From Streptomyces zhihengii (GTDB lineage: Bacteria > Actinomycetota > Actinomycetes > Streptomycetales > Streptomycetaceae): DNA of 64,000 nt. A program made the translations under genes and the position numbers. Each line of letters begins with the position of its first letter. Position 1 is the stretch's first letter. The notes beneath the pieces were generated by a model that was given only the letters and a program-made list of their open reading frames with translations, did no database searches and was not told the origin of the DNA. The stretch spans positions 6,101,501 through 6,165,500 of the forward strand of contig NZ_JAFEJA010000001.1 in NCBI RefSeq assembly GCF_016919245.1. The letters run 5' to 3'. Below are positions 1 to 64,000 of the stretch, piece by piece.

Positions 1-1
1 T

Positions 2-1135
2 GCCATCAACCGAATGATCGAGGTCGGTCTCAAAGGCGTCGAGTTCATCGCGATCAACACGGACGCGCAAGCGCTGTTGATGAGCGACGCCGACGTCAAG
101 CTCGACGTCGGCCGCGAACTCACCCGGGGCCTCGGCGCCGGCGCCAACCCGGCCGTCGGCCGCAAGGCGGCAGAGGACCACCGCGAGGAGATCGAGGAGG
201 TCCTCAAGGGGGCCGACATGGTCTTCGTCACCGCGGGCGAAGGCGGCGGCACCGGTACCGGCGGCGCCCCCGTGGTCGCCAACATCGCCCGGTCGCTCGG
301 CGCACTGACCATCGGCGTCGTCACCCGCCCCTTCACCTTCGAGGGCCGCCGGCGCGCCAACCAGGCGGAGGACGGCATCGCCGAGCTCCGCGAAGAGGTC
401 GACACCCTCATCGTGATCCCCAACGACCGCCTGCTGTCCATCTCGGACCGCCAGGTGAGCGTCCTGGACGCGTTCAAGTCCGCGGACCAGGTGCTGCTGT
501 CGGGTGTCCAGGGCATCACCGACCTCATCACCACCCCCGGCCTGATCAACCTCGACTTCGCCGACGTCAAGTCCGTGATGTCCGAGGCCGGGTCGGCCCT
601 GATGGGCATCGGCTCCGCCCGCGGCGACGACCGCGCGGTGGCCGCGGCGGAGATGGCCATCTCCTCCCCGCTGCTGGAGGCGTCCATCGACGGCGCCCGC
701 GGCGTGCTGCTCTCCATCTCCGGCGGAAGCGACCTCGGTCTCTTCGAGATCAACGAGGCCGCCCAGCTCGTCAGCGAGGCCGCCCACCCCGAGGCCAACA
801 TCATCTTCGGCGCCGTCATCGACGACGCGCTCGGCGACGAGGTCCGGGTCACCGTCATCGCGGCCGGCTTCGACGGCGGCCAGCCGCCGACCCGCCGGGA
901 GAACGTCATCGGCTCGGCCTCGGCCAAGCGCGAGGAGCAGGCCCCGCCGCAGCGCCCCGAGCCGGTGCGCCCGGCGAGCGGTCTGGGCACCGTGCCGGTG
1001 CGCGAGGAGCCCCCGGCGCCCGAGCCCGCCCCCGTCGCAGGCGACGCGGTCTCCTCGGCCCCGCCCCAGGTCCCCTCGGCCCGCCCGTACGACACCCAGG
1101 CCGAAGAGCTGGATGTCCCCGACTTCCTGAAGTGA
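2..1135 (+). CDS. ftsZ: Cell division protein FtsZ (5' end cut by window edge)
   Basis: Tubulin-like GTPase that polymerises into the Z ring and recruits the septation machinery. The frame is open from base 2, and the first visible residues, [12 protein letters not shown], are internal, so roughly 20-25 N-terminal residues lie outside. The tubulin signature GGGTGTGG is present, as are the T7 synergy loop ([11 protein letters not shown]) and the conserved C-terminal tail ending LDVPDFLK that binds partners such as SepF. A Pro/Ala-rich linker precedes the tail. The stop overlaps the GTG of the next gene (GTGA), so ftsZ and pgeF are translationally coupled. Gene order with sepF and divIVA downstream is the standard actinobacterial division cluster. 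Confidence 0.97.
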
Positions 1136-1881
1136 CCGTGGAGCACGACGCGATACACGCGAGCGGCGCCCACTTCGCCTTCACCGACAGGTGGGGCGGG
1201 GTGAGCGCCGTTCCGTACGAGGAGCTCAACCTCGGCGGCGCGGTCGGCGACGACCCGGACGCCGTGCGGACCAACCGTGCCGTCGCGGCACGGGCCCTGG
1301 GCCTCGACCCGGAGCTGGTCGTCTGGATGAACCAGGTGCACGGCAGGGACGTCGCCGTGGTCGACGGCCCGTGGGGGGACGCGCCCGTCCCCTCCGTCGA
1401 CGGTGTCGTCACCGCCCGGCGGGGACTGGCGCTCGCGGTGCTGACCGCGGACTGCGCCCCCGTCCTGCTGGCCGACCCGGTGGCGGGCGTCGCCGCCGCG
1501 GCCCACGCGGGACGGCCCGGCACCGTCGCCGGCATCGTGCCGGCCACGGTCCGGGCGATGACCGGTCTCGGTGCCGAACCGGAACGCATCATCGCCCGCA
1601 CCGGCCCGGCCGTTTGCGGTCGCTGCTACGAAGTTCCCGAGCAGATGCGGGCGGATGTCGCCGAAGCGGAACCGGCCGCATGGTCCGAGACGAGCTGGGG
1701 CACCCCGGCCGTCGACGTGACCGCGGCGGTGCACGCCCAGCTCGCCGCGCTCGGCGTCACCGACCGCCGCGCGTCCGGGATCTGCACCCTGGAATCGCGC
1801 GACCACTACTCGTACCGCCGTGACCGGACCACCGGGCGGCTCGCCGGATACGTCTGGCTCGAAGGCCGGGAAGAGTCATGA
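1132..1881 (+). CDS. pgeF: YfiH/PgeF family protein (peptidoglycan editing factor, multicopper-oxidase-like fold)
   Basis: 249-residue member of the YfiH/PgeF/LACC1 family. E. coli members prevent misincorporation of L-Ser for L-Ala in peptidoglycan precursors, and other members have purine-nucleoside phosphorylase or laccase-type activity. Visible family signatures are [24 protein letters not shown] and CGRCYEVP, which supply the His and Cys residues of the metal/active site. The usual AHAGWRG motif reads AHAGRPG here. The GTG start overlaps the ftsZ stop and the 3' end overlaps yggS by 4 nt, so it is in the division operon. The exact substrate in Streptomyces is not deducible from sequence. 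Confidence 0.9.
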
Positions 1882-2597
1882 CGGACCGCAGCACCGAACT
1901 CGCCGCCAACCTGGCCCGGGTGGAGGAGCGGATCGCCGCCGCCTGCGCCGCCGCAGGCCGCGACCGCGGCGAGGTGACCCTGATCGTGGTCACCAAGACC
2001 TACCCGGCGTCCGATGTGAGGATCCTGCACGGACTCGGGGTGCGGCACATGGCGGAGAACCGCGACCAGGACGCGGCGCCGAAGGCGACGGCCTGCGCGG
2101 ATCTGGACATCCACTGGCATTTCGTCGGTCAGCTCCAGACCAACAAAGTCCGTTCCGTGGCGGGTTACGCCGATGTCGTGCAGTCCGTCGACCGCCCGAA
2201 GCTCGTCTCCGCCCTCTCGGCCGCCGCGGTCCGGGCGGAACGCGAGATCGACTGCCTGGTCCAGGTCGCGCTCGACGCCGAGTCGGGGCAGCAGGGCGAG
2301 CGCGGGGGCGTCGCGCCGGACCGCATCGAGGAGTTGGCCGGCGCGGTGGCCGCCGCGCCGGGGCTGCGGCTCGGCGGACTGATGACCGTCGCGCCGCTCG
2401 CCGGCCCCTTCGCGGGGCGGCAACAGGCGGCGTTCGAGCAGCTGATGGAATTCTCATCCGGCCTGCGCGCGACCCATCCGGCTGCGAACATGGTGTCAGC
2501 AGGGATGAGTGCGGACCTCGAGCAGGCCGTGGCAGCCGGAGCGACACATGTGCGCGTCGGTACCGCGGTACTCGGAGTCCGACCGAGGCTCCGGTAA
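1878..2597 (+). CDS. yggS: YggS/PLPBP family PLP-binding protein
   Basis: 239 residues, the usual length for the COG0325 family of non-catalytic PLP carriers that maintain vitamin B6 and amino/keto-acid balance. The PLP lysine is expected in VVTKTYPASDV (about residue 38). The family motifs HFVGQLQTNK and the C-terminal VRVGTAVLG phosphate-binding stretch are present. The ATG overlaps the pgeF stop (ATGA). It sits between ftsZ and sepF, as in most Gram-positive division clusters. A role specific to division is not established. Confidence 0.93.
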   Translation: MTDRSTELAANLARVEERIAAACAAAGRDRGEVTLIVVTKTYPASDVRILHGLGVRHMAENRDQDAAPKATACADLDIHWHFVGQLQTNKVRSVAGYADVVQSVDRPKLVSALSAAAVRAEREIDCLVQVALDAESGQQGERGGVAPDRIEELAGAVAAAPGLRLGGLMTVAPLAGPFAGRQQAAFEQLMEFSSGLRATHPAANMVSAGMSADLEQAVAAGATHVRVGTAVLGVRPRLR

Positions 2598-2721
2598 CGT
2601 CGCGAAGCAAGTCGGACCACAGTAGAAAATATGGTCATTCCCGTCGAAAGCGGGGCGGGCCGCGTGGATACGGGCACTTGGTGACGAATGCCGATCCACC
2701 ACAGAGCGGAGGACTCAGAGA

Positions 2722-3327
2722 ATGGCCGGCGCTATGCGCAAGATGGCGGTCTACCTCGGCCTCGTGGAGGACGATGGGTACGACGGCCGGGGCTTCGACC
2801 CCGATGACGACTTCGAACCCGAGCCCGAGCCGGAGCGCGACCACCGGCGGCACGCACCCCCGCACCAGATCGAGCGGGAGGAGCCGGTCCGCGTGGCCGC
2901 CCCGCCCGCACCGCGCGAGCCCATCGCCCTGCCGGTCGAGAGCCCGCGCCCGGCGCGCATCGCCCCCGTGGCATCCATCACACCTGAACGTCCGAGCCTG
3001 GAGAAGAACGCACCGGTGATCATGCCCAAGGCCGTGTCCGAGCGGGAGCCCTACCGCATCACCACGCTGCACCCCCGGACCTACAACGAGGCCCGTACCA
3101 TCGGGGAACACTTCCGTGAGGGCACCCCGGTGATCATGAACCTCACGGAGATGGACGACACCGACGCGAAGCGACTTGTCGACTTTGCCGCGGGACTCGT
3201 CTTCGGCCTGCATGGCAGCATTGAACGAGTGACGCAGAAGGTGTTCCTGTTGTCGCCTGCTAACGTCGATGTCACGGCTGAGGACAAGGCCCGCATCGCA
3301 GAGGGCGGATTCTTCAACCAGAGCTGA
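2722..3327 (+). CDS. sepF: Cell division protein SepF
   Basis: 201 residues. SepF bundles FtsZ filaments and anchors them to the membrane. The N-terminus ([15 protein letters not shown]) is the amphipathic membrane-targeting helix. An acidic then Pro-rich linker covers about 20-105, and the SepF core lies at about 110-195 ([35 protein letters not shown]-type helix). A GGAGG Shine-Dalgarno lies 11 nt upstream of the ATG. The 124-nt gap after yggS is relatively AT-rich around 2625-2635 and may hold a promoter. Its closeness to ftsZ fits joint action at the septum. Confidence 0.95.
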
Positions 3328-3397
3328 GGAAAGACTCCGGGAACGACCCGGCCGCACGGCCGGCAACACGAAAGACCAGGGGAGAGGGAAGCGCGGG

Positions 3398-3694
3398 ATG
3401 GGCGTCGCACTACAAGTGATCTACATCGCGCTGATGTGCTTCCTGGTCGTGTTGATCTTCCGGCTGGTCATGGACTACGTCTTCCAGTTCGCACGTTCAT
3501 GGCAACCCGGCAAGGCGATGGTGGTCGTTCTGGAGGCCACCTACACTGTCACCGATCCACCGCTCAAGCTTCTTCGGCGGTTCATCCCGCCGTTGCGTCT
3601 CGGGGGCGTGGCACTCGACCTGTCCTTCTTCGTTCTGATGATCATCGTCTACATCCTGATCTCCGTCGTCCGCGGCGTGGGGAGCTCGATGTGA
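3398..3694 (+). CDS. YggT family membrane protein
   Basis: 98 residues with two hydrophobic segments (about 5-28 and 72-92) separated by a short loop containing the family pattern TDPPLKLLRRFIPPL. YggT proteins are small integral membrane proteins found beside sepF and divIVA in Gram-positives and have a proposed role in envelope or osmotic functions. The frame is open further upstream, but the ATG at 3398 is preceded by GGGGAGAGGGAAG and gives the normal family length, so I chose it. It lies 70 nt after sepF and 49 nt before divIVA, so co-transcription is likely. Confidence 0.9.
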   Translation: MGVALQVIYIALMCFLVVLIFRLVMDYVFQFARSWQPGKAMVVVLEATYTVTDPPLKLLRRFIPPLRLGGVALDLSFFVLMIIVYILISVVRGVGSSM

Positions 3695-3743
3695 GCGATA
3701 CGGTCCTGCCGACTGCCGACGACTACGTAGAGGTGAAGAAGAG

Positions 3744-4874
3744 ATGCCGCTGACCCCCGAGGACGTGCGGAACAAGCAGTTCACGACCGTCCGCCTCCGA
3801 GAAGGCTATGACGAGGACGAGGTCGATGCCTTCCTCGACGAGGTCGAAGCCGAACTGACCCGCCTGCTCCGCGAGAACGAGGACCTGCGGGCCAAGCTGG
3901 CCGCCGCGACCCGTGCGGCCGCGCAGAACCAGCAGCAGCAGGGCATGCGCAAACCGCCGGAGCCGCAGGACGGCCGCGGTCCCGGCGCTCCCGTGCCCGC
4001 CGCCATATCCGGACCTCCGGTTCAGCAGCAGCCCCCGCAGATGGGTCCGCCCCAGCTGCCCGGTGGTGCTCCCCAGCTGCCGGCCGGTCCGAGCCACGGC
4101 GGCCCGCAGGGCCCCGGCGGCCCCATGGGCCCCGGTCCGATGCAGGGCGGCCCCATGGGCGGTCCGATGGGTGGCCCCATGGGTCACGGCGGCCCCCAGG
4201 GTCCCGGCCCGATGGGCCAGGGTCCGATGGGTCAGGGTCCGATGGGGCAGGGCCCGATGGGTCAGGGCCCCGGCGGCGACAGTGCCGCACGTGTGCTCTC
4301 GCTGGCCCAGCAGACCGCCGACCAGGCGATCGCCGAGGCCCGCTCCGAGGCCAACAAGATCGTCGGCGAGGCGCGTTCGCGCGCCGAGGGCCTGGAGCGC
4401 GACGCCCGCGCCAAGGCCGACGCCCTGGAGCGGGACGCCCAGGAGAAGCACCGCGTCGCGATGGGCTCCCTGGAGTCCGCGCGCGCGACGCTGGAGCGCA
4501 AGGTCGAGGACCTGCGCGGCTTCGAGCGCGAGTACCGCACCCGTCTGAAGTCGTACCTGGAGTCGCAGCTCCGCCAGCTGGAGACCCAGGCCGACGACTC
4601 GCTGGCCCCGCCGCGCGCCCCCGCGGCGGCGTCGCTCCCGCCGTCCCCGGCGCCCTCCATGGCACCGGCCGGCGCGAGCGCCCCGTCCTACGGCGGCAAC
4701 CAGACGATGGGCGGCCACGGCCCCTCGCCGTCCGGCCCCTCGTACGGCGGCCAGCAGCAGATGTCCCCGGCGATGACCCAGCCGATGGCACCGGTGCGGC
4801 CGCAGGCGCCGCAGCCGATGCAGCAGGCGCCGTCGCCGATGCGGGGCTTTCTGATCGACGAGGACGACAACTGA
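3744..4874 (+). CDS. divIVA: DivIVA / Wag31 polar growth determinant
   Basis: 376 residues. DivIVA marks curved membrane at hyphal tips and directs polar growth; it is essential in Streptomyces. The N-terminal lipid-binding domain (about 1-60) contains FTTVRLREGYDEDEVDAFLDE. A Gln/Gly/Pro/Met-rich linker follows (about 62-176) and includes four exact GPMGQ pentapeptide repeats (155-174). A long second coiled coil (about 178-280) has the typical Ala/Glu/Arg heptads, and a Pro/Gln-rich tail ends in RGFLIDEDDN. GAGGTGAAGAAGAG precedes the ATG. A strong hairpin terminator closes the cluster at 4906-4950. Confidence 0.96.
   Translation: MPLTPEDVRNKQFTTVRLREGYDEDEVDAFLDEVEAELTRLLRENEDLRAKLAAATRAAAQNQQQQGMRKPPEPQDGRGPGAPVPAAISGPPVQQQPPQMGPPQLPGGAPQLPAGPSHGGPQGPGGPMGPGPMQGGPMGGPMGGPMGHGGPQGPGPMGQGPMGQGPMGQGPMGQGPGGDSAARVLSLAQQTADQAIAEARSEANKIVGEARSRAEGLERDARAKADALERDAQEKHRVAMGSLESARATLERKVEDLRGFEREYRTRLKSYLESQLRQLETQADDSLAPPRAPAAASLPPSPAPSMAPAGASAPSYGGNQTMGGHGPSPSGPSYGGQQQMSPAMTQPMAPVRPQAPQPMQQAPSPMRGFLIDEDDN
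4206..4265 (+). repeat. Four tandem 15-bp units in the divIVA linker
   Basis: Four consecutive 15-bp units each encode GPMGQ within divIVA. They differ only at a few third positions. Similar, less regular GGPMG units precede them at about 4140-4190. This is an in-frame microsatellite-like tract that could change copy number without breaking the gene. Confidence 0.9.
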
Positions 4875-4905
4875 CGCCGCGCGCGTGACTGGTCGGCAGA
4901 CCACA

Positions 4906-4950
4906 GGGCCGGGCCCGGAAGCACACCAGTGCTCCGGGCCCGGCCCTTTT
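4906..4950 (+). terminator. Rho-independent terminator after divIVA
   Basis: An 18-bp inverted repeat (GGGCCGGGCCCGGA, one bulged A, then GCAC; loop ACCA; perfect return arm) is followed directly by TTTT. It starts 31 nt after the divIVA stop and ends the division cluster. Confidence 0.9.
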
Positions 4951-5018
4951 GCGCGTCCCCCGGGGAGCCGCGCGGCGGGCGATCTTTGTGCCTGGGCGCG
5001 TGGGTGACCTTGCGGTCT

Positions 5019-5114
5019 CGTGGGTGGGTCGGTGGCCTCTCGGCCTGGGAGGCGGGTGGGTCGGTGGCCTCTCGGCCTGATAGGCGGGTGGGCCGGCGAC
5101 TTCTCGGCCTCGCC
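5019..5114. repeat. Three ~32-bp tandem intergenic units
   Basis: Units begin at 5019, 5051 and 5083 with the core GGGTGGGTCGGTGGCCTCTC; the third is diverged. No convincing coding frame runs through them. They lie in the divIVA-ileS convergent gap. Confidence 0.8.
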
Positions 5115-5235
5115 GGCGTTTGAGGCGCGGGGGTGTGGGGGCGGAGCCCCTGCCGGGGGGTGTGGGGTTTTCGGGGTGCCTGGCCCCGGGTGGTGGGGTA
5201 CGTCGCTGCGCGCCGTGTCCTCAATCGCCGGACGG

Positions 5236-5327
5236 GTTGGAGTGGCCGGCGCCGTGGTCCGGTGGCCGGTCGGGCTGGGGTGGCCGGCGGCGTCGTCCGG
5301 TGGCCGGTCGGGCTGGGGTGGCCAGGG
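5236..5327. repeat. 38-bp tandem intergenic units
   Basis: Units start at 5236 (diverged), 5274 and 5312 (partial), with core GGTGGCCGGTCGGGCTGGGG. Just upstream (5219-5240) is a CTCAATCGCCGGACGGGTTG segment that resembles, from memory, a dispersed intergenic motif of Streptomyces genomes. No gene is visible between 4951 and 5333. Confidence 0.75.
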
Positions 5328-5333
5328 ACGGGC

Positions 5334-5365
5334 GAGGGCCCGGCAGCGGAGGCTGCCGGGCCCTC
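5334..5365 (-). terminator. Terminator hairpin after ileS
   Basis: A perfect 14-bp inverted repeat (arm GAGGGCCCGGCAGC, 4-nt loop) lies 15 nt beyond the ileS stop. There is no T-run, as is common in high-GC actinomycetes. Confidence 0.75.
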
Positions 5366-5380
5366 GGGACGCCGGGGGCG

Positions 5381-8533
<3,153 letters not shown>

Positions 8534-8801
8534 CGGTCTCCTCCGGCGGACATCTCGCTTGTTCCGTCGGAGGGACGAGAGCCGAACGCTGCGCTCCCGC
8601 GGTACCACCCTCCTTGGCCCCGGGCCCGCAGGCCCCGGACCCCCTCATTGGGGTCGCGATGCCGGTTCTACTCGCCTGGGCGGCTTTCTTCCGGCGGCTC
8701 CGGGGTGATGCTTCGCCTCGCGCTCGCCCCCGGGCTCTCACCGTCCCCGGGTCGCTCATGGCTGCGTACGACGCTACTGGTCCCCATCCATGCCTTTCGC
8801 T
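8534..8801 (-). promoter_or_regulatory. Isoleucine T-box riboswitch leader of ileS
   Basis: On the minus strand the canonical T-box AGGGTGGTACCGCGGGAGC lies at 8611-8593, 60 nt before the start codon. Downstream, CTCCGACGG (8572-8564) can pair with CCGCCGGAG (8549-8541), burying the GGAGGAG ribosome site. No intrinsic terminator is visible, so control is probably translational: uncharged tRNA-Ile pairing with the T-box would free the ribosome site. An ATC that could be the specifier codon occurs at 8709-8707 in the stem I region. An AGTAGAA stretch further on resembles the stem II S-turn motif. The 5' end is set from a TACACT -10-like hexamer at 8813-8808. Confidence 0.85.
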
Positions 8802-8813
8802 GCGCCCAGTGTA

Positions 8814-9109
8814 AGGGCCCGGCGCCCTCGTCGCGGACCGCATTTCCGGGCACGGCGGGGGCGTGGGGAGGGCCGCCGGCGGGGGCGGCGGCGTTGACCC
8901 GAATGCCGCCCGGGGGGCGCGGGGGCGCGCCGCGCTCCCCGGCGGCGGATTACGGGGCGGGGAGCTGGGCACAACGGATGCAGACCCGGCATCCCGCAGC
9001 CGTGACCGGGCCCCACCGGCGGCGTGCCCCGTTGCCGCCGGGCTGGTGTCGATTTATCGTCCCAGCACGATTCGCGAGCAAGATCACAAAATGTGAAGGG
9101 GCCGCGGCC
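8814..9109. other. Divergent intergenic region between ileS and the DksA-type gene
   Basis: About 300 nt without a credible gene. The last 60 nt are locally AT-rich (around TCGATTTATCG). They contain the short palindrome TCACA-AAA-TGTGA at 9084-9096, directly before the Shine-Dalgarno of the 9110 gene, which could be an operator. Confidence 0.5.
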
Positions 9110-9958
9110 ATGGTGGCGAAGAAGACCGCCGACACACCGGCGCACTCCCGTTCCGCCGCCGGTCCCGCGCCGGCCGGGGAGGGCGCGGGGAGGACCGCGA
9201 AGAAGGCTGCCGCGAAGAAGGCGGCGGCGAAGAGGACCGCCGCCGGGAAGACGGCGGCGGCCCCGGCGAAGAAGGCGGCGAAGAAGGCGGCGAAGGCCGC
9301 CGAGAAGGCTGTGAAGAAGCCCGCGAAGAAGGCGCCGGCGAAGACCGCGGCGGCGGGGGCCGCGAAGAAGGCGGCGCCGGGCAGGACCGCGGCGAAGAAG
9401 AGTCCGCCCACGACCGCGGTGGCCTCCGCCCCGGCGGCCACCGAGCAGGCCGCCGAGGCGGCCGCGAAGCAGACAGGAGCCAGGACGGTGGGAACCAAGA
9501 AGACCGCGGCCAGGAGTGCCGCAGGTGTGCCCACGGCCCGCGCGGCGGCCGCCACGGCGCCCGGTGAGCTGGCGGTCCGTCCGGGGGAGGACCCCTGGAC
9601 CGCCGCCGAGGTGGACGAGGCGCGCACGGACCTGGAGAGCGAGGCGGTCCGGCTCACCGCCGAGATCACCTCGTCGGAGAGCGCGCTGGCCGGGCTGATG
9701 CGGGACTCCGGCGACGGCGCGGGCGACGACGAGGCGGACACCGGCACCAAGAACATCACCCGCGAGCACGAGATGGCCCTCGCCGCGAACGCCCGCGAGA
9801 TGCTGGAGCAGACCGAGCGGGCGCTGGAACGGCTGGACGCCGGCACCTACGGACTCTGCGAGAGCTGCGGAAACCCGATCGGCAAGGCCCGGATGCAGGC
9901 GTTCCCCCGCGCGACGCTGTGCGTGGAGTGCAAGCAGAAGCAGGAACGCCGGGGCTGA
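9110..9958 (+). CDS. TraR/DksA-type zinc-finger protein with lysine/alanine-rich histone-H1-like N-terminus
   Basis: 282 residues in two unlike halves. Residues 1-110 are Lys/Ala-rich with many AAKKA and KKAAK repeats, like histone H1 tails or actinobacterial HupS/HU tails, and are probably nucleic-acid binding. Residues about 160-282 form a DksA-like helical region followed by a C4 zinc finger (C250, C253, C271, C274; CX2C-X17-CX2C) with the family wording GLCESCGNPI. DksA proteins bind RNA polymerase through the secondary channel. I chose the ATG after AAGGGGC at 9096; the very long open frame upstream is the ileS shadow. Function is inferred from the domain only. Confidence 0.85.
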   Translation: MVAKKTADTPAHSRSAAGPAPAGEGAGRTAKKAAAKKAAAKRTAAGKTAAAPAKKAAKKAAKAAEKAVKKPAKKAPAKTAAAGAAKKAAPGRTAAKKSPPTTAVASAPAATEQAAEAAAKQTGARTVGTKKTAARSAAGVPTARAAAATAPGELAVRPGEDPWTAAEVDEARTDLESEAVRLTAEITSSESALAGLMRDSGDGAGDDEADTGTKNITREHEMALAANAREMLEQTERALERLDAGTYGLCESCGNPIGKARMQAFPRATLCVECKQKQERRG

Positions 9959-10206
9959 TGCCGCACTGGTGTGCCGTACCCTCGTGCGCAGGGACCCTGT
10001 CCGGCCGGTGATCCGCCGGACCGTGACGCCCGCACGACACCTCGCCGCGCCACCGGCGCGCCCCGGCGGCCCTGCCGCCCGGGACGCCGGGGCGCGGTGC
10101 GGCACGTCGTCGGCGCCTCACGGGGCCCGGACCGCGCGGGCCCGTCCCGGCAGCGGCCCGGTCCGCCGGACGGCCCGCTGTCAGGCACCTAGGTTGAGGG
10201 ACTCAC

Positions 10207-10767
10207 GTGGCAGAGGCGGAGCGCATCATCGGTACGCCGGATGGTGACGACGAGACGGCGGAGCCGGCCGAGCAGCCCAAGGGCAGGCGCAGGATCCTCG
10301 CGCTGTTCACGGTGGCGGTGGTGGCCTATCTGCTCGACCTGATCAGCAAGATCATCGTGGTCGAGAAGCTGGAGCACCACGCGCCGATCGAGATCATCGG
10401 CGATCTGCTCAGGTTCGAGGCGGTCCGCAACCCGGGCGCCGCGTTCGGCATGGGCGAGGCCTTCACGATCATCTTCACCTTCATCGCCGCGTCCGTGATC
10501 GTCGTGATCATCCGGCTCGCCCGCAAGCTCTACAGCCTGCCCTGGGCGATCGCGCTCGGTCTGCTGCTCGGCGGGGCGCTCGGCAACCTCACGGACCGCA
10601 TCTTCCGCTCGCCCGGCGTCTTCGAGGGCGCCGTGGTCGACTTCATCGCGCCGGCCCACTTCGCGGTCTTCAACCTCGCCGACTCGGCGATCGTCTGCGG
10701 CGGCATCCTCATCGTGCTGCTGTCGTTCAAGGGCCTGGACCCCGACGGGACGGTCCACAAGGACTGA
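10207..10767 (+). CDS. lspA: Lipoprotein signal peptidase (SPase II)
   Basis: 186 residues. It cleaves the signal peptide of prolipoproteins after Lgt has lipidated the cysteine. Four membrane segments are visible (about 30-50, 83-103, 111-128, 154-176). The catalytic aspartate motifs are GNLTDRI (D130) and FNLADS (D159), and [11 protein letters not shown] is the conserved substrate-side motif. A charged 28-residue cytoplasmic N-terminus is typical of Streptomyces. The GTG start is preceded by GAGGGA and, further up, TAGGTT. The partner enzyme Lgt is encoded at 50178. Confidence 0.96.
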
Positions 10768-10784
10768 CAAGGCATACTCGACGG

Positions 10785-11726
10785 GTGAGTACCCTTCCCG
10801 AGATCCGCACCCTGCCCGTACCCGACGGCCTGGAGGGCGAGCGCGTCGACGCCGCCATCTCCCGGATGTTCGGCTTCTCCCGCACCAAGGCGGCCGAGCT
10901 GGCCGCTGCCGGGAAGGTGCAGGTCGACGGGTCGGTCGTCGGGAAGTCCGAGCGGGTGCACGGCGGCGCCTGGCTCGAGGTCGAGATGCCGCAGGCGCCC
11001 GCGCCCGTGCAGATCGTGGCCGAGCCCGTCGAGGGCATGGAGATCGTCCACGACGACGACGACATCGTGGTGATCGTCAAGCCGGTCGGCGTCGCCGCCC
11101 ACCCGAGCCCCGGCTGGACGGGGACGACCGTGATCGGCGGCCTGGCCGCGGCCGGCTACCGGATCTCCACCTCCGGCGCCGCCGAGCGCCAGGGCATCGT
11201 CCACCGGCTCGACGTCGGCACCTCCGGGCTGATGGTGGTCGCCAAGTCGGAGCGCGCGTACACCCTGCTGAAGCAGCAGTTCCGGGAGCGGACGGTCGAC
11301 AAGCGCTACCACGCGCTGGTGCAGGGCCACCCCGATCCGCTCAGCGGCACCATCGACGCACCCATCGGCCGGCACCCGAACCTCGACTACAAGTGGGCCG
11401 TCACGGCCGAGGGCAAGCCCTCCGTCACCCACTACGACCTCATCGAGGCGTTCCGGGCGGCCTCGCTGCTCGACATCAAGCTGGAGACCGGCCGCACCCA
11501 CCAGATCCGGGTGCACATGGCCGCCCACCGGCACCCCTGCGTGGGCGACCTCACCTACGGCGCCGACCCCACGATGGCCAAGCGGCTCGGGCTGACGCGG
11601 CAGTGGCTGCACGCCGTGCGCCTCGGCTTCGAGCACCCCGCCGACGGGCAGTGGGTCGAGTTCGCCAGCGACTACCCCGACGACCTCCAGCAGGCGCTGG
11701 AGAAGATCGCGGCGGAGAGCGCGTGA
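10785..11726 (+). CDS. rluD: RluD-type 23S rRNA pseudouridine synthase
   Basis: 313 residues: an N-terminal S4 RNA-binding domain (about 18-75) followed by a PseudoU_synth_2 domain with [12 protein letters not shown], in which D143 is the catalytic aspartate, and RTHQIRVH. It converts uridines to pseudouridine in large-subunit rRNA; exact target positions cannot be read from sequence. It starts 17 nt after lspA. The GTG has no Shine-Dalgarno but is preceded by CATACT with a 6-nt spacer, compatible with a leaderless transcript. The stop overlaps the next GTG. Confidence 0.92.
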
Positions 11727-12202
11727 GCGGCTGGAGCCTTCGGGTGGCGGACGGCCCGGCCGACCGTGAGGCGTGCTTCGCGGTCCGCAAGGAGGTCTTC
11801 GTCGCGGAGCAGCGGGTGCCCGAGGAGATCGAGTACGACGCCCTCGACGCCGAGGACACCGGCACCGTGCACGTCCTCGCCGTCCGCGACGACGGGGTGC
11901 CGCTGGGCACCGGCCGGCTGCTGCACGGACCGGCGGCCGCGGACCGCACCGGCGGCGACCTCGCCGTCGGCTCGCTCGGCCGTCTCGCGGTGACCCGGGA
12001 CGCCCGCGGTCTGGGCATCGGGGTGGCCCTGGTCGGCGCGATCGAGGACGCGGCCCGCGAGCGCGGGCTCCGTGCCGTCGACCTGCACGCGCAGTCGCAC
12101 GCGCTGGGCTTCTACGAGCGCCTCGGGTACGTGGCGTACGGCGAGGAGTACCAGGACGCGGGCATCCCGCACCGCTCGATGCGGCGCGCGCTCGACGACT
12201 GA
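11723..12202 (+). CDS. GNAT family N-acetyltransferase
   Basis: 159 residues with the ElaA/YjcF-like GNAT pattern: an N-terminal [19 protein letters not shown], an acetyl-CoA loop in [15 protein letters not shown], and the C-terminal [22 protein letters not shown]. Such proteins acetylate small amines or proteins; the substrate is unknown. The GTG overlaps the rluD stop by 4 nt, so the two are co-translated. The frame is open upstream only because of the rluD shadow. Confidence 0.88.
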
Positions 12203-12223
12203 GCCGGGCCCGGGGCCGCGGGC

Positions 12224-12318
12224 GCCGCGGGTGATCCGCGGGGCGCCTCCTTGCGTGCACCGCCGCGGGTGACCTGTGCGGCGCCTCTTGCGCGCACCGC
12301 CGCGGGTGACCTGCGGGG
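12224..12318. repeat. Three 37/38-bp tandem intergenic units
   Basis: GCCGCGGGTGA recurs at 12224, 12262 and 12299 with a shared downstream GGCGCCTC and GCGCACC region. The tract fills most of the gap between the GNAT gene and the antiporter and does not appear coding. Confidence 0.75.
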
Positions 12319-12420
12319 CTCCGCCGCCGGGGCGCGGTGGCGTCGCGCCGGGTTCGGGCGGGCCCCGTGGCAGGGTTGGGACCTCGATCGCCGAGGTTCC
12401 GAGCCGCCGGAGGACGCACC

Positions 12421-14007
12421 GTGGACCAACTGGCGCTGCTGTTCGCGCTGTTGTTCGGGGCGGTGGTGACCGTACCGCTGGGCCGCCGGCTGGGGCTGCC
12501 GCCACCGGTGCTGATGACGCTCGGCGGCATCGTGCTGGCCTTCCTCCCGTTCGTGCCGAACATCGAGGTGCCGCCCGATCTGATCCTGCCGCTGCTGCTG
12601 CCTCCGCTGCTCTACGCCGCCGTCCAGCGGACGTCCTGGCGGCAGTTCGCCGCCAACGCCCGGCCGATCCTGCTGCTCGCCGTCGCCCTGGTCTTCGTGA
12701 CCACCGCCGCGGTCGCCGCCGCCGCCCACGCCGTGGTGCCCGGGCTCCCGGTGGCCGCCGCCGTCGCGCTCGGCGCGCTCGTGGCACCGCCCGACCCGGT
12801 CGCCGCCACGGCGGTCGCGGGATCGCTCGGGCTGCCCCGGCGGCTGGTGTCGATCATGGAGGGCGAGGGGCTGTTCAACGACGTCACCGCCATCGTGCTC
12901 TACCACGTGGCGATCGCGGCGGCCGTGAGCGGTGAGTTCTCCTTCGGGCGGGCCGCGGGCGAGCTGGTGCTGTCGGCGGTCGTCGCCGTCGCGGTCGGCC
13001 TCGCGCTCGGCTGGGTCTCCAACAAGGTGATGGGCCTGCTCGGCGACCCGACCCTGCAGACCGGCCTCACCGTGATGGTGCCGTTCGCCGCCTACGTGCT
13101 CGCCGAGGAACTCCTGGGCTCCGGCGTGCTGGCCGTGCTGACCTGCGCCCTCTACCTCGCCGAGCACACCGCCGACGCCGACGACGTGATGGGCCGGCTG
13201 GCCGGGAACACCTTCTGGGACATCCTGGACACCCTGATCACCGGGATCGCCTTCGGCCTCATCGGCCTCGAACTGCACAACGTGTTCGGCACCGCGGAGG
13301 GCCATCTCGGCGAACTGATCGGCTGGAGCGCCGTGGTGGTCGCCGTCGTCGTCGGCGTACGGCTGGCGTGGCTGCTGCCGGCGGCCTGGCTCGCCAAACG
13401 CCTGCACCGGAAGCGGGACTACGACGAGGACGTGCCGACGAGCTGGCGGGAGACCGTCGTGCTGTGGTGGGCGGGGATGCGGGGCGTCGCCTCCGTGGCG
13501 CTGGCCCTCGCCATCCCGCTCACGACGGAGGCGGGCGACGAGTTCCCCAAGCGCGGGGAGATCGTCTTCATCGCGTTCGCCGTGATCATGGTCACCCTGG
13601 TGTGCCAGGGCATCAGCCTGCCGTGGCTGGTGAAACGGCTCGGCGTGCGCGCCGACGCCGGGGCCGAGCGGGAGCTGGAGCGCAGCCTCGCGGTGCGTGC
13701 CGCGAAGGCGGCGAAGCACCGGCTGCGGGAGATCGAGGAGACGGAGGAGCTGCCCGAGGAGGCCAGCGAGCGGCTGCTGCGCGGCGCCTTCGACATCGGG
13801 GCGAGGATCAGCCCGGACATCGTCGACGACGAGCGCCGGGAGTGGTTCGCCAAGCGCGTCGAGCGGTTCGCGACCGTGCAGCGCATCCAGCGGGAGATGC
13901 TGTCGGCCGCCCGCCACGAGGTCCTCGCGGCGCGCAGCGAACCGGGCGTCGACCCGGAGGTCGTCGACCGGGTGCTGCACCACCTCGACGTCCGCAGCCT
14001 GCGCTGA
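12421..14007 (+). CDS. Na+/H+ antiporter, CPA1 (NhaP/NHE-like) family
   Basis: 528 residues. The N-terminal about 400 residues hold some 11-12 membrane segments of the Na_H_Exchanger family, including PPDPVAATAV and EGEGLFNDVTAIVLY, the ND-type ion-binding region. WWAGMRGVASVALALAIPL is the conserved late helix. A hydrophilic, coiled, charged tail (about 415-528) is cytoplasmic. It exchanges protons for Na+ or K+ at the plasma membrane. I chose the GTG at 12421 because GGAGG lies just upstream and the protein then begins at the first membrane helix (MDQLALLFALLFG). Confidence 0.92.
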   Translation: MDQLALLFALLFGAVVTVPLGRRLGLPPPVLMTLGGIVLAFLPFVPNIEVPPDLILPLLLPPLLYAAVQRTSWRQFAANARPILLLAVALVFVTTAAVAAAAHAVVPGLPVAAAVALGALVAPPDPVAATAVAGSLGLPRRLVSIMEGEGLFNDVTAIVLYHVAIAAAVSGEFSFGRAAGELVLSAVVAVAVGLALGWVSNKVMGLLGDPTLQTGLTVMVPFAAYVLAEELLGSGVLAVLTCALYLAEHTADADDVMGRLAGNTFWDILDTLITGIAFGLIGLELHNVFGTAEGHLGELIGWSAVVVAVVVGVRLAWLLPAAWLAKRLHRKRDYDEDVPTSWRETVVLWWAGMRGVASVALALAIPLTTEAGDEFPKRGEIVFIAFAVIMVTLVCQGISLPWLVKRLGVRADAGAERELERSLAVRAAKAAKHRLREIEETEELPEEASERLLRGAFDIGARISPDIVDDERREWFAKRVERFATVQRIQREMLSAARHEVLAARSEPGVDPEVVDRVLHHLDVRSLR

Positions 14008-14060
14008 GGCGCGGGACGGCCCGGACGCGCGCGAACGCCCCCGGGCCCCCGCCGGCGGCG

Positions 14061-15230
14061 TCAGCCGCGGCCGGTGCGGGGGGCCTCGCCGTTCGACGCG
14101 GCGGTGTCGGCGGACAGGTACTCCTCGGAGTTGTTGCTGTGCACCTCGGAGGGGCGGGGCGCCCCGACACGGCCCGCCGGGCGGCCCGCCGGCCGTTCGG
14201 CCGCCGGGGAGGTGATCACCCGCGGCAGCGCGTACGGATGCTTCTCGCAGAGCCAGGCGAGCAGTTGCTCGCGCACCGTGCAGCGGGCCGTCCAGATGTC
14301 GTCGGCGTCCTTCGCGGTGACCACGGCCCGCACCTCGATGGTGCTCGGGGTGGTGTCGGTGACCGCGAGGCTCCAGTCCCGGCGGTCCCACGCGGCGCAG
14401 TCCTCCAGGATCTCGCGCAGCTTCTCCCGCATCAGCGGCAGCGGCGCCGAGTGGTCCAGGTGGAAGTAGACGGTGCCGGTCATCTGGGCGCCGCCGCGCG
14501 ACCAGTTCTCGAACGGCTTGCCCGTGAAGTACGACACGGGCATGGTGATCCGGCGCTCGTCCCAGGTGCGGACCGCCAGGAAGGTGAGGGTGACCTCCTC
14601 GACCACACCCCACTCGCCGTCGACGACGACGGTGTCCCCGATGCGGACCATGTCGCCGAAGGCGATCTGGAAGCCGGCGAAGAGGTTGCCCAGCGTCGAC
14701 TGCGCCGCGACACCGGCGACGATGCCGATGATGCCCGCGGAGGCCAGCATCGAGGTGCCGATCTTCTCCATGCCGGGGAAGGTCAGCAGCATCGCCGCGA
14801 CCGCCACCACGGCCACCACGGCCGTGACGATCCTCATGATGAGCGTCACCTGGGTGCGCACCCGGCGGACCCGGGCCGCGTCCCTGGTGGCGGAGGCGTA
14901 GCGGGCGTAGGTGGACTCCACGGCGGCGGAGGCGATGTGGACGATCAGCCAGGCGCTCGCCGCGATCAGCACCAGCGAGAGCACATGACCGATCCCCGCC
15001 CGGTAGTCCACGACGAGGGGGTGGCGGATCTCACCGTAGGAGGCGCGCAGCATCGCGCCGAGCAGGACCACCTGCAGGGGCAGCCGGCAGCGGCGCAGCA
15101 GACCCCACAGCGGTGTCTCCGGGTGGCGTGCGTCGGCGCGGCGCAGCACCAGATCGACGGCCCAGCCGACGCAGAGCGTCAGCAGCACCGAGCCGCCGAG
15201 GACGATCAGCGGGCGCAGTACGTTCTCCAT
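14061..15230 (-). CDS. MscS family small-conductance mechanosensitive channel
   Basis: 389 residues. Four N-terminal hydrophobic segments are followed by the MscS pore helix TM3 region (AGIIGIVAGVAAQSTLGNLFAGFQ) and the beta domain (GDMVRIGDTVVVDGEWGVVEEVTLTFLAVRTWD), the classic MscS signature. It opens under hypo-osmotic membrane tension. The C-terminal tail is Pro/Arg-rich. The ATG at 15230 follows GGGAG and gives the family start; the open frame beyond it is the shadow of the convergent hydrolase. The 3' end faces the antiporter gene with a 53-nt gap. Confidence 0.92.
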   Translation of the reverse strand: MENVLRPLIVLGGSVLLTLCVGWAVDLVLRRADARHPETPLWGLLRRCRLPLQVVLLGAMLRASYGEIRHPLVVDYRAGIGHVLSLVLIAASAWLIVHIASAAVESTYARYASATRDAARVRRVRTQVTLIMRIVTAVVAVVAVAAMLLTFPGMEKIGTSMLASAGIIGIVAGVAAQSTLGNLFAGFQIAFGDMVRIGDTVVVDGEWGVVEEVTLTFLAVRTWDERRITMPVSYFTGKPFENWSRGGAQMTGTVYFHLDHSAPLPLMREKLREILEDCAAWDRRDWSLAVTDTTPSTIEVRAVVTAKDADDIWTARCTVREQLLAWLCEKHPYALPRVITSPAAERPAGRPAGRVGAPRPSEVHSNNSEEYLSADTAASNGEAPRTGRG

Positions 15231-15338
15231 GTCTCCCTGACTCCGTGACGGGAAGGCTCCTCGCACGCGGCGCCCCGGTGGGCGGCCCGCGCACGGCCGG
15301 AGCCGCGGTCGTGCCCGGGGCCCTGGCAGGATGGCCGG

Positions 15339-15917
15339 ATGAACATCGTTCTCCTCCACTCCAGCTACGGGCTGCGGCCTGCGGTGCACGCCGCCGCCGA
15401 CCGTTTGCGGGCCGCCGGGCACGAAGTGCGCGTGCCCGACCTGTACGACGGGCAAACGACCGACTCGGGCGACGAGGGCCGGGAGATCACGGAGCGGATC
15501 GGTCACGAGGAGCTGCTGCGCCGGGCGGTCGCGGCCGCCGCGCCGTACTCGGAGGACGGTCTCGTCTACGCCGGCTTCTCGCTCGGCGGCGCCATCGCGC
15601 AGAACCTCGCCCTCGGCGACGAGAAGGCCCGCGGCCTGCTCCTCCTGCACGGGACCTCGGACCTTCCGGAGGACGCCCACACGGACGGGCTGCCCGTCCA
15701 GCTCCATGTCGCCGACCCGGACCCGGCGGAGTCGGACGACTGGCTGAACACCTGGTACCTGGGGATGCAGCGGGCCGGCGCCGACGTGGAGATCCACCGG
15801 TACGCGGGCGCCGGGCACCTGTACACCGACCCGGGGCTGGACGACTGGGACGAGGCGGCGGCGGAGCGGACCTGGCGGATCGCCCTCGCCTTCCTCGACT
15901 CGCTGGACGAGGGCTGA
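15339..15917 (+). CDS. Dienelactone hydrolase family alpha/beta hydrolase
   Basis: 192 residues. A short alpha/beta hydrolase with nucleophile elbow G-F-S-L-G-G (about 80-85; serine nucleophile where classical dienelactone hydrolase has cysteine) and a C-terminal GAGHLYTD histidine. The Asp is likely in VADPDP. The substrate is unknown. The ATG at 15339 has CAGGAT six nt before it and no Shine-Dalgarno, so the transcript may be leaderless. It is divergent from the MscS gene. Confidence 0.85.
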   Translation: MNIVLLHSSYGLRPAVHAAADRLRAAGHEVRVPDLYDGQTTDSGDEGREITERIGHEELLRRAVAAAAPYSEDGLVYAGFSLGGAIAQNLALGDEKARGLLLLHGTSDLPEDAHTDGLPVQLHVADPDPAESDDWLNTWYLGMQRAGADVEIHRYAGAGHLYTDPGLDDWDEAAAERTWRIALAFLDSLDEG

Positions 15918-15985
15918 CGCACCCGGCCGCCGGAACGCCGCCGGGCACGGCGCCGCTGTGTGCGGCACCGTGCCCCGGGGTGGGA

Positions 15986-16299
15986 TCAGCCCGCGCGGTA
16001 CGCGGTCCAGTGGTCCTTCATGCGCTGCACCTGGCCGGAGGTGAACTGGTACATGCAGGCGTCGTAGGTGTCGTCCATGAAGTTGTGGATCGGGTCCGCG
16101 CCCGTCTTCGACGTGCAGGTGTCACGACCCGTCGGGCAGGCGTAGGCGGCACTCTTCTCGGCCGGGGTGTCGCTGACGTAGTCCCCGTTGCCATTGCAGC
16201 CGCCCTGGAACGTGTGGTGGAGCCCCATCCAGTGGCTGGCTTCGTGGGTTCCGGTGTCGCCCTCGTCGTCGTCGGCGGCGGAGCCGCCGGGCAGCCGGC
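15986..16299 (-). pseudogene. Remnant of a secreted M43-type zinc metalloprotease (C-terminal part only)
   Basis: The frame encodes LPGGSAA and then [17 protein letters not shown], which is the HExxHxxGxxH zinc site of M43 (pappalysin/cytophagalysin) proteases, and NFMDD, the Met-turn region, ending in [13 protein letters not shown]. The usual protein is about 300 residues with a signal peptide and N-terminal domain; here no start codon or N-terminal domain is present upstream in this frame. Several family positions are altered (HEASHW for HEVGHW, NFMDD for NFMDY). I read it as a decayed gene, truncated near 16300-16400. Confidence 0.75.
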
Positions 16300-16428
16300 C
16301 GTCACGCAGGGGCGCCGGGCGCCGGGCGGTGTGTCCGCATCGGTGCCGCGGAACACCCCGCCCGTCACCGGGGCGTGATCATGCGTCAACAGCTCGAGGG
16401 CTGGCCGAGAATCGACGGTGCGGGTGGC

Positions 16429-18072
16429 CTAGCGCACCGGCTGGTTCACCCGCTCGACCTTCTGGGTGCCGCTCAGCGTGCGGTACGAGCGGGTCCAGGC
16501 GGCCGTCGCGTCCCGCCTCGTCTTGTCGGACACGGTGTAGTAGTCCATCTGCGTGCGCTCGGACGTCACGTCGAGCACGCCGTAGCCGTGCCCGTCCATG
16601 TCCACCCACTTCACATGGCGGTTGGCCGCCCGCACCGCGGCCTGGGCCACCAGCGAGACCGTGCCCGGCGCGACGTTCAGCACGTCGTCGAGGTTGTCCG
16701 AGGTCACCGAGGTGACCACGAACTCGGTCGCGGCGGAACGCGACAGGGGGTAGGTGGCGGCCTGCACCGGGACGTCGTTCGCCCAGGCCATGTGGATGTC
16801 CCCGGTGAGGAAGACGGTGTTGCGGACGGCGTGCGCGGTGAGGTGCGCGAGCAGCTCCCGGCGGTCGTCGGTGTAGCCGTCCCACTGGTCCACGTTGACG
16901 GCCAGGCCCTCCTTGGGCAGACCGAGCAACTCCACCAGGGGCCCCAGCAGATGGGCCGGCAGCGACCCGAAGGCGACCGGCGAGATCATCACCGAGGTGC
17001 CCACCAGGCGCCAGGCCGTGTCCGAGCCGGCGAGGCCCGCCTTCAGCCAGTCGAGCTGGGCCCGGCCGGTGATGGTGCGCTCCGGGTCGTCGGCGTCGCC
17101 GTCGCCTATGCTGGTCTGCTGGGAGCGGAAGGTGCGCAGGTCCAGCAGGTGCAGATCGGCCAGCCTGCCGAAGCGCAGCCTGCGGTAGACGGTGCCCTCG
17201 GTGGAGGCGCGGACCGGCATCCACTCGAAGTACGCCTGCCGGGCCGCCGCGGCGCGGGCCGCCCAGTCGCCCTCCGTGCCCGGCGTGTGGTTCTCCGCGC
17301 CGCCCGCCCAGGCGTCGTTCGCGATCTCGTGGTCGTCCCAGATCGCGATGACCGGATGGGCGGCGTGCAGCGCCTGGAGGTCGGGGTCGGTCTTGTAGGT
17401 GGCGTGCCGGGTGCGGTAGTCGGCGAGCGTGACGATCTCGTGCCGCGGCTCGTGCGCGCGGACGCCGCCGCCGGACGGGTAGCCGCCGGCCGCGTACTCG
17501 TAGATGTAGTCGCCGAGGTGCAGGACCGCGTCCAGGTCTGCCCGCGCGGCGAGGTGCCGGTACGCGGAGAAGAAGCCGGCCTCCCAGTTGGCGCAGGACA
17601 CCACGCCGAAGCGGATGCCCGGGGCAGCCGCGTCGGCCGCCGGGGCGGTCCGGGTGCGCCCGGCGGGGGAGACGGCGCCGCCCGCGGAGAAGCGGAAGTG
17701 GTAGACGGTCGCGGGGCGCAGCCCGCGGACGTCGGCCTTGACGGTGTGGTCGCCCGCGGCGCGGGCGGTCACGTCACCCCGGGCGACGACCCGGGTGAAG
17801 TCCTTGTCCTCGGCCACCTCCCACCGCACCGGGGTGTCCGCGCCCCGGCCGGAGCCCGGGAGGGCGTCGGGGCCGGGGGTGACCCTGGTCCACAGCAGGA
17901 CGCCGTCGGGCAGCGGGTCGCCCGATGCGACGCCGTGGAGGAAGGCGGGGGCCAGGTCCGCGGCGGTGGCCGGGACGGCGTGGGCCAGCGCGACGGGCGC
18001 GGCGGCAGCGGTGGCGGCGACGGCCTTGACGACCGTGCGGCGACGGGGAGTTGAGGAAAATCGACTGGTCAC
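16429..18072 (-). CDS. phoD: PhoD family alkaline phosphatase/phosphodiesterase, Tat-exported
   Basis: 547 residues. The N-terminus has a twin-arginine signal (PRRRTVVKA, residues 9-17, then a hydrophobic stretch ending near ATAA). A PhoD N-terminal Ig-like domain and a metallophosphatase core follow, with [20 protein letters not shown] (about 185-193) and [11 protein letters not shown]. It is an extracytoplasmic phosphomonoesterase/phosphodiesterase needing Ca/Fe, usually induced by phosphate starvation. The GTG at 18072 has no Shine-Dalgarno. Upstream is TAGTCT with an 8-nt spacer inside a perfect palindrome (18075-18094), suggesting a leaderless, regulated start. Confidence 0.94.
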
Positions 18073-18074
18073 GG

Positions 18075-18094
18075 CCGATCAGACTACTGATCGG
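18075..18094 (-). promoter_or_regulatory. Operator-like palindrome overlapping the phoD start region
   Basis: CCGATCAG-ACTA-CTGATCGG is a perfect 8-bp inverted repeat ending 2 nt before the phoD GTG. On the minus strand the TAGTCT at 18086-18081 inside it could be the -10 box, so a bound repressor would block transcription start. Confidence 0.55.
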
Positions 18095-18102
18095 TAGGTC
18101 GA

Positions 18103-18137
18103 ATGGGCGGGCGAACGGAAAAAGTTCGCCCGCCCAT
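18103..18137 (-). terminator. Hairpin between the DsbA-like gene and phoD
   Basis: A perfect 14-bp inverted repeat (arm ATGGGCGGGCGAAC, 7-nt A-rich loop) 62 nt after the stop of the 18199 gene and 31 nt before phoD. It most likely terminates the upstream gene so that phoD uses its own promoter. No T-run follows on the minus strand. Confidence 0.7.
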
Positions 18138-18198
18138 CGCGCGGGGTCGTCCGGACGTTCGCCCGCCGGTCCCCCGGCGGGCGGCCGGCCCGGGGAGG

Positions 18199-19014
18199 TC
18201 AGCCGGCCAGCGCCTTGTCCATCGCGGCGTCGAACTGCTCGGCCGTCATGGGCGCCGTGTCGCTGCCCTCGGCGGTCACCTTCTTGCCGTCCATCATCAG
18301 CGTGGGGGTGCCGCCCACGCCGCTGGCGTCGAACTTCCCGGACATCTTCATCGCCCAGGCGTCGAAGGTGCCCGCCTCCACGTTCTTGCGGAACTCGGCG
18401 TTGCCCTTCAGCGCGGGCACCGTGTCCGCGACCTCCAGCAGGTAGGAGTCCTTGGCGAAGGAGTCCTCGTTCTCCTCGGGGTGCCACTTCTCCGAGTACA
18501 GGGCCGTCTTGTACGCGGTGAACGCCTCGGGGCTCACGTCCAGCGCGGCGCCCAGGGCGCTCAGCGCGTTCTTGGAGCCCTCGCCGCCGGCGGCGTCGTC
18601 GATGAACGTGGCGCCGATGTAGGCGACCTTGTACGAGCCGTCCTCGACGCCCTTGTCCACGGACGCGCCGACCTCCTGCTCGAACACGGCGCAGACCGGG
18701 CAGCGGGAGTCCTCGTACAGCTCCAGGGTCTTCTTCGCGTCCGCCTTGCCGATCACGACCGTCGTGCCGTTCTCGCCCGAGGTGTTCTTCGGCGCGGTGA
18801 TGTTCTTCGCGTCCGCCGCGGTCTCCCAGTGGGAGGGCTTGTTGGCCTGCATGATGCCGTAGCCGACGCCGCCCGCGAGGGCGAGGACCAGGACGCCGCT
18901 GCCGGCGACGATCAGCTGCCGGCGGGTCCGCTCCTTCTTGGCCTGGCGCTCGCGCTCCTCGCGCAGCCGCTCGCGGGCGGCAGCCTTGTTGGCCTGGTTG
19001 TTGCGCTTGCTCAT
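18199..19014 (-). CDS. Membrane-anchored DsbA-like thioredoxin-fold protein
   Basis: 271 residues: a highly charged cytoplasmic N-terminus (1-32, Arg/Glu-rich), one membrane anchor (about 34-56) and an external thioredoxin fold (Thioredoxin_4/DsbA type) with active site CPVC (105-108) and the cis-proline loop GGTPTL near residue 238. It probably oxidises or isomerises disulfides in exported proteins. The ATG follows GGAG at 9 nt. It lies 66 nt after a membrane-protein gene on the same strand, so the two may form a pair. A paralogue with CPAC lies at 49223. Confidence 0.9.
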   Translation of the reverse strand: MSKRNNQANKAAARERLREERERQAKKERTRRQLIVAGSGVLVLALAGGVGYGIMQANKPSHWETAADAKNITAPKNTSGENGTTVVIGKADAKKTLELYEDSRCPVCAVFEQEVGASVDKGVEDGSYKVAYIGATFIDDAAGGEGSKNALSALGAALDVSPEAFTAYKTALYSEKWHPEENEDSFAKDSYLLEVADTVPALKGNAEFRKNVEAGTFDAWAMKMSGKFDASGVGGTPTLMMDGKKVTAEGSDTAPMTAEQFDAAMDKALAG

Positions 19015-19080
19015 GATCGATCACTCCGTACGGGGACGTGGGAAACTGCGGAAGGACTGGCTCCGGAAGGTGGCGCGCGC

Positions 19081-19791
19081 TTACGCGCAGAGCGCCACCG
19101 GACGCGGAGGTCCCCTCCGTCCCACGGAGTGCACCAGCGGCCGGGCGCGGGCCGGGCGCGGTGCGCGGTGCCCGGCACGGCCCGCGGGCCGGGCGGCGGG
19201 AGCGCCGCCGCACACGGCGGCGACGGCCAGCAGCAGCGGCCGGAAGGCGAGGGCGCCCGCGGCCCGCAGCAGGGCCGCCAGCGCCGCCTCGCCCCGCCGC
19301 AGCCAGGCGGCGGCGAACAGACCCACCCCGATGTGCGCGGCCAGCAGCACCAGCGGCACCGACGGGTCGGGGGAGGCGAGCAGCGCGGCGGGCCCGGCGG
19401 CGCCCGCCGGCTCGGCGACGCCCGGCAGCGCCGAGCCGAGGCTCCCGCCGCAGAGCACGTCGAGACCGAAGGTGCGCAGCGATCCGGCGACCGGGCCGCC
19501 GGTGGCGCCGTAACAGGTGTGCTGGCCGAAGGTGAAGACGGTGTCCGCCGCCAGTTCGAGCGGCACCAGCAGGGCCGCTATCCGCCAGAAGCCGCGCTCC
19601 CGGCCCGACAGGGCGTAGGCGGTGCCGAAGACGGCGGCGGCGAGCAGCGCCACGGTCGACAGCGGCAGCGGCGCCTGGGACAGCAGCACGTGGGACGCGG
19701 CGGACAGGGTCACGACCAGTGCCGTGAAGACCGCTGCCCGCAGCGTCCTGAGCTGCGTTCCCGATATGTCCATCGCCGGTGAGTGTGCCAT
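19081..19791 (-). CDS. Integral membrane protein of unknown function
   Basis: 236 residues that I do not recognise as a named family. There are four to five hydrophobic segments (about 18-38, 42-60, 67-85, 128-165, 175-195) and an Arg/Pro-rich C-terminal tail. One extracytoplasmic loop carries two cysteines (HTCYGATGG and DVLCGG). Because the next gene downstream encodes a CPVC thiol protein, a redox partnership is possible but is inference. The ATG at 19791 has AGGAAGG immediately upstream; 19773 is an alternative start. A 13-bp palindrome lies 9 nt upstream. Confidence 0.75.
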   Translation of the reverse strand: MAHSPAMDISGTQLRTLRAAVFTALVVTLSAASHVLLSQAPLPLSTVALLAAAVFGTAYALSGRERGFWRIAALLVPLELAADTVFTFGQHTCYGATGGPVAGSLRTFGLDVLCGGSLGSALPGVAEPAGAAGPAALLASPDPSVPLVLLAAHIGVGLFAAAWLRRGEAALAALLRAAGALAFRPLLLAVAAVCGGAPAARPAGRAGHRAPRPARARPLVHSVGRRGPPRPVALCA

Positions 19792-19800
19792 GCCTTCCTG

Positions 19801-19813
19801 TAAGGACTCCTTA
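19801..19813 (-). promoter_or_regulatory. Palindrome TAAGGACTCCTTA upstream of the membrane-protein gene
   Basis: Perfect 6-bp arms around a central C, in a locally AT-rich spot between the DUF2252 stop and the 19791 start. Operator role is inference. Confidence 0.35.
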
Positions 19814-19836
19814 AACGGATGCCGCGGGGGACCTCG

Positions 19837-21183
19837 TCAGACCGCCCCGGACGCGCCCCGCAGCCCCGGGATCCTGCCGTTGCGGAAGAGGTCCACGAAG
19901 ATCTGGTGGTCGCGGCGGGCCCGGGCGCCGTACTCGTGGGCGAAGCCCGTCAGCAGCTCGCCGAAGCCCTCCTCGTCGGCCGCGATCGCCGCGTCGATGG
20001 CCCGCTCGGTCGAGAACGGCACCAGCGAGTGGCCGCTCTCGTCGTCCGCCGCCGCGTGCATGGTGGCCGTCGCCCGGCCGAGGTCCGCGACGACCGCCGC
20101 GATCTGGGCCGGGTCGTCGAGGTCCGACCAGTCGAGGTCCACCGCGTACGGCGAGACCTCGGCGACGAGCTGGCCGGCGCCGTCCAGCTCCGTCCAGCCG
20201 AGCCACGGGTCGGCGTGGTCCTGGAGGGCGCGCTGGGAGATCACCGTGCGGTGGCCCTCGTGCCGGAAGTAGCCGCGGATCGCCTGATCGGTGATGTGCC
20301 GGGAGACCGCCGGGGTCTGCGCCTGCTTCATGTAGATCACGACGTCGTTCTCCAGGGCGTCGCTGTTGCCCTCCAGGAGGATGTTGTACGAGGGGAGCCC
20401 GGCGGAGCCGATGCCGATGCCCCGCCGGCCCACCACGTCCTTCACCCGGTACGAGTCGGGCCGGGTGAGGCTCGACTCCGGCAGCGTCTCCAGATAGCCG
20501 TCGAACGCCGCGAGCACCTTGTAGCGCATGGCGGCGTCCAGCTCGACCGCCCCGCCGCCCGCCGCGAAGCGGCGCTCGTAGTCGCGGATCTCGGTCATCG
20601 AGTCCAGCAGCGAGAACCTGGTCAGCGAGCGGGCCGTGCGCAGCGCCCCGAGCAGCGGCCCCTCGGCGGTGTCCAGCGTGAACGGCGGCAGCTCGTCCGT
20701 CTTGGCGCCCGCCGCCAGGGCGTGGATGCGCTCGCGGTAGGCCGCGGCGAAGATCCGCACCAGGTCCGTGATCTGGTCGTCGCCGAGCGCCTTGGTGTAG
20801 CCGATCAGGGCGAGCGAGGCGGCGAGCCGCTTCAGGTCCCAGGTGAAGGGGCCGACGTACGCCTCGTCGAAGTCGTTGACGTTGAAGATCAGCCGGCCGT
20901 TGGCGTCCATGTAGGTGCCGAAGTTCTCGGCGTGGAGATCGCCGTGGATCCACACCCGGCCGGTGCGCTCGTCCAGGAACGGGCCGCCGTGCCGCTCGGC
21001 CTCCAGGTCGCTGTAGAACAGGCAGGCCGTGCCCCGGTAGAAGGCGAAGGCGGAGGCGGCCATCTTGCGGAACTTGACCCGGAAGGCGGCCGGGTCGGCG
21101 GCCAGGAGCTCGCCGAAGGCGGTGTCGAACACGGCGAGGATCTCCTCGCCGCGCTGCTCGGCGGTGGGCTGCGGGACCGGCAT
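19837..21183 (-). CDS. DUF2252 family protein (kinase-like fold)
   Basis: 448 residues of the DUF2252 family, abundant in actinobacteria and remotely like aminoglycoside phosphotransferase/kinase folds. Landmarks are FYRGTACLFYSDL, VWIHGDLHAENFGTY (catalytic-loop-like HGDLHxxNFG), NVNDFDEAYVGPFTWDLKRLAASL (DFD metal-binding-like) and the C-terminal EYGARARRDHQIFVDLF. No substrate is established for the family. The ATG has AGGAGG about 9 nt upstream. It is divergent from dnaE with a 206-nt gap. Confidence 0.88.
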   Translation of the reverse strand: MPVPQPTAEQRGEEILAVFDTAFGELLAADPAAFRVKFRKMAASAFAFYRGTACLFYSDLEAERHGGPFLDERTGRVWIHGDLHAENFGTYMDANGRLIFNVNDFDEAYVGPFTWDLKRLAASLALIGYTKALGDDQITDLVRIFAAAYRERIHALAAGAKTDELPPFTLDTAEGPLLGALRTARSLTRFSLLDSMTEIRDYERRFAAGGGAVELDAAMRYKVLAAFDGYLETLPESSLTRPDSYRVKDVVGRRGIGIGSAGLPSYNILLEGNSDALENDVVIYMKQAQTPAVSRHITDQAIRGYFRHEGHRTVISQRALQDHADPWLGWTELDGAGQLVAEVSPYAVDLDWSDLDDPAQIAAVVADLGRATATMHAAADDESGHSLVPFSTERAIDAAIAADEEGFGELLTGFAHEYGARARRDHQIFVDLFRNGRIPGLRGASGAV

Positions 21184-21319
21184 CGCGGGGTGCCTCCTGG
21201 TGCATGGCGTACGGGACAGCGTTTCCGTCCGGTACCAACGCGCGGCGGCGCGCGGGAGTGCCCGCCCGGGGCGCGCCGGAGGGCCGGTGGTTCCCCCTCG
21301 GGCTGTCCGCCGGGCGTCG

Positions 21320-21325
21320 TAGACT
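21320..21325 (+). promoter_or_regulatory. Candidate -10 box for dnaE
   Basis: TAGACT, 64 nt before the dnaE GTG; no clear -35 is visible. Offered as the best-looking hexamer in the divergent gap. Confidence 0.35.
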
Positions 21326-21389
21326 TCCAGGCTGACCCCCCAGACCGCCTTCGGGCCGTCGACCGTCGTTCTCTCGGAGGCGCACCGCC

Positions 21390-24300
21390 GTGACCAAGCC
21401 GCCCTTCACGCACCTGCACGTCCACACCCAGTACTCGCTGCTGGACGGTGCCGCGCGGCTGGGGGACATGTTCAAGGCGTGCAACGAGATGGGCATGACG
21501 CACATCGCCATGTCCGACCACGGCAACCTCCACGGCGCCTACGACTTCTTCCACTCCGCGAAGAAGGCCGGGGTCACCCCGATCATCGGCATCGAGGCGT
21601 ACGTCGCCCCCGAGTCCCGGCGCAACAAGCGCAAGATCCAGTGGGGCCAGCCGCACCAGAAGCGCGACGACGTCTCCGGCTCCGGCGGCTACACCCACAA
21701 GACCATCTGGGCGGCGAACGCCACGGGTCTGCACAACCTCTTCCGGCTCTCCTCCGACGCCTACGCCGAGGGCTGGCTCCAGAAGTGGCCGCGGATGGAC
21801 AAGGAGACCATCGCCCAGTGGTCCGAGGGGCTGATCGCCTCCACCGGCTGCCCCTCCGGCGAGCTCCAGACCCGGCTGCGGCTCGGCCAGTTCGACGAGG
21901 CGCTGAAGTCGGCCTCCGAGTACCAGGACATCTTCGGCAAGGACCGGTACTTCCTGGAGCTGATGGACCACGGCATCGAGATCGAGCGCCGGGTCCGCGA
22001 CGGGCTCCTGGAGATCGGCAAGAAGCTCGGCATCCCCCCGCTGGTCACCAACGACTCGCACTACACCTACGCGCACGAGGCCACCGCCCACGACGCGCTG
22101 CTGTGCATCCAGACCGGCAAGAACCTCTCCGACCCGGACCGCTTCCGCTTCGACGGCACCGGCTACTACCTCAAGTCGACCGACGAGATGTACGCCATCG
22201 ACTCCTCGGACGCCTGGCAGGAGGGCTGCGCGAACACCCTGCTGGTCGCCCAGCAGGTCGACACCGAGGGCATGTTCGTCGAGCGCAACCTGATGCCGAA
22301 GTTCGACATCCCCGAGGGCCACACCGAGGTGAGCTGGTTCCGCGAGGAGACCATGCGCGGCATGCACCGCCGCTACCCGGACGGCATCCCGGACGACCGG
22401 ATGAAGCAGGCCGAGTACGAGATGGACACCATCATCTCGATGGGCTTCCCGGGGTACTTCCTCGTCGTCGCCGACTTCATCATGTGGGCCAAGAACCAGG
22501 GCATCGCCGTCGGCCCCGGCCGCGGCTCCGCGGCCGGTTCGATCGTCGCCTACGCCATGGGCATCACCGACCTCGACCCGCTCACCCACGGTCTGATCTT
22601 CGAGCGGTTCCTCAACCCCGAGCGCATCTCCATGCCCGACGTCGACATCGACTTCGACGAGCGCAGGCGCGTCGAGGTGATCCGTTACGTCACCGAGAAG
22701 TACGGCGCCGACAAGGTCGCCATGATCGGCACCTACGGCAAGATCAAGGCGAAGAACGCCATCAAGGACTCGGCCCGGGTGCTCGGCTACCCGTACGCCA
22801 TGGGCGACCGCCTCACCAAGGCGATGCCCGCGGACGTCCTCGGCAAGGGCATCGACCTCAACGGCATCACCGACCCCTCGCACCCGCGCTACAGCGAGGC
22901 CGGCGAGATCCGCGGGATGTACGAGAACGAGCCCGACGTGAAGAAGGTCATCGACACCGCCAAGGGCGTCGAGGGCCTGGTCCGGCAGATGGGCGTGCAC
23001 GCCGCCGGCGTGATCATGTCCAGCGAGACCATCACCGAGCACGTCCCCGTCTGGGTGCGGCACACCGACGGCGTCACCATCACGCAGTGGGACTACCCGC
23101 AGTGCGAGTCGCTCGGCTTGCTGAAGATGGACTTCCTCGGCCTGCGCAACCTCACGATCATGGACGACGCCATCAAGATGGTGAAGTCCAACAAGGGCAT
23201 CGACCTGGAGATGCTCGCCCTGCCGCTGGACGACCCCAAGACCTTCGAGCTCCTCCAGCGCGGCGACACCCTCGGCGTCTTCCAGTTCGACGGCGGGCCC
23301 ATGCGGTCCCTGCTCCGCCTGATGAAGCCCGACAACTTCGAAGACATCTCCGCCGTGTCCGCGCTGTACCGCCCGGGCCCGATGGGCATGAACTCGCACA
23401 CCAACTACGCCCTGCGCAAGAACAAGCAGCAGGAGATCACCCCGATCCACCCGGATCTGGAGAAGCCGCTCGAAGAGGTCCTCGCGGTCACCTACGGCCT
23501 GATCGTCTACCAGGAGCAGGTCCAGAAGGCCGCCCAGATCATCGCCGGGTACTCCCTCGGCGAGGCCGACATCCTCCGCCGGGTGATGGGCAAGAAGAAG
23601 CCCGAGGAGCTGGCGAAGAACTTCGTGCTCTTCCAGGCGGGCGCCCGGGACAAGGGCTACACCGACGAGGCCATCCAGGCCCTGTGGGACGTGCTGGTCC
23701 CGTTCGCCGGCTACGCCTTCAACAAGGCCCACTCCGCCGCGTACGGCCTGGTGTCCTACTGGACGGCCTACCTCAAGGCCAACCACCCCGCCGAGTACAT
23801 GGCCGCGCTGCTCACCTCGGTCAAGGACGACAAGGACAAGTCGGCCGTCTATCTGAACGAGTGCCGCCGGATGGGCATCAAGGTCCTGCCGCCCAACGTC
23901 AACGAGTCCATGTCGAACTTCGCCGCCCAGGGCGACGACGTGATCCTCTTCGGCCTCACCGCCGTCCGCAACGTCGGCACGAACGTCGTCGAGTCGATCA
24001 TCAAGTCGCGCAAGGCGAAGGGGAAGTACAGCTCCTTCCCGGACTTCCTCGACAAGGTCGAGGCCGTCGTCTGCAACAAGCGCACCGTCGAGTCCCTGAT
24101 CAAGGCCGGCGCCTTCGACGAGATGGGCCACACCCGCAAGGGGCTCGTCGCCCACCACGAGCCGATGATCGACAACGTGGTGGCGGTCAAGCGCAAGGAG
24201 GCGGAGGGCCAGTTCGACCTCTTCGGCGGCATGGGCGAGGAGGAGTCCAGCGAGCCGGGCTTCGGCCTGGACGTGGAGTTCTCGGACATCGAGTGGGAGA

Positions 24301-24929
24301 AGTCCTACCTCCTGGCGCAGGAGCGGGAGATGCTCGGCCTCTACGTCTCCGACCACCCGCTCTTCGGCATCGAGCACGTGCTGTCCGACAAGACGGACGC
24401 CGCGATCTCCCAGCTCACCGGCGGGGAGCACGCGGACGGCGCGGTCGTCACCATCGGCGGCATCATCTCCGGGCTCCAGCGCAAGATGACCAAGCAGGGC
24501 AACGCCTGGGCCATCGCCACCGTCGAGGACCTCGCGGGCTCCATCGAGTGCATGTTCTTCCCGGCGACGTACCAGCTCGTCTCCACCCAGCTCGTCGAGG
24601 ACACCGTGGTCTTCGTCAAGGGCCGCCTCGACAAGCGGGAGGACGTGCCCCGGCTGGTCGCCATGGAGCTGATGGTCCCCGACCTGTCGTCCGCCGGGAC
24701 CAACGCCCCCGTGGTGGTGACCATCCCGACGGTCAAGGTCACCCCGCCCATGGTCACCCGCCTCGGCGAGATCCTCAGCCACCACAAGGGCAACACCGAG
24801 GTGCGGATCAAGCTCCAGGGCCCCCGCAAGACCACCGTGCTGCGCCTCGACCGGCACCGGGTGCAGCCCGATCCGGCCCTCTTCGGCGATCTCAAGGTGC
24901 TGTTGGGCCCGTCCTGCCTGGCCGGCTGA
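21390..24929 (+). CDS. dnaE: DNA polymerase III subunit alpha
   Basis: 1179 residues, the replicative C-family polymerase DnaE1. The N-terminal PHP domain (LHVHTQYSLLDGA, about 7-19; further His/Asp clusters such as TNDSHYT) retains the metal ligands expected of an intrinsic proofreading nuclease. The palm domain carries PDVDIDFDERRR (about 416-427) with the catalytic aspartates and GPGRGSAAGS. The fingers have FNKAHSAAYGLVSYWTAYLK, and an OB fold follows at about 1000-1080. GTG start with GGAGG about 10 nt upstream. Ends in a long perfect inverted repeat. Confidence 0.97.
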   Translation: MTKPPFTHLHVHTQYSLLDGAARLGDMFKACNEMGMTHIAMSDHGNLHGAYDFFHSAKKAGVTPIIGIEAYVAPESRRNKRKIQWGQPHQKRDDVSGSGGYTHKTIWAANATGLHNLFRLSSDAYAEGWLQKWPRMDKETIAQWSEGLIASTGCPSGELQTRLRLGQFDEALKSASEYQDIFGKDRYFLELMDHGIEIERRVRDGLLEIGKKLGIPPLVTNDSHYTYAHEATAHDALLCIQTGKNLSDPDRFRFDGTGYYLKSTDEMYAIDSSDAWQEGCANTLLVAQQVDTEGMFVERNLMPKFDIPEGHTEVSWFREETMRGMHRRYPDGIPDDRMKQAEYEMDTIISMGFPGYFLVVADFIMWAKNQGIAVGPGRGSAAGSIVAYAMGITDLDPLTHGLIFERFLNPERISMPDVDIDFDERRRVEVIRYVTEKYGADKVAMIGTYGKIKAKNAIKDSARVLGYPYAMGDRLTKAMPADVLGKGIDLNGITDPSHPRYSEAGEIRGMYENEPDVKKVIDTAKGVEGLVRQMGVHAAGVIMSSETITEHVPVWVRHTDGVTITQWDYPQCESLGLLKMDFLGLRNLTIMDDAIKMVKSNKGIDLEMLALPLDDPKTFELLQRGDTLGVFQFDGGPMRSLLRLMKPDNFEDISAVSALYRPGPMGMNSHTNYALRKNKQQEITPIHPDLEKPLEEVLAVTYGLIVYQEQVQKAAQIIAGYSLGEADILRRVMGKKKPEELAKNFVLFQAGARDKGYTDEAIQALWDVLVPFAGYAFNKAHSAAYGLVSYWTAYLKANHPAEYMAALLTSVKDDKDKSAVYLNECRRMGIKVLPPNVNESMSNFAAQGDDVILFGLTAVRNVGTNVVESIIKSRKAKGKYSSFPDFLDKVEAVVCNKRTVESLIKAGAFDEMGHTRKGLVAHHEPMIDNVVAVKRKEAEGQFDLFGGMGEEESSEPGFGLDVEFSDIEWEKSYLLAQEREMLGLYVSDHPLFGIEHVLSDKTDAAISQLTGGEHADGAVVTIGGIISGLQRKMTKQGNAWAIATVEDLAGSIECMFFPATYQLVSTQLVEDTVVFVKGRLDKREDVPRLVAMELMVPDLSSAGTNAPVVVTIPTVKVTPPMVTRLGEILSHHKGNTEVRIKLQGPRKTTVLRLDRHRVQPDPALFGDLKVLLGPSCLAG

Positions 24930-24947
24930 CCACCGTCCGCGCGCGGC

Positions 24948-25005
24948 CCTGATCAGCAGAAGGGGCGCGCCCGTCGTCACGGGCGCGCCCCTTCTGCTGA
25001 TCAGG
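24948..25005. terminator. Bidirectional terminator: 27-bp perfect inverted repeat
   Basis: Arms of 27 bp (outermost CCTGATCAGCAG, innermost GGGGCGCGCCCGT) around a 4-nt CGTC loop lie between the convergent dnaE and the small minus-strand gene, whose stop is 15 nt away. It can terminate from both sides. Confidence 0.88.
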
Positions 25006-25019
25006 CCTTCGGCCCGGCC

Positions 25020-25190
25020 TCAGTTGTGGCCGAAGCGCTTCTGCCGGCCCTTGTGCGCGATGTCCGAGGGCGTGACCTGCGACATGCGCTGCTCGGCCTG
25101 CGCCTCCATCGAGGACTTCTCGGCGTCCTGCCGGCCGCGCTCGGCCGGGGACGCCTTCTGACTGCGCTCGCGGTTCTTGTTCTTGGCCAT
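25020..25190 (-). CDS. Small conserved basic protein of unknown function (56 aa)
   Basis: Encodes MAKNKNRERSQKASPAERGR... ending HKGRQKRFGHN: 56 residues, hydrophilic, rich in Lys/Arg/Gln/Glu, no membrane segment, no cysteine. An AGGAGG Shine-Dalgarno lies 7 nt before the ATG, which is strong support for a real gene. I recall similar small proteins in Streptomyces genomes but know no function; the composition would fit nucleic-acid association or a spore/stress small protein. Confidence 0.8.
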   Translation of the reverse strand: MAKNKNRERSQKASPAERGRQDAEKSSMEAQAEQRMSQVTPSDIAHKGRQKRFGHN

Positions 25191-25502
25191 GGTGGTGCCT
25201 CCTGTGAGGGTCTAGGGGCCAGGGCCGGGACCAGACTCACATATGCGTATTTACAGCGCATTTTGGATCATTGCGGACCGTAGTCGCCGAAGGTGAAGGT
25301 CATCGGGCCGGATCCGCCACGCCGATGATCGAGTTCCGGCCGTTAACCCACCCGTGGTCGGGCAGACTCGAGGGAAACCCGGAACAATCCCCGATCCGGA
25401 CCTCCGCCGACCCCGCGCTCCCCGGAGCGCGGATGGACCGGGCGCCCACCGCCGAGGGCCCCGGAAGAGCACCTGACGAAGTCCCGAAAGAGGGTGGAAC
25501 GC
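25191..25502. other. Divergent promoter region between the 56-aa gene and the NYN gene
   Basis: About 310 nt with no gene. The stretch 25240-25275 is the most AT-rich of the neighbourhood (CATATGCGTATTTACAG, then GCATTTTGGATCATTG) and probably holds the minus-strand promoter. A 9-bp inverted repeat (CCGCGCTCC, 2-nt loop) occurs at 25423-25442. Confidence 0.5.
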
Positions 25503-26774
25503 GTGGACCGCTGCGTCGTCCTGGTGGACGCCGGATATCTGCTGGGTGCCGCCGCGAGCCTTCTCGCGGGAGAACCGGCGCGCTCACGGATCACCGTCGA
25601 CCACGCCTCCCTCATCCAGGGCCTGCGGGAACTCGCCGAGGCCGACACCGGCCGGCCCCTGCTGCGCATCTACTGGTTCGACGGGGCGCCCGACCGGGTG
25701 CCCCAGCCCGAACACCGCAGGCTGCGCGTGATGCCCCGGGTCACCGTCCGCCTCGGCGCACTGACCCGCAGCGACGGCCGCTGGGCCCAGAAGGGCGTCG
25801 ACGCGGCCATGCACGCCGAGCTCACCGAACTGGCCAGAAATTGCGCCTGTTCCGACGTCGTTCTCGTCACCGGCGACGGAGACCTGCTCCCCGGGCTGAT
25901 GTCCGCCAAGGAACACGGAGTCGCCGTCCACCTCTGGGCCGTCCAGGCCGCCGACGGCGACTACAACCAGTCCGAGGACCTGGTCGCCGAGGCCGACGAA
26001 CGCCGGGTCCTCGACCGGATCTGGATCACCCGCGCCGTCCGCGCCAAGGACCTCAGCGGCGTCTGCGCGCCCCAGCCCGCCACCCGCCCCGACATCGCCG
26101 CCATCCTCTCCGCCCCGCTGCCCGAGTCGGCGCTCGCCTCGGCGGCCGGCCGGCGCGCCGAGGCCGCCGGGCGCAACGGCGCCGCGACCGCGCCCGCCGA
26201 CGAGGACACCGAGAGCGCCCCGCCGCCCGCCGCCAAGGGCGTCCCCACACCCAAGGACCTCGCCTCGCTGCGCTCCCACGGCCCGCACCACGCGCCGCAC
26301 CACCCGCCGAACGCCACCCTGCGCTGGTCCTCCGACCGGGGCTGGATCGAGCGGTCCGGCGGCGCCCTCGGCGAGCCGCCGGAGAGCGCGTCGCTGCCCA
26401 CCCTCGCCCAGCTCACCAGCGCCGAGCAGCGTTGGGCGGACCGCGAGGAGGACATCACCACCGTCGGGGGCGACCCCTTCGAGGTGGGGCAGGTGTTCGC
26501 CCGGCGGTGGATGGAGCGGCTGCCGGAGAGCGGCCATGTGCAGAAGCTGTCCGCCATGTACCCGCGCATCCCGCACCGCATCGACGGGGAACTGCTGCGC
26601 TACGCCGCCCGGTTCGGCCTCCTCGCCCACAAGGACGACCAGATCGACGAGCACGACCGCTACGCGATCCGGGCGGGATTCTGGCGCGAGATCGACGTCT
26701 GCACGGCCGCCGAACACCCCGCCGCCGCGGACCAGCCGGGGCCCGAGGGCATCCGGGGCGGGCGGACCCCGTAG
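25503..26774 (+). CDS. NYN-domain (PIN-like) putative RNase
   Basis: 423 residues. The N-terminal 150 residues form a NYN/LabA-like domain: CVVLVDAGYLLG (first acidic residue), YWFDGAP, KGVDAAMHAEL and VVLVTGDGDLLPGL. These are the Asp cluster of metal-dependent PIN-like nucleases. A Pro/Ala/His-rich linker (about 210-270) is followed by a C-terminal helical domain (FARRWMERLPESG...). It probably cleaves RNA; targets are unknown. I chose GTG 25503 over 25494 because GAGG then sits 9 nt upstream. It ends 11 nt before the ABC gene. Confidence 0.85.
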   Translation: MDRCVVLVDAGYLLGAAASLLAGEPARSRITVDHASLIQGLRELAEADTGRPLLRIYWFDGAPDRVPQPEHRRLRVMPRVTVRLGALTRSDGRWAQKGVDAAMHAELTELARNCACSDVVLVTGDGDLLPGLMSAKEHGVAVHLWAVQAADGDYNQSEDLVAEADERRVLDRIWITRAVRAKDLSGVCAPQPATRPDIAAILSAPLPESALASAAGRRAEAAGRNGAATAPADEDTESAPPPAAKGVPTPKDLASLRSHGPHHAPHHPPNATLRWSSDRGWIERSGGALGEPPESASLPTLAQLTSAEQRWADREEDITTVGGDPFEVGQVFARRWMERLPESGHVQKLSAMYPRIPHRIDGELLRYAARFGLLAHKDDQIDEHDRYAIRAGFWREIDVCTAAEHPAAADQPGPEGIRGGRTP

Positions 26775-26785
26775 TCTCGTACCTC

Positions 26786-27769
26786 GTGAGTACGGTGTGT
26801 GTGGTGCGGGATCTGGTGAAGACGTACCCGGCCGCACGAGGACGAAGGGGTACGCCGGGGACACCCGAGGTGCGGGCCACCGACGGGATCAGCCTCGACG
26901 TCGGGCACGGCGAGATCTTCGGCCTGCTCGGACCCAACGGCGCGGGCAAGTCCACCCTGGTGCGTCAGCTCACCGGGCTGATGCGCCCCGACTCCGGCAG
27001 CGTGGAGCTCCTCGGCCACGACCTCGTACGCCACCCTGAACGCGCCGCACGGCTGATCGGCTACCTCGGGCAGGAGTCCACCGCCCTCGACGAGATGACC
27101 GTGGCCCTCGCCGCGGAGACGACCGGCCGGCTGCGCGGGCTGAGCGCACGGCAGGCCCGCGAGGAGCGGGACGGCGTCCTCGACGAGCTCGGCCTCGGCG
27201 ACCTCGCCTCCCGTCCCGTCCGCAGGCTCTCCGGCGGCCAGCGTCGCCTCGCCTGCTTCGCCGCGGCCCTCGTCGGGCACCGGCCCGTGCTCGTCCTGGA
27301 CGAGCCCACCACCGGGATGGACCCGGTCGCCCGGCGTGCCGTGTGGGCGGCCGTCGACCGGCGCCGCGAGGAGCACGGCGCGACCGTGCTGCTCGTCACC
27401 CACAACGTCATCGAGGCCGAGTCGGTGCTCGACCGGGTGGCCGTCCTCGACCGGGGCCGGGTCATCGCCTGCGACACCCCGGCCGGGCTGAAGGAACGTG
27501 TCGCCGGGGAGGTGCGCGTCGAGCTGGTGTGGCGCGAGGGCCCCCCGCTCGACGTGCCGGAGGTCGCCGCCCTGCGCGACGCCGCCCAGGAGTCCGGCCG
27601 GCGCTGGACCCTGCGGCTCGCTCCCGAGGAGGCCAGGGCGGCCGTCGCCGCCGTCACCGGGGGCGCCGCCTTCTCGGCGCTCGACGACTTCACCCTTGCC
27701 ACCCCCAGCCTGGAGGACGTCTACTTGGCACTCGGCGGAAACGCGACGAAAGGGCTGGTCAAGGCGTGA
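26786..27769 (+). CDS. ABC transporter ATP-binding protein (ABC-2/DrrA type)
   Basis: 327 residues with Walker A GPNGAGKST (49-57), signature LSGGQ (147-151), Walker B VLVLDEPTTGMD (167-178) and the H-loop VTHN. The Q-loop reads GYLGQES. The C-terminal extra domain is DrrA-like. It pairs with the permease that overlaps its stop, forming an ABC-2 exporter; cargo is unknown (lipid, drug or polysaccharide). The GTG has no Shine-Dalgarno; TAGTCT lies 8 nt upstream and overlaps the NYN stop codon, so a leaderless start is possible. Confidence 0.92.
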   Translation: MSTVCVVRDLVKTYPAARGRRGTPGTPEVRATDGISLDVGHGEIFGLLGPNGAGKSTLVRQLTGLMRPDSGSVELLGHDLVRHPERAARLIGYLGQESTALDEMTVALAAETTGRLRGLSARQAREERDGVLDELGLGDLASRPVRRLSGGQRRLACFAAALVGHRPVLVLDEPTTGMDPVARRAVWAAVDRRREEHGATVLLVTHNVIEAESVLDRVAVLDRGRVIACDTPAGLKERVAGEVRVELVWREGPPLDVPEVAALRDAAQESGRRWTLRLAPEEARAAVAAVTGGAAFSALDDFTLATPSLEDVYLALGGNATKGLVKA

Positions 27770-28590
27770 GCACGGTGTCCGCTGAGTCCACCGGGACGAC
27801 CACCGCACCCACGGGCACGCCCGGGCGGGCCGCCCCCGCGCCGCTGGCACCCGCCGCGCGGCTGCTGCCCGCCCTCGGGGCCGTCTACCGGGCGCAGCTC
27901 TCCCGGGCCAGGGTGGCCCGGATCCCGCTGCTGTTCGTCGCCACCTTCCAGTCCGTCGGGATCATGGTGCTGATGCGCGGGGTCGTCGACGGCGGCACGG
28001 AGGCGCGCGCCGTCGTCGCGGGCGCCAGCGTGCTCGTGGTCGCCTTCGTCGCGCTCAACCTGCTCGCCCAGTACTTCGGGCAGCTCCGGGCGCAGGGCGG
28101 CCTCGACCACTACGCCACCCTGCCCGTGCCGCCCGCAGCGGTCGTCCTCGGCGCGGCCGGCGCCTACGCCTCGTTCACCGTGCCCGGCACGATCGTGACC
28201 GCGGTGATCGGCTCGGTCCTCTTCGGGCTGCCGCTGACCCACCTGTGGATCCTCGTGGCCGTGATCCCCCTCGCCGGGGCCGCCCTCGCCGGACTCGGCG
28301 CGGCCCTCGGGCTGCTCGCGCCCCGCCAGGAACTCGCCACCCTGCTCGGCCAGCTCGGGATGTCCGCCGCGCTCCTCCTCGGCGTGCTCCCGGCCGAACG
28401 CATGCCCGAGCCCATCGTCTGGGCCCGCGACCTGCTGCCCTCGACCTATGGCGTCGAGGCCATGGCCCGGACCTTCGACGCCCACCCGGACTGGCCGGCC
28501 GTCGCCCTCGACCTGGCGGTCTGCGCCGGTGTCGGCGTGGTCTCGCTGGCCGTCGCGACCTGGGCCTACCGGCGGGCAGCGGTCCGGTGA
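27766..28590 (+). CDS. ABC-2 type transporter permease
   Basis: 274 residues with six hydrophobic segments (roughly 57-75, 87-108, 130-160, 165-195, 200-220, 245-268), the ABC-2 permease arrangement, and a Pro/Thr-rich cytoplasmic N-terminus (1-30). The GTG overlaps the stop of the ATPase gene by 4 nt, which is the main evidence that the two make one exporter. Confidence 0.9.
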   Translation: MSTVSAESTGTTTAPTGTPGRAAPAPLAPAARLLPALGAVYRAQLSRARVARIPLLFVATFQSVGIMVLMRGVVDGGTEARAVVAGASVLVVAFVALNLLAQYFGQLRAQGGLDHYATLPVPPAAVVLGAAGAYASFTVPGTIVTAVIGSVLFGLPLTHLWILVAVIPLAGAALAGLGAALGLLAPRQELATLLGQLGMSAALLLGVLPAERMPEPIVWARDLLPSTYGVEAMARTFDAHPDWPAVALDLAVCAGVGVVSLAVATWAYRRAAVR

Positions 28591-28624
28591 GGCGTCGCCC
28601 CACCGGGCCTGGCACGATGGCGGT

Positions 28625-29278
28625 GTGACCGCACCTCTGACACCGCCCCACCAGCCTGACCGGCCGTCGTCCTCGTCGGGTCCGCCCGCCCCGTACGCCT
28701 CGGCCTGGACGGACGACGCCCGCCTGGCGAAGCAGGCGGAGCTCCGGCGCGACCTGCGGGACGGCGCCGTGGTGGTCGCCGCGGTGACGGTGCTCGGGGT
28801 CGCGCTCGGACTGCTGTGGCTGTGGCTCGCGCCCCGGGTGCCGCTGGTCTCCAACGGGGACGCCGTCTTCCTGAGGAACAGCGAGGGCGAGGAGGCCATC
28901 GCGGCCGACGGAACGTTCGTCCTGATCGCCGTCGCGCTCGGCGCGCTGAGCGCCGCGGGCGTCTTCCTGTTCCGCCGCCGCGGAGGCATCGCCCTGGTGA
29001 TCGCGCTCGCCGTGGGCGGGCTGCTCGCCTCCCTGCTCGGCTGGGGCATGGGCGTCTGGCTCGGCCCGTCCCAGGACGTGGTGGAGCACGCCCGCCGGGT
29101 GGGGGAGGGCGTCACCTTCGACGCCTACCTCCAGCTCCGGGCCAAGGGCGCGCTGCTGGCCTGGCCGCTCGCGGCGATGGCGGTGCACCTGGGGCTGACC
29201 GCCCTCTTCGCCCCGCGCGACCCGGAGCCCGTCCACGACCCGTACGCCACCCCGGCGTGGCCCCCGCGCGCTCCCTGA
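28625..29278 (+). CDS. DUF2567 family membrane protein
   Basis: 217 residues with a Pro/Ser-rich cytoplasmic N-terminus and four membrane segments (about 48-70, 98-114, 121-142, 176-196). The conserved-looking loop between the first two segments contains AFLRNSEGEE-type text (VFLRNSEGEEAIAADGTF). No function is known for the family. The GTG lacks a Shine-Dalgarno; CACGAT lies 6 nt upstream, a likely leaderless start. A hairpin at 29295-29331 follows. Confidence 0.82.
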   Translation: MTAPLTPPHQPDRPSSSSGPPAPYASAWTDDARLAKQAELRRDLRDGAVVVAAVTVLGVALGLLWLWLAPRVPLVSNGDAVFLRNSEGEEAIAADGTFVLIAVALGALSAAGVFLFRRRGGIALVIALAVGGLLASLLGWGMGVWLGPSQDVVEHARRVGEGVTFDAYLQLRAKGALLAWPLAAMAVHLGLTALFAPRDPEPVHDPYATPAWPPRAP

Positions 29279-29294
29279 CGCGCCGTACCGACGT

Positions 29295-29331
29295 CCCCGA
29301 TCGCCCGTGTGTCAGGCGCGGGCGATCGGGG
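29295..29331. terminator. Convergent terminator overlapping the ybaK 3' end
   Basis: A perfect 13-bp inverted repeat (arm CCCCGATCGCCCG, 11-nt loop) 17 nt after the DUF2567 stop. Its right arm is inside the last codons of the convergent YbaK gene. Confidence 0.8.
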
Positions 29332-29809
29332 CGCGGACGGCGGAGGTGAGGGTGCGCAGCGCCTCGGCGGCGAGTTCGACCTCCAGGCCGCGCCGCCCCG
29401 CCGATACGCAGATCGTCTCGTGCTCCCAGGCCGACGCGTCCAGCACCGTCGGCAGCCGCTTGCGCTGGCCGAGCGGCGAGATGCCGCCCCGGACGTAGCC
29501 CGTGGTGCGCTCCGCCGCCGCCGGGTCCGCCATGGTGGCGCGCTTGCCGCCCACCGCCGAGGCGAGCGCCTTGAGGTCGAGCTGGCCCGCGACGGGCACG
29601 ACGGCCACCGTCAGGGCGCCGTCGACATCGGCCACCAGGGTCTTGAAGACCCGGGCGGGCGGCACCCCGAGCGCCTCGGCGGCCTCCTCGCCGTACGACG
29701 GCGAGGCCGGGTCGTGGTCGTAGGAGTGCACGGTGAAGGGGGTGCCGGCCGCGGTCAGGGCCACCGTCGCCGGCGTGCCCCCGGCCTGCTTCTTCGGCTT
29801 CTTCGCCAC
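29312..29809 (-). CDS. ybaK: Cys-tRNA(Pro)/Cys-tRNA(Cys) deacylase YbaK
   Basis: 165 residues, YbaK/EbsC family trans-editing enzyme that hydrolyses Cys mischarged on tRNA-Pro. Family features are HDPASPSYGEEAAEALGVPPARVFKTLVA, the catalytic-type Lys in KRATMADPAAAERTTGYVRGGISPLG and the C-terminal RRGLEVEL. The GTG start gives VAKKPKKQAG and the family length; GAGG lies about 12 nt upstream. The frame extends further only as a shadow. Confidence 0.92.
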   Translation of the reverse strand: MAKKPKKQAGGTPATVALTAAGTPFTVHSYDHDPASPSYGEEAAEALGVPPARVFKTLVADVDGALTVAVVPVAGQLDLKALASAVGGKRATMADPAAAERTTGYVRGGISPLGQRKRLPTVLDASAWEHETICVSAGRRGLEVELAAEALRTLTSAVRAPIARA

Positions 29810-29826
29810 CGCTGGTGATCCTCGCG

Positions 29827-30567
29827 TCAGTTGGGGTTCGTCGGCTGCCGGGTCAGCTCCACGGCCGGCAGCGAGGGCAGGTGCCGCAGCACCGCCGTCT
29901 CGGCGCGCAGCAGCTTCAGTTCCTCGCGCAGCCGCGTCGCCGTGTCGGGGGCCTGGAGCAGCCGCTGCTTGGCCGGCGTGTCGAGGATCGCCGCGGCGGC
30001 GACCAGATAGGACACCACCGAGGGGTCGTCCGGCAGGTCGGCGCCGGTCGCCATCGACCGCTCCCTGGCCCCCGCGAGCCGCTGCTGATAGCTGCGGAAC
30101 GCGCGCAGCACGCCCTCCGCGAGTGCCGCCGCGCCGTCGCCGGGCTCCTCGGGGAGCTCCTCCAGCTCGGCGGTGAGGAAGGGGCCGCTCGCGTCCACGG
30201 ACAGCAGCCTGACCCGGGTGGTGCCGGTCGCCAGGACCTCGAAACCGCCGTCGGGGCGCTCCCGGATGGTGGCCGCGTCCGCGACGCATCCCACCCGGTG
30301 GAAGGCCTGCACGGGGTCGGGCCCGAAGCCCGCCGCCGGGCCGCGGGCCACCACCGTGGTCGGGTCCGGCATGCCCGGCTCGGTCGGGGCGACCTCCCGT
30401 CCGTCGCGGATCGCGACGACGGCGAAGCGCCTCGGCTCCTCGTCCGCCGTCTTGAGCAGCTCGCGCATCATGGCGCGATAACGCTCCTCGAAGACGTTCA
30501 GAGGCAGCACGAGCCCGGGGAACAGCACCGAGTTCAGCGGGAAGAGCGGCAGGCGAGCGGTGGTCAC
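29827..30567 (-). CDS. LON substrate-binding (PUA-like) domain protein
   Basis: 246 residues with the Lon N-terminal domain only: LPLFPLNSVLFPGLVLPLNVFEERYRAMM at the start, then the beta-rich body and a helical C-terminal half. It lacks the AAA+ and protease domains of Lon. Stand-alone forms are common in actinobacteria; they probably recognise unfolded or specific peptides, but no activity is proven. The GTG lies 5 nt after the stop of the 30573 gene, so the two are co-transcribed. Confidence 0.87.
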   Translation of the reverse strand: MTTARLPLFPLNSVLFPGLVLPLNVFEERYRAMMRELLKTADEEPRRFAVVAIRDGREVAPTEPGMPDPTTVVARGPAAGFGPDPVQAFHRVGCVADAATIRERPDGGFEVLATGTTRVRLLSVDASGPFLTAELEELPEEPGDGAAALAEGVLRAFRSYQQRLAGARERSMATGADLPDDPSVVSYLVAAAAILDTPAKQRLLQAPDTATRLREELKLLRAETAVLRHLPSLPAVELTRQPTNPN

Positions 30568-30572
30568 AGCGG

Positions 30573-31607
30573 TCAAGCGTAATGGGCGGCGGACCGGCCC
30601 CCGACCCTGCGCAGCGGCATCGTGGACGCGACCTCGACGCGGACCCCGTCCCGGGCGCGCAGGAACTGGCCCAGCGGGTCGTCCGTCACCGAGGTCCACG
30701 GGAAGGAGGTCGCGTACGGGCCGATCCGCCGGAACTGCTCCAGCGCGTCGTTCCAGCGCCCCCGGGCCACCAGCACATGGGCGAGCACGTTGCGCACCTC
30801 GGCGGGCCACGGGTCGCCCCGCTCGTAGCCGGCGGACAGCTCGACGGCGAGGTCGGCCGCGCCGTCGATGCGGTCGTCCTGCACGGAGGTGGTCGGCTCG
30901 CCGGTGAGGAGCTGCGCGAACGCGGCCCGCACGGGCAGGGCGCGGACCAGGGAGCCCGGCAGCGCGTCCTCGGCCGCGCCCTCCGCGAAGTCGAAGCACT
31001 CCCGGTGCGATCCGTACCACTGCGCGGACAGGTACTGGAGCGCCGCCACATGGCAGCCGTAGTGGTGCGAGGACCGCCGCACCGCCTGCTCCCACAGCCG
31101 CTCGAACGCGGTGTGGGTGGCATGGGTCCCGCGCGCGTGGTCGAGCGCGAGGCGCCAGGGCACCGGGTCGCCCGGCTCCGCCGCCGCGGCGGCGTCGATC
31201 AGCGGGCCGACCTCGCGCAGCCGCTCGGCGCGGGCGGGCGACTCCCAGGCCCGGTCCACCGCGAGCTGCGCCTTCAGCAGCAGGGCGTCGGCGTCACGCG
31301 GCGACGCGGCGAGCCAGCCGGTGAGCCATTCGTCCCGGTTGCGGGCGAACGCGGCGAGCCGCGCCACATAGCGGTCGCGGTTCTCCCATTCGGCTGATTC
31401 CCGTGTGGTCGCGAGCAGCTCCGCCGCCGTGTCCCACTCGCCGGCGGCGGCCGCCACGAGCGCGGGGCCGAGGCGCTCGTCGGGTGCGTCGAGCAGTACC
31501 GCGTCGTCGGGAACGAGCCCCTGACGCGTGGCGGCGAGGTGGGGGGTATGCCGGATCATGCGCGCGAAGCGCATCGCGGCGTGCATCAATGACATGGTGC
31601 GGACCAT
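30573..31607 (-). CDS. Helical TPR-like protein of unknown function
   Basis: About 344 residues, alpha-helical and Ala/Leu/Arg/Trp-rich. Repeating helix pairs with W and A spacing (GEWDTAAELLATT, DADALLLKAQLAVDRAW, PVPWRLALDHARGT, YGCHVAALQYLSAQW) resemble TPR or SEL1-type solenoids. No catalytic motif or membrane segment is present. The start is uncertain: ATGs occur at 31607, 31595 and 31586, none with a good Shine-Dalgarno. It ends just before the LON-domain gene. Confidence 0.75.
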   Translation of the reverse strand: MVRTMSLMHAAMRFARMIRHTPHLAATRQGLVPDDAVLLDAPDERLGPALVAAAAGEWDTAAELLATTRESAEWENRDRYVARLAAFARNRDEWLTGWLAASPRDADALLLKAQLAVDRAWESPARAERLREVGPLIDAAAAAEPGDPVPWRLALDHARGTHATHTAFERLWEQAVRRSSHHYGCHVAALQYLSAQWYGSHRECFDFAEGAAEDALPGSLVRALPVRAAFAQLLTGEPTTSVQDDRIDGAADLAVELSAGYERGDPWPAEVRNVLAHVLVARGRWNDALEQFRRIGPYATSFPWTSVTDDPLGQFLRARDGVRVEVASTMPLRRVGGRSAAHYA

Positions 31608-31672
31608 TGAAAACCGCAGGTGAACGAGTGCGCCAGAGGCCCTGCTGTGAAGCTTTGGTGGTGGCGTGAAGG

Positions 31673-31701
31673 TTGCCCGCCGCTCGGTCAAGGGCGGGCA
31701 A
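31673..31701 (-). terminator. Hairpin after the beta-helix membrane protein gene
   Basis: TTGCCCGCC and GGCGGGCAA arms of 9 bp, 11-nt loop, about 29 nt past the stop at 31730. Confidence 0.55.
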
Positions 31702-31729
31702 AGAAGTGCGCGCTCGTGTTTCCGCGGCC

Positions 31730-33328
31730 TCAGCCGCGCCGCAGCAGCCGGGACGCCCCGGCCGCCACCGTGGTCGCCAGGATCCACCCGAGGAGCACCA
31801 GCACGGCCGCGGCCCACTGCCACCGTCCGTCCAGCCGCCAGTAGCCGTCCTGGCCGAGATTGATCACCGGGACGAGCAGATCGAGGGCGTAGAGGGCCGG
31901 ATTCCAGACAGGGTGCTCCTCCTTCTTCATCGGCTCCGGTTCGACCGCGGCGAAGGCGAAGGTCCCCGCCGCCCACAGCACCGCCATCCACAGCGCCGCC
32001 CGCCCCGGCCGGTACCCGTAGGCCACCGTCCAGTCCTGGAGGTACCCCCAGAGCTTCGCCGCCAGCGGCAGCGTCTCGCGCCGGCGGCGCTGCTTGGCGA
32101 GCAGCACCTCGCGCGCGTCCGCGTCCTCGCCGCTGTTGCGCAGCACCGTGGCCAGCCGCTCGTACGGCTCCGGCGAGTACTCCGGCGTCGCCGACGCCAC
32201 CCATTCCAGGCGGCGCGAGAGCGGGAACTCCTCGTGCGGCACGAGGTTCTCGTAGACGAAGCCGCCCATCGCCAGGCCGCCGGGCCCCGGCCAGCTCGAC
32301 GCCCGGTCGATCAGCGTCACGACCTTGGCGCCGTTCAGCACCACCCGGCCCTCCTCGGGCCGCTCCGCGTGGAACCGCAGCTCGGGAGCGGTGATCCGGC
32401 GCAGCGACAGCTCCTCGCGCGGGCCGAGGACGAAGCGGGCTCCGTCCAGGTCGACCGAGTCGCCGAACCGACCGTCGTCCAGCCGCGCCCCGCCGTGGCA
32501 CTCGAAGTTCTGGAGCCGCGACCCCCGCGCCAGGCCGCCCGCGTTGATGCCGAACGGGGGAGTGGCGCCCTGGTTGCCGGTCGCCTCGCTCACCCACGCC
32601 CCGTTCAGGTAGAGCGTCCGCTCCACGCTGAGCTGCGGCGCGTTGAGCGCGCGCCGGTCGCCGGCCGCGCGCAGCCGGGAGCCGCGCAGGCTCAGCGACA
32701 CGCCCACCTTCGCGCCCCGCAGGCTGACCTCGCCGTAGGTCTCGATCAGCTCGGCCTGGAGGTCCTGGGCGACCGACAGTCCGTCCGCGGTGATGGCCCG
32801 GCCCCGCCTGTCGGGCCGTACGTGGATCTGGTTGATCAGCAGATCGGTGCCGATCTGCGCGTCGGTGAGGCGGATGCCGTGCTCCACCCGGCAGCGCGGC
32901 AGATGCAGGTCGCCCTCGGTGCGCAGCCGCGCCGCCTCGATCCGCGGCACGGCGCAGCTGATCAGCCGCAGGGTGGCGAAGTGCGCCTCCGGCATCAGCA
33001 GTTCGCTCTCGAAGCGGCAGCCGTTGAGCTCCACGTAGGGGGCGATGCTGCCGCCGGCCAGCTTGAGCGTGCCGGTGATCTGCAGGCCGCGGAGCTTGAG
33101 CGCCGCGACCCGGCCCGGTCTCGCCTCCGGGCCGTTCAGCAGGAGCCGCGCCACCACCCAGGCGCGGACGATTCGTTCGGGACCCCAGGGGAAAGGCGAG
33201 AAGGGATTGTTCTGCAAGGGGTCGGTGTCGCTGAGGTCGAATGTGCTGCCGTCCCGGAACGCGTTCCACATGGCTGCTTCGGCAGGGCTCACTCCGTCCG
33301 GAGGCCCGCCGTCCAGCGGCTCGGTCAC
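31730..33328 (-). CDS. Membrane-anchored beta-helix-like protein (annotated elsewhere as membrane-associated oxidoreductase)
   Basis: 532 residues. The middle (about 80-380) is made of short repeats of the style LxLxGxxI (LRGLQITGTLKLAGGSI, VSLRGAKVGVSLSLRGSRL, VDLDGARFVLG), which predict a right-handed beta-helix like pentapeptide-repeat or bactofilin-type folds. Two membrane segments sit at the C-terminus (about 440-465 and 505-525) after a basic helical region. I see no Rossmann or flavin motif to justify the oxidoreductase name used in some genomes. GTG 33328 is my choice (MTEPLDGGPP). Divergent from hisD. Confidence 0.75.
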   Translation of the reverse strand: MTEPLDGGPPDGVSPAEAAMWNAFRDGSTFDLSDTDPLQNNPFSPFPWGPERIVRAWVVARLLLNGPEARPGRVAALKLRGLQITGTLKLAGGSIAPYVELNGCRFESELLMPEAHFATLRLISCAVPRIEAARLRTEGDLHLPRCRVEHGIRLTDAQIGTDLLINQIHVRPDRRGRAITADGLSVAQDLQAELIETYGEVSLRGAKVGVSLSLRGSRLRAAGDRRALNAPQLSVERTLYLNGAWVSEATGNQGATPPFGINAGGLARGSRLQNFECHGGARLDDGRFGDSVDLDGARFVLGPREELSLRRITAPELRFHAERPEEGRVVLNGAKVVTLIDRASSWPGPGGLAMGGFVYENLVPHEEFPLSRRLEWVASATPEYSPEPYERLATVLRNSGEDADAREVLLAKQRRRRETLPLAAKLWGYLQDWTVAYGYRPGRAALWMAVLWAAGTFAFAAVEPEPMKKEEHPVWNPALYALDLLVPVINLGQDGYWRLDGRWQWAAAVLVLLGWILATTVAAGASRLLRRG

Positions 33329-33458
33329 TGCCGCCCTCCGCTTCCTTGGCTCGTACAGCTGTTCTTCCCGCTGAGTGACGGCCTGAACGCTAGTGGTGAT
33401 GGTCGTCCCCCGGGAAACGGGGTGACTCGATCGAGCCGCCGTGAGGGACGGTGCGCCT

Positions 33459-33510
33459 GGGGCGGGCGGTTTCGTATCAGCCACTGATACGGAAAACGAC
33501 CGCCCGCCCC
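33459..33510 (+). promoter_or_regulatory. Hairpin with nested palindrome upstream of hisD
   Basis: Outer arms GGGGCGGGCGG and CCGCCCGCCCC (11 bp) enclose an inner perfect palindrome CGTATCAG-CCA-CTGATACG (33473-33491). It ends about 20 nt before the hisD GTG and just before a GAGAAT hexamer (33518-33523) that could be the -10 box. It is therefore either an operator over the -35 region or, if transcription starts upstream, an RNA hairpin. Confidence 0.55.
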
Positions 33511-33530
33511 GGTCTGCGAGAATTGACCCC

Positions 33531-34853
33531 GTGATCTCGCGAATCGACCTGCGCGGCGACGCCCTCCCCGAGGGTGGCGCTCTGCGCGACCTGCTGCCCC
33601 GTGCCGACTTCGACGTCGCGGCCGCCCTGGACAAGGTGCGGCCGATCTGCGAGGACGTGCATCATCGGGGCGACGCGGCGCTGATCGAGTACGCGAAGCG
33701 GTTCGACGGCGTCGAGCTGGACCGGGTCAAGGTCCCGGCCGCCGCCCTGACCAGGGCACTCGCCGAGCTCGACCCGGACGTACGGGCCGCTCTGGAGGAG
33801 TCGGTGCGGCGCGCCCGGATCGTGCACCGCGCCCAGCGCCGCAAGGACCACACCACCCAGGTCGTGCCCGGCGGCACCGTCACCGAGAAGTGGATCCCGG
33901 TCGACCGCGTCGGGCTCTACGCGCCCGGCGGCCGGTCCGTCTACCCCTCCTCCGTGATCATGAACGTGGTCCCGGCGCAGGAGGCCGGCGTCCCGTCCAT
34001 CGCGCTCGCCTCCCCGGCCCAGCAGGAGTTCGGCGGCCTGCCGCACCCCACGATCCTCGCCGCCTGCGCCCTGCTCGGCGTCGACGAGGTGTACGCGGCC
34101 GGCGGCGCCACCGCCGTCGCGATGTTCGCGTACGGCACCGAGTCCTGCCCCCCGGCGAACATGGTGACCGGCCCCGGCAACATCTGGGTCGCCGCCGCCA
34201 AGCGGTACTTCACCGGCCGCATCGGCATCGACGCCGAGGCCGGCCCCACGGAGATCGCCGTCCTCGCCGACGACACCGCCGACCCGGCGCACGTCGCCGC
34301 CGACCTGATCAGCCAGGCCGAGCACGACCCGCTCGCCGCCGCCGTCCTGGTCACCGACTCCGAGGAGCTCGCCGAGGCCGTCGAGCGCGAGCTGGAGCCG
34401 CAGGTCGCCGCCACCAAGCACGTCGAGGACCGGATCAAGCCCGCCCTCGCCGGACGCCAGTCCGCGATCGTGCTCGTCTCCTCCGTGGAGGACGGCCTCA
34501 AGGTCGTCGACGCGTACGGCGCCGAGCACCTGGAGATCCAGACGGCCGACGCCGCGGGGATCGCCGCCCGGGTGCGCAACGCCGGCGCGGTCTTCGTCGG
34601 GCCGTGGTCCCCCGTCTCGCTGGGCGACTACGCGGCCGGCTCCAACCACGTCCTGCCGACCGGCGGCTGCGCCTGCCACTCCTCGGGCCTGTCCGTGCAG
34701 TCGTTCCTGCGCGGCGTCCACATCGTCGACTACACCCGCGACGCGCTCGCCGACGTCGCCCACCACGTGGTCACCCTGGCCGAGGCGGAGGACCTGCCGG
34801 CGCACGGCGCGGCCCTCAAGGCGCGCTTCGGCTGGAAGGTGCCGGTCCGGTGA
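33531..34853 (+). CDS. hisD: Histidinol dehydrogenase
   Basis: 440 residues. It catalyses the last two steps of histidine synthesis, L-histidinol to L-histidine, with NAD and Zn. Signatures are [38 protein letters not shown] (zinc/catalytic His-Glu region), GAEHLEI and [11 protein letters not shown]. First gene of the his operon; it overlaps hisC by 4 nt. The GTG at 33531 matches family N-termini ([10 protein letters not shown]); there is no Shine-Dalgarno, but GAGAAT lies 7 nt upstream, the leaderless arrangement. Confidence 0.97.
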
Positions 34854-35971
34854 GCGAGCGCGCATCCCTCGGCATCGACGACCTGCCGATCCGCGACGAG
34901 CTGCGCGGCAAGTCGCCCTACGGCGCCCCGCAGCTCGACGTCCCCGTCCGGCTGAACACCAACGAGAACCCCTACCCGCTGCCGGAGCCGCTCGTCGAGC
35001 GGATCGCCGAGCGGGTGCGCGAGGCCGCCCGGGGGCTCAACCGCTACCCCGACCGGGACGCGGTCGAGCTCCGCGAGGGCCTCGCCGCCTACCTCACCCG
35101 CACCACCGGCCACCCGGTCACCCGGGAGATGGTCTGGGCGGCCAACGGCTCCAACGAGGTCCTCCAGCAGCTCCTCCAGACCTTCGCCGGCCCGGGCCGG
35201 CTGGCGATCGGCTTCGAGCCCTCGTACTCCATGCACGGACTGATCGCCCGCGGCACCGGCACCGGCTGGATCTCCGGGCCGCGGCGCGCGGACTTCACCG
35301 TCGACACCGGCGCCGCCCGCGCCGCGATCGCCGAGCACCGCCCGCACGTCGTCTTCGTCACCTCGCCCAACAACCCCACCGGGACGGCCGTCGACGCGGA
35401 CACCGTGACCGCGCTGTACGACGCGGCCCAGGCCGCCCGCCCCTCGCTGGTGGTCGTCGACGAGGCGTACGTGGAGTTCAGCCACCGCCCCTCGCTGCTG
35501 CCGCTGACCGAGGGCCGGCCCAACCTGGTGATCTCCCGCACCATGTCCAAGGCGTTCGGCGCCGCCGGACTGCGCCTCGGCTACCTGGCCGCCCACCCCA
35601 CGGTGGTGGACGCCGTCCAGCTCGTGCGCCTGCCGTACCACCTCAGCGCCGTCACCCAGGCCACCGCCCTCGCCGCGCTGGAGCACACCGATACGCTGCT
35701 CGGGTACGTGGAGCAGCTCAAGACGGAGCGCGACCGGCTGGTCGCCGAGCTGCGCGCCACCGGCTACGAGGTCACCGACTCGGACGCCAACTTCGTGCAG
35801 TTCGGCCTCTTCGAGGACGCGCACGCGGTCTGGCGGCAGATCCTCGACCGGGGCGTCCTCGTCCGCGACAACGGCGTACCGGGCTGGCTGCGGGTCACCG
35901 CGGGCACCCCCGAAGAGAACGACGCGTTCCTCGACGCGGTTCGTGAGTTGAAGAAGGAGCAGAGCGCATGA
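34850..35971 (+). CDS. hisC: Histidinol-phosphate aminotransferase
   Basis: 373 residues, class I/II PLP aminotransferase converting imidazole-acetol phosphate and glutamate to histidinol phosphate. Visible are [28 protein letters not shown] (substrate/cofactor loop), [26 protein letters not shown] with the PLP lysine, and [15 protein letters not shown] overlaps the hisD stop; its stop overlaps the hisB ATG. Confidence 0.97.
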
Positions 35972-36570
35972 CGCGCGAGGGTCGTATCGGAAGGGTCGAG
36001 CGGACCACCAAGGAGACCTCGGTCGTCGTCGAGATCGATCTCGACGGCACCGGCAAGGTCGACGTCGCCACCGGCGTCGGCTTCTTCGACCACATGCTGG
36101 ACCAGCTCGGCAGGCACGGTCTGTTCGACCTCACCGTCAAGACCGACGGCGACCTGCACATCGACACCCACCACACCATCGAGGACACCGCCCTCGCCCT
36201 CGGCGCCGCCTTCCGGCAGGCCCTCGGCGACAAGGTCGGCATCTACCGGTTCGGCAACTGCACCGTGCCGCTCGACGAGTCCCTCGCCCAGGTCACCGTC
36301 GACCTCTCCGGCCGCCCGTACCTCGTGCACACCGAGCCGGAGAACATGGCGCCCATGATCGGCGCCTACGACACGACGATGACCCGCCACATCTTCGAGT
36401 CCTTCGTCGCCCAGGCCCAGGTCGCGCTGCACATCCACGTCCCGTACGGCCGCAACGCCCACCACATCGTCGAGTGCCAGTTCAAGGCCCTCGCCCGGGC
36501 CCTGCGGTACGCGTCGGAGCGCGACCCCCGCGCCGCCGGCATCCTTCCCTCCACGAAGGGCGCGCTGTAA
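35968..36570 (+). CDS. hisB: Imidazoleglycerol-phosphate dehydratase
   Basis: 200 residues, monofunctional IGPD (no histidinol-phosphatase domain, as in actinobacteria and plants). Mn-binding histidine motifs are [28 protein letters not shown] and [16 protein letters not shown]. It converts IGP to imidazole-acetol phosphate. The ATG overlaps the hisC stop. The histidinol phosphatase is not encoded in this window. Confidence 0.97.
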
Positions 36571-36574
36571 TCCG

Positions 36575-36742
36575 ATGACGGGCCTCTCCACCATCCTCAT
36601 CGTCGTCGGGCTGTTCCTCGCCGGCGGCGTGTACTCCTTCTCCAAGCAGGGCATGCCCAAGGGCGTCATCGTGCTGCTCGCCGGTGCCTCGTTCATGTGT
36701 CTGCTCGCCGGTGTCCTGCGGATCCAGGGAATCTGGGGGTAG
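36575..36742 (+). CDS. Small two-helix membrane protein inside the his operon
   Basis: 55 residues, [18 protein letters not shown] then a short SKQGMPKG loop and a second helix ([18 protein letters not shown]), ending IQGIWG. It starts 4 nt after the hisB stop and ends 4 nt before hisH, so it must be transcribed with the pathway. I do not recognise a named family. It may be a membrane tether or regulator, or simply carried in the operon. Confidence 0.82.
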
Positions 36743-36746
36743 CGCC

Positions 36747-37391
36747 ATGAGCGCAGCAGCCAAGAAGGTCGTCGTCTTCGACTACGGCTTCGGCAACGTC
36801 CGCTCCGCCGAGCGGGCCCTCGCCCGGGTCGGCGCCGACGTCGAGATCACCCGCGACTACGACACCGCCATGAACGCCGACGGACTGCTCGTCCCCGGCG
36901 TCGGCGCGTTCTCCGCCTGCATGGACGGACTGCGCAGGGCCCGCGGCGAGTGGGTCGTCGGCCGCCGGCTGGCCGGCGGGCGCCCCGTCATGGGCATCTG
37001 CGTCGGCATGCAGATCCTCTTCGCCCGCGGCATCGAGCACGGCGTCGAGACCGAGGGCCTCGACGAATGGCCGGGCACCGTCGGCCCGCTGAAGGCCCCC
37101 GTCGTGCCCCACATGGGCTGGAACACCGTCGAAGCCCCCGCGGACAGCGACCTGTTCGCCGGGGTCGGCGCCGACGAGCGCTTCTACTTCGTGCACTCCT
37201 ACGCGGTGCACGACTGGGAGCTGGAGGTCACCAACCCCGCCATCCGCGCCCCCCGGGTCACCTGGGCGACGCACGGCGAGCCCTTCGTCGCCGCCGTCGA
37301 GAACGGCGCGCTGTGGGCCACCCAGTTCCACCCCGAGAAGTCCGGCGACGCCGGAGCCCAGCTCCTCACCAACTGGATCGGAACACTGTGA
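36747..37391 (+). CDS. hisH: Imidazole glycerol phosphate synthase, glutamine amidotransferase subunit
   Basis: 214 residues. Class I GATase that supplies ammonia to HisF. Nucleophile Cys in [10 protein letters not shown]; catalytic His-Glu in [13 protein letters not shown]-terminal [17 protein letters not shown]. Start ATG at 36747 after GGGGGTAGCGCC. It overlaps priA by 4 nt. Confidence 0.96.
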
Positions 37392-38116
37392 GCAGCACGC
37401 TTGAACTCCTCCCCGCCGTCGACGTCCGCGACGGCCAGGCCGTCCGCCTGGTGCACGGCGAGTCGGGCACCGAGACCTCCTACGGCTCCCCGCTGGAGGC
37501 CGCGCTCGCCTGGCAGCGCTCCGGCGCCGAGTGGCTGCACCTGGTCGACCTCGACGCCGCCTTCGGCACCGGCGACAACCGGGAGCTGATCGCCGAGGTG
37601 GCCGCCGCCATGGACATCAAGGTCGAGCTCTCCGGCGGCATCCGCGACGACGCCTCGCTGGCCGCCGCGCTCGCCACCGGCTGCCGCCGCGTCAACCTCG
37701 GCACCGCCGCGCTGGAGACCCCCGAGTGGGTCGCCAAGGTCATCGCCGAGCACGGCGACCGGATCGCCGTCGGCCTCGACGTCCGCGGCACCACGCTGCG
37801 CGGACGCGGCTGGACCCGCGACGGCGGCGACCTCTACGAGACCCTCGCCCGGCTCGACTCCGAGGGCTGCGCCCGCTACGTCGTCACCGACATCGCCAAG
37901 GACGGCACCCTCCAGGGCCCCAACCTGGAGCTCCTGAAGAACGTCTGCGCGGCCACCGACAAGCCCGTCGTCGCCTCCGGCGGCGTCTCCTCCCTGGACG
38001 ACCTGCGCGCCCTCTCGGGCCTGGTCCCGGTGGGCGTCGAGGGCGCCATCGTGGGCAAGGCCCTGTACGCGAAGGCGTTCACCCTGGAGGAGGCACTCGC
38101 GGCGGTGGCGGTATGA
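37388..38116 (+). CDS. priA: Bifunctional ProFAR/PRA isomerase PriA (HisA + TrpF)
   Basis: 242-residue (beta/alpha)8 barrel at the hisA position. In actinobacteria this enzyme, PriA, isomerises both ProFAR (histidine) and phosphoribosyl-anthranilate (tryptophan). Catalytic aspartates are in [11 protein letters not shown] and [10 protein letters not shown], phosphate loops in SGGIRDD and ASGGVSS, and the [10 protein letters not shown] loop carries the Arg/Trp pair associated with dual specificity. No trpF occurs with the trp genes below, which supports the dual role. GTG overlaps the hisH stop. Confidence 0.95.
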
Positions 38117-38517
38117 GCCGCGCCGTGCGCCGCGTCGGCTCGGGCGGCCCGTGGGAGGAGGCCTTCGGCTACTCCCGCGCCGTCGAACTGCCGAACGGCC
38201 TGGTCCTGGTGGCCGGCTGCACCTCCGTCGTCGACGGCGAGATCGCCGCGGGCAGCCCGTACGAGCAGACCCTCACCGCGTTCGGCGTCGCCGTCGACGC
38301 GCTGAAGCAGCTCGGGCTCGGCGCGGCCGACGTGGTGCGCACCCGGATGTACATCACCCACGCCCGTGACGCCGAGGACGTGGGCCGGGCCCACAAGGAG
38401 CTCTTCGGCGAGGCGCGGCCCGCGGCCTCGATGATCGTCGTCTCCGGCTTCGTCGACCCCTCGCTCGTGGTCGAGGTCGAGGTCGAGGCGTACCGTCCCG
38501 CCGGAGGTGACGCATGA
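38113..38517 (+). CDS. RidA (YjgF/YER057c) family protein
   Basis: 134 residues of the Rid family. RidA hydrolyses reactive enamine/imine intermediates made by PLP enzymes. Motifs include [64 protein letters not shown] and [10 protein letters not shown]. The substrate-clamping Arg (VVRTRMYI) is present. It sits between priA and hisF with 4-nt overlaps on both sides. Confidence 0.92.
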
Positions 38518-39269
38518 CCGTCGCGGTACGCGTCATCCCCTGCCTGGACGTCGACGCCGGACGCGTCGTCAAGGGCGTCAACTTCCAGAACCTGCGCGAC
38601 GCCGGTGACCCGGTCGAGATGGCCAAGCTCTACGACGCCGAGGGCGCCGACGAACTGACCTTCCTCGACATCACCGCCTCCTCCGGCAACCGGGAGACCA
38701 CCTACGACGTGGTGCGCCGCACCGCGGAGCAGGTCTTCATCCCCCTGACCGTGGGCGGCGGCGTGCGCTCCGCCGACGACGTCGACCGGCTGCTGCGGGC
38801 GGGCGCCGACAAGGTCGGCGTCAACACCGCGGCGATCGAACGCCCGGAGCTGATCCGCGAGATCGCCGAACGCTTCGGCCGCCAGGTGCTGGTGCTCTCC
38901 GTCGACGCCCGGCGCACCCCGTCCGGCACCTTCGAGGTCACCACCCACGGCGGCCGCCGGGGCACCGGCACCGACGCCGTCGAGTGGGCGCACCGCGCGG
39001 CCGAGCTCGGCGCCGGCGAGATCCTGCTCAACTCGATGGACGCCGACGGCACCAAGGACGGCTACGACACCGAGATGATCGCCGCCGTGCGCACGCACGT
39101 GTCGGTCCCCGTGATCGCCTCCGGCGGCGCGGGCCGCCTCGCCGACTTCCCGCCCGCGGTCGCCGCGGGCGCGGACGCGGTCCTCGCCGCGTCGGTCTTC
39201 CACTTCGGCGACCTGCGCATCGGCCAGGTCAAGGACACCCTCCGCGAAGCCGGCCACCCGGTCCGCTGA
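38514..39269 (+). CDS. hisF: Imidazole glycerol phosphate synthase, cyclase subunit
   Basis: 251-residue barrel that closes the imidazole ring with His[29 protein letters not shown] carries the catalytic Asp, and the second Asp is in [13 protein letters not shown]. Phosphate loops are GGGVRS and ASGGAG. Last gene of the main his operon; a hairpin terminator follows at 39282. hisG and hisE are not in the window; hisI lies separately at 41771. Confidence 0.97.
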
Positions 39270-39281
39270 CCCCGGCCCACC

Positions 39282-39313
39282 CGCCCCCGCCCCGGTCCGC
39301 CCGGGCGGGGGCG
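39282..39313 (+). terminator. Terminator after hisF
   Basis: CGCCCCCGCCC and GGGCGGGGGCG arms of 11 bp with a 10-nt loop, 13 nt after the hisF stop. No T-run. Confidence 0.7.
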
Positions 39314-39479
39314 TCGCCTTGCGGGCGCGGGGCCGCGCGCCCGCAGGCGCGGGCGGCCGCGGCGGGTGGGAGGCGGTCCCGTACATTCGTGCGGGGTCGC
39401 CGCCGCACGGCCCGCTCCGGGGCGCGCGCCCCGCGCCGCCCCCGTTCCCCCTGTTTCCGTTCCGAGAGGCCCCACCGCT

Positions 39480-40730
39480 GTGCCCGCCGATGTGGGGCTG
39501 CCCGCCCATCGTGATCCCCAGGTGCTGCGCTGGCTCGGTGCGTACGGACTGTCGGCCACCGGCGACAGCGTCTACCACGTCGCCCTGACCTGGGCCGCCA
39601 CCCGCGGCGGCAGCGCCGCCGAGGCGGGGGCCGTGCTGGCGGCGGGGGCCGTCCCGCGGGCGCTGCTCATGCTGGGCGGCGGCGTGCTCGCCGACCGGGT
39701 CGGGCCCCGGACGGTGGTCGTCGTCAGCGACACCGCCCGCTGCCTGGTCGTGCTGGGCCTCGCCGCCCTGCTGTGGCTGGCCACGCCGGGACTGTGGGTG
39801 CTGGCGGCGGTCGCCGTCGTGTTCGGCGTCCTCGACGCCGTCTTCATGCCGGCGGTCGGCGCGCTGCCCCCGCGCATCGCGTCCCGCGGCCAGCTCGCCC
39901 GGGTCCAGGGGCTGCGCGGTCTCGCCGGCCGCGGGGCGACCGTCGCCGGAGCCCCGCTCGGCGGGGCGGCCACCGCCCTGTCCGGCGCACCCGCGGCGTT
40001 CGCCGCCGCGGCGGCCCTCTTCGCGCTCTCGCTCCCGCTGCTGCTCACCCTCCGCATCGCCCCGCTCCCGCCGCCGGATACGGCCCCGCCCCCCGGGCCG
40101 GCCCGTACCGGTCGCCTGAAGCGCCTGGCAGGGGACCTGGGGGACGGGCTGCGCCATGTGCGCGGTCACCGGGTGCTCGGCCCGCTGATCGTGGTCATCG
40201 CCGTCAGCGACCTCGGCTTCGTCGGCCCGCTCGGCGTCGGCCTCGCCCTGCTCGCCGAGGCCCGCGGCTGGGGCGCCCCGGGACTCGGCTGGCTGCTCGC
40301 CGGCTTCGCCGCCGGATCGGCCGCGGCCTCCCTGCTGCTGGCCGTCCGGGGCCGGATACCGAGGGCCGGGCTCGTCATGGGTCTGGCGCTGGTCACCGGC
40401 TCCGCCGCGATCGCCGCGCTCGCCCTCGTGCCCGGCCTCCCCGCCGCCGTGGCCGTCGCGGCCCTGGTCGGCGTGCTGACCGGGGTCAGCGGCTCACTCT
40501 GCGGTGCCCTGCTCCAGACCGCGTCGGACCCCGCCCACCTGGGCCGGGTCACCTCGCTGGCGACCTTCGTCAGCCTCGGCCTCGCGCCGCTGAGCTTCCC
40601 GCTCACCGGCGCCGCCGTCGGCCTGTGGGGCACCACCCCCGTCTTCGCGGTCAGCGCCCTGGTGTGCGCGGCGGGGGCGGTGTACGGCCTCTGCTCGGCG
40701 CACCTGCGCCGGGCGGAGCTCCCGCACTGA
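39480..40730 (+). CDS. Major facilitator superfamily transporter
   Basis: 416 residues with 10-12 membrane segments and the MFS loop [16 protein letters not shown] between TM2 and TM3, plus the central cytoplasmic loop (about 200-225, Pro/Arg-rich). The architecture is like the enterobactin-exporter/MFS_3 group. The substrate is unknown. GTG 39480 has GAGAGG upstream and begins just before TM1 ([19 protein letters not shown]); the longer open frame lacks hydrophobicity. It sits between the his and trp gene sets without an obvious metabolic link. Confidence 0.87.
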
Positions 40731-40963
40731 CCGCCCCCGATCCGCCACCGGGTCTTCCGGAAGCGTCCCGGCGCGGCGAACCACCTCGCAGGACGGGCCC
40801 CTCCCGGGGAAGCCGGGGAGCCCTGGGGCGCGCCCGGCCGGGCGGGGGCCGCCGGATCCGCCGCGCCCACCCGGGAAGCCCCGGGCCCTCGCCCCGGCCG
40901 GTGCGCCAGGCTGTCCCGGGGCCGCCCGGCGGGGGAGCCCGCACCCCGACCGGGCCGGAGGGC

Positions 40964-41596
40964 CTACACCCCGAGCCGCGCCGTGCGCACCCGTGCGATC
41001 GCGTCCTTGTCGCCCTCCAGGTCCACCCGGGCGGCGTCCTGCCTGCCGAACGCGAACAGCGTCAGCTCGCCCGGCTGACCCGTCACCGTCACCACCGGCG
41101 CCCCCCGGTGCGCCACCACCGTCTGACCGTCGGGCCTGCGCAGCACCACGCCGAGCGGGGCCCGCCGGCCCAGCAGCCGCGCGCCCTTCTCCAGCCGCGA
41201 CCAGAGCACGTTCTCGAAGACCGGGTCCAGGTCACGCGGGGTCCAGTCCGGCTGCGCCCGGCGCACGTCCTCGGCGTGCACGAAGAACTCGATCGTGTTC
41301 GCCGCCTCGTCGATCTGCTTGAGGGAGTACGGCGACATCCGGGGCGGGCCGCTGCGGATCATCCGCAGCAGCTCCTCGTACGGCTGGGCCGCGAACTCGG
41401 CCTGGATCCGCTCCGCCCGGTCCGCGAGGGCCTTCAGCAGCACCCCGCCCGCCGCGTCGGGCCGCCGCTCCCGCATCACGACGTGCGCGGCGAGATCACG
41501 CGCCGTCCAGCCGTGGCACAGGGTCGAGGCATCCGGGCCCGCCGCCTCCAACAGGTCGGCGAGCAGAAGTCGTTCACGCTTGGCATGGGTCGACAT
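40964..41596 (-). CDS. TIGR03085 family metal-binding protein (DinB/maleylpyruvate-isomerase-like)
   Basis: 210 residues. The N-terminal [42 protein letters not shown] is the mycothiol-dependent maleylpyruvate isomerase/DinB-like four-helix fold with its metal-binding His (AAHV) and a later [12 protein letters not shown]. Related proteins use mycothiol or another thiol cofactor; the substrate here is unknown. The ATG has TACGCT 7 nt upstream on the minus strand and no Shine-Dalgarno, again a leaderless layout. It is divergent from hisI. Confidence 0.87.
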
Positions 41597-41757
41597 GCCC
41601 GCCAGCGTACGGGGCCCCGCGACCGGGCGCCCGGTGTGAGGGGCCCCGATCCGGGGCGCGCGCGCCGGTCCGACGGCCCTGGGCGGCACACCGTGCGCGC
41701 GCTCCCGCCACCCGGTCCGGCCCGTGGACGCCCGTCCGCCGGGCCGGTGCGACACGG

Positions 41758-41763
41758 CACAAT
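41758..41763 (+). promoter_or_regulatory. -10 box of a leaderless hisI-trpE transcript
   Basis: CACAAT followed by exactly 7 nt and then the hisI ATG. There is no Shine-Dalgarno. Transcription would begin at or next to the A of ATG. Confidence 0.55.
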
Positions 41764-41770
41764 GGCCGGC

Positions 41771-42133
41771 ATGACCAGCAGCGTCCCGCCGAGCTCCCTC
41801 GACCCCGCCGTCGCCGCCCGCCTCAAGCGCAGCGCCGACGGCCTCGTGCCCGCCATCGCCCAGCAGTACGACACCGGCGAGGTGCTCATGCTCGGGTGGA
41901 TGGACGACGAGGCGCTGCACCGCACCCTGACGACCGGCCGCTGCACCTACTGGTCCCGCAGCCGCGGCGAGTACTGGGTGAAGGGCGACACCTCCGGCCA
42001 CGTCCAGCACGTCAAGTCCGTCGCCCTGGACTGCGACGCCGACACCCTGCTGGTGAAGGTCGACCAGGTCGGCGCGGCCTGCCACACGGGGGCCCGCACC
42101 TGTTTCGACGCCGACGTGCTCCTGGACAAGTAG
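41771..42133 (+). CDS. hisI: Phosphoribosyl-AMP cyclohydrolase
   Basis: 120 residues. It opens the purine ring of PR-AMP in histidine synthesis. [40 protein letters not shown] is the family core; Mg and Zn ligands are in DCDADT, ACHTG and RTCF. It is the HisI domain alone, without HisE. It is separate from the main his operon and only 11 nt ahead of trpE, so the two pathways share a transcript. I chose ATG 41771 over 41762 because of the 7-nt spacing from CACAAT. Confidence 0.95.
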
Positions 42134-42144
42134 GGTCTGCCGCC

Positions 42145-43629
42145 ATGGATCTCGAGACCTTCCGCAAGCTGGCGGCGGACCGCCGCGTCATCCCCGTCGG
42201 CCGCCGGCTGCTCGCGGACGGCGACACGCCCGTCGGCCTGTACCGCAAGCTCGCCGCCGAACGCCCCGGCACCTTCCTCCTCGAATCCGCGGAGAACGGC
42301 CGCTCCTGGTCGCGCTACTCCTTCATCGGCGTGCGCTCCGACGCCACGCTGACCGCCCGCGACGGCGAGGCCCACTGGATCGGCACCCCGCCCGTCGGCG
42401 TGCCCACCGCCGGGGACCCGCTGGTCGCGCTGCGGGAGACCGTCGAGGCCCTGCACACCACGCGGGACCTGGCCGCCGGCATGCCCCCGTTCACCGGCGG
42501 CATGGTCGGCTACCTCGGCTACGACATCGTCCGCCGCCTGGAGCGCATCGGCCCCGGCGAGCGCGACGACCTCCGCCTCCCCGAGCTGACCATGCTGCTC
42601 ACCTCGGACCTCGCGGTGCTCGACCACTGGGACGGGACGGTCCTGCTGATCGCCAACGCGATCAACCACAACGACCTCGACACCGGCGTCGACGAGGCGT
42701 ACGCGGGCGCCGTCGCCCGCCTCGACGCCATGGAGGCCGACCTCTCCCGGCCGCTCGCCTCGGCGCCCGCCGTCCTGCCGCCCTCCGAACTGCCGGAGTT
42801 CTCCGCCCTGTGGGGCGGCCCGGACTACCAGGCGGCCGTCGAGGACATCAAGGAGCGCATCCGCGCGGGCGAGGCCTTCCAGGTCGTCCCCTCGCAGCGC
42901 TTCGAGACACCGTGCGCGGCGAGCGCGCTGGACGTCTACCGGGTGCTGCGGGCCACCAACCCCTCCCCGTACATGTACCTCTTCCGCTTCGACGGCTTCG
43001 ACGTCGTCGGCTCCAGCCCCGAGGCGCTGGTCAAGGTGGAGGACGGCCGGGCCATGGTGCACCCCATCGCGGGCACCCGGCCGCGCGGCGCGAGCCCTCA
43101 GGAGGACCACGACCTCGCCGAGGAACTGCTGGCCGACCCCAAGGAGCGCGCCGAGCACCTGATGCTCGTCGACCTCGGCCGCAACGACCTGGGCCGGGTC
43201 TGCGCGCCCGGCAGCGTCGAGGTGGTCGACTTCATGTCGATCGAGCGCTACTCCCATGTGATGCACATCGTCTCCACCGTCACCGGCCGGGTCGCCGAGG
43301 GCCGCACCGCCTTCGACGTGCTCACCGCCTGCTTCCCCGCCGGCACCCTCTCGGGCGCGCCCAAGCCGCGGGCCATGCAGATCATCGACGAACTCGAACC
43401 CTCGCGGCGCGGCCTGTACGGCGGGGCCGTCGGCTACCTGGACTTCGCCGGAGACTCCGACACCGCCATCGCCATCCGCACCGCGGTCCTCCGCGACGGC
43501 ACCGCCTACGTCCAGGCGGGCGCGGGCGTGGTCGCCGACTCCGACCCGGTCGCCGAGGACACCGAGTGCCGGAACAAGGCCGCCGCGGTGCTCCGTGCCG
43601 TCCACACGGCCAACCGGCTGAACGGCTGA
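42145..43629 (+). CDS. trpE: Anthranilate synthase component I
   Basis: 494 residues. It makes anthranilate from chorismate with ammonia from a TrpG partner that is not in this window. The N-terminal FLLESAENG contains the LLES-type tryptophan feedback site. The chorismate-binding domain shows [45 protein letters not shown] and [23 protein letters not shown]. No leader peptide with Trp codons or attenuator precedes it, since hisI ends 11 nt upstream. Feedback inhibition is thus the visible control. Confidence 0.97.
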
Positions 43630-43655
43630 CCGGCCGGTAGGGGATAGTGGGACGG

Positions 43656-44300
43656 GTGAGTGCCGTTCCCGTACCCCAGCCCCGTACCTCGGCCGCCGCA
43701 CCGCCGGCGGCGAGCGGCAGCCGCCGCAGCCTCGCCGCCGCGCTGCTCCTCGGCGCCGCCGGTGCCACCGTCGTCCTCCTCGCCGCCGGCCGCGTCTGGG
43801 CCGAGGGCACCGCGTCCGTCGGCGGCGGGACCGTCGGGCTGGAGGCCAAGGGCGGCGACGTCACCGGCGTCCCGACCGCCCTGGCCGTCGTCGGCCTGGC
43901 CGCGCTCGTGGCGGTCTTCGCGGCCCGCCGCGGCGGCCGGCTGCTCGTCTCCGCCCTGCTCGCGCTCAGCGGCGCCGGCGCGGTGGCTGCGGCGCTGCTC
44001 GGCGCCTCCGACACCGACGCCCTCGACGAGAAGGCGGCCCGCACCACCGGTGACGCGGCGGCCGCCGTGGACGGGCTCACCCACACGGTCTGGCCCTATG
44101 TGACGGCCGCCGGCGGACTGCTGATCCTGCTGGCCGGTCTGCTGGCCCTGCGGTACGGCAGGCTCTGGCCCACCATGTCCGGCCGCTACGAGCGCGACGG
44201 CACCCCCCGGCCCCGGCGGGCCGCCGCCGTCGATCCCGACCGCCCCGAGGATCTGTGGAAGGCACTGGACCGCGGCGAGGACCCGACGCGCGAAGGGTGA
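43656..44300 (+). CDS. TIGR02234 family Trp-biosynthesis-associated membrane protein
   Basis: 214 residues, four membrane segments (about 26-46, 70-90, 95-115, 147-170), RRAAAVDPDRPEDLWKALDRGEDPT at the C-terminus. The family is defined by its place in actinobacterial trp clusters; no activity is known. GTG 43656 has GATAGT 7 nt upstream (43643-43648) and no Shine-Dalgarno. An alternative GTG at 43647 would add three residues. Confidence 0.88.
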   Translation: MSAVPVPQPRTSAAAPPAASGSRRSLAAALLLGAAGATVVLLAAGRVWAEGTASVGGGTVGLEAKGGDVTGVPTALAVVGLAALVAVFAARRGGRLLVSALLALSGAGAVAAALLGASDTDALDEKAARTTGDAAAAVDGLTHTVWPYVTAAGGLLILLAGLLALRYGRLWPTMSGRYERDGTPRPRRAAAVDPDRPEDLWKALDRGEDPTREG

Positions 44301-44427
44301 CCCCACCGGATCCACCGTCCCGGCGTACGGGACAATGGCATCGGACCCCCGGCCCGACCACGGGCACCGGCCCCACCGGCGCCGGGGCCCAGCTCACGAC
44401 AGCGCACCAGAAACGAGGAGCACACTC

Positions 44428-44679
44428 ATGGCGGGAAGCCACGGACACACCCCGGCCGCCTGGACCGGCGTCATCATCGCCTTCATCGGCTTCTGTGTCG
44501 CAGGCGTCTTCATGGTCGCGGACAGCCCGGCCGGTTTCTGGGCCGGGTCGGCCCTCATCGTGCTCGGCGCCGTCGTCGGCGGAGCGATGAAGATGGCGGG
44601 CATGGGCACCCCCAAGGAGCCGCAGGCCGTCGTCGACGCCCGCGCCCGCGCCGCCGCGCGCGAGGGTGCAGCGGCCTGA
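44428..44679 (+). CDS. HGxxPAAW family small membrane protein
   Basis: 83 residues beginning MAGSHGHTPAAWTGV, the motif that names this actinobacterial family, with two membrane helices (about 12-32 and 36-54) and a charged Ala/Arg tail. GAGGAG lies 9 nt before the ATG. Function is unknown; the gene regularly accompanies trp genes. Confidence 0.9.
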   Translation: MAGSHGHTPAAWTGVIIAFIGFCVAGVFMVADSPAGFWAGSALIVLGAVVGGAMKMAGMGTPKEPQAVVDARARAAAREGAAA

Positions 44680-44702
44680 CGCGGCCGCCGTCGTGCACCC
44701 GG

Positions 44703-44708
44703 CACAAT
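44703..44708 (+). promoter_or_regulatory. -10 box of a leaderless transcript for the DUF2752 gene
   Basis: CACAAT, 7 nt, then GTG 44716: the same hexamer and spacing as at hisI. Confidence 0.5.
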
Positions 44709-44715
44709 CACGCCC

Positions 44716-45585
44716 GTGACCCCGACCTCCCCGTCACCCGCCCCCGCCCCCGAGCCCACCCCCGCCGGCCGCCCGGCCACCCCGGCCGAGCCCGCACCGT
44801 CCCCGGATCCGGCGGCCGGCGTGGCCGCCGCGCCGCACCCGGCCTGCGCGCCGACCGGCGGGCATCCCGGGGCCGCCCTGCCCGGCGGTCCCGCCGAGCA
44901 GCCCGGGCCCGCTCGATACGGCGCGCCCCGCGCGAGCGAGCCCGCCCAGCGCGGCGGGCGGTCGGCGACCGCGTCGGCCGAGCCCGTGCAGGACGGCGCT
45001 CCTGCGCGCCCCGGCCCGCCCCGCGACGCCCAGCCCGCCCAGCGCGACGGCCGGTCGGCGACCGTATCGGCCGGGCCCGCGCCGCAGGGCACCCCGGCGT
45101 CACCCCCGGCTCCCGCGCCGCACGGCGCACCCCCCGGGGGATGGGGGCACGGCGCCCCCGGGCAGCAGGCCGCCCACGCGGGTCCGGCGACGTTGGGGCG
45201 GCGGATCGCCGGGCCGGTGGTGACGTTCGCCGGGGTCGCCGCGGCCTTCGCATACGTGGGGAGCGTCGACCCCAACGAACCCGGCCACTACCCGGTCTGC
45301 CCGCTGTACGGCGTCACCGGCGTGCTCTGCCCCGGCTGCGGCGGGCTGCGCAGCGCGCACGCGTTCGTCCACGGTGATCTGGCGACCGCGCTGGGTGCCA
45401 ACGCCGTCGCCGTCGCCGGCTATCTGGTCTTCGCCGTGGTGTGGGTGATCTGGCTGGTTCACGCCGTCCGGGGGCGGCCGTTCCGGCCACGGGTCAGCCC
45501 CCTCGTGGGGTGGTCCGTCGGCGCCCTGGCGTTGATCTTCGCCGTGGTGCGGAACCTGCCGTTCGGGTCCGCGCTGGCCCCCTGA
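44716..45585 (+). CDS. DUF2752 family membrane protein with long Pro/Ala-rich N-terminus
   Basis: 289 residues. Residues 1-155 are disordered and Pro/Ala/Gly-rich, with an internal 31-residue (93-bp) duplication around [14 protein letters not shown] and [14 protein letters not shown]. The DUF2752 domain (about 160-285) has three membrane helices and the signature [24 protein letters not shown], with four conserved-type cysteines. Function of the domain is unknown. It lies between trpE and trpC with the two preceding small membrane genes. Confidence 0.88.
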
Positions 45586-45701
45586 AAGTCCCAGCCAGTG
45601 GGACGCCGGCCATCCGGATGCGGAGCCTCGGCCCTGGTGCGGATACCATCGAGATGGCTGATCCTGAACTGTCATCACCGTCCCGGAAGGGGGCCGCTCG
45701 C

Positions 45702-46511
45702 GTGAGTGTGCTCGACGAGATCATCGAAGGTGTGCGCGCCGACCTGGCTGAGCGGCAGGCGCGTGTCAGCCTCGACGAGCTCAAGGAGCGCGCCGCCAAG
45801 GCCCCCGCCGCCAAGGACGGGGTCGCCGCACTGCGCGGCGACGGCGTCAAGGTGATCTGCGAGGTCAAGCGCTCCAGCCCGTCGAAGGGCGCCCTCGCCG
45901 CCATCGCCGACCCGGCGGGTCTCGCCGCGGACTACGAGGCGGGCGGCGCGGCGGTCATCTCCGTGCTGACCGAGGAGCGCCGCTTCGGCGGCTCCCTCGC
46001 CGACCTGGAGGCCGTCCGGGCCCGGGTCGACATCCCCGTGCTCCGCAAGGACTTCATCGTCACCGCGTACCAGCTCTGGGAGGCCCGCGCCTACGGTGCC
46101 GACGTGGTGCTGCTGATCGTCGCCGGGCTGGAGCAGGAGGCGCTGGTCTCGCTGATCGAGCGCGCCGAGTCCATCGGGCTCACCCCGCTCGTCGAGGTCC
46201 ACGACGAGGACGAGGTCGAGCGCGCCGTCGACGCCGGAGCGAAGATCATCGGCGTCAACGCGCGCAACCTGAAGACCCTCAAGGTCGACCGCTCCACCTT
46301 CGAGCGCGTCGCCCCCGAGATCCCGGCGCACATCGTGAAGATCGCCGAGTCCGGCGTGCGCGGCCCCCACGACCTGATCGCCTACGCGAACGCGGGCGCC
46401 GACGCCGTGCTCGTGGGCGAGTCCCTCGTCACCGGCCGCGACCCGAAGTCGGCCGTGGCCGACCTCGTCGCCGCCGGCGCCCACCCGGCCCTGCGCCACG
46501 GGCGGGGCTGA
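45702..46511 (+). CDS. trpC: Indole-3-glycerol phosphate synthase
   Basis: 269-residue (beta/alpha)8 barrel. Family motifs are [12 protein letters not shown] (catalytic Lys/Ser), [39 protein letters not shown] and IAESGVRGP. It converts CdRP to indole-glycerol phosphate and is not fused to TrpF. I chose GTG 45702 ([17 protein letters not shown] upstream). An in-frame ATG at 45654, preceded by GATACC at 6 nt, would add 16 residues if the transcript is leaderless. Confidence 0.95.
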
Positions 46512-46518
46512 CCTCTCC

Positions 46519-46800
46519 GTGACCGCCGCGCGCCGCCACCGCCGACCCGCCCCGGGCGTCCGCCCGGGCAGGTCCGGCGTGCCCGCGGCGCCCGGCCACG
46601 CGTACGCCCGGCTCGCCCGCGGCTGCCGTCCGCGGGGCTGCCGCGCCCCGGCCCGCAGGGTCCACGGCCGGCGGGTGCGGTACGTGATCGGCGACGAACC
46701 GGGCCAGGTCAACGGCATGCGATGGCGCCGCGCGCTCTCGCGCGCAGGCCGACAGGCCGTGCGGAGCGGGGTCACCGCCCCGACCCGCCTCCTTCCCTGA
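46519..46800 (+). CDS. trpM: TrpM-like small protein of the trp cluster
   Basis: Up to 93 residues, Arg/Pro/Ala-rich, lying between trpC and trpB where S. coelicolor carries trpM (trpX), a small protein reported to modulate tryptophan synthesis and differentiation. The most protein-like block is CRAPARRVHGRRVRYVIG followed by EPGQVNGMRWRR, consistent with my memory of TrpM. The start is uncertain: GTG 46519 (8 nt after trpC) or GTG 46579, which gives 73 residues. Neither has a good Shine-Dalgarno. Confidence 0.65.
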   Translation: MTAARRHRRPAPGVRPGRSGVPAAPGHAYARLARGCRPRGCRAPARRVHGRRVRYVIGDEPGQVNGMRWRRALSRAGRQAVRSGVTAPTRLLP

Positions 46801-47054
46801 CCGGGCCCGGCCCGGTACACCGCCGCGTCCGCGCGGCGCCCCCGCACTCCCGGCGGCCCCGGCGGCCGTCGCCATCGGCACCCGGACGGCGTCCGGCCGC
46901 GCCGGTGGCCGGACACGGCGGGGCGGCGGCGTAGCCTCCGTACGGGAAGGGCGTGGGCGCGGCGGGCTCCGGCCGCGGGCGCGACGCCCCGTCACCCATC
47001 ACCCGACACGTCCCGGAGCGGCACACCCGCCCGGATACGAGGAGTCCCGTCGCC

Positions 47055-48343
<1,289 letters not shown>

Positions 48344-48347
<4 letters not shown>

Positions 48348-49159
48348 GCGGCAATCTCGACCTGCTGAACAGCACCCTCGCCGCGGCCCGGGAGGAGAAC
48401 CGGGCCGCGCTGATCGCCTACCTCCCGGCCGGCTTCCCCGACGTCGACACCGGCATCGAGGCGGTCAAGGCCGCCTTCGAGGGCGGCGCCGACGTCGTCG
48501 AGGTCGGGCTGCCGCACAGCGACCCGGTCCTGGACGGCCCGGTGATCCAGACCGCCGACGACATCGCGCTGCGGGGCGGCGTGCGCATCGCCGACGTGAT
48601 GCGCACGGTGCGCGAGGCACACGCGGCGACCGGAAAGCCGGTGCTGGTGATGACCTACTGGAACCCGATCGACCGCTACGGCGTCGAGCGGTTCACCGCC
48701 GAGCTCGCCGAGGCCGGGGGCGCCGGGTGCATCCTGCCCGACCTGCCGGTCGAGGAGTCCGGCCTGTGGCGGGAGCACGCCGAGAAGCACGGTCTCGCCA
48801 CCGTCTTCGTCGTCGCCCCGAGCAGCAAGGACGCGCGGCTCGCCACCATCACGGCGGCCGGCAGCGGATTCGTGTACGCCGCCTCCCTGATGGGCGTCAC
48901 CGGCACCCGGGCGTCCGTCGGCGAGCAGGCGGCGGACCTGGTGCGGCGCACCCGCGCCACCACCGACCTCCCGGTCTGCGTGGGCCTCGGCGTCTCCGAC
49001 CCCGCCCAGGCCGCCGAGGTGGCCGGCTTCGCGGACGGGGTGATCGTCGGCTCCGCGTTCGTCAAGCGGATGCTCGACGCGGCGGACGACACCGCCGCCG
49101 TCGCGGCGGTACGGGAACTGGCGGGCGACCTCGCCCGGGGCGTGCGCGGCACCGCGTAG
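48344..49159 (+). CDS. trpA: Tryptophan synthase alpha chain
   Basis: 271-residue barrel that cleaves indole-glycerol phosphate and channels indole to Trp[34 protein letters not shown] (catalytic Glu upstream, Asp in DLPVEES), [14 protein letters not shown] and [14 protein letters not shown] are visible. GTG overlaps the trpB stop. A strong hairpin follows 20 nt after the stop. Confidence 0.97.
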
Positions 49160-49179
49160 CTCGAACGGGTGGAAACGGG

Positions 49180-49209
49180 ACCGGGGAGGCGCGCAGACGC
49201 CTCCCCGGT
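49180..49209 (+). terminator. Terminator after trpA
   Basis: A perfect 12-bp inverted repeat (arm ACCGGGGAGGCG, 6-nt loop CGCAGA) followed by TTCGTTTG. It ends only 13 nt before the GTG of the next gene, so it may also affect that gene's translation start region. Confidence 0.8.
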
Positions 49210-49222
49210 TCGTTTGCGGTGC

Positions 49223-50071
49223 GTGAGCGACAACCAAGAACGGAAGCGGACCGCACGCGAGCGGATCCAGCGGGAACGGCAGTTGGACAAGGCCCGCGAG
49301 CGGCGCCGCAGGACCTTGATCGTGGCCTCGGCCGTGGTCGGCGTCCTCGGCCTGGCCGCCGTCGTCGGCCTGGTCGCGGCCAACAGCGGCAAGGACAAGG
49401 ACGGCTCGTCGGAGGCCGGTCCGCTCAGCGCGCCCAGCGGGGTGCAGGGGGAGGAGCAGCTCGCCATCCCCGTCGGCGCGAGCGACGCGCCCTCCACCCT
49501 CACCGTGTGGGAGGACTTCCGCTGCCCGGCCTGCGCCCAGTTCGAGAACGCGCTGCGGTCCACGATCCACGACCTCGTGGCGGCCGGGAAGATCAAGGTC
49601 GAGTACCACCTCGCCACCATCATCGACGGCAACATGGGTGGCAGCGGCTCCCTGCGCGCGGCGAACGCGGCGGCCTGCGCCCAGGACGTGGGCAAGTTCC
49701 CCGAGTACCACGACGTGCTCTACACCAACCAGCCCCCGGAGCCGGACGACGCCTTCGCCGACAACGACCGGCTGATCGAGCTGGCCGGCAAGGTCGAGGG
49801 CCTCGACACCCCCGCCTTCCGCACCTGTGTCAACGACGGCACCCACGACAGCTGGGTCGAGAAGTCCAACACGGCCTTCCAGAACGGCGGCTTCCGCGGC
49901 ACCCCGACGGTCCTGCTCAACGGCGAATCGATCTTCCCCACCAAGGGCGAGGAACAGATCTCGGTGCCCAACTTCAAGAAGTGGGTCGAGGAGGCCAACA
50001 AGGGCAAGCAGCCCGGCACCCGGCAGCCCTCGCCCGCCGGCAGCGCCGCCACCGGATCCCCCGCGTCCTGA
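49223..50071 (+). CDS. Membrane-anchored DsbA-like thioredoxin-fold protein
   Basis: 282 residues: Arg/Glu-rich cytoplasmic N-terminus (1-30), one membrane anchor (31-53), external Thioredoxin_4 domain with CPAC (101-104), two further cysteines (AACAQDV and FRTCVNDG) and the cis-Pro loop FRGTPTVLLNG. It is a probable secreted-protein thiol oxidoreductase and a paralogue of the 18199 product (CPVC). GTG 49223 lies 13 nt after the trpA terminator and has no Shine-Dalgarno. An in-frame ATG at 49169, before the hairpin, is an alternative start. Confidence 0.9.
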   Translation: MSDNQERKRTARERIQRERQLDKARERRRRTLIVASAVVGVLGLAAVVGLVAANSGKDKDGSSEAGPLSAPSGVQGEEQLAIPVGASDAPSTLTVWEDFRCPACAQFENALRSTIHDLVAAGKIKVEYHLATIIDGNMGGSGSLRAANAAACAQDVGKFPEYHDVLYTNQPPEPDDAFADNDRLIELAGKVEGLDTPAFRTCVNDGTHDSWVEKSNTAFQNGGFRGTPTVLLNGESIFPTKGEEQISVPNFKKWVEEANKGKQPGTRQPSPAGSAATGSPAS

Positions 50072-50177
50072 CGTCCGGGGCCGCCGCGCCACCCCGCTTC
50101 GCCGGGGCCCTCGTTATGCAGACGTTGCCGGGTGGGTTGCCGCACGCCCCACCCGGCAGGGTAGCGTCAGTGCTGCC

Positions 50178-51164
50178 ATGGAAATCGCCTTCATCCCGAG
50201 CCCGTCGACCGGAGTGATCCACCTCGGACCGCTTCCGCTGCGCGGCTACGCCTTCTGCATCATCATCGGTGTCTTCGTCGCCGTCTGGTTCGGCAACAAG
50301 CGCTGGGTCGCCAGGGGCGGCAAGGCCGGCACGGTGGCCGACATCGCCGTGTGGGCCGTGCCCTTCGGCCTGGTCGGCGGACGCCTCTACCACGTGATCA
50401 CCGACTACCAGCTGTACTTCAGCGAGGGTGAGAACTGGGTCGACGCCTTCAAGATCTGGGAGGGCGGCCTCGGCATCTGGGGCGCCATCGCGCTCGGCGC
50501 GGTCGGTGCCTGGATCGGCTGCCGCCGCCGTGGCATCCCGCTGCCCGCCTGGGCGGACGCCCTCGCGCCGGCGATCGCCTTCGCGCAGGCGATCGGCCGC
50601 TGGGGCAACTGGTTCAACCAGGAGCTGTACGGCAAGGCGACCGACCTGCCGTGGGCCGTCAAGATCTCCGAGGGCGCGGGCCGCGAGGCCGGCACCTACC
50701 ACCCGACCTTCCTCTACGAGTCGCTGTGGTGCATCGGCGTGGCCCTGCTGGTCATCTGGGCCGACCGCCGCTTCAAGCTGGGCCACGGCCGGGCCTTCGC
50801 GCTCTACGTCGCCGCGTACTGCGCGGGCCGCGGCTGGATCGAGTACATGCGCGTCGACGAGGCGCACCACGTCCTCGGCCTCCGGCTGAACGTGTGGACG
50901 TCGATCCTGGTCTTCGTCCTGGCCGTCGCCTACATCGTCGTCTCGAACCGGCTGCGTCCGGGCCGTGAGGAGATCGTCGAGCCGGGCGCCGTGACCCTGG
51001 CGAAGCCGTCCCCGGAGGACGGCAAGGACGAGAAGGCCACGGACGACAAGGGCAAGGACGAGAAGGCCGACGCCGAGGCCGCCTCCGACGACACGGCGGA
51101 CGCCGGCGCGGGGTCGGACGACACGGCCGACGCCGGCGCGAAGCCGGCCGGTGGCAAGGGCTAG
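50178..51164 (+). CDS. lgt: Prolipoprotein diacylglyceryl transferase
   Basis: 328 residues, seven membrane segments. Lgt transfers diacylglycerol to the lipobox cysteine, the step before LspA. Key motifs are LRGYAFCIIIG, GGRLYH (H72) and the Lgt signature GRWGNWFNQELYG (140-152), plus ESLW and the late RGWIEYMR. Streptomyces Lgt proteins carry long charged tails; here residues about 275-328 are Lys/Asp/Glu/Ala-rich with a repeated DDTADAGA. ATG 50178; TAGCGT lies 10 nt upstream. Confidence 0.96.
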   Translation: MEIAFIPSPSTGVIHLGPLPLRGYAFCIIIGVFVAVWFGNKRWVARGGKAGTVADIAVWAVPFGLVGGRLYHVITDYQLYFSEGENWVDAFKIWEGGLGIWGAIALGAVGAWIGCRRRGIPLPAWADALAPAIAFAQAIGRWGNWFNQELYGKATDLPWAVKISEGAGREAGTYHPTFLYESLWCIGVALLVIWADRRFKLGHGRAFALYVAAYCAGRGWIEYMRVDEAHHVLGLRLNVWTSILVFVLAVAYIVVSNRLRPGREEIVEPGAVTLAKPSPEDGKDEKATDDKGKDEKADAEAASDDTADAGAGSDDTADAGAKPAGGKG

Positions 51165-51211
51165 GACCAGGGGCCGCCACGACGCCGCGACGGCGGCGAC
51201 GGACGGCCGGC

Positions 51212-51252
51212 ACGAGGGCCGCAGCGGGCACACTGCCCGCGGCGGCCCTCGT
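51212..51252. terminator. Convergent terminator between lgt and the CitE-like gene
   Basis: Outer arms ACGAGGGCCGC/GCGGCCCTCGT (11 bp) and inner arms GCGGGCA/TGCCCGC (7 bp) with a 3-nt loop, separated by one mismatch. It serves both convergent genes. Confidence 0.85.
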
Positions 51253-51287
51253 CCGTGTCCGCCCCGCTCCCCGGTGCCGGCTGCCGG

Positions 51288-52088
51288 TCAGGGGATCTCG
51301 CGGGCGGCGATCGCCAGGGTGCGCCGCGCCGCCGCGACCACCGCCGCGTCCACGAAGCGGCCGTCCGGGAGGGCCATGGCCCCGGTGTCCGACGCCGCCG
51401 CCTTGACGATCTCCTCCGCCGCGTCGATCTCCTCCGGCGTCGGCCGGTAGGCGCGTTCGATCACCGGGAGCTGGCGGGGGTGGATCGCCGCCCGGCCGAG
51501 GAAGCCGATCGAGCGGCCGTGCGCGCAGGAGGCGTGCAGCCCGTCCAGGTCGAGGATGTCGGGGAAGACGGACTGGGTGGGCGGTGCGAGCCCCGCCGCA
51601 CGCGCCGCGACCACGATCCGGGTGCGCGGCCAGTCCAGTCCGGTGTCCCCGCGCACCCCGAGGTCCGCCCGCAGGTCCGACTCCCCGAGCGCGATGCCGC
51701 GCAGCGCCTCGTGCGCGGTGGCGATGGCATAGGCGTGCTCCACGGCGAGCGCCGACTCCAGCAGCGCGTACAGCCCGACGCCCGGCGCCTCGGCGGCGAT
51801 CCGCTGCACATCGGTGGCGTAGGCGACCTTGGGGATGCGCAGGGCGGCCAGACCGGGCAGCCCCGCCAGCGCCGCGACGTCCCCGGGGGAGTCGATCCGC
51901 ACATGGACGGGGAGCGGCAGATGCTGCGACAGCAGTTCGGCCGTGGCCGCGAGGGCGTACTCCTTGCGGTGCCCGGCCACCGCGTCCTCCAGATCGACGA
52001 TGACGACGTCCGGACGGGCGGCGATCGCCTTGTGCACCACCTCCGGCCGGTCCCCGGGGGCGTAGAGCCAGGTCAGCGGGATGGTCAT
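51288..52088 (-). CDS. HpcH/CitE family CoA-ester lyase
   Basis: 266 residues, CitE-like (beta/alpha)8 lyase that cleaves or hydrolyses acyl-CoA esters such as citryl-, malyl- or citramalyl-CoA with Mg. Motifs are YAPGDRPEVVHKA, VVIVDLEDAVAGHRK (metal/CoA region), RIPKVAYATDVQ, LLESALAVEHA, ALGESDLRADLGV and GRAAIHPRQLPV. Last gene of the seven-gene minus-strand cassette; its ATG overlaps the CaiB-type stop. The actual ester is unknown. Confidence 0.9.
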   Translation of the reverse strand: MTIPLTWLYAPGDRPEVVHKAIAARPDVVIVDLEDAVAGHRKEYALAATAELLSQHLPLPVHVRIDSPGDVAALAGLPGLAALRIPKVAYATDVQRIAAEAPGVGLYALLESALAVEHAYAIATAHEALRGIALGESDLRADLGVRGDTGLDWPRTRIVVAARAAGLAPPTQSVFPDILDLDGLHASCAHGRSIGFLGRAAIHPRQLPVIERAYRPTPEEIDAAEEIVKAAASDTGAMALPDGRFVDAAVVAAARRTLAIAAREIP

Positions 52089-53299
52089 AGCGCTCCTTCG
52101 GTACGGAGTGCGGCGATGTCGGCGGGGGACATCCCGATCTCGGCCAGCACCGCGTCGGTGTCCGCGCCGTGCGGCCGGCCGGCCCAGCGGATGGAGCCGG
52201 GCGTCTCGGAGAGCCGGAAGAGGACGTTCTGCATCCGCAGCGTGCCGAGTTCGGGGTCGGGCACCTCGGTGATCGTCCCCAGCGCCTGGTACTGGGGATC
52301 GGCGTACACGTCCCGGATGTCGTAGACGGGGGCGATGGCCGCCTCGGCCTTCTCGAAGGCGGCGATCGCGTCGGCGCAGCTCTGCCGGGCGATCCAGCCG
52401 CCGACCGCCCCGTCCAGCTCGTCCGCGTGGTCGGCCCGCCCGCTGCCGGTGGCGAACCAGGGCTCGTCGACCAGCTCCGGCCGGCCGACCAGGTGCATCA
52501 CCCGCTCCGCGACGGACTGGGCGGACGTGGAGACGGCCACCCAGCCGCCGTCCGCCGTGCGGTAGATGTTCCGGGGCGCGTTGTTGCGGGAGCGGTTGCC
52601 GGTGCGGGGCTGCACATAGCCGAGCTGGTCGTACCAGAGCGCCTGCGGGCCGAGCACGGCCAGGATCGGCTCGATGATCGCCATGTCGACGACCTGGCCC
52701 CGGCCGGTGACGCCGCGCGCGGCCAGCGCGGTCATCACCGCGTACGCGGTGGCCAGCGCGGCGACCGAGTCGGCGAGACCGAACGGCGGCAGCGTGGGCG
52801 GCCCCTCGGGCTGTCCGGTCGCCGCCGCGAAACCGCTCATCGCCTCCGCGAGGGTGCCGAAACCGGGCCGGTGGGAGTACGGGCCGAACTGCCCGAAGCC
52901 CGTGATCCGGGCCAGCACCAGCCGGGGATTGGCCGCGCTGAGCTCCTCCCAGCCCAGCCCCCAGCGCTCCAGGGTGCCGGGGCGGAAGTTCTCGACGACC
53001 ACGTCCGCGGTGGCCGCCAGGCGCAGCAGGGTGTCGCGGCCGCCGGGGGTGGAGAGGTCCAGCGTGATGGTGCGCTTGTTGCGGCCGAGGACCTTCCACC
53101 ACAGGCCCACGCCGTCCTTGGCCGGCCCGTGCCCGCGGGAGGGGTCGGGGCGGGTGGGGTGCTCGACCTTGACGACCTCGGCCCCGTAGTCGCCGAGCAT
53201 CGTGGCGCACATCGGGCCGGCGAAGAGGGTGGCCAGGTCGAGGACGCGCAGGCCGCTCAGCGGCGGCGCGCCGTTCGGGGCGCTGCTCGGCGGCGTCAT
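52085..53299 (-). CDS. CaiB/BaiF family CoA transferase (type III)
   Basis: 404 residues. Type III CoA transferases move CoA between carboxylic acids through an aspartyl intermediate; here the likely catalytic Asp is in GRGQVVDMAIIEPI. Other family features are LRVLDLATLFAGPMCATMLGDYGAEVVKVE, GRNKRTITLDL, ENFRPGTLERWGLG and ITGFGQFGPYSHRPGF. It is overlapped on both sides by ATGA junctions (ribokinase upstream, CitE-like downstream), so it acts in the same pathway: activation of an acid to its CoA ester before cleavage. Confidence 0.9.
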   Translation of the reverse strand: MTPPSSAPNGAPPLSGLRVLDLATLFAGPMCATMLGDYGAEVVKVEHPTRPDPSRGHGPAKDGVGLWWKVLGRNKRTITLDLSTPGGRDTLLRLAATADVVVENFRPGTLERWGLGWEELSAANPRLVLARITGFGQFGPYSHRPGFGTLAEAMSGFAAATGQPEGPPTLPPFGLADSVAALATAYAVMTALAARGVTGRGQVVDMAIIEPILAVLGPQALWYDQLGYVQPRTGNRSRNNAPRNIYRTADGGWVAVSTSAQSVAERVMHLVGRPELVDEPWFATGSGRADHADELDGAVGGWIARQSCADAIAAFEKAEAAIAPVYDIRDVYADPQYQALGTITEVPDPELGTLRMQNVLFRLSETPGSIRWAGRPHGADTDAVLAEIGMSPADIAALRTEGAL

Positions 53300-54183
53300 G
53301 ACGCGGAGTCGATCTCGGGGCGGTACGGCATGGAGGTGGACGCTCCCGGGCGCTGGACGGACAGGGCCGCTGCGGCGCACGCCCAGGCGAGGGCCTGCTC
53401 CACGGGCCGGCCCTCGCCGAGGGCGACGGCGAGCGTGCCGACGAAGGTGTCCCCGGCGGCGGTGGTGTCGACGGCCGTGACCCGCGGGGCGGGCACGGTG
53501 ACGGGCGCGGTGTCCCGGGCGGCGTGGAGACAGCCCGCGGAGCCGAGCGTGATGACCACCTCGGGCACGCTGCGCAGCAGGGCGGCGGCGGCCTCGTACG
53601 GGTCGGCCACACCGGTGAGCGCGGCGGCCTCGTGCTCGTTGGGGACGAGCAGGTCGACCGCGGCGAACAGTTCGGGCGGCAGGGGCTGCACCGGTGAGGG
53701 CGTCAGCACGGTGCGCACCCCGTGCCGGCGGCCGGCCAGGGCGCCGTCGAGCACGGCGCCGAGGGGGAGTTCGAGCTGGAGCAGCAGCAGGTCGGCCGCG
53801 GCGATGACGGCCTCGTCGCCCGGGGCCAGCGCGGTGACGGTGCCGTTCGCGCCGGGGACGACGACGATCGAGTTCCCGCCGTCGTCGTCGACGACGATGT
53901 GCGCGGTGCCGGACGGGCCGTCCGCGGTGCGCAGCAGGTCGGTGTCGACTCCGGACGCCTTCAGGGTGTGCCGCAGCAGTGCGCCGAACTCGTCCGCGCC
54001 GACCGCCCCGATCATGGTGACGTCGCCGCCCGCGCGGGCCGCGGCGACGGCCTGGTTCGCCCCCTTGCCGCCGGGGACGGTGGCGAACTCCCTTCCGGTG
54101 ACGGTCTCTCCGCGCTTCGGCGGCTTCGCCACGTAGGCGACGAGGTCCATGTTGGTGCTGCCGAGCACCACGATGCCGGTCAT
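53296..54183 (-). CDS. rbsK: Ribokinase-like PfkB family sugar kinase
   Basis: 295 residues. The PfkB fold shows GSTNMDLVAYVAKPPKRGETVTG at the N-terminus, the substrate-binding VPGGKGANQAVAAARAG, VPNEHEAAALTG, and the catalytic VDTTAAGDTFVGTLA with the base Asp. These match ribokinase more closely than fructo- or adenosine kinases, so ribose or a nucleoside-derived ribosyl is the likely substrate. It sits directly behind four ADP-ribosylglycohydrolase genes, which points to phosphorylation of the ribose they release. Confidence 0.88.
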   Translation of the reverse strand: MTGIVVLGSTNMDLVAYVAKPPKRGETVTGREFATVPGGKGANQAVAAARAGGDVTMIGAVGADEFGALLRHTLKASGVDTDLLRTADGPSGTAHIVVDDDGGNSIVVVPGANGTVTALAPGDEAVIAAADLLLLQLELPLGAVLDGALAGRRHGVRTVLTPSPVQPLPPELFAAVDLLVPNEHEAAALTGVADPYEAAAALLRSVPEVVITLGSAGCLHAARDTAPVTVPAPRVTAVDTTAAGDTFVGTLAVALGEGRPVEQALAWACAAAALSVQRPGASTSMPYRPEIDSAS

Positions 54184-55886
54184 GGGCGCAGTGCCTCCTC
54201 CACAGTCAGACGGGCGAGGGTGTCGAATCCGACGCCGTCGAAGCCGGCGACCGAGGTCGCGAGCCGGTTCTTCAGCGGCGTCGTCCAGCGTTCGGGCAGC
54301 GCGTCGGGGGCGCCGGCCAGCAGCCCGGCGACCGAACCGGCGGTCGCCCCGTTGGAGTCGGTGTCCAGACCGCCGGACACCGCACGGCAGACGGACCCGG
54401 TGAAGTCGCCGTCCGCGTGGGTCAGCGCGGCGGCGAGCAGCGCGGCGTTCGGGACGGCGTGGACCCAGTGCAGCGCGCCGTACGCGTGGTGGATCCGGTC
54501 GACCGCCCGGTCGAAGTCCGCCTCCGCGCGGGCGGCGGCGATGCCGAAGCGGACGGCCCCGGCCAGCCGGGAGCGCGGCGGCACCACCGCGAGGCCGGCG
54601 GCCAGCGCCTCGTGCACCCCGGCGTCGCCGCCGGCCGCGGCGGCCACCGTGGCGGCGACGAACATGGCGCTGTAGACGCCGTTCGCGGTGTGGCTCAGCG
54701 CGGCGTCCCTGAAGGCCTGCTCCGCGGCGGCGGCCGGGGCCCCGGGGTTGGTCCAGCCGTGCACATCGGCACGGATCGCGGCGCCGATCCACTCCCGGAA
54801 CGGATTGCGGCGGACGGCCGTGAGCGGCGGCTCGACGCCGCACAGCAGGTTGCGGTAGGCGACGCGTTCCGCGGTGAAGGTCCGTCCGGCGGGGAGTTCG
54901 TCCAGCCACAGCGCGCCCACGTCGGCGGTGGTGAAGCGGCGGCCGTGCCGCCGCAGCAGCACCAGGCCGAGCAGCGGGTAGTTGAGGTCGTCGTCCTCCG
55001 GCATGCCGTCGATGTTCTCGGCCAGGCTGGTGGCGGCGCTGCGCCGGTTCCACGGGTGGGCGGCGGCCAGCTCCGCCGGCACCCCGCGCGCGGTGAACCA
55101 GTCGGCCAGCGGCCAGTTGCCCGTCGCACGGGCCAGCGCGCGGATGGCGTCCAGCGGCAGCTTCTCCACGGGCTTCCCCAGCAGACACCCCGCCGCCCGC
55201 CCGAGCCACGCGGCATGCAGCGCGTCCTCGCCGGGCGCGGCGGCGGTGCGGGGCGGGTGGGCGTGCGGGGCGTGTTCGGTGGGCCCGGCGGCGGTGCGGG
55301 GCGGCCGCCCGGGCCGGTCGGTCTGCGGCGCATCGCCGGGCGCGGCCCCGGTGCGGGGCGGCTGCCCGGACGGGCGGGGGTGGAGCGCGTCGCCGTGCGT
55401 GTCGTCGGGGCGGGGGGCCCGTCCGGGCCACGCGGTGCGCGCGGCGTCCTCGGTCGGCGCGGCACCGGCCGCCGCGCGGGACCGGGCCACCTCGCCGGCG
55501 TCGCCGCGCGGGGGACCGGCGGAACCGGACGCGTCCCCGCCGGGGAGCCCGGGGGTTCCCCGGCGGTCCGGCCCGGGACCGGCAGCCGACAGGTGCCCCA
55601 GGGCCGGGCAGGCCGCCGCGATCGACGACCAGTCCAGCGGTTCGGCGGCGGCCAAGGGAGAGGGGAGCGCGGCGAGTTCGTCGAGGAGGCGCTCCGCGAG
55701 CGCCCGGAGCCGGGGCGGGGCCGGCTCGGCGGAGGCGCCCGCACGCGCGGGCGCGGGGGCGCCGCCCGCCGCCCGCCAGCGGTCGCGGACATCGCCCGCG
55801 TCCCGCCCGTCCTCGTCCGCCTGCCGCAGCTCGTGCCCGATGAGGTCCTCGGGCTGGACCCAGGTCAGCCGCAGCGTCCCGGTCAT
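54180..55886 (-). CDS. ADP-ribosylglycohydrolase family protein, 568 aa with disordered insert
   Basis: First (promoter-distal) of four ARH-family paralogues in the cassette. The N-terminus (1-37, MTGTLRLTWVQPEDLIGHELRQ) is family-specific. A Pro/Ala/Gly-rich tract (about 100-225) follows, then the ARH core: WLGRAAGCLLGKPVEKLPLD, the metal-site acidic run GMPEDDDLNYPLLGL, and the C-terminal metal motif GGLDTDSNGATAGSVAGLL. The first-helix GD is replaced by GC, as in this LGRAAGCLLGKP subgroup. It overlaps both neighbours by 4 nt. Predicted to hydrolyse an N- or O-linked ADP-ribosyl or ribosyl bond; substrate unknown. Confidence 0.87.
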   Translation of the reverse strand: MTGTLRLTWVQPEDLIGHELRQADEDGRDAGDVRDRWRAAGGAPAPARAGASAEPAPPRLRALAERLLDELAALPSPLAAAEPLDWSSIAAACPALGHLSAAGPGPDRRGTPGLPGGDASGSAGPPRGDAGEVARSRAAAGAAPTEDAARTAWPGRAPRPDDTHGDALHPRPSGQPPRTGAAPGDAPQTDRPGRPPRTAAGPTEHAPHAHPPRTAAAPGEDALHAAWLGRAAGCLLGKPVEKLPLDAIRALARATGNWPLADWFTARGVPAELAAAHPWNRRSAATSLAENIDGMPEDDDLNYPLLGLVLLRRHGRRFTTADVGALWLDELPAGRTFTAERVAYRNLLCGVEPPLTAVRRNPFREWIGAAIRADVHGWTNPGAPAAAAEQAFRDAALSHTANGVYSAMFVAATVAAAAGGDAGVHEALAAGLAVVPPRSRLAGAVRFGIAAARAEADFDRAVDRIHHAYGALHWVHAVPNAALLAAALTHADGDFTGSVCRAVSGGLDTDSNGATAGSVAGLLAGAPDALPERWTTPLKNRLATSVAGFDGVGFDTLARLTVEEALRP

Positions 55887-57076
55887 CGGGCGTCCGCCAG
55901 CGCGGCGAACGCCGCCTCGTGGGCGCGGCGGCGGGCCAGGTCGCGCGCGTGGATCTCCCGGGCCACCGCCACGAGTTCGGCCGCGGGGGCGCGCAGGTCG
56001 ATCCGGCTGGCCCGGGCCACCTGCCGCGCCCAGTCGTCCGGCACCGCCCGCTCCCCGTGCATCGCCCCCACCAGGGCTCCGGCCATCGTCGCGATCGAGT
56101 CGCAGTCGCGGCCGTAGTTGACGCAGGCGAGCACGGTCCGCCGGAAGTCGCCCGCGCCGACGAGCAGCATGCCCAGGGCGATGGGCAGTTCCTCGATGGA
56201 GTGCAGCCGCGAGGGGCGGCGGGCGCCCAGCGACGGGGCCCGGTAGTCGGGGCCGACGGTGTCGAAGGGGGCCACCGCCGCGCGCAGCGGCGCGAGCGCC
56301 GACTCGAAGTCCGTGTGGCGGACGGCGGTCTCCGCGACGGCCTCGATCGCGGCCTGGGTGCCGTCCTTGGCCAGCGCCAGCGCCGTCTCCACGACAGTGG
56401 CCGGGGTCGCCCCCGGCGCCGCCGCCGCCGCGACGGCGGCCGCGAACACGCCCGCCGCCTCCCGCCCGTAGGAGGACTGGTGCGCCCCCGCGACGTCCAG
56501 CGCCTCGTGGTAGGCGGCGTCCGGGTCGGCGGCGTTGACGAGGCCGACCGGCGCCATGTACATCGCGGCACCGCAGTTGACGATGTTGCCGACCCCGGCC
56601 TCGCGGGGGTCGTTGTGGCCGTAGTGCAGCCGGTGCACCAGCCACTTCTCGGCGAGGAAGATCCGCTGGAGGGGGAGGGCCTCCGCCTCCAGTTCGGGGA
56701 TCCAGCGGGGGGTGGAGATCAGGTCGGGCACCAGATGGTCGGCGACGGCGTAGGCGTCCAGGTGGTCGCGGACCGCCGCGTAGACGCGCACCAGGGCGTG
56801 GGTGAGCAGGGTGTCGTCGGTGATGTGCCCGTTGCCCTTGTGGTACGGGGCGATCGGGCGCGCGGTGCGCCATGCGTCGCCGTTCCAGGGGCCGACGATG
56901 CCCTCGACCCGGCCGCCGTGCCGCTCGACGATCTGCTCCGGGGTGTAGCCCTCGACCGGCCCGCCGAGCGCGTCGCCGACGGCGGCACCGACCAGGCTGC
57001 CCGTGAGCCTGTCGTCGAGGGAGGGGGAGTCGGGGTTCGCCGATGGGGTGGCCGCGTTCGCCGTCGCTGTGGTCAT
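55883..57076 (-). CDS. ADP-ribosylglycohydrolase family protein, 397 aa
   Basis: A compact ARH with the full set of metal ligands: LVGAAVGDALGGPVEG (D35), GHITDDTLLTHALV (D87, D88) and NYGRDCDSIATMAGALVGA (D324, D326). NIVNCGAAMYMAPVGLVNAADP is also typical of bacterial ARH enzymes. It is the member most likely to be catalytically ordinary. A 202-nt gap separates it from the upstream paralogue. GACAAT lies 6 nt before its ATG, so it may have a leaderless promoter of its own in addition to read-through. Confidence 0.9.
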   Translation of the reverse strand: MTTATANAATPSANPDSPSLDDRLTGSLVGAAVGDALGGPVEGYTPEQIVERHGGRVEGIVGPWNGDAWRTARPIAPYHKGNGHITDDTLLTHALVRVYAAVRDHLDAYAVADHLVPDLISTPRWIPELEAEALPLQRIFLAEKWLVHRLHYGHNDPREAGVGNIVNCGAAMYMAPVGLVNAADPDAAYHEALDVAGAHQSSYGREAAGVFAAAVAAAAAPGATPATVVETALALAKDGTQAAIEAVAETAVRHTDFESALAPLRAAVAPFDTVGPDYRAPSLGARRPSRLHSIEELPIALGMLLVGAGDFRRTVLACVNYGRDCDSIATMAGALVGAMHGERAVPDDWARQVARASRIDLRAPAAELVAVAREIHARDLARRRAHEAAFAALADAR

Positions 57077-57278
57077 GGCCGGATTGTCCCCCTTGTTCCG
57101 TCGCGCGCGGCGTACCTCGCCCGGGGATTCGGCCACTCTCCCCGCCCCGGCCGCCCCGCGGACCTCCTGCCCGCGCGCGATGCGCGGCACGCGGCCGGGC
57201 GGCGCCCGCCCGGGGCGCGGAGGCCCGGGCGGCGGACCGGCCGGGGCGGCGCACGACGCCCGGGGGAGGCCCCGTCCG

Positions 57279-58646
57279 CTACCGGGGAAGCCCTCCGTCC
57301 CCGGGCCCGGTGTCCTCCGGGGCGGCGAGGAGGGCGGCCAGGGCCACCAGGTCGGTCCCGGCGAGGTGGGGGAGGACGCAGCCGGCGAGGGTGCGGCAGG
57401 CCTCGCGCCAGCCGGCGGGGACGCGGTCGCCGCCGCCCAGGACACCGGTCAGCGCCCCGGCCAGCGCGGGCGCGGAGTCCGCGACCCGGGAGAGGCACGC
57501 CGCCGTGGGCACGGCCTCGGACACCCGGCCCCGGGCGGCGAGGGTCACGGCGAGCGCCACCGGCACCGTCTCGGCGGCGGCGATGCCGTAGCTGTAGACG
57601 TGGTCGACGATCTGGTGCTCCAGCAGGGGCACCAGATCGAAGGCGCAGCCGGCCTCGCGGGCGAGGGCGAGCGCGTGCCGGGCGTTGCGGCCGATCTCGG
57701 TGGACTCGGGCAACTGGCCGAGCGCGGCGGCCACGGCGCCCTCGACGTCCGCGCCGCCGAGGGCGGCCGCGACGGCGGCGGCCATCGCCCGGGCGCCGTG
57801 CACCCCGTCCCCGTCCTGCGTGTAGCGGGCGTCGAACTCGGCGAGGGCGGCGGCCGCCGCCGGGTCGCCGGGGTGCACGACGGCGAGCACGGCGGCCCGT
57901 ACACAGGCGGCGTCGTCGAAGTAGTGCGGATTGTCGTGGCCGGTCGCCGGCGGGCGCAGGCCGGTGGCGAGGTTGCCGAGCCCCGCGCGCACGGAGATCC
58001 GGGCCCGCAGCGGCAGCACCGCCGACTCGACCTCCGGGGCCCGTGCGGCGGCCGCGGCGACCTGGCTCGCGAGGGCGTTCCACGCCAGGTCGACGGCGGC
58101 CCGGACCCGGCGGGCCGGCGACGGTCCGCGGACGTCGTCGCCGCGCGCGGTGAGCACGATCTGGGCCGCGAACGCGGCCCACTCGGCGTCGTCGGAGGGG
58201 CCGAGGCGCAGCGGCTCCGGCGGCTGGTTCAGCGCGATCGGCACCGGGAGCGTGGTGGTGGCGTTCTGTTCGGCGAACGTGTCGAGTTCCCGGGTGAGCC
58301 GGCGGGTCCACTCGGGCATCCGGCCCGCCCGGTGCCTCGCCGCCGGCCAGCCCGCGGCATCCCCGGCGGCGAGCCCGAGCAGCAGCCCTTCGAGCGGTCG
58401 CGCCACCGCCGTGCCGTGCCGTGCGGTCTCCGTCGCGGTGTGCCGGGCCGCTTCCGCTGTGCCGTGCGACCCCGTCTCCGTCGTGCCGTGCCGGGCCGCT
58501 TCCGCTGTGCCGTGCGACCCCGTCTCCGTCGTGCTGTGCCCGGCAGCTGCCGCCGTGCCGTGCCGGGCCGCCTCCTCCCCGGGGCCGGCGGGGCCCGTGC
58601 CCGCGCGGGCGGTGTCCAGGGGGCCGTGCGACGCGGGGGCGGTCAT
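57279..58646 (-). CDS. ADP-ribosylglycohydrolase family protein, 455 aa, degenerate metal site
   Basis: ARH fold with a Thr/Ala/His/Gly-rich repetitive N-terminal tail (1-82) containing two near-exact 16-residue repeats. Core motifs are altered: LGLAAGDAAGWPAA (D96 kept), LGPSDDAEWAAFA (SDDAE for TDDT) and SRVADSAPALAGALTG where the family has GRDxDT, so the first Asp of that pair is Val. Enzymes lacking this ligand may be weak or non-catalytic (binding, crystallin-like). It overlaps the upstream paralogue ATG to TGA. Confidence 0.85.
   Translation of the reverse strand: MTAPASHGPLDTARAGTGPAGPGEEAARHGTAAAAGHSTTETGSHGTAEAARHGTTETGSHGTAEAARHTATETARHGTAVARPLEGLLLGLAAGDAAGWPAARHRAGRMPEWTRRLTRELDTFAEQNATTTLPVPIALNQPPEPLRLGPSDDAEWAAFAAQIVLTARGDDVRGPSPARRVRAAVDLAWNALASQVAAAAARAPEVESAVLPLRARISVRAGLGNLATGLRPPATGHDNPHYFDDAACVRAAVLAVVHPGDPAAAAALAEFDARYTQDGDGVHGARAMAAAVAAALGGADVEGAVAAALGQLPESTEIGRNARHALALAREAGCAFDLVPLLEHQIVDHVYSYGIAAAETVPVALAVTLAARGRVSEAVPTAACLSRVADSAPALAGALTGVLGGGDRVPAGWREACRTLAGCVLPHLAGTDLVALAALLAAPEDTGPGDGGLPR
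58442..58537 (-). repeat. Two 48-bp direct repeats in the 57279-58646 gene
   Basis: Units 58442-58489 and 58490-58537 differ at one or two bases and encode two 16-residue units (HGTTETGSHGTAEAAR style) of the N-terminal tail. More diverged partial units flank them between about 58408 and 58585. Confidence 0.9.
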
Positions 58647-59698
58647 GAGGCCGACGGGGTCAGGAGCGCGGCCACGTCGAGGACGTGGTGGCCGCGCATC
58701 GAGGGGAGGCAGCTCCCGCGCACCGGGCCGATCGCGCCGGCCCATTCGGGCGGGATCGCGCCCGCGCCCTGGACCGCTCCCGCGAGCGCGCCCGCGACGG
58801 CCGCGGTGGTGTCGGCGTCGCGGCCCATGTTGACGGCCGTCAGCACCGAGGTGCGGAAGTCCCCGCGGGCCGCCGCGAACGCGCCGAACGCCAGCCCCAC
58901 CGCCTCCGGCGCCAGGTCGGTCCACGGGTAGCCGCCGATCACGACGGCCGAGCGCACCGCCCGCTCCATGGACAGCGCGTCCGGGTAGGTGCGGCCCGCC
59001 GCGATCACCCCGCGCCGCAGGGTGCGGGCGGTCCAGGAGTCCATCGGGACGACGGACAGCGCCGCCCCGATCACCCCCGCGGGCCCCGCGCCGCCCATCG
59101 CGGCCGCGACCCCCGCCGCCACCGCCCGGCCGCCGTGGATGCCCTCGCCGTCGTGGCTGACGCTGCCGTCGACGGTCACCAGCCGGGCCGCCTCCTCGGG
59201 GCAGCCGGCGGCGAAGACGCCGAACGGGGCCGCGCGCATGGCGAGCCCGTCGCTCCAGGCGTGCCGGTGCTGGGCGGAGATCGGCGCGGCCAGCCCCCGC
59301 CGCAGGTTCTCCAGCGTGCCGCGTTCGCTGAAGCCGGCTCCCCGGAACGGGCCCTCGTCCCGGTCGGCGATCCACTCGTGCCAGGCGGCCTCGACGTGGG
59401 CGACGGTCAGCTCCGAGCCGTGCCGGGCGAGCAGCAGGCCCGAGAGGATGGCGTACTCGGTGTCGTCGGTGCCGGCCGGATCGTCGCTGACGAAGCCCTC
59501 GATGCGGCCCCAGCGGCGGCGGATCTCGGACGGCCGCATGTTCTCGGCGGGGGCGCCGAGCGCGTCGCCCACCGCGAGGCCGAGCAGCGCCCCGCGTGCC
59601 CGGTCGGCACGGTCCGCGGGCGGGGTGACGGCCGTGGCGGGCGCCGACACCGGGACGGTGGCCGGCCCGCCGGTGGACGACTCGGTCAGCAACTCCAT
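58643..59698 (-). CDS. ADP-ribosylglycohydrolase family protein, 351 aa, first gene of the cassette
   Basis: Canonical ARH: ARGALLGLAVGDALGAPAENM (D45), PAGTDDTEYAI (D78, D79) and VNMGRDADTTAAVAGALAGAVQG (D294, D296), so both metal pairs are intact. VDGSVSHDGEGIHGGRAVAAGVAAA is a further conserved loop. It begins the seven-gene minus-strand unit. The ATG at 59698 has only a modest AAAGGG upstream. A perfect AGAAACGTTTCT palindrome lies 68 nt upstream in the divergent promoter region. Confidence 0.9.
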   Translation of the reverse strand: MELLTESSTGGPATVPVSAPATAVTPPADRADRARGALLGLAVGDALGAPAENMRPSEIRRRWGRIEGFVSDDPAGTDDTEYAILSGLLLARHGSELTVAHVEAAWHEWIADRDEGPFRGAGFSERGTLENLRRGLAAPISAQHRHAWSDGLAMRAAPFGVFAAGCPEEAARLVTVDGSVSHDGEGIHGGRAVAAGVAAAMGGAGPAGVIGAALSVVPMDSWTARTLRRGVIAAGRTYPDALSMERAVRSAVVIGGYPWTDLAPEAVGLAFGAFAAARGDFRTSVLTAVNMGRDADTTAAVAGALAGAVQGAGAIPPEWAGAIGPVRGSCLPSMRGHHVLDVAALLTPSAS

Positions 59699-59765
59699 GT
59701 GGGGCCCTTTCGCGCGCGCGAGCCTGGTCCCCGATGTGTGCCACGCGCCGCCCGGCCCTCATCAG

Positions 59766-59777
59766 AGAAACGTTTCT
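59766..59777. promoter_or_regulatory. LacI-family-type operator upstream of the ARH cassette
   Basis: AGAAACGTTTCT is a perfect 12-bp palindrome centred on CG, the form bound by LacI/GalR-family sugar-responsive repressors. It lies between the divergent ARH cassette and the VIT/CCC1 gene; distance favours the cassette (68 nt to its ATG). No LacI-family gene is in the window. Confidence 0.65.
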
Positions 59778-59931
59778 GTCACCCGACCCGGTGTATGCCG
59801 GGACCCCTTCGAGGGCGCCTCCCGGCCCCAGGTAAGTACGGCCTGCCTTGCTGGCGCGCCCCTTACATCCGGCGTACGTTCGAGGTCAGAGGGCCGCGGT
59901 GCACGAGCATCGCGGTCGAGAGGGGAGAGCT

Positions 59932-60660
59932 GTGTCCATCATCGAGACCGAGGCCGCGCTGCACGAGGCGCACCGCGACAACCACACCCACCGCGACGTG
60001 AACGGCGGCTGGCTGCGTCCTGCGGTGTTCGGGGCGATGGACGGACTCGTCTCCAACCTGGCGCTGATGACCGGCGTCGCAGGCGGCGCCGCCTCCCAGC
60101 AGACCATCGTCGTCACGGGCCTCGCCGGCCTGGCCGCGGGCGCGTTCTCCATGGCGGCCGGCGAGTACACCTCGGTCGCCTCGCAGCGCGAACTGGTCCA
60201 GGCCGAGCTCGACGTCGAGCGCCGTGAGCTGCGCAGGCACCCGGTGGACGAGATGGAGGAGCTCGCCGCGCTGTACACCGCCCGGGGCGTGGAGCCCGAG
60301 CTCGCCCGCGAGGTGGCGATGCAGCTCTCCAGGGACCCCGAGCAGGCGCTGGAGATCCACGCCCGCGAGGAGCTCGGCATCGACCCGGACGACCTCCCGT
60401 CGCCCACCGTCGCCGCCGTCTCCTCCTTCGGCTCGTTCGCCCTCGGCGCGCTGCTGCCGGTGCTGCCGTACCTGCTCGGCGCGAGCGCCCTGTGGCCCGC
60501 CGTGCTGCTCGCCCTCGCCGGGCTGTTCGCCTGCGGAGCCCTGGTGGCGAAGGTCACGGCCCGCGGCTGGCTGTTCAGCGGGATGCGCCAGCTCGCGCTC
60601 GGCGGCGCCGCCGCGGCGGTCACCTACGGGCTGGGCATGCTGATCGGCGCCGCGGTCTGA
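59932..60660 (+). CDS. VIT1/CCC1 family transporter-like membrane protein
   Basis: 242 residues. N-terminal GGWLRPAVFGAMDGLVSNLALMTGVAGG and TGLAGLAAGAFSMAAGEYTSVASQRE are the first two helices of the vacuolar iron transporter family. A charged Glu-rich cytoplasmic insert (about 95-145) corresponds to the metal-binding domain, and three more helices follow (about 160-242). It probably moves or sequesters Fe or Mn. GTG 59932 has GAGGGGAG upstream. It is monocistronic, ending in a strong hairpin. Confidence 0.9.
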   Translation: MSIIETEAALHEAHRDNHTHRDVNGGWLRPAVFGAMDGLVSNLALMTGVAGGAASQQTIVVTGLAGLAAGAFSMAAGEYTSVASQRELVQAELDVERRELRRHPVDEMEELAALYTARGVEPELAREVAMQLSRDPEQALEIHAREELGIDPDDLPSPTVAAVSSFGSFALGALLPVLPYLLGASALWPAVLLALAGLFACGALVAKVTARGWLFSGMRQLALGGAAAAVTYGLGMLIGAAV

Positions 60661-60741
60661 CGACCGCGCGACCCGCGCCCCGGTACCCCCGCGCCCCCGT
60701 CCCCGCCCGGCTCCCCACCGGGCCCGCCCTCCCGGCGGACA

Positions 60742-60779
60742 CGACCGCACCGGCCCCAGGTCAGGGGCCGGTGCGGTCG
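60742..60779 (+). terminator. Terminator after the VIT/CCC1 gene
   Basis: A perfect 16-bp inverted repeat (arm CGACCGCACCGGCCCC, 6-nt loop AGGTCA) followed by CGCTTTCG, 81 nt after the stop. Confidence 0.85.
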
Positions 60780-60883
60780 CGCTTTCGCGTTCCATCGCCG
60801 ACCCTGTGACGTACGTCCCCTCCGCCGAGCGGCGCAACAGTGAGACACTATGCAAGGCACGACATACATAGCCGTTACCCGGT

Positions 60884-60899
60884 GGTTTCGTCTCCGCAA
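60884..60899 (-). promoter_or_regulatory. GlnR-box-like half site upstream of gltB
   Basis: On the minus strand this reads GAAAC-N6-GTAAC, matching one half of the actinomycete GlnR consensus (gTnAC-N6-GAAAC repeated). It is also part of a 10-bp inverted repeat, CCCGGTGGTT/AACCACCGGG (60888-60917). It lies about 260 nt before gltB, a nitrogen-assimilation gene. Confidence 0.4.
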
Positions 60900-61061
60900 C
60901 CACCGGGCATGAGCCGAAAGCGCTCCGGGCAACGAAGCCTGTCCGCGCCGGTCCTCCGGTACCGCGATCCGTTTCCTTCACCAGGTTCTCCCGGTTCGTA
61001 CGCCCCAGGGCCCCCTGTCACCGCGCTCAGCGGTGTCCGCATGCTGGAATGGTCTATCCGC

Positions 61062-61103
61062 TTTCCGAGAAGCACTCCATCATGTAACCTGCACGAAATT
61101 TCG
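61062..61103 (+). promoter_or_regulatory. Candidate gltB promoter with palindrome at the start site
   Basis: TTTCCG (61062-61067), 17-nt spacer, TAACCT (61085-61090), then the perfect palindrome CGAAATTTCG (61094-61103) around the expected +1. This is the most AT-rich stretch of the gap and gives a roughly 60-nt leader to gltB. Confidence 0.5.
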
Positions 61104-61160
61104 CCAGGGCCAACGTCGTCCCTCGGCACTGCACATGCCACGACGACGACGGGAGAGCCG

Positions 61161-64000
61161 ATGCGTTCCGACGCCTGGTCGCCCATGGACGGTCGCCCCG
61201 CCCCCCAGGGGATGTACGACCCCCGTAACGAACACGACGCCTGCGGTGTCGGGTTCGTGGCCACCCTCACCGGTGTAGCCAGCCATGAGCTGGTCGAGCA
61301 GGCGCTGACCGTACTGCGGAACCTCGAGCACCGCGGCGCCACCGGCTCCGAGCCCGACTCCGGCGACGGCGCGGGCATCCTCCTCCAGGTCCCCGACGCC
61401 TTCCTGCGCGAAGTGGCCGGATTCGATCTTCCCGAGGCCGGCTCCTATGCCGTAGGCATCGCCTTCCTCCCGGCCGAGGACAACACCGAGGCCGTCTCAC
61501 GGATCGAGACGATCGCCGCCGAGGAGGGCCTCACCGTCCTCGGCTGGCGTGAGGTCCCCGTCGCCCCCGAGCTGCTCGGCAACGGCGCCCGCGCCACGAT
61601 GCCGGCCTTCCGCCAGCTCTTCGTCGCCGACGGGGTGAACTCGGGCATCGCCCTGGACCGCAAGGCGTTCGTGCTGCGCAAGCGCGCCGAGCGCGAGGCC
61701 GGCGTGTACTTCCCGTCGCTCTCCGCCCGCACCGTCGTCTACAAGGGCATGCTGACCACCGGCCAGCTCGAACCCTTCTTCCCGGACCTGTCCGACCGGC
61801 GCTGCGCCACCGCCGTCGCCCTCGTGCACTCCCGGTTCTCCACCAACACCTTCCCGAGCTGGCCGCTGGCCCACCCGTACCGCTTCGTCGCGCACAACGG
61901 CGAGATCAACACGGTCAAGGGCAACCGCAACTGGATGCGCGCCCGGGAGTCCCAGCTCGGCTCGGACCTGTTCCGCGAGGGCAGCCTGGAGCGCATCTTC
62001 CCGGTCTGCACCCCGGACGCCTCCGACTCCGCCTCCTTCGACGAGGTGCTGGAGCTGCTCCACCTCGGCGGCCGTTCGCTGCCCCACTCGGTGCTGATGA
62101 TGGTCCCCGAGGCGTGGGAGAACCACGACTCCATGGACCCGGCCCGGCGTGCCTTCTACCAGTACCACTCCACGATGATGGAGCCCTGGGACGGCCCGGC
62201 CTGCGTCACCTTCACCGACGGCACCCAGGTCGGCGCGGTCCTCGACCGCAACGGTCTGCGCCCCGGCCGCTACTGGGTCACCGACGAGGGCCTCGTCGTG
62301 CTCTCCTCCGAGGTCGGCGTGCTCGACATCGACCCCGCGAAGGTCGTCCGCAAGGGCCGCCTCCAGCCCGGCCGGATGTTCCTCGTCGACACCGCCGAGC
62401 ACCGCATCATCGAGGACGACGAGATCAAGTCGGGCCTCGCCGCCGAGCACCCCTACGAGGAGTGGCTGGAGACCGGCGAGATCGAGCTCGAGGACCTGCC
62501 CGAGCGCGAGCACATCGTCCACACCCACGCCTCCGTCACCCGCCGCCAGCAGACCTTCGGCTACACCGAGGAGGAGCTGCGCGTCATCCTGGCGCCGATG
62601 GCCCGCACCGGCGGCGAGCCGCTCGGCTCCATGGGCACGGACTCCCCGATCGCGGCCCTGTCCGAGCGCCCCCGGCTGCTCTTCGACTACTTCACCCAGC
62701 TCTTCGCACAGGTCACCAACCCGCCGCTGGACGCCATCCGCGAGGAGCTCGTCACCTCGCTGTACTCCTCGCTCGGCCCCCAGGGCAACCTGCTGGAGCC
62801 GACCTCCGCGTCCTGTCGCAGCGTCACCCTGCCGTTCCCGGTGATCGACAACGACGAGCTGGCCAAGCTCATCCACATCAACGCCGACGGCGACATGCCC
62901 GGCATGAAGGCCGCCACGCTCTCCGGTCTCTACCGGGTCTCCGGCGGCGGCGACGCGCTCGCCGCCCGGATCGACGAGATCTGCGCCGAGGCCGACACCG
63001 CCATCGAGAACGGCGCCCGGCTCGTCGTGCTCTCCGACCGGCACTCCGACGCCGAGCACGCCCCGATCCCGTCGCTGCTGCTCACCTCCGCCGTGCACCA
63101 CCACCTCATCCGCACCAAGCAGCGCACCCAGGTGGGCCTGCTGGTCGAGGCCGGCGACGTCCGCGAGGTGCACCACGTCGCCCTGCTCATCGGCTACGGC
63201 GCCGCCGCGGTCAACCCGTACCTGGCGATGGAGTCCGTCGAGGACCTCGTGCGCGCCGGCACCTTCATCGACGGCCTGGAGCCCGAGAAGGCGATCCGCA
63301 ACCTGATCTACGCCCTCGGCAAGGGCGTCCTCAAGGTCATGTCCAAGATGGGCATCTCCACCGTCGCCTCCTACCGCGGCGCGCAGGTCTTCGAGGCCGT
63401 CGGCCTGGACGACGCCTTCGTGGAGAAGTACTTCAACGGCACCGCCACCAAGATCGGCGGCGCCGGCCTGGACGTCGTCGCCAAGGAGGTCGCCGCCCGG
63501 CACGCCAAGGCGTACCCGGCCACCGGCATCCCCTCCGCGCACCGCGCGCTGGAGATCGGCGGCGAGTACCAGTGGCGCCGCGAGGGCGAGCCGCACCTGT
63601 TCGACCCGGAGACCGTCTTCCGCCTCCAGCACGCCACGCGCACCAAGCGGTACGACATCTTCAAGAAGTACACGGACCGGGTGAACGAGCAGTCCGAGCG
63701 CCTGATGACGCTCCGCGGCCTGTTCGGCTTCACCTCCGACCGCCCGTCGATCCCCGTCGACGAGGTCGAGCCCGTCTCCGAGATCGTCAAGCGCTTCTCC
63801 ACCGGCGCCATGTCGTACGGCTCCATCTCCAAGGAGGCGCACGAGACGCTGGCCATCGCCATGAACCAGCTCGGCGGCAAGTCCAACACCGGCGAGGGCG
63901 GCGAGGACCCGGAGCGCCTGTACGACCCGGAGCGCCGCTCCTCCATCAAGCAGGTCGCCTCCGGCCGCTTCGGCGTCACCAGCGAGTACCTCGTCAACGC
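61161..64000 (+). CDS. gltB: Glutamate synthase (GOGAT) large subunit (3' end cut by window edge)
   Basis: The first 946 residues are visible of about 1500 expected. A 27-residue propeptide precedes the Ntn-type catalytic cysteine ([11 protein letters not shown]28) of the class II glutamine amidotransferase domain, with [19 protein letters not shown] and [15 protein letters not shown]. The central domain ([16 protein letters not shown], [11 protein letters not shown]) follows, and the FMN domain begins ([34 protein letters not shown]). With a small GltD subunit (outside) it makes two glutamates from glutamine and 2-oxoglutarate. GGGAGAG precedes the ATG. Confidence 0.97.

Follow-up and report, generated by a model that had tools for sequence, protein, structure and literature searches.

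Comparative genomic analysis revealed that four ADP-ribosylglycohydrolase (ARH)-family genes in a 64,000-nt stretch of Streptomyces zhihengii DNA (the window) form the constant core of a cluster that constitutes a LacI/MalFG-type sugar-utilization operon in all 66 fully visible homologous loci outside Streptomyces. The ribokinase and the two acyl-CoA genes completing the seven-gene cassette of the window vary among loci, and the cassette is therefore a four-ARH core with detachable modules as opposed to one fixed seven-gene pathway. At a probability of roughly 0.55, we read it as the intracellular, enzymatic part of a pathway that breaks down a ribofuranosyl-type conjugate.

The seven genes were in place on the minus strand at 51288-59698 in the order ARH1-ARH2-ARH3-ARH4-ribokinase-CaiB-CitE (Table 1). 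Five of the six junctions were ATGA overlaps and the sixth (ARH2-ARH3) was a gap, bearing out the first-pass annotation, in which every adjacent pair but one overlapped. ARH2 and ARH3 overlap or lie at most 10 nt apart in all 12 other Streptomyces loci where the two were both read (start codons picked mechanically; genome G005, with a split ARH3 readable in two overlapping frames, excluded). The cassette is flanked by VIT1/glutamate synthase on one side and DsbA-like/trp genes on the other, and a scan of 51100-60000 for sigma-70-type promoters and terminators found none, a hardly informative outcome given that shuffles expect 0.0 and 0.6, respectively. The array is kept across several actinobacterial families and is therefore not due to chance.

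Table 1. Features of the cassette and its upstream region in the window.
Feature	Position	Strand	Description
ARH1	58643..59698	-	351 aa, PF03747; DraG is the best solved match; metal motif complete (Glu52, TDDT 77-80, DADT 294-297)
ARH2	57279..58646	-	455 aa, PF03747; active site degenerate, with Ala103 replacing the N-terminal Glu and Val388 the first Asp of DxD
ARH3	55883..57076	-	397 aa, PF03747; metal motif complete (Glu42, TDDT 86-89, DCDS 324-327)
ARH4	54180..55886	-	568 aa; a short conserved segment (LTWVQPEDL) at the N-terminal end, then a low-complexity linker and the PF03747 domain (EDDD 297-300, DTDS 508-511)
Ribokinase	53296..54183	-	PfkB; 306.6 bits against the TIGR02152 cut-off of 299.65
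CaiB-type class III CoA-transferase	52085..53299	-	Asp205 kept in 61/61 rows
CitE/RipC-type lyase	51288..52088	-	Arg64, Glu111, Asp138, and Asp247 kept in 57/57 rows
Perfect 12-bp palindrome AGAAACGTTTCT	59766..59777	.	68-79 nt upstream of ARH1; candidate relic LacI-type operator
Non-coding gap ARH2-ARH3	57077..57278	-	202 nt

All four hydrolases matched PF03747 in Pfam (191, 118, 179, and 139 bits against a cut-off of 26.2), and the whole genome contained eight matches to this family, four of them inside the cassette. In a 93-row tree, each ARH grouped with the corresponding proteins of other genera (weak SH-aLRT support for the ARH1 group, 98/61), such that the four are not recent duplicates and, as first described, are different family members standing side by side. 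The Glu, D-D, and D-x-D motifs of the presumed metal site were retained in 94-95 of 95 ARH1 rows, 100-101 of 102 ARH3 rows, and 96-97 of 97 ARH4 rows, in alignments excluding rows of 200 aa or less. All 95 ARH2 rows had no Glu at the Glu position and no Asp at the first Asp of DxD, and kept the DD and the second Asp of DxD. Having lost two metal-site acids, ARH2 is, judging from its sequence, probably an altered or non-catalytic partner. In the window genome ARH2 also carries a repeat-rich N-terminal extension. ARH1 and ARH3 scored far under the equivalog cut-offs of the DraG model TIGR02662 (72.6 and 53.4 bits against 337) and the Tri1 model NF041672 (50.6 and 47.8 bits against 490), and ARH2 and ARH4 matched neither model.

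Outside Streptomyces, 80 loci anchored on ARH3 were fetched, 66 of which were fully visible (28 Nonomuraea and 38 others). The co-directional order in these genera was LacI, MalF/MalG-type permeases, a sugar-binding protein (SBP), ARH1-4, ribokinase, sometimes a formylglycine-generating enzyme (FGE)-domain protein, CaiB, and CitE, with LacI-MalF-MalG-SBP and ARH1-4 complete in 66/66. The first-pass annotation had missed the LacI regulator and sugar ABC transporter of the homologous clusters, proposing that linked ones be sought; both accompany the quartet in all these loci. A start codon giving a start/stop overlap was available at SBP-ARH1 (37/66), ARH2-ARH3 (47/66), ARH3-ARH4 (49/66), and ARH4-ribokinase (44/62), but at only 10/66 ARH1-ARH2, 15/25 ribokinase-CaiB, and 17/36 CaiB-CitE junctions. 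The 300 nt preceding LacI contained an AACGTT palindrome core in 67/67 loci, against 2/67 control stretches. For the Jiangella LacI, the sole cassette LacI scanned, RbsR models ranked first and fourth among the NCBIfam matches, far under their cut-offs. The solved relatives of SBP were mostly named sugar-binding proteins, the sixth-ranked an arabino-oligosaccharide-binding protein. The FGE-domain protein (650 aa) occurs in 9/66 loci; Pfam assigns only its C-terminal part, which is the FGE domain, and its homologues bear FGE/SUMF1-type or hypothetical names among the matches listed (120 of 1,779). A search of the window genome, run without a positive control, gave no match to it at E 1e-20.

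This gene company bears directly on the literature view of these hydrolases. S. coelicolor SCO2028, SCO2029, and SCO2030 (PMC5087735) and also SCO2031 (PMC9411070) are listed as uncharacterized DraG/ARH homologues, and by numbering the cassette ARHs appear to be three of seven (PMC5087735) or four of eight (PMC9411070) such proteins, the number of which has been read as a sign of lively ADP-ribosylation metabolism (PMC5087735). On this view the four ARHs would free proteins, nucleic acids, or antibiotics of ADP-ribose, with the other genes incidental, a reading that PF03747 membership, the match of ARH1 to DraG, the S. coelicolor listings, and a NUDIX protein encoded close to the cassette, on the other strand, in four Nonomuraea loci would suit. 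We consider it improbable: LacI and the MalFG-type importer accompany the ARHs in 66/66 full loci, 62/66 also have a linked ribokinase, none of 10 representative recurrent neighbors scanned against Pfam was an ADP-ribosyltransferase or macrodomain protein, and purified SCO2028 and SCO2030 had undetectable activity on synthetic U-alpha-ADPr, although this is a single substrate (PMC13036486). A description of the ARH quartet cluster was not found in the literature listings searched.

The cassette kinase clears the TIGR02152 ribokinase equivalog cut-off and misses that of a second ribokinase model, NF008353 (PRK11142; 263.7 against 341 bits), and the best 15 of its 88 PDB matches were all named ribokinase. 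The motifs of its presumed ribose pocket were retained in 88-90 of 90 rows. The gene was missing from 4/38 non-Nonomuraea loci and from 3/13 Streptomyces loci (masked in one more), and ribose release is therefore not tied to a linked kinase. This dispensability, the sugar-binding relatives of SBP with an arabino-oligosaccharide-binding protein in sixth place, and the FGE-domain protein joining nine loci would also fit catabolism of a non-ribose furanoside, such as arabinofuranose or a modified pentose, in which importer and ARHs handle an oligosaccharide and side products fall to the ribokinase and CoA genes. Such a substrate is unlikely given the TIGR02152 score, the retained pocket motifs, and the RbsR-like LacI. 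The catabolic route suggested in the first-pass annotation gains in part from the importer and regulator, the kinase, and the RbsR-like match of the one LacI scanned, but its seven genes are not one fixed unit.

Of the remaining genes, Pfam placed the kinase in PfkB, CaiB in CoA_transf_3, and CitE in HpcH_HpaI; CaiB scored 413.9 bits against PF02515, above the family cut-off. The best NCBIfam models were RipC for CitE (128 bits against an equivalog cut-off of 375) and succinate-glutarate CoA-transferase for CaiB (242.5 against 750). Asp205 of CaiB is presumably the nucleophile, and the invariant charged residues of CitE (57 rows) and CaiB (61 rows) are presumably catalytic. CitE would be a beta-hydroxyacyl-CoA lyase, and since the cassette contains no hydratase gene the acid should already bear a beta-hydroxyl. 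The itaconate/citramalate route likewise pairs a CoA transferase with a RipC/Ccl lyase, and the class III CoA-transferase and RipC-like CitE both have solved relatives; in contrast, both cassette proteins fall well under the curated cut-offs and a hydratase gene is missing.

CaiB was found in 37/66 and CitE in 36/66 full loci, and CaiB-CitE is an optional module of the cassette. Both genes were present in 36/38 non-Nonomuraea and 13/13 Streptomyces loci (CitE partly masked in one), where they follow ARH4, the ribokinase, or the FGE-domain protein, even if the ribokinase is gone, and both were missing from all 28 fully visible Nonomuraea cassettes. The pair could be an independent organic-acid pathway merely co-transcribed with the ARH cluster, as its absence from the Nonomuraea cassettes and a separate CaiB-CitE pair with a divergent GntR in 6/6 Nonomuraea genomes tested (36 Nonomuraea loci available) would suggest; one such pair adjoins a DctM-type permease. 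We find this rather unlikely in view of the linkage elsewhere and of trees in which the CaiB and CitE of the cassettes largely mirror host grouping, although an Actinocatenispora CaiB, for example, nests with Phytoactinopolyspora. Simple relocation of the cassette genes in Nonomuraea was not supported: the separate pairs fall into clades of their own (for CaiB, among the rows listed) and are therefore not clearly relocated copies. The first-pass annotation had named free separation of ARH and CoA genes in other Streptomyces as evidence against its reading; the two sets are apart in Nonomuraea and together in the 13 Streptomyces loci, which weakens that reading in part, and of the seven genes only the quartet is constant.

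The LacI/MalFG linkage was not found at the window locus, and the importer trio sits elsewhere in the genome (SBP orthologue 49% against 28% for the next best; MalF/MalG orthologues 61%). SBP, MalF, and MalG stand together in 8/8 Streptomyces loci read, including the window genome. The importer was missing from one of 10 Streptomyces genomes (G003) that were at least 93% complete with an unsplit cassette, and also from the split-cassette genome G012. No LacI orthologue stood out among six matches at 34-39%. The palindrome AGAAACGTTTCT upstream of ARH1 has a single exact copy in the window genome, and its core matches the palindrome upstream of cassette LacI in other genera, making it a candidate relic LacI-type operator. 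It was missing from 14/15 other Streptomyces ARH1 upstream regions, the remaining one having a related palindrome with one mismatch, and none of the eight transporter loci carried an AACGTT-like core upstream of MalF. A supposedly decayed cassette in genome G010 was dropped, its apparent gene losses coinciding with masked stretches.

The cassette ARHs resemble the DraG/ARH family (PF03747; DraG, human ARH3, MJ1187, Tri1) in profile and, for ARH1, ARH3, and ARH4, in metal-site motifs, but they stand amid sugar-uptake operon genes as four paralogues in fixed order, one of them degenerate. The rbs ribose operon shares an RbsR-like LacI and ribokinase, whereas the cluster adds four hydrolases and an acyl-CoA module and has an importer of the MalFG type, with an SBP_bac_1 protein. 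Actinobacterial LacI/MalFG glycoside-utilization operons are alike in regulator, two permeases, binding protein, intracellular hydrolases, and operator-like palindrome, but the constant hydrolases here are of the ARH family and not classical glycoside hydrolases. A further parallel is E. coli yegTUV-yegW, combining a nucleoside-type symporter, the ARH-family YegU, the sugar kinase YegV, and a GntR regulator, all of unknown function (PMC10819704, portion available); it differs in having one ARH, an MFS transporter, and GntR as opposed to four ARHs, an ABC importer, and LacI, and CoA genes are unmentioned in that portion.

In the proposed ribofuranosyl route, the substrate would be a riboside and the acid its aglycone. 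The LacI-regulated MalFG-type ABC importer, which adjoins the enzymes in the other genera examined but not in Streptomyces, would import the compound, and ARH1, ARH3, and ARH4, presumably metal-dependent like their family, would cut its glycosidic bonds, including that to ribose. The conserved degenerate ARH2 may serve as a structural or specificity partner, the ribokinase would phosphorylate the freed ribose, and, where CaiB-CitE is present, the freed hydroxy acid would be activated as a CoA ester and split into acetyl-CoA and an oxo acid. Candidate substrates, namely ribosyl adenosine from poly-ADP-ribose, methanopterin fragments, and bacillithiol-like malate glycosides, were considered and none fits all genes. 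More tentatively, the ARH fold may in actinobacteria have given rise to a fixed four-member intracellular ribosidase set for an abundant, unrecognized soil metabolite joining a ribofuranosyl group and a beta-hydroxy acid, with ARH2 conserved as a non-catalytic or single-metal component of a heteromeric enzyme and the Streptomyces set, in the conserved gltB-trp region, counted in the literature among possible reversers of ADP-ribosylation.

If the cassette ARHs are sugar-catabolic, the count of ADP-ribosylation hydrolases in S. coelicolor would fall and the ARH family would gain a metabolic role. The conserved uptake-and-hydrolysis cluster in several actinobacterial families points to an unrecognized carbon source, and the ligand could be approached directly through the binding protein and the LacI regulator of the cluster.

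Seven minus-strand genes filled positions 59698-51288 (table), with ATGA overlaps at five of the six junctions and a spacing of 202 nt between ARH2 and ARH3, two of four ADP-ribosylglycohydrolase (ARH; PF03747) paralogues. Pfam assignment to family was clear for all seven proteins. The kinase passed one ribokinase equivalog model (306.6 versus a cut-off of 299.65 bits) and failed a second (263.7 versus 341 bits), and the top models for CaiB (succinate-glutarate and formyl-CoA transferases) and CitE (RipC and CitE) scored below their cut-offs. The cassette was flanked on one side by VIT1 and glutamate synthase genes and on the other by DsbA-like, tryptophan synthase alpha, and PALP-family (trpB-like) genes.

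Cassette genes and upstream palindrome in the window
Feature	Position	Strand	Remark
ARH1	58643-59698	minus	
ARH2	57279-58646	minus	
ARH3	55883-57076	minus	
ARH4	54180-55886	minus	
Ribokinase	53296-54183	minus	
CaiB	52085-53299	minus	
CitE	51288-52088	minus	
Palindrome AGAAACGTTTCT	59766-59777		Upstream of ARH1; sole exact copy in own genome

ARH3 orthologues (E <= 1e-60) were identified in 11 of 12 same-genus relatives and four of five other same-genus genomes of the class sample, and the enzyme run was visible to both ends in 13 of these 15 Streptomyces. VIT1 and glutamate synthase adjoined all 13 complete loci and the DsbA-like gene 12 (one contig ends). ARH1-4 were all seen in 12/13 (ARH2 masked in one), CaiB and CitE in 13/13 (one CitE partly masked), and the ribokinase in nine, being absent from three and masked in one. 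One of the 13 (G005) had ARH3 split over two overlapping reading frames. Of the other two loci, the G001 cassette reached a contig edge, and that of G012 (L033, L034, L171) was split, with ARH1 at the usual site and ARH2-ARH3 approximately 1.7 Mb off.

The cassette also extended beyond the genus. The class sample of 98 genomes gave ARH3 matches (E <= 1e-15) in 11, own genome included, of which six were non-Streptomyces; LacI, permeases, and a binding protein lay upstream of ARH1 in the four of these with long enough stretches. Scanning contigs with four non-Streptomyces ARH3 queries gave 205 relatives, the best 80 of which were examined and included Jiangella, Phytoactinopolyspora, Nonomuraea, Microbispora, Streptosporangium, Sphaerisporangium, Microtetraspora, Actinomadura, Actinoallomurus, Actinocatenispora, Pseudonocardia, Actinopolymorpha, and others. 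In this ARH3-anchored, Nonomuraea-rich (36) set, 14 loci were excluded as too short (among them L077, where ARH4 was not seen) and the 66 with long enough flanks were counted. ARH1-4, LacI, the permeases MalF and MalG, and the sugar-binding protein (SBP) were complete in 66/66, accompanied by ribokinase in 62, CaiB in 37, and CitE in 36. Overlapping start/stop codons were available at many junctions of these loci (e.g., ARH3-ARH4 in 49/66) and at ARH1-ARH2 in just 10/66. Nine of the 66, including L057 from Jiangella (5380-7359), encoded an additional protein of approximately 650 aa, positioned upstream of CaiB and after the kinase (or ARH4). Its C-terminal domain was FGE-sulfatase-like, its N-terminal part lacked an assigned domain, and many of its listed relatives came from Micromonospora. 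A GntR/FCD regulator and a LeuA-like alpha-isopropylmalate synthase recurred downstream of Nonomuraea cassettes (L087, 13377-18597) and are perhaps housekeeping genes.

Among the full loci from the best 80, those of Nonomuraea carried ribokinase in 28/28 and CaiB or CitE in 0/28, and the others carried both CoA genes in 36/38 and ribokinase in 34/38. The best CaiB match in six Nonomuraea genomes shared 67-68% identity with the Microbispora query; it was located outside the cassette, adjoining CitE with a divergent GntR gene in all six. Weaker additional CaiB matches occurred twice in one Nonomuraea genome and once in another, whereas the two genomes used for comparison, whose CaiB lies in the cassette, gave no second match at E 1e-60. 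In trees, the separate pairs formed their own clades and did not fall among the cassette genes of their own family. The CaiB-CitE module is thus self-standing and optional. A DctM-family permease accompanied the separate genes at one Nonomuraea locus (L149, 8530-12673), which suggests an organic-acid uptake module.

The transporter was encoded elsewhere in the own genome, where an SBP orthologue (49% identity; next best 28%) was found at 1.756 Mb with MalG and MalF at 61%. Across 21 genomes, own included, SBP (E <= 1e-60) occurred in nine, all within the 12 having an ARH3 orthologue, and in 0/9 of the remainder (Fisher p = 0.001, a weak test since eight of these nine lie outside the genus). 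The three exceptions among the 12 were G003, G012 (split cassette), and G001 (79% complete). No LacI match lay beside the Streptomyces transporter trio in the eight of eight loci read, and no match stood out in an own-genome search for the cassette LacI orthologue. In other genera, the 300 nt preceding LacI contained AACGTT in 67/67 loci versus 2/67 control stretches, and AACGTT formed a palindrome center in 64/68; among 40 rows listed, GGAAACGTTTCC was mainly from Jiangellaceae and GTAAACGTTTAC mainly from Streptosporangiaceae. The window palindrome was spotted by eye ahead of this comparison, and a close version occurred in 1/15 other Streptomyces loci. The arrangement is similar to that of LacI-regulated sugar operons, and loosely resembles Escherichia coli yegTUV (PMC10819704). 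The component families are known; the literature listings searched yielded no description of this cluster.

Pairwise identity among ARH1-4 was 30-47%, with 42-355 residues aligned. A tree built on 93 rows, 90 of them different, grouped every paralogue with its equivalents in other genera (support 98/61 for the ARH1 group; ARH2, ARH3, and ARH4 starred), indicating that the quartet is old. Motifs were compared in sequences longer than 200 aa (95, 95, 102, and 97 rows for ARH1-4, window included, certain genomes being present twice). The Glu, DD, and DxD positions, which work on DraG and ARH3 assigns to the metal site, were kept in nearly all rows of ARH1, ARH3, and ARH4, the one or two exceptions being mostly gaps. 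ARH2 had lost the Glu and the first Asp of DxD and retained the DD and second Asp in 95/95 rows, and by these motifs is a conserved, altered family member. In the own genome, its N-terminal extension (58400-58600) contained an imperfect in-frame repeat of about HGTTETGSHGTAEAAR, which lies outside the PF03747 domain and was seen by eye in translation. ARH4 had a conserved N-terminal segment separated from the hydrolase domain by a long low-complexity linker, and many of its listed relatives were approximately 100 residues shorter; a single-sequence search found no solved relative, and a profile search placed ARH family structures nearest. Four further PF03747 matches were found elsewhere in the own genome (L001, L002, L004, and the partial L008).

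These proteins could alternatively be DraG/ARH-type enzymes acting on ADP-ribose, a reading weakly favored by one of ten recurrent neighbors scanned, a NUDIX protein encoded opposite to the cassette strand at four Nonomuraea loci. From their numbering and the S. coelicolor gene order, SCO2028-SCO2031 probably correspond to ARH1-4 in order. Two studies list SCO2028-SCO2030 (PMC5087735) and SCO2028-SCO2031 (PMC9411070) among DraG/ARH homologues. SCO2028 and SCO2030 are reported to be inactive on synthetic U-alpha-ADPr (PMC13036486), which is compatible with, and not proof of, a metabolic role.

The most likely mechanism is a catabolic one, in which the ABC system would import a compound, as the gene company of the cassette suggests, and the metal-dependent ARHs would hydrolyze it. 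Ribose would then be phosphorylated, as indicated by the kinase model and one RbsR-like regulator (match below cut-off), followed optionally by CoA transfer to a beta-hydroxy acid and its cleavage, based on the enzyme families of CaiB and CitE. The four ARHs may act on different bonds or associate into complexes. Loss of the ribokinase and of the CoA genes, each in certain lineages, counts against this mechanism.
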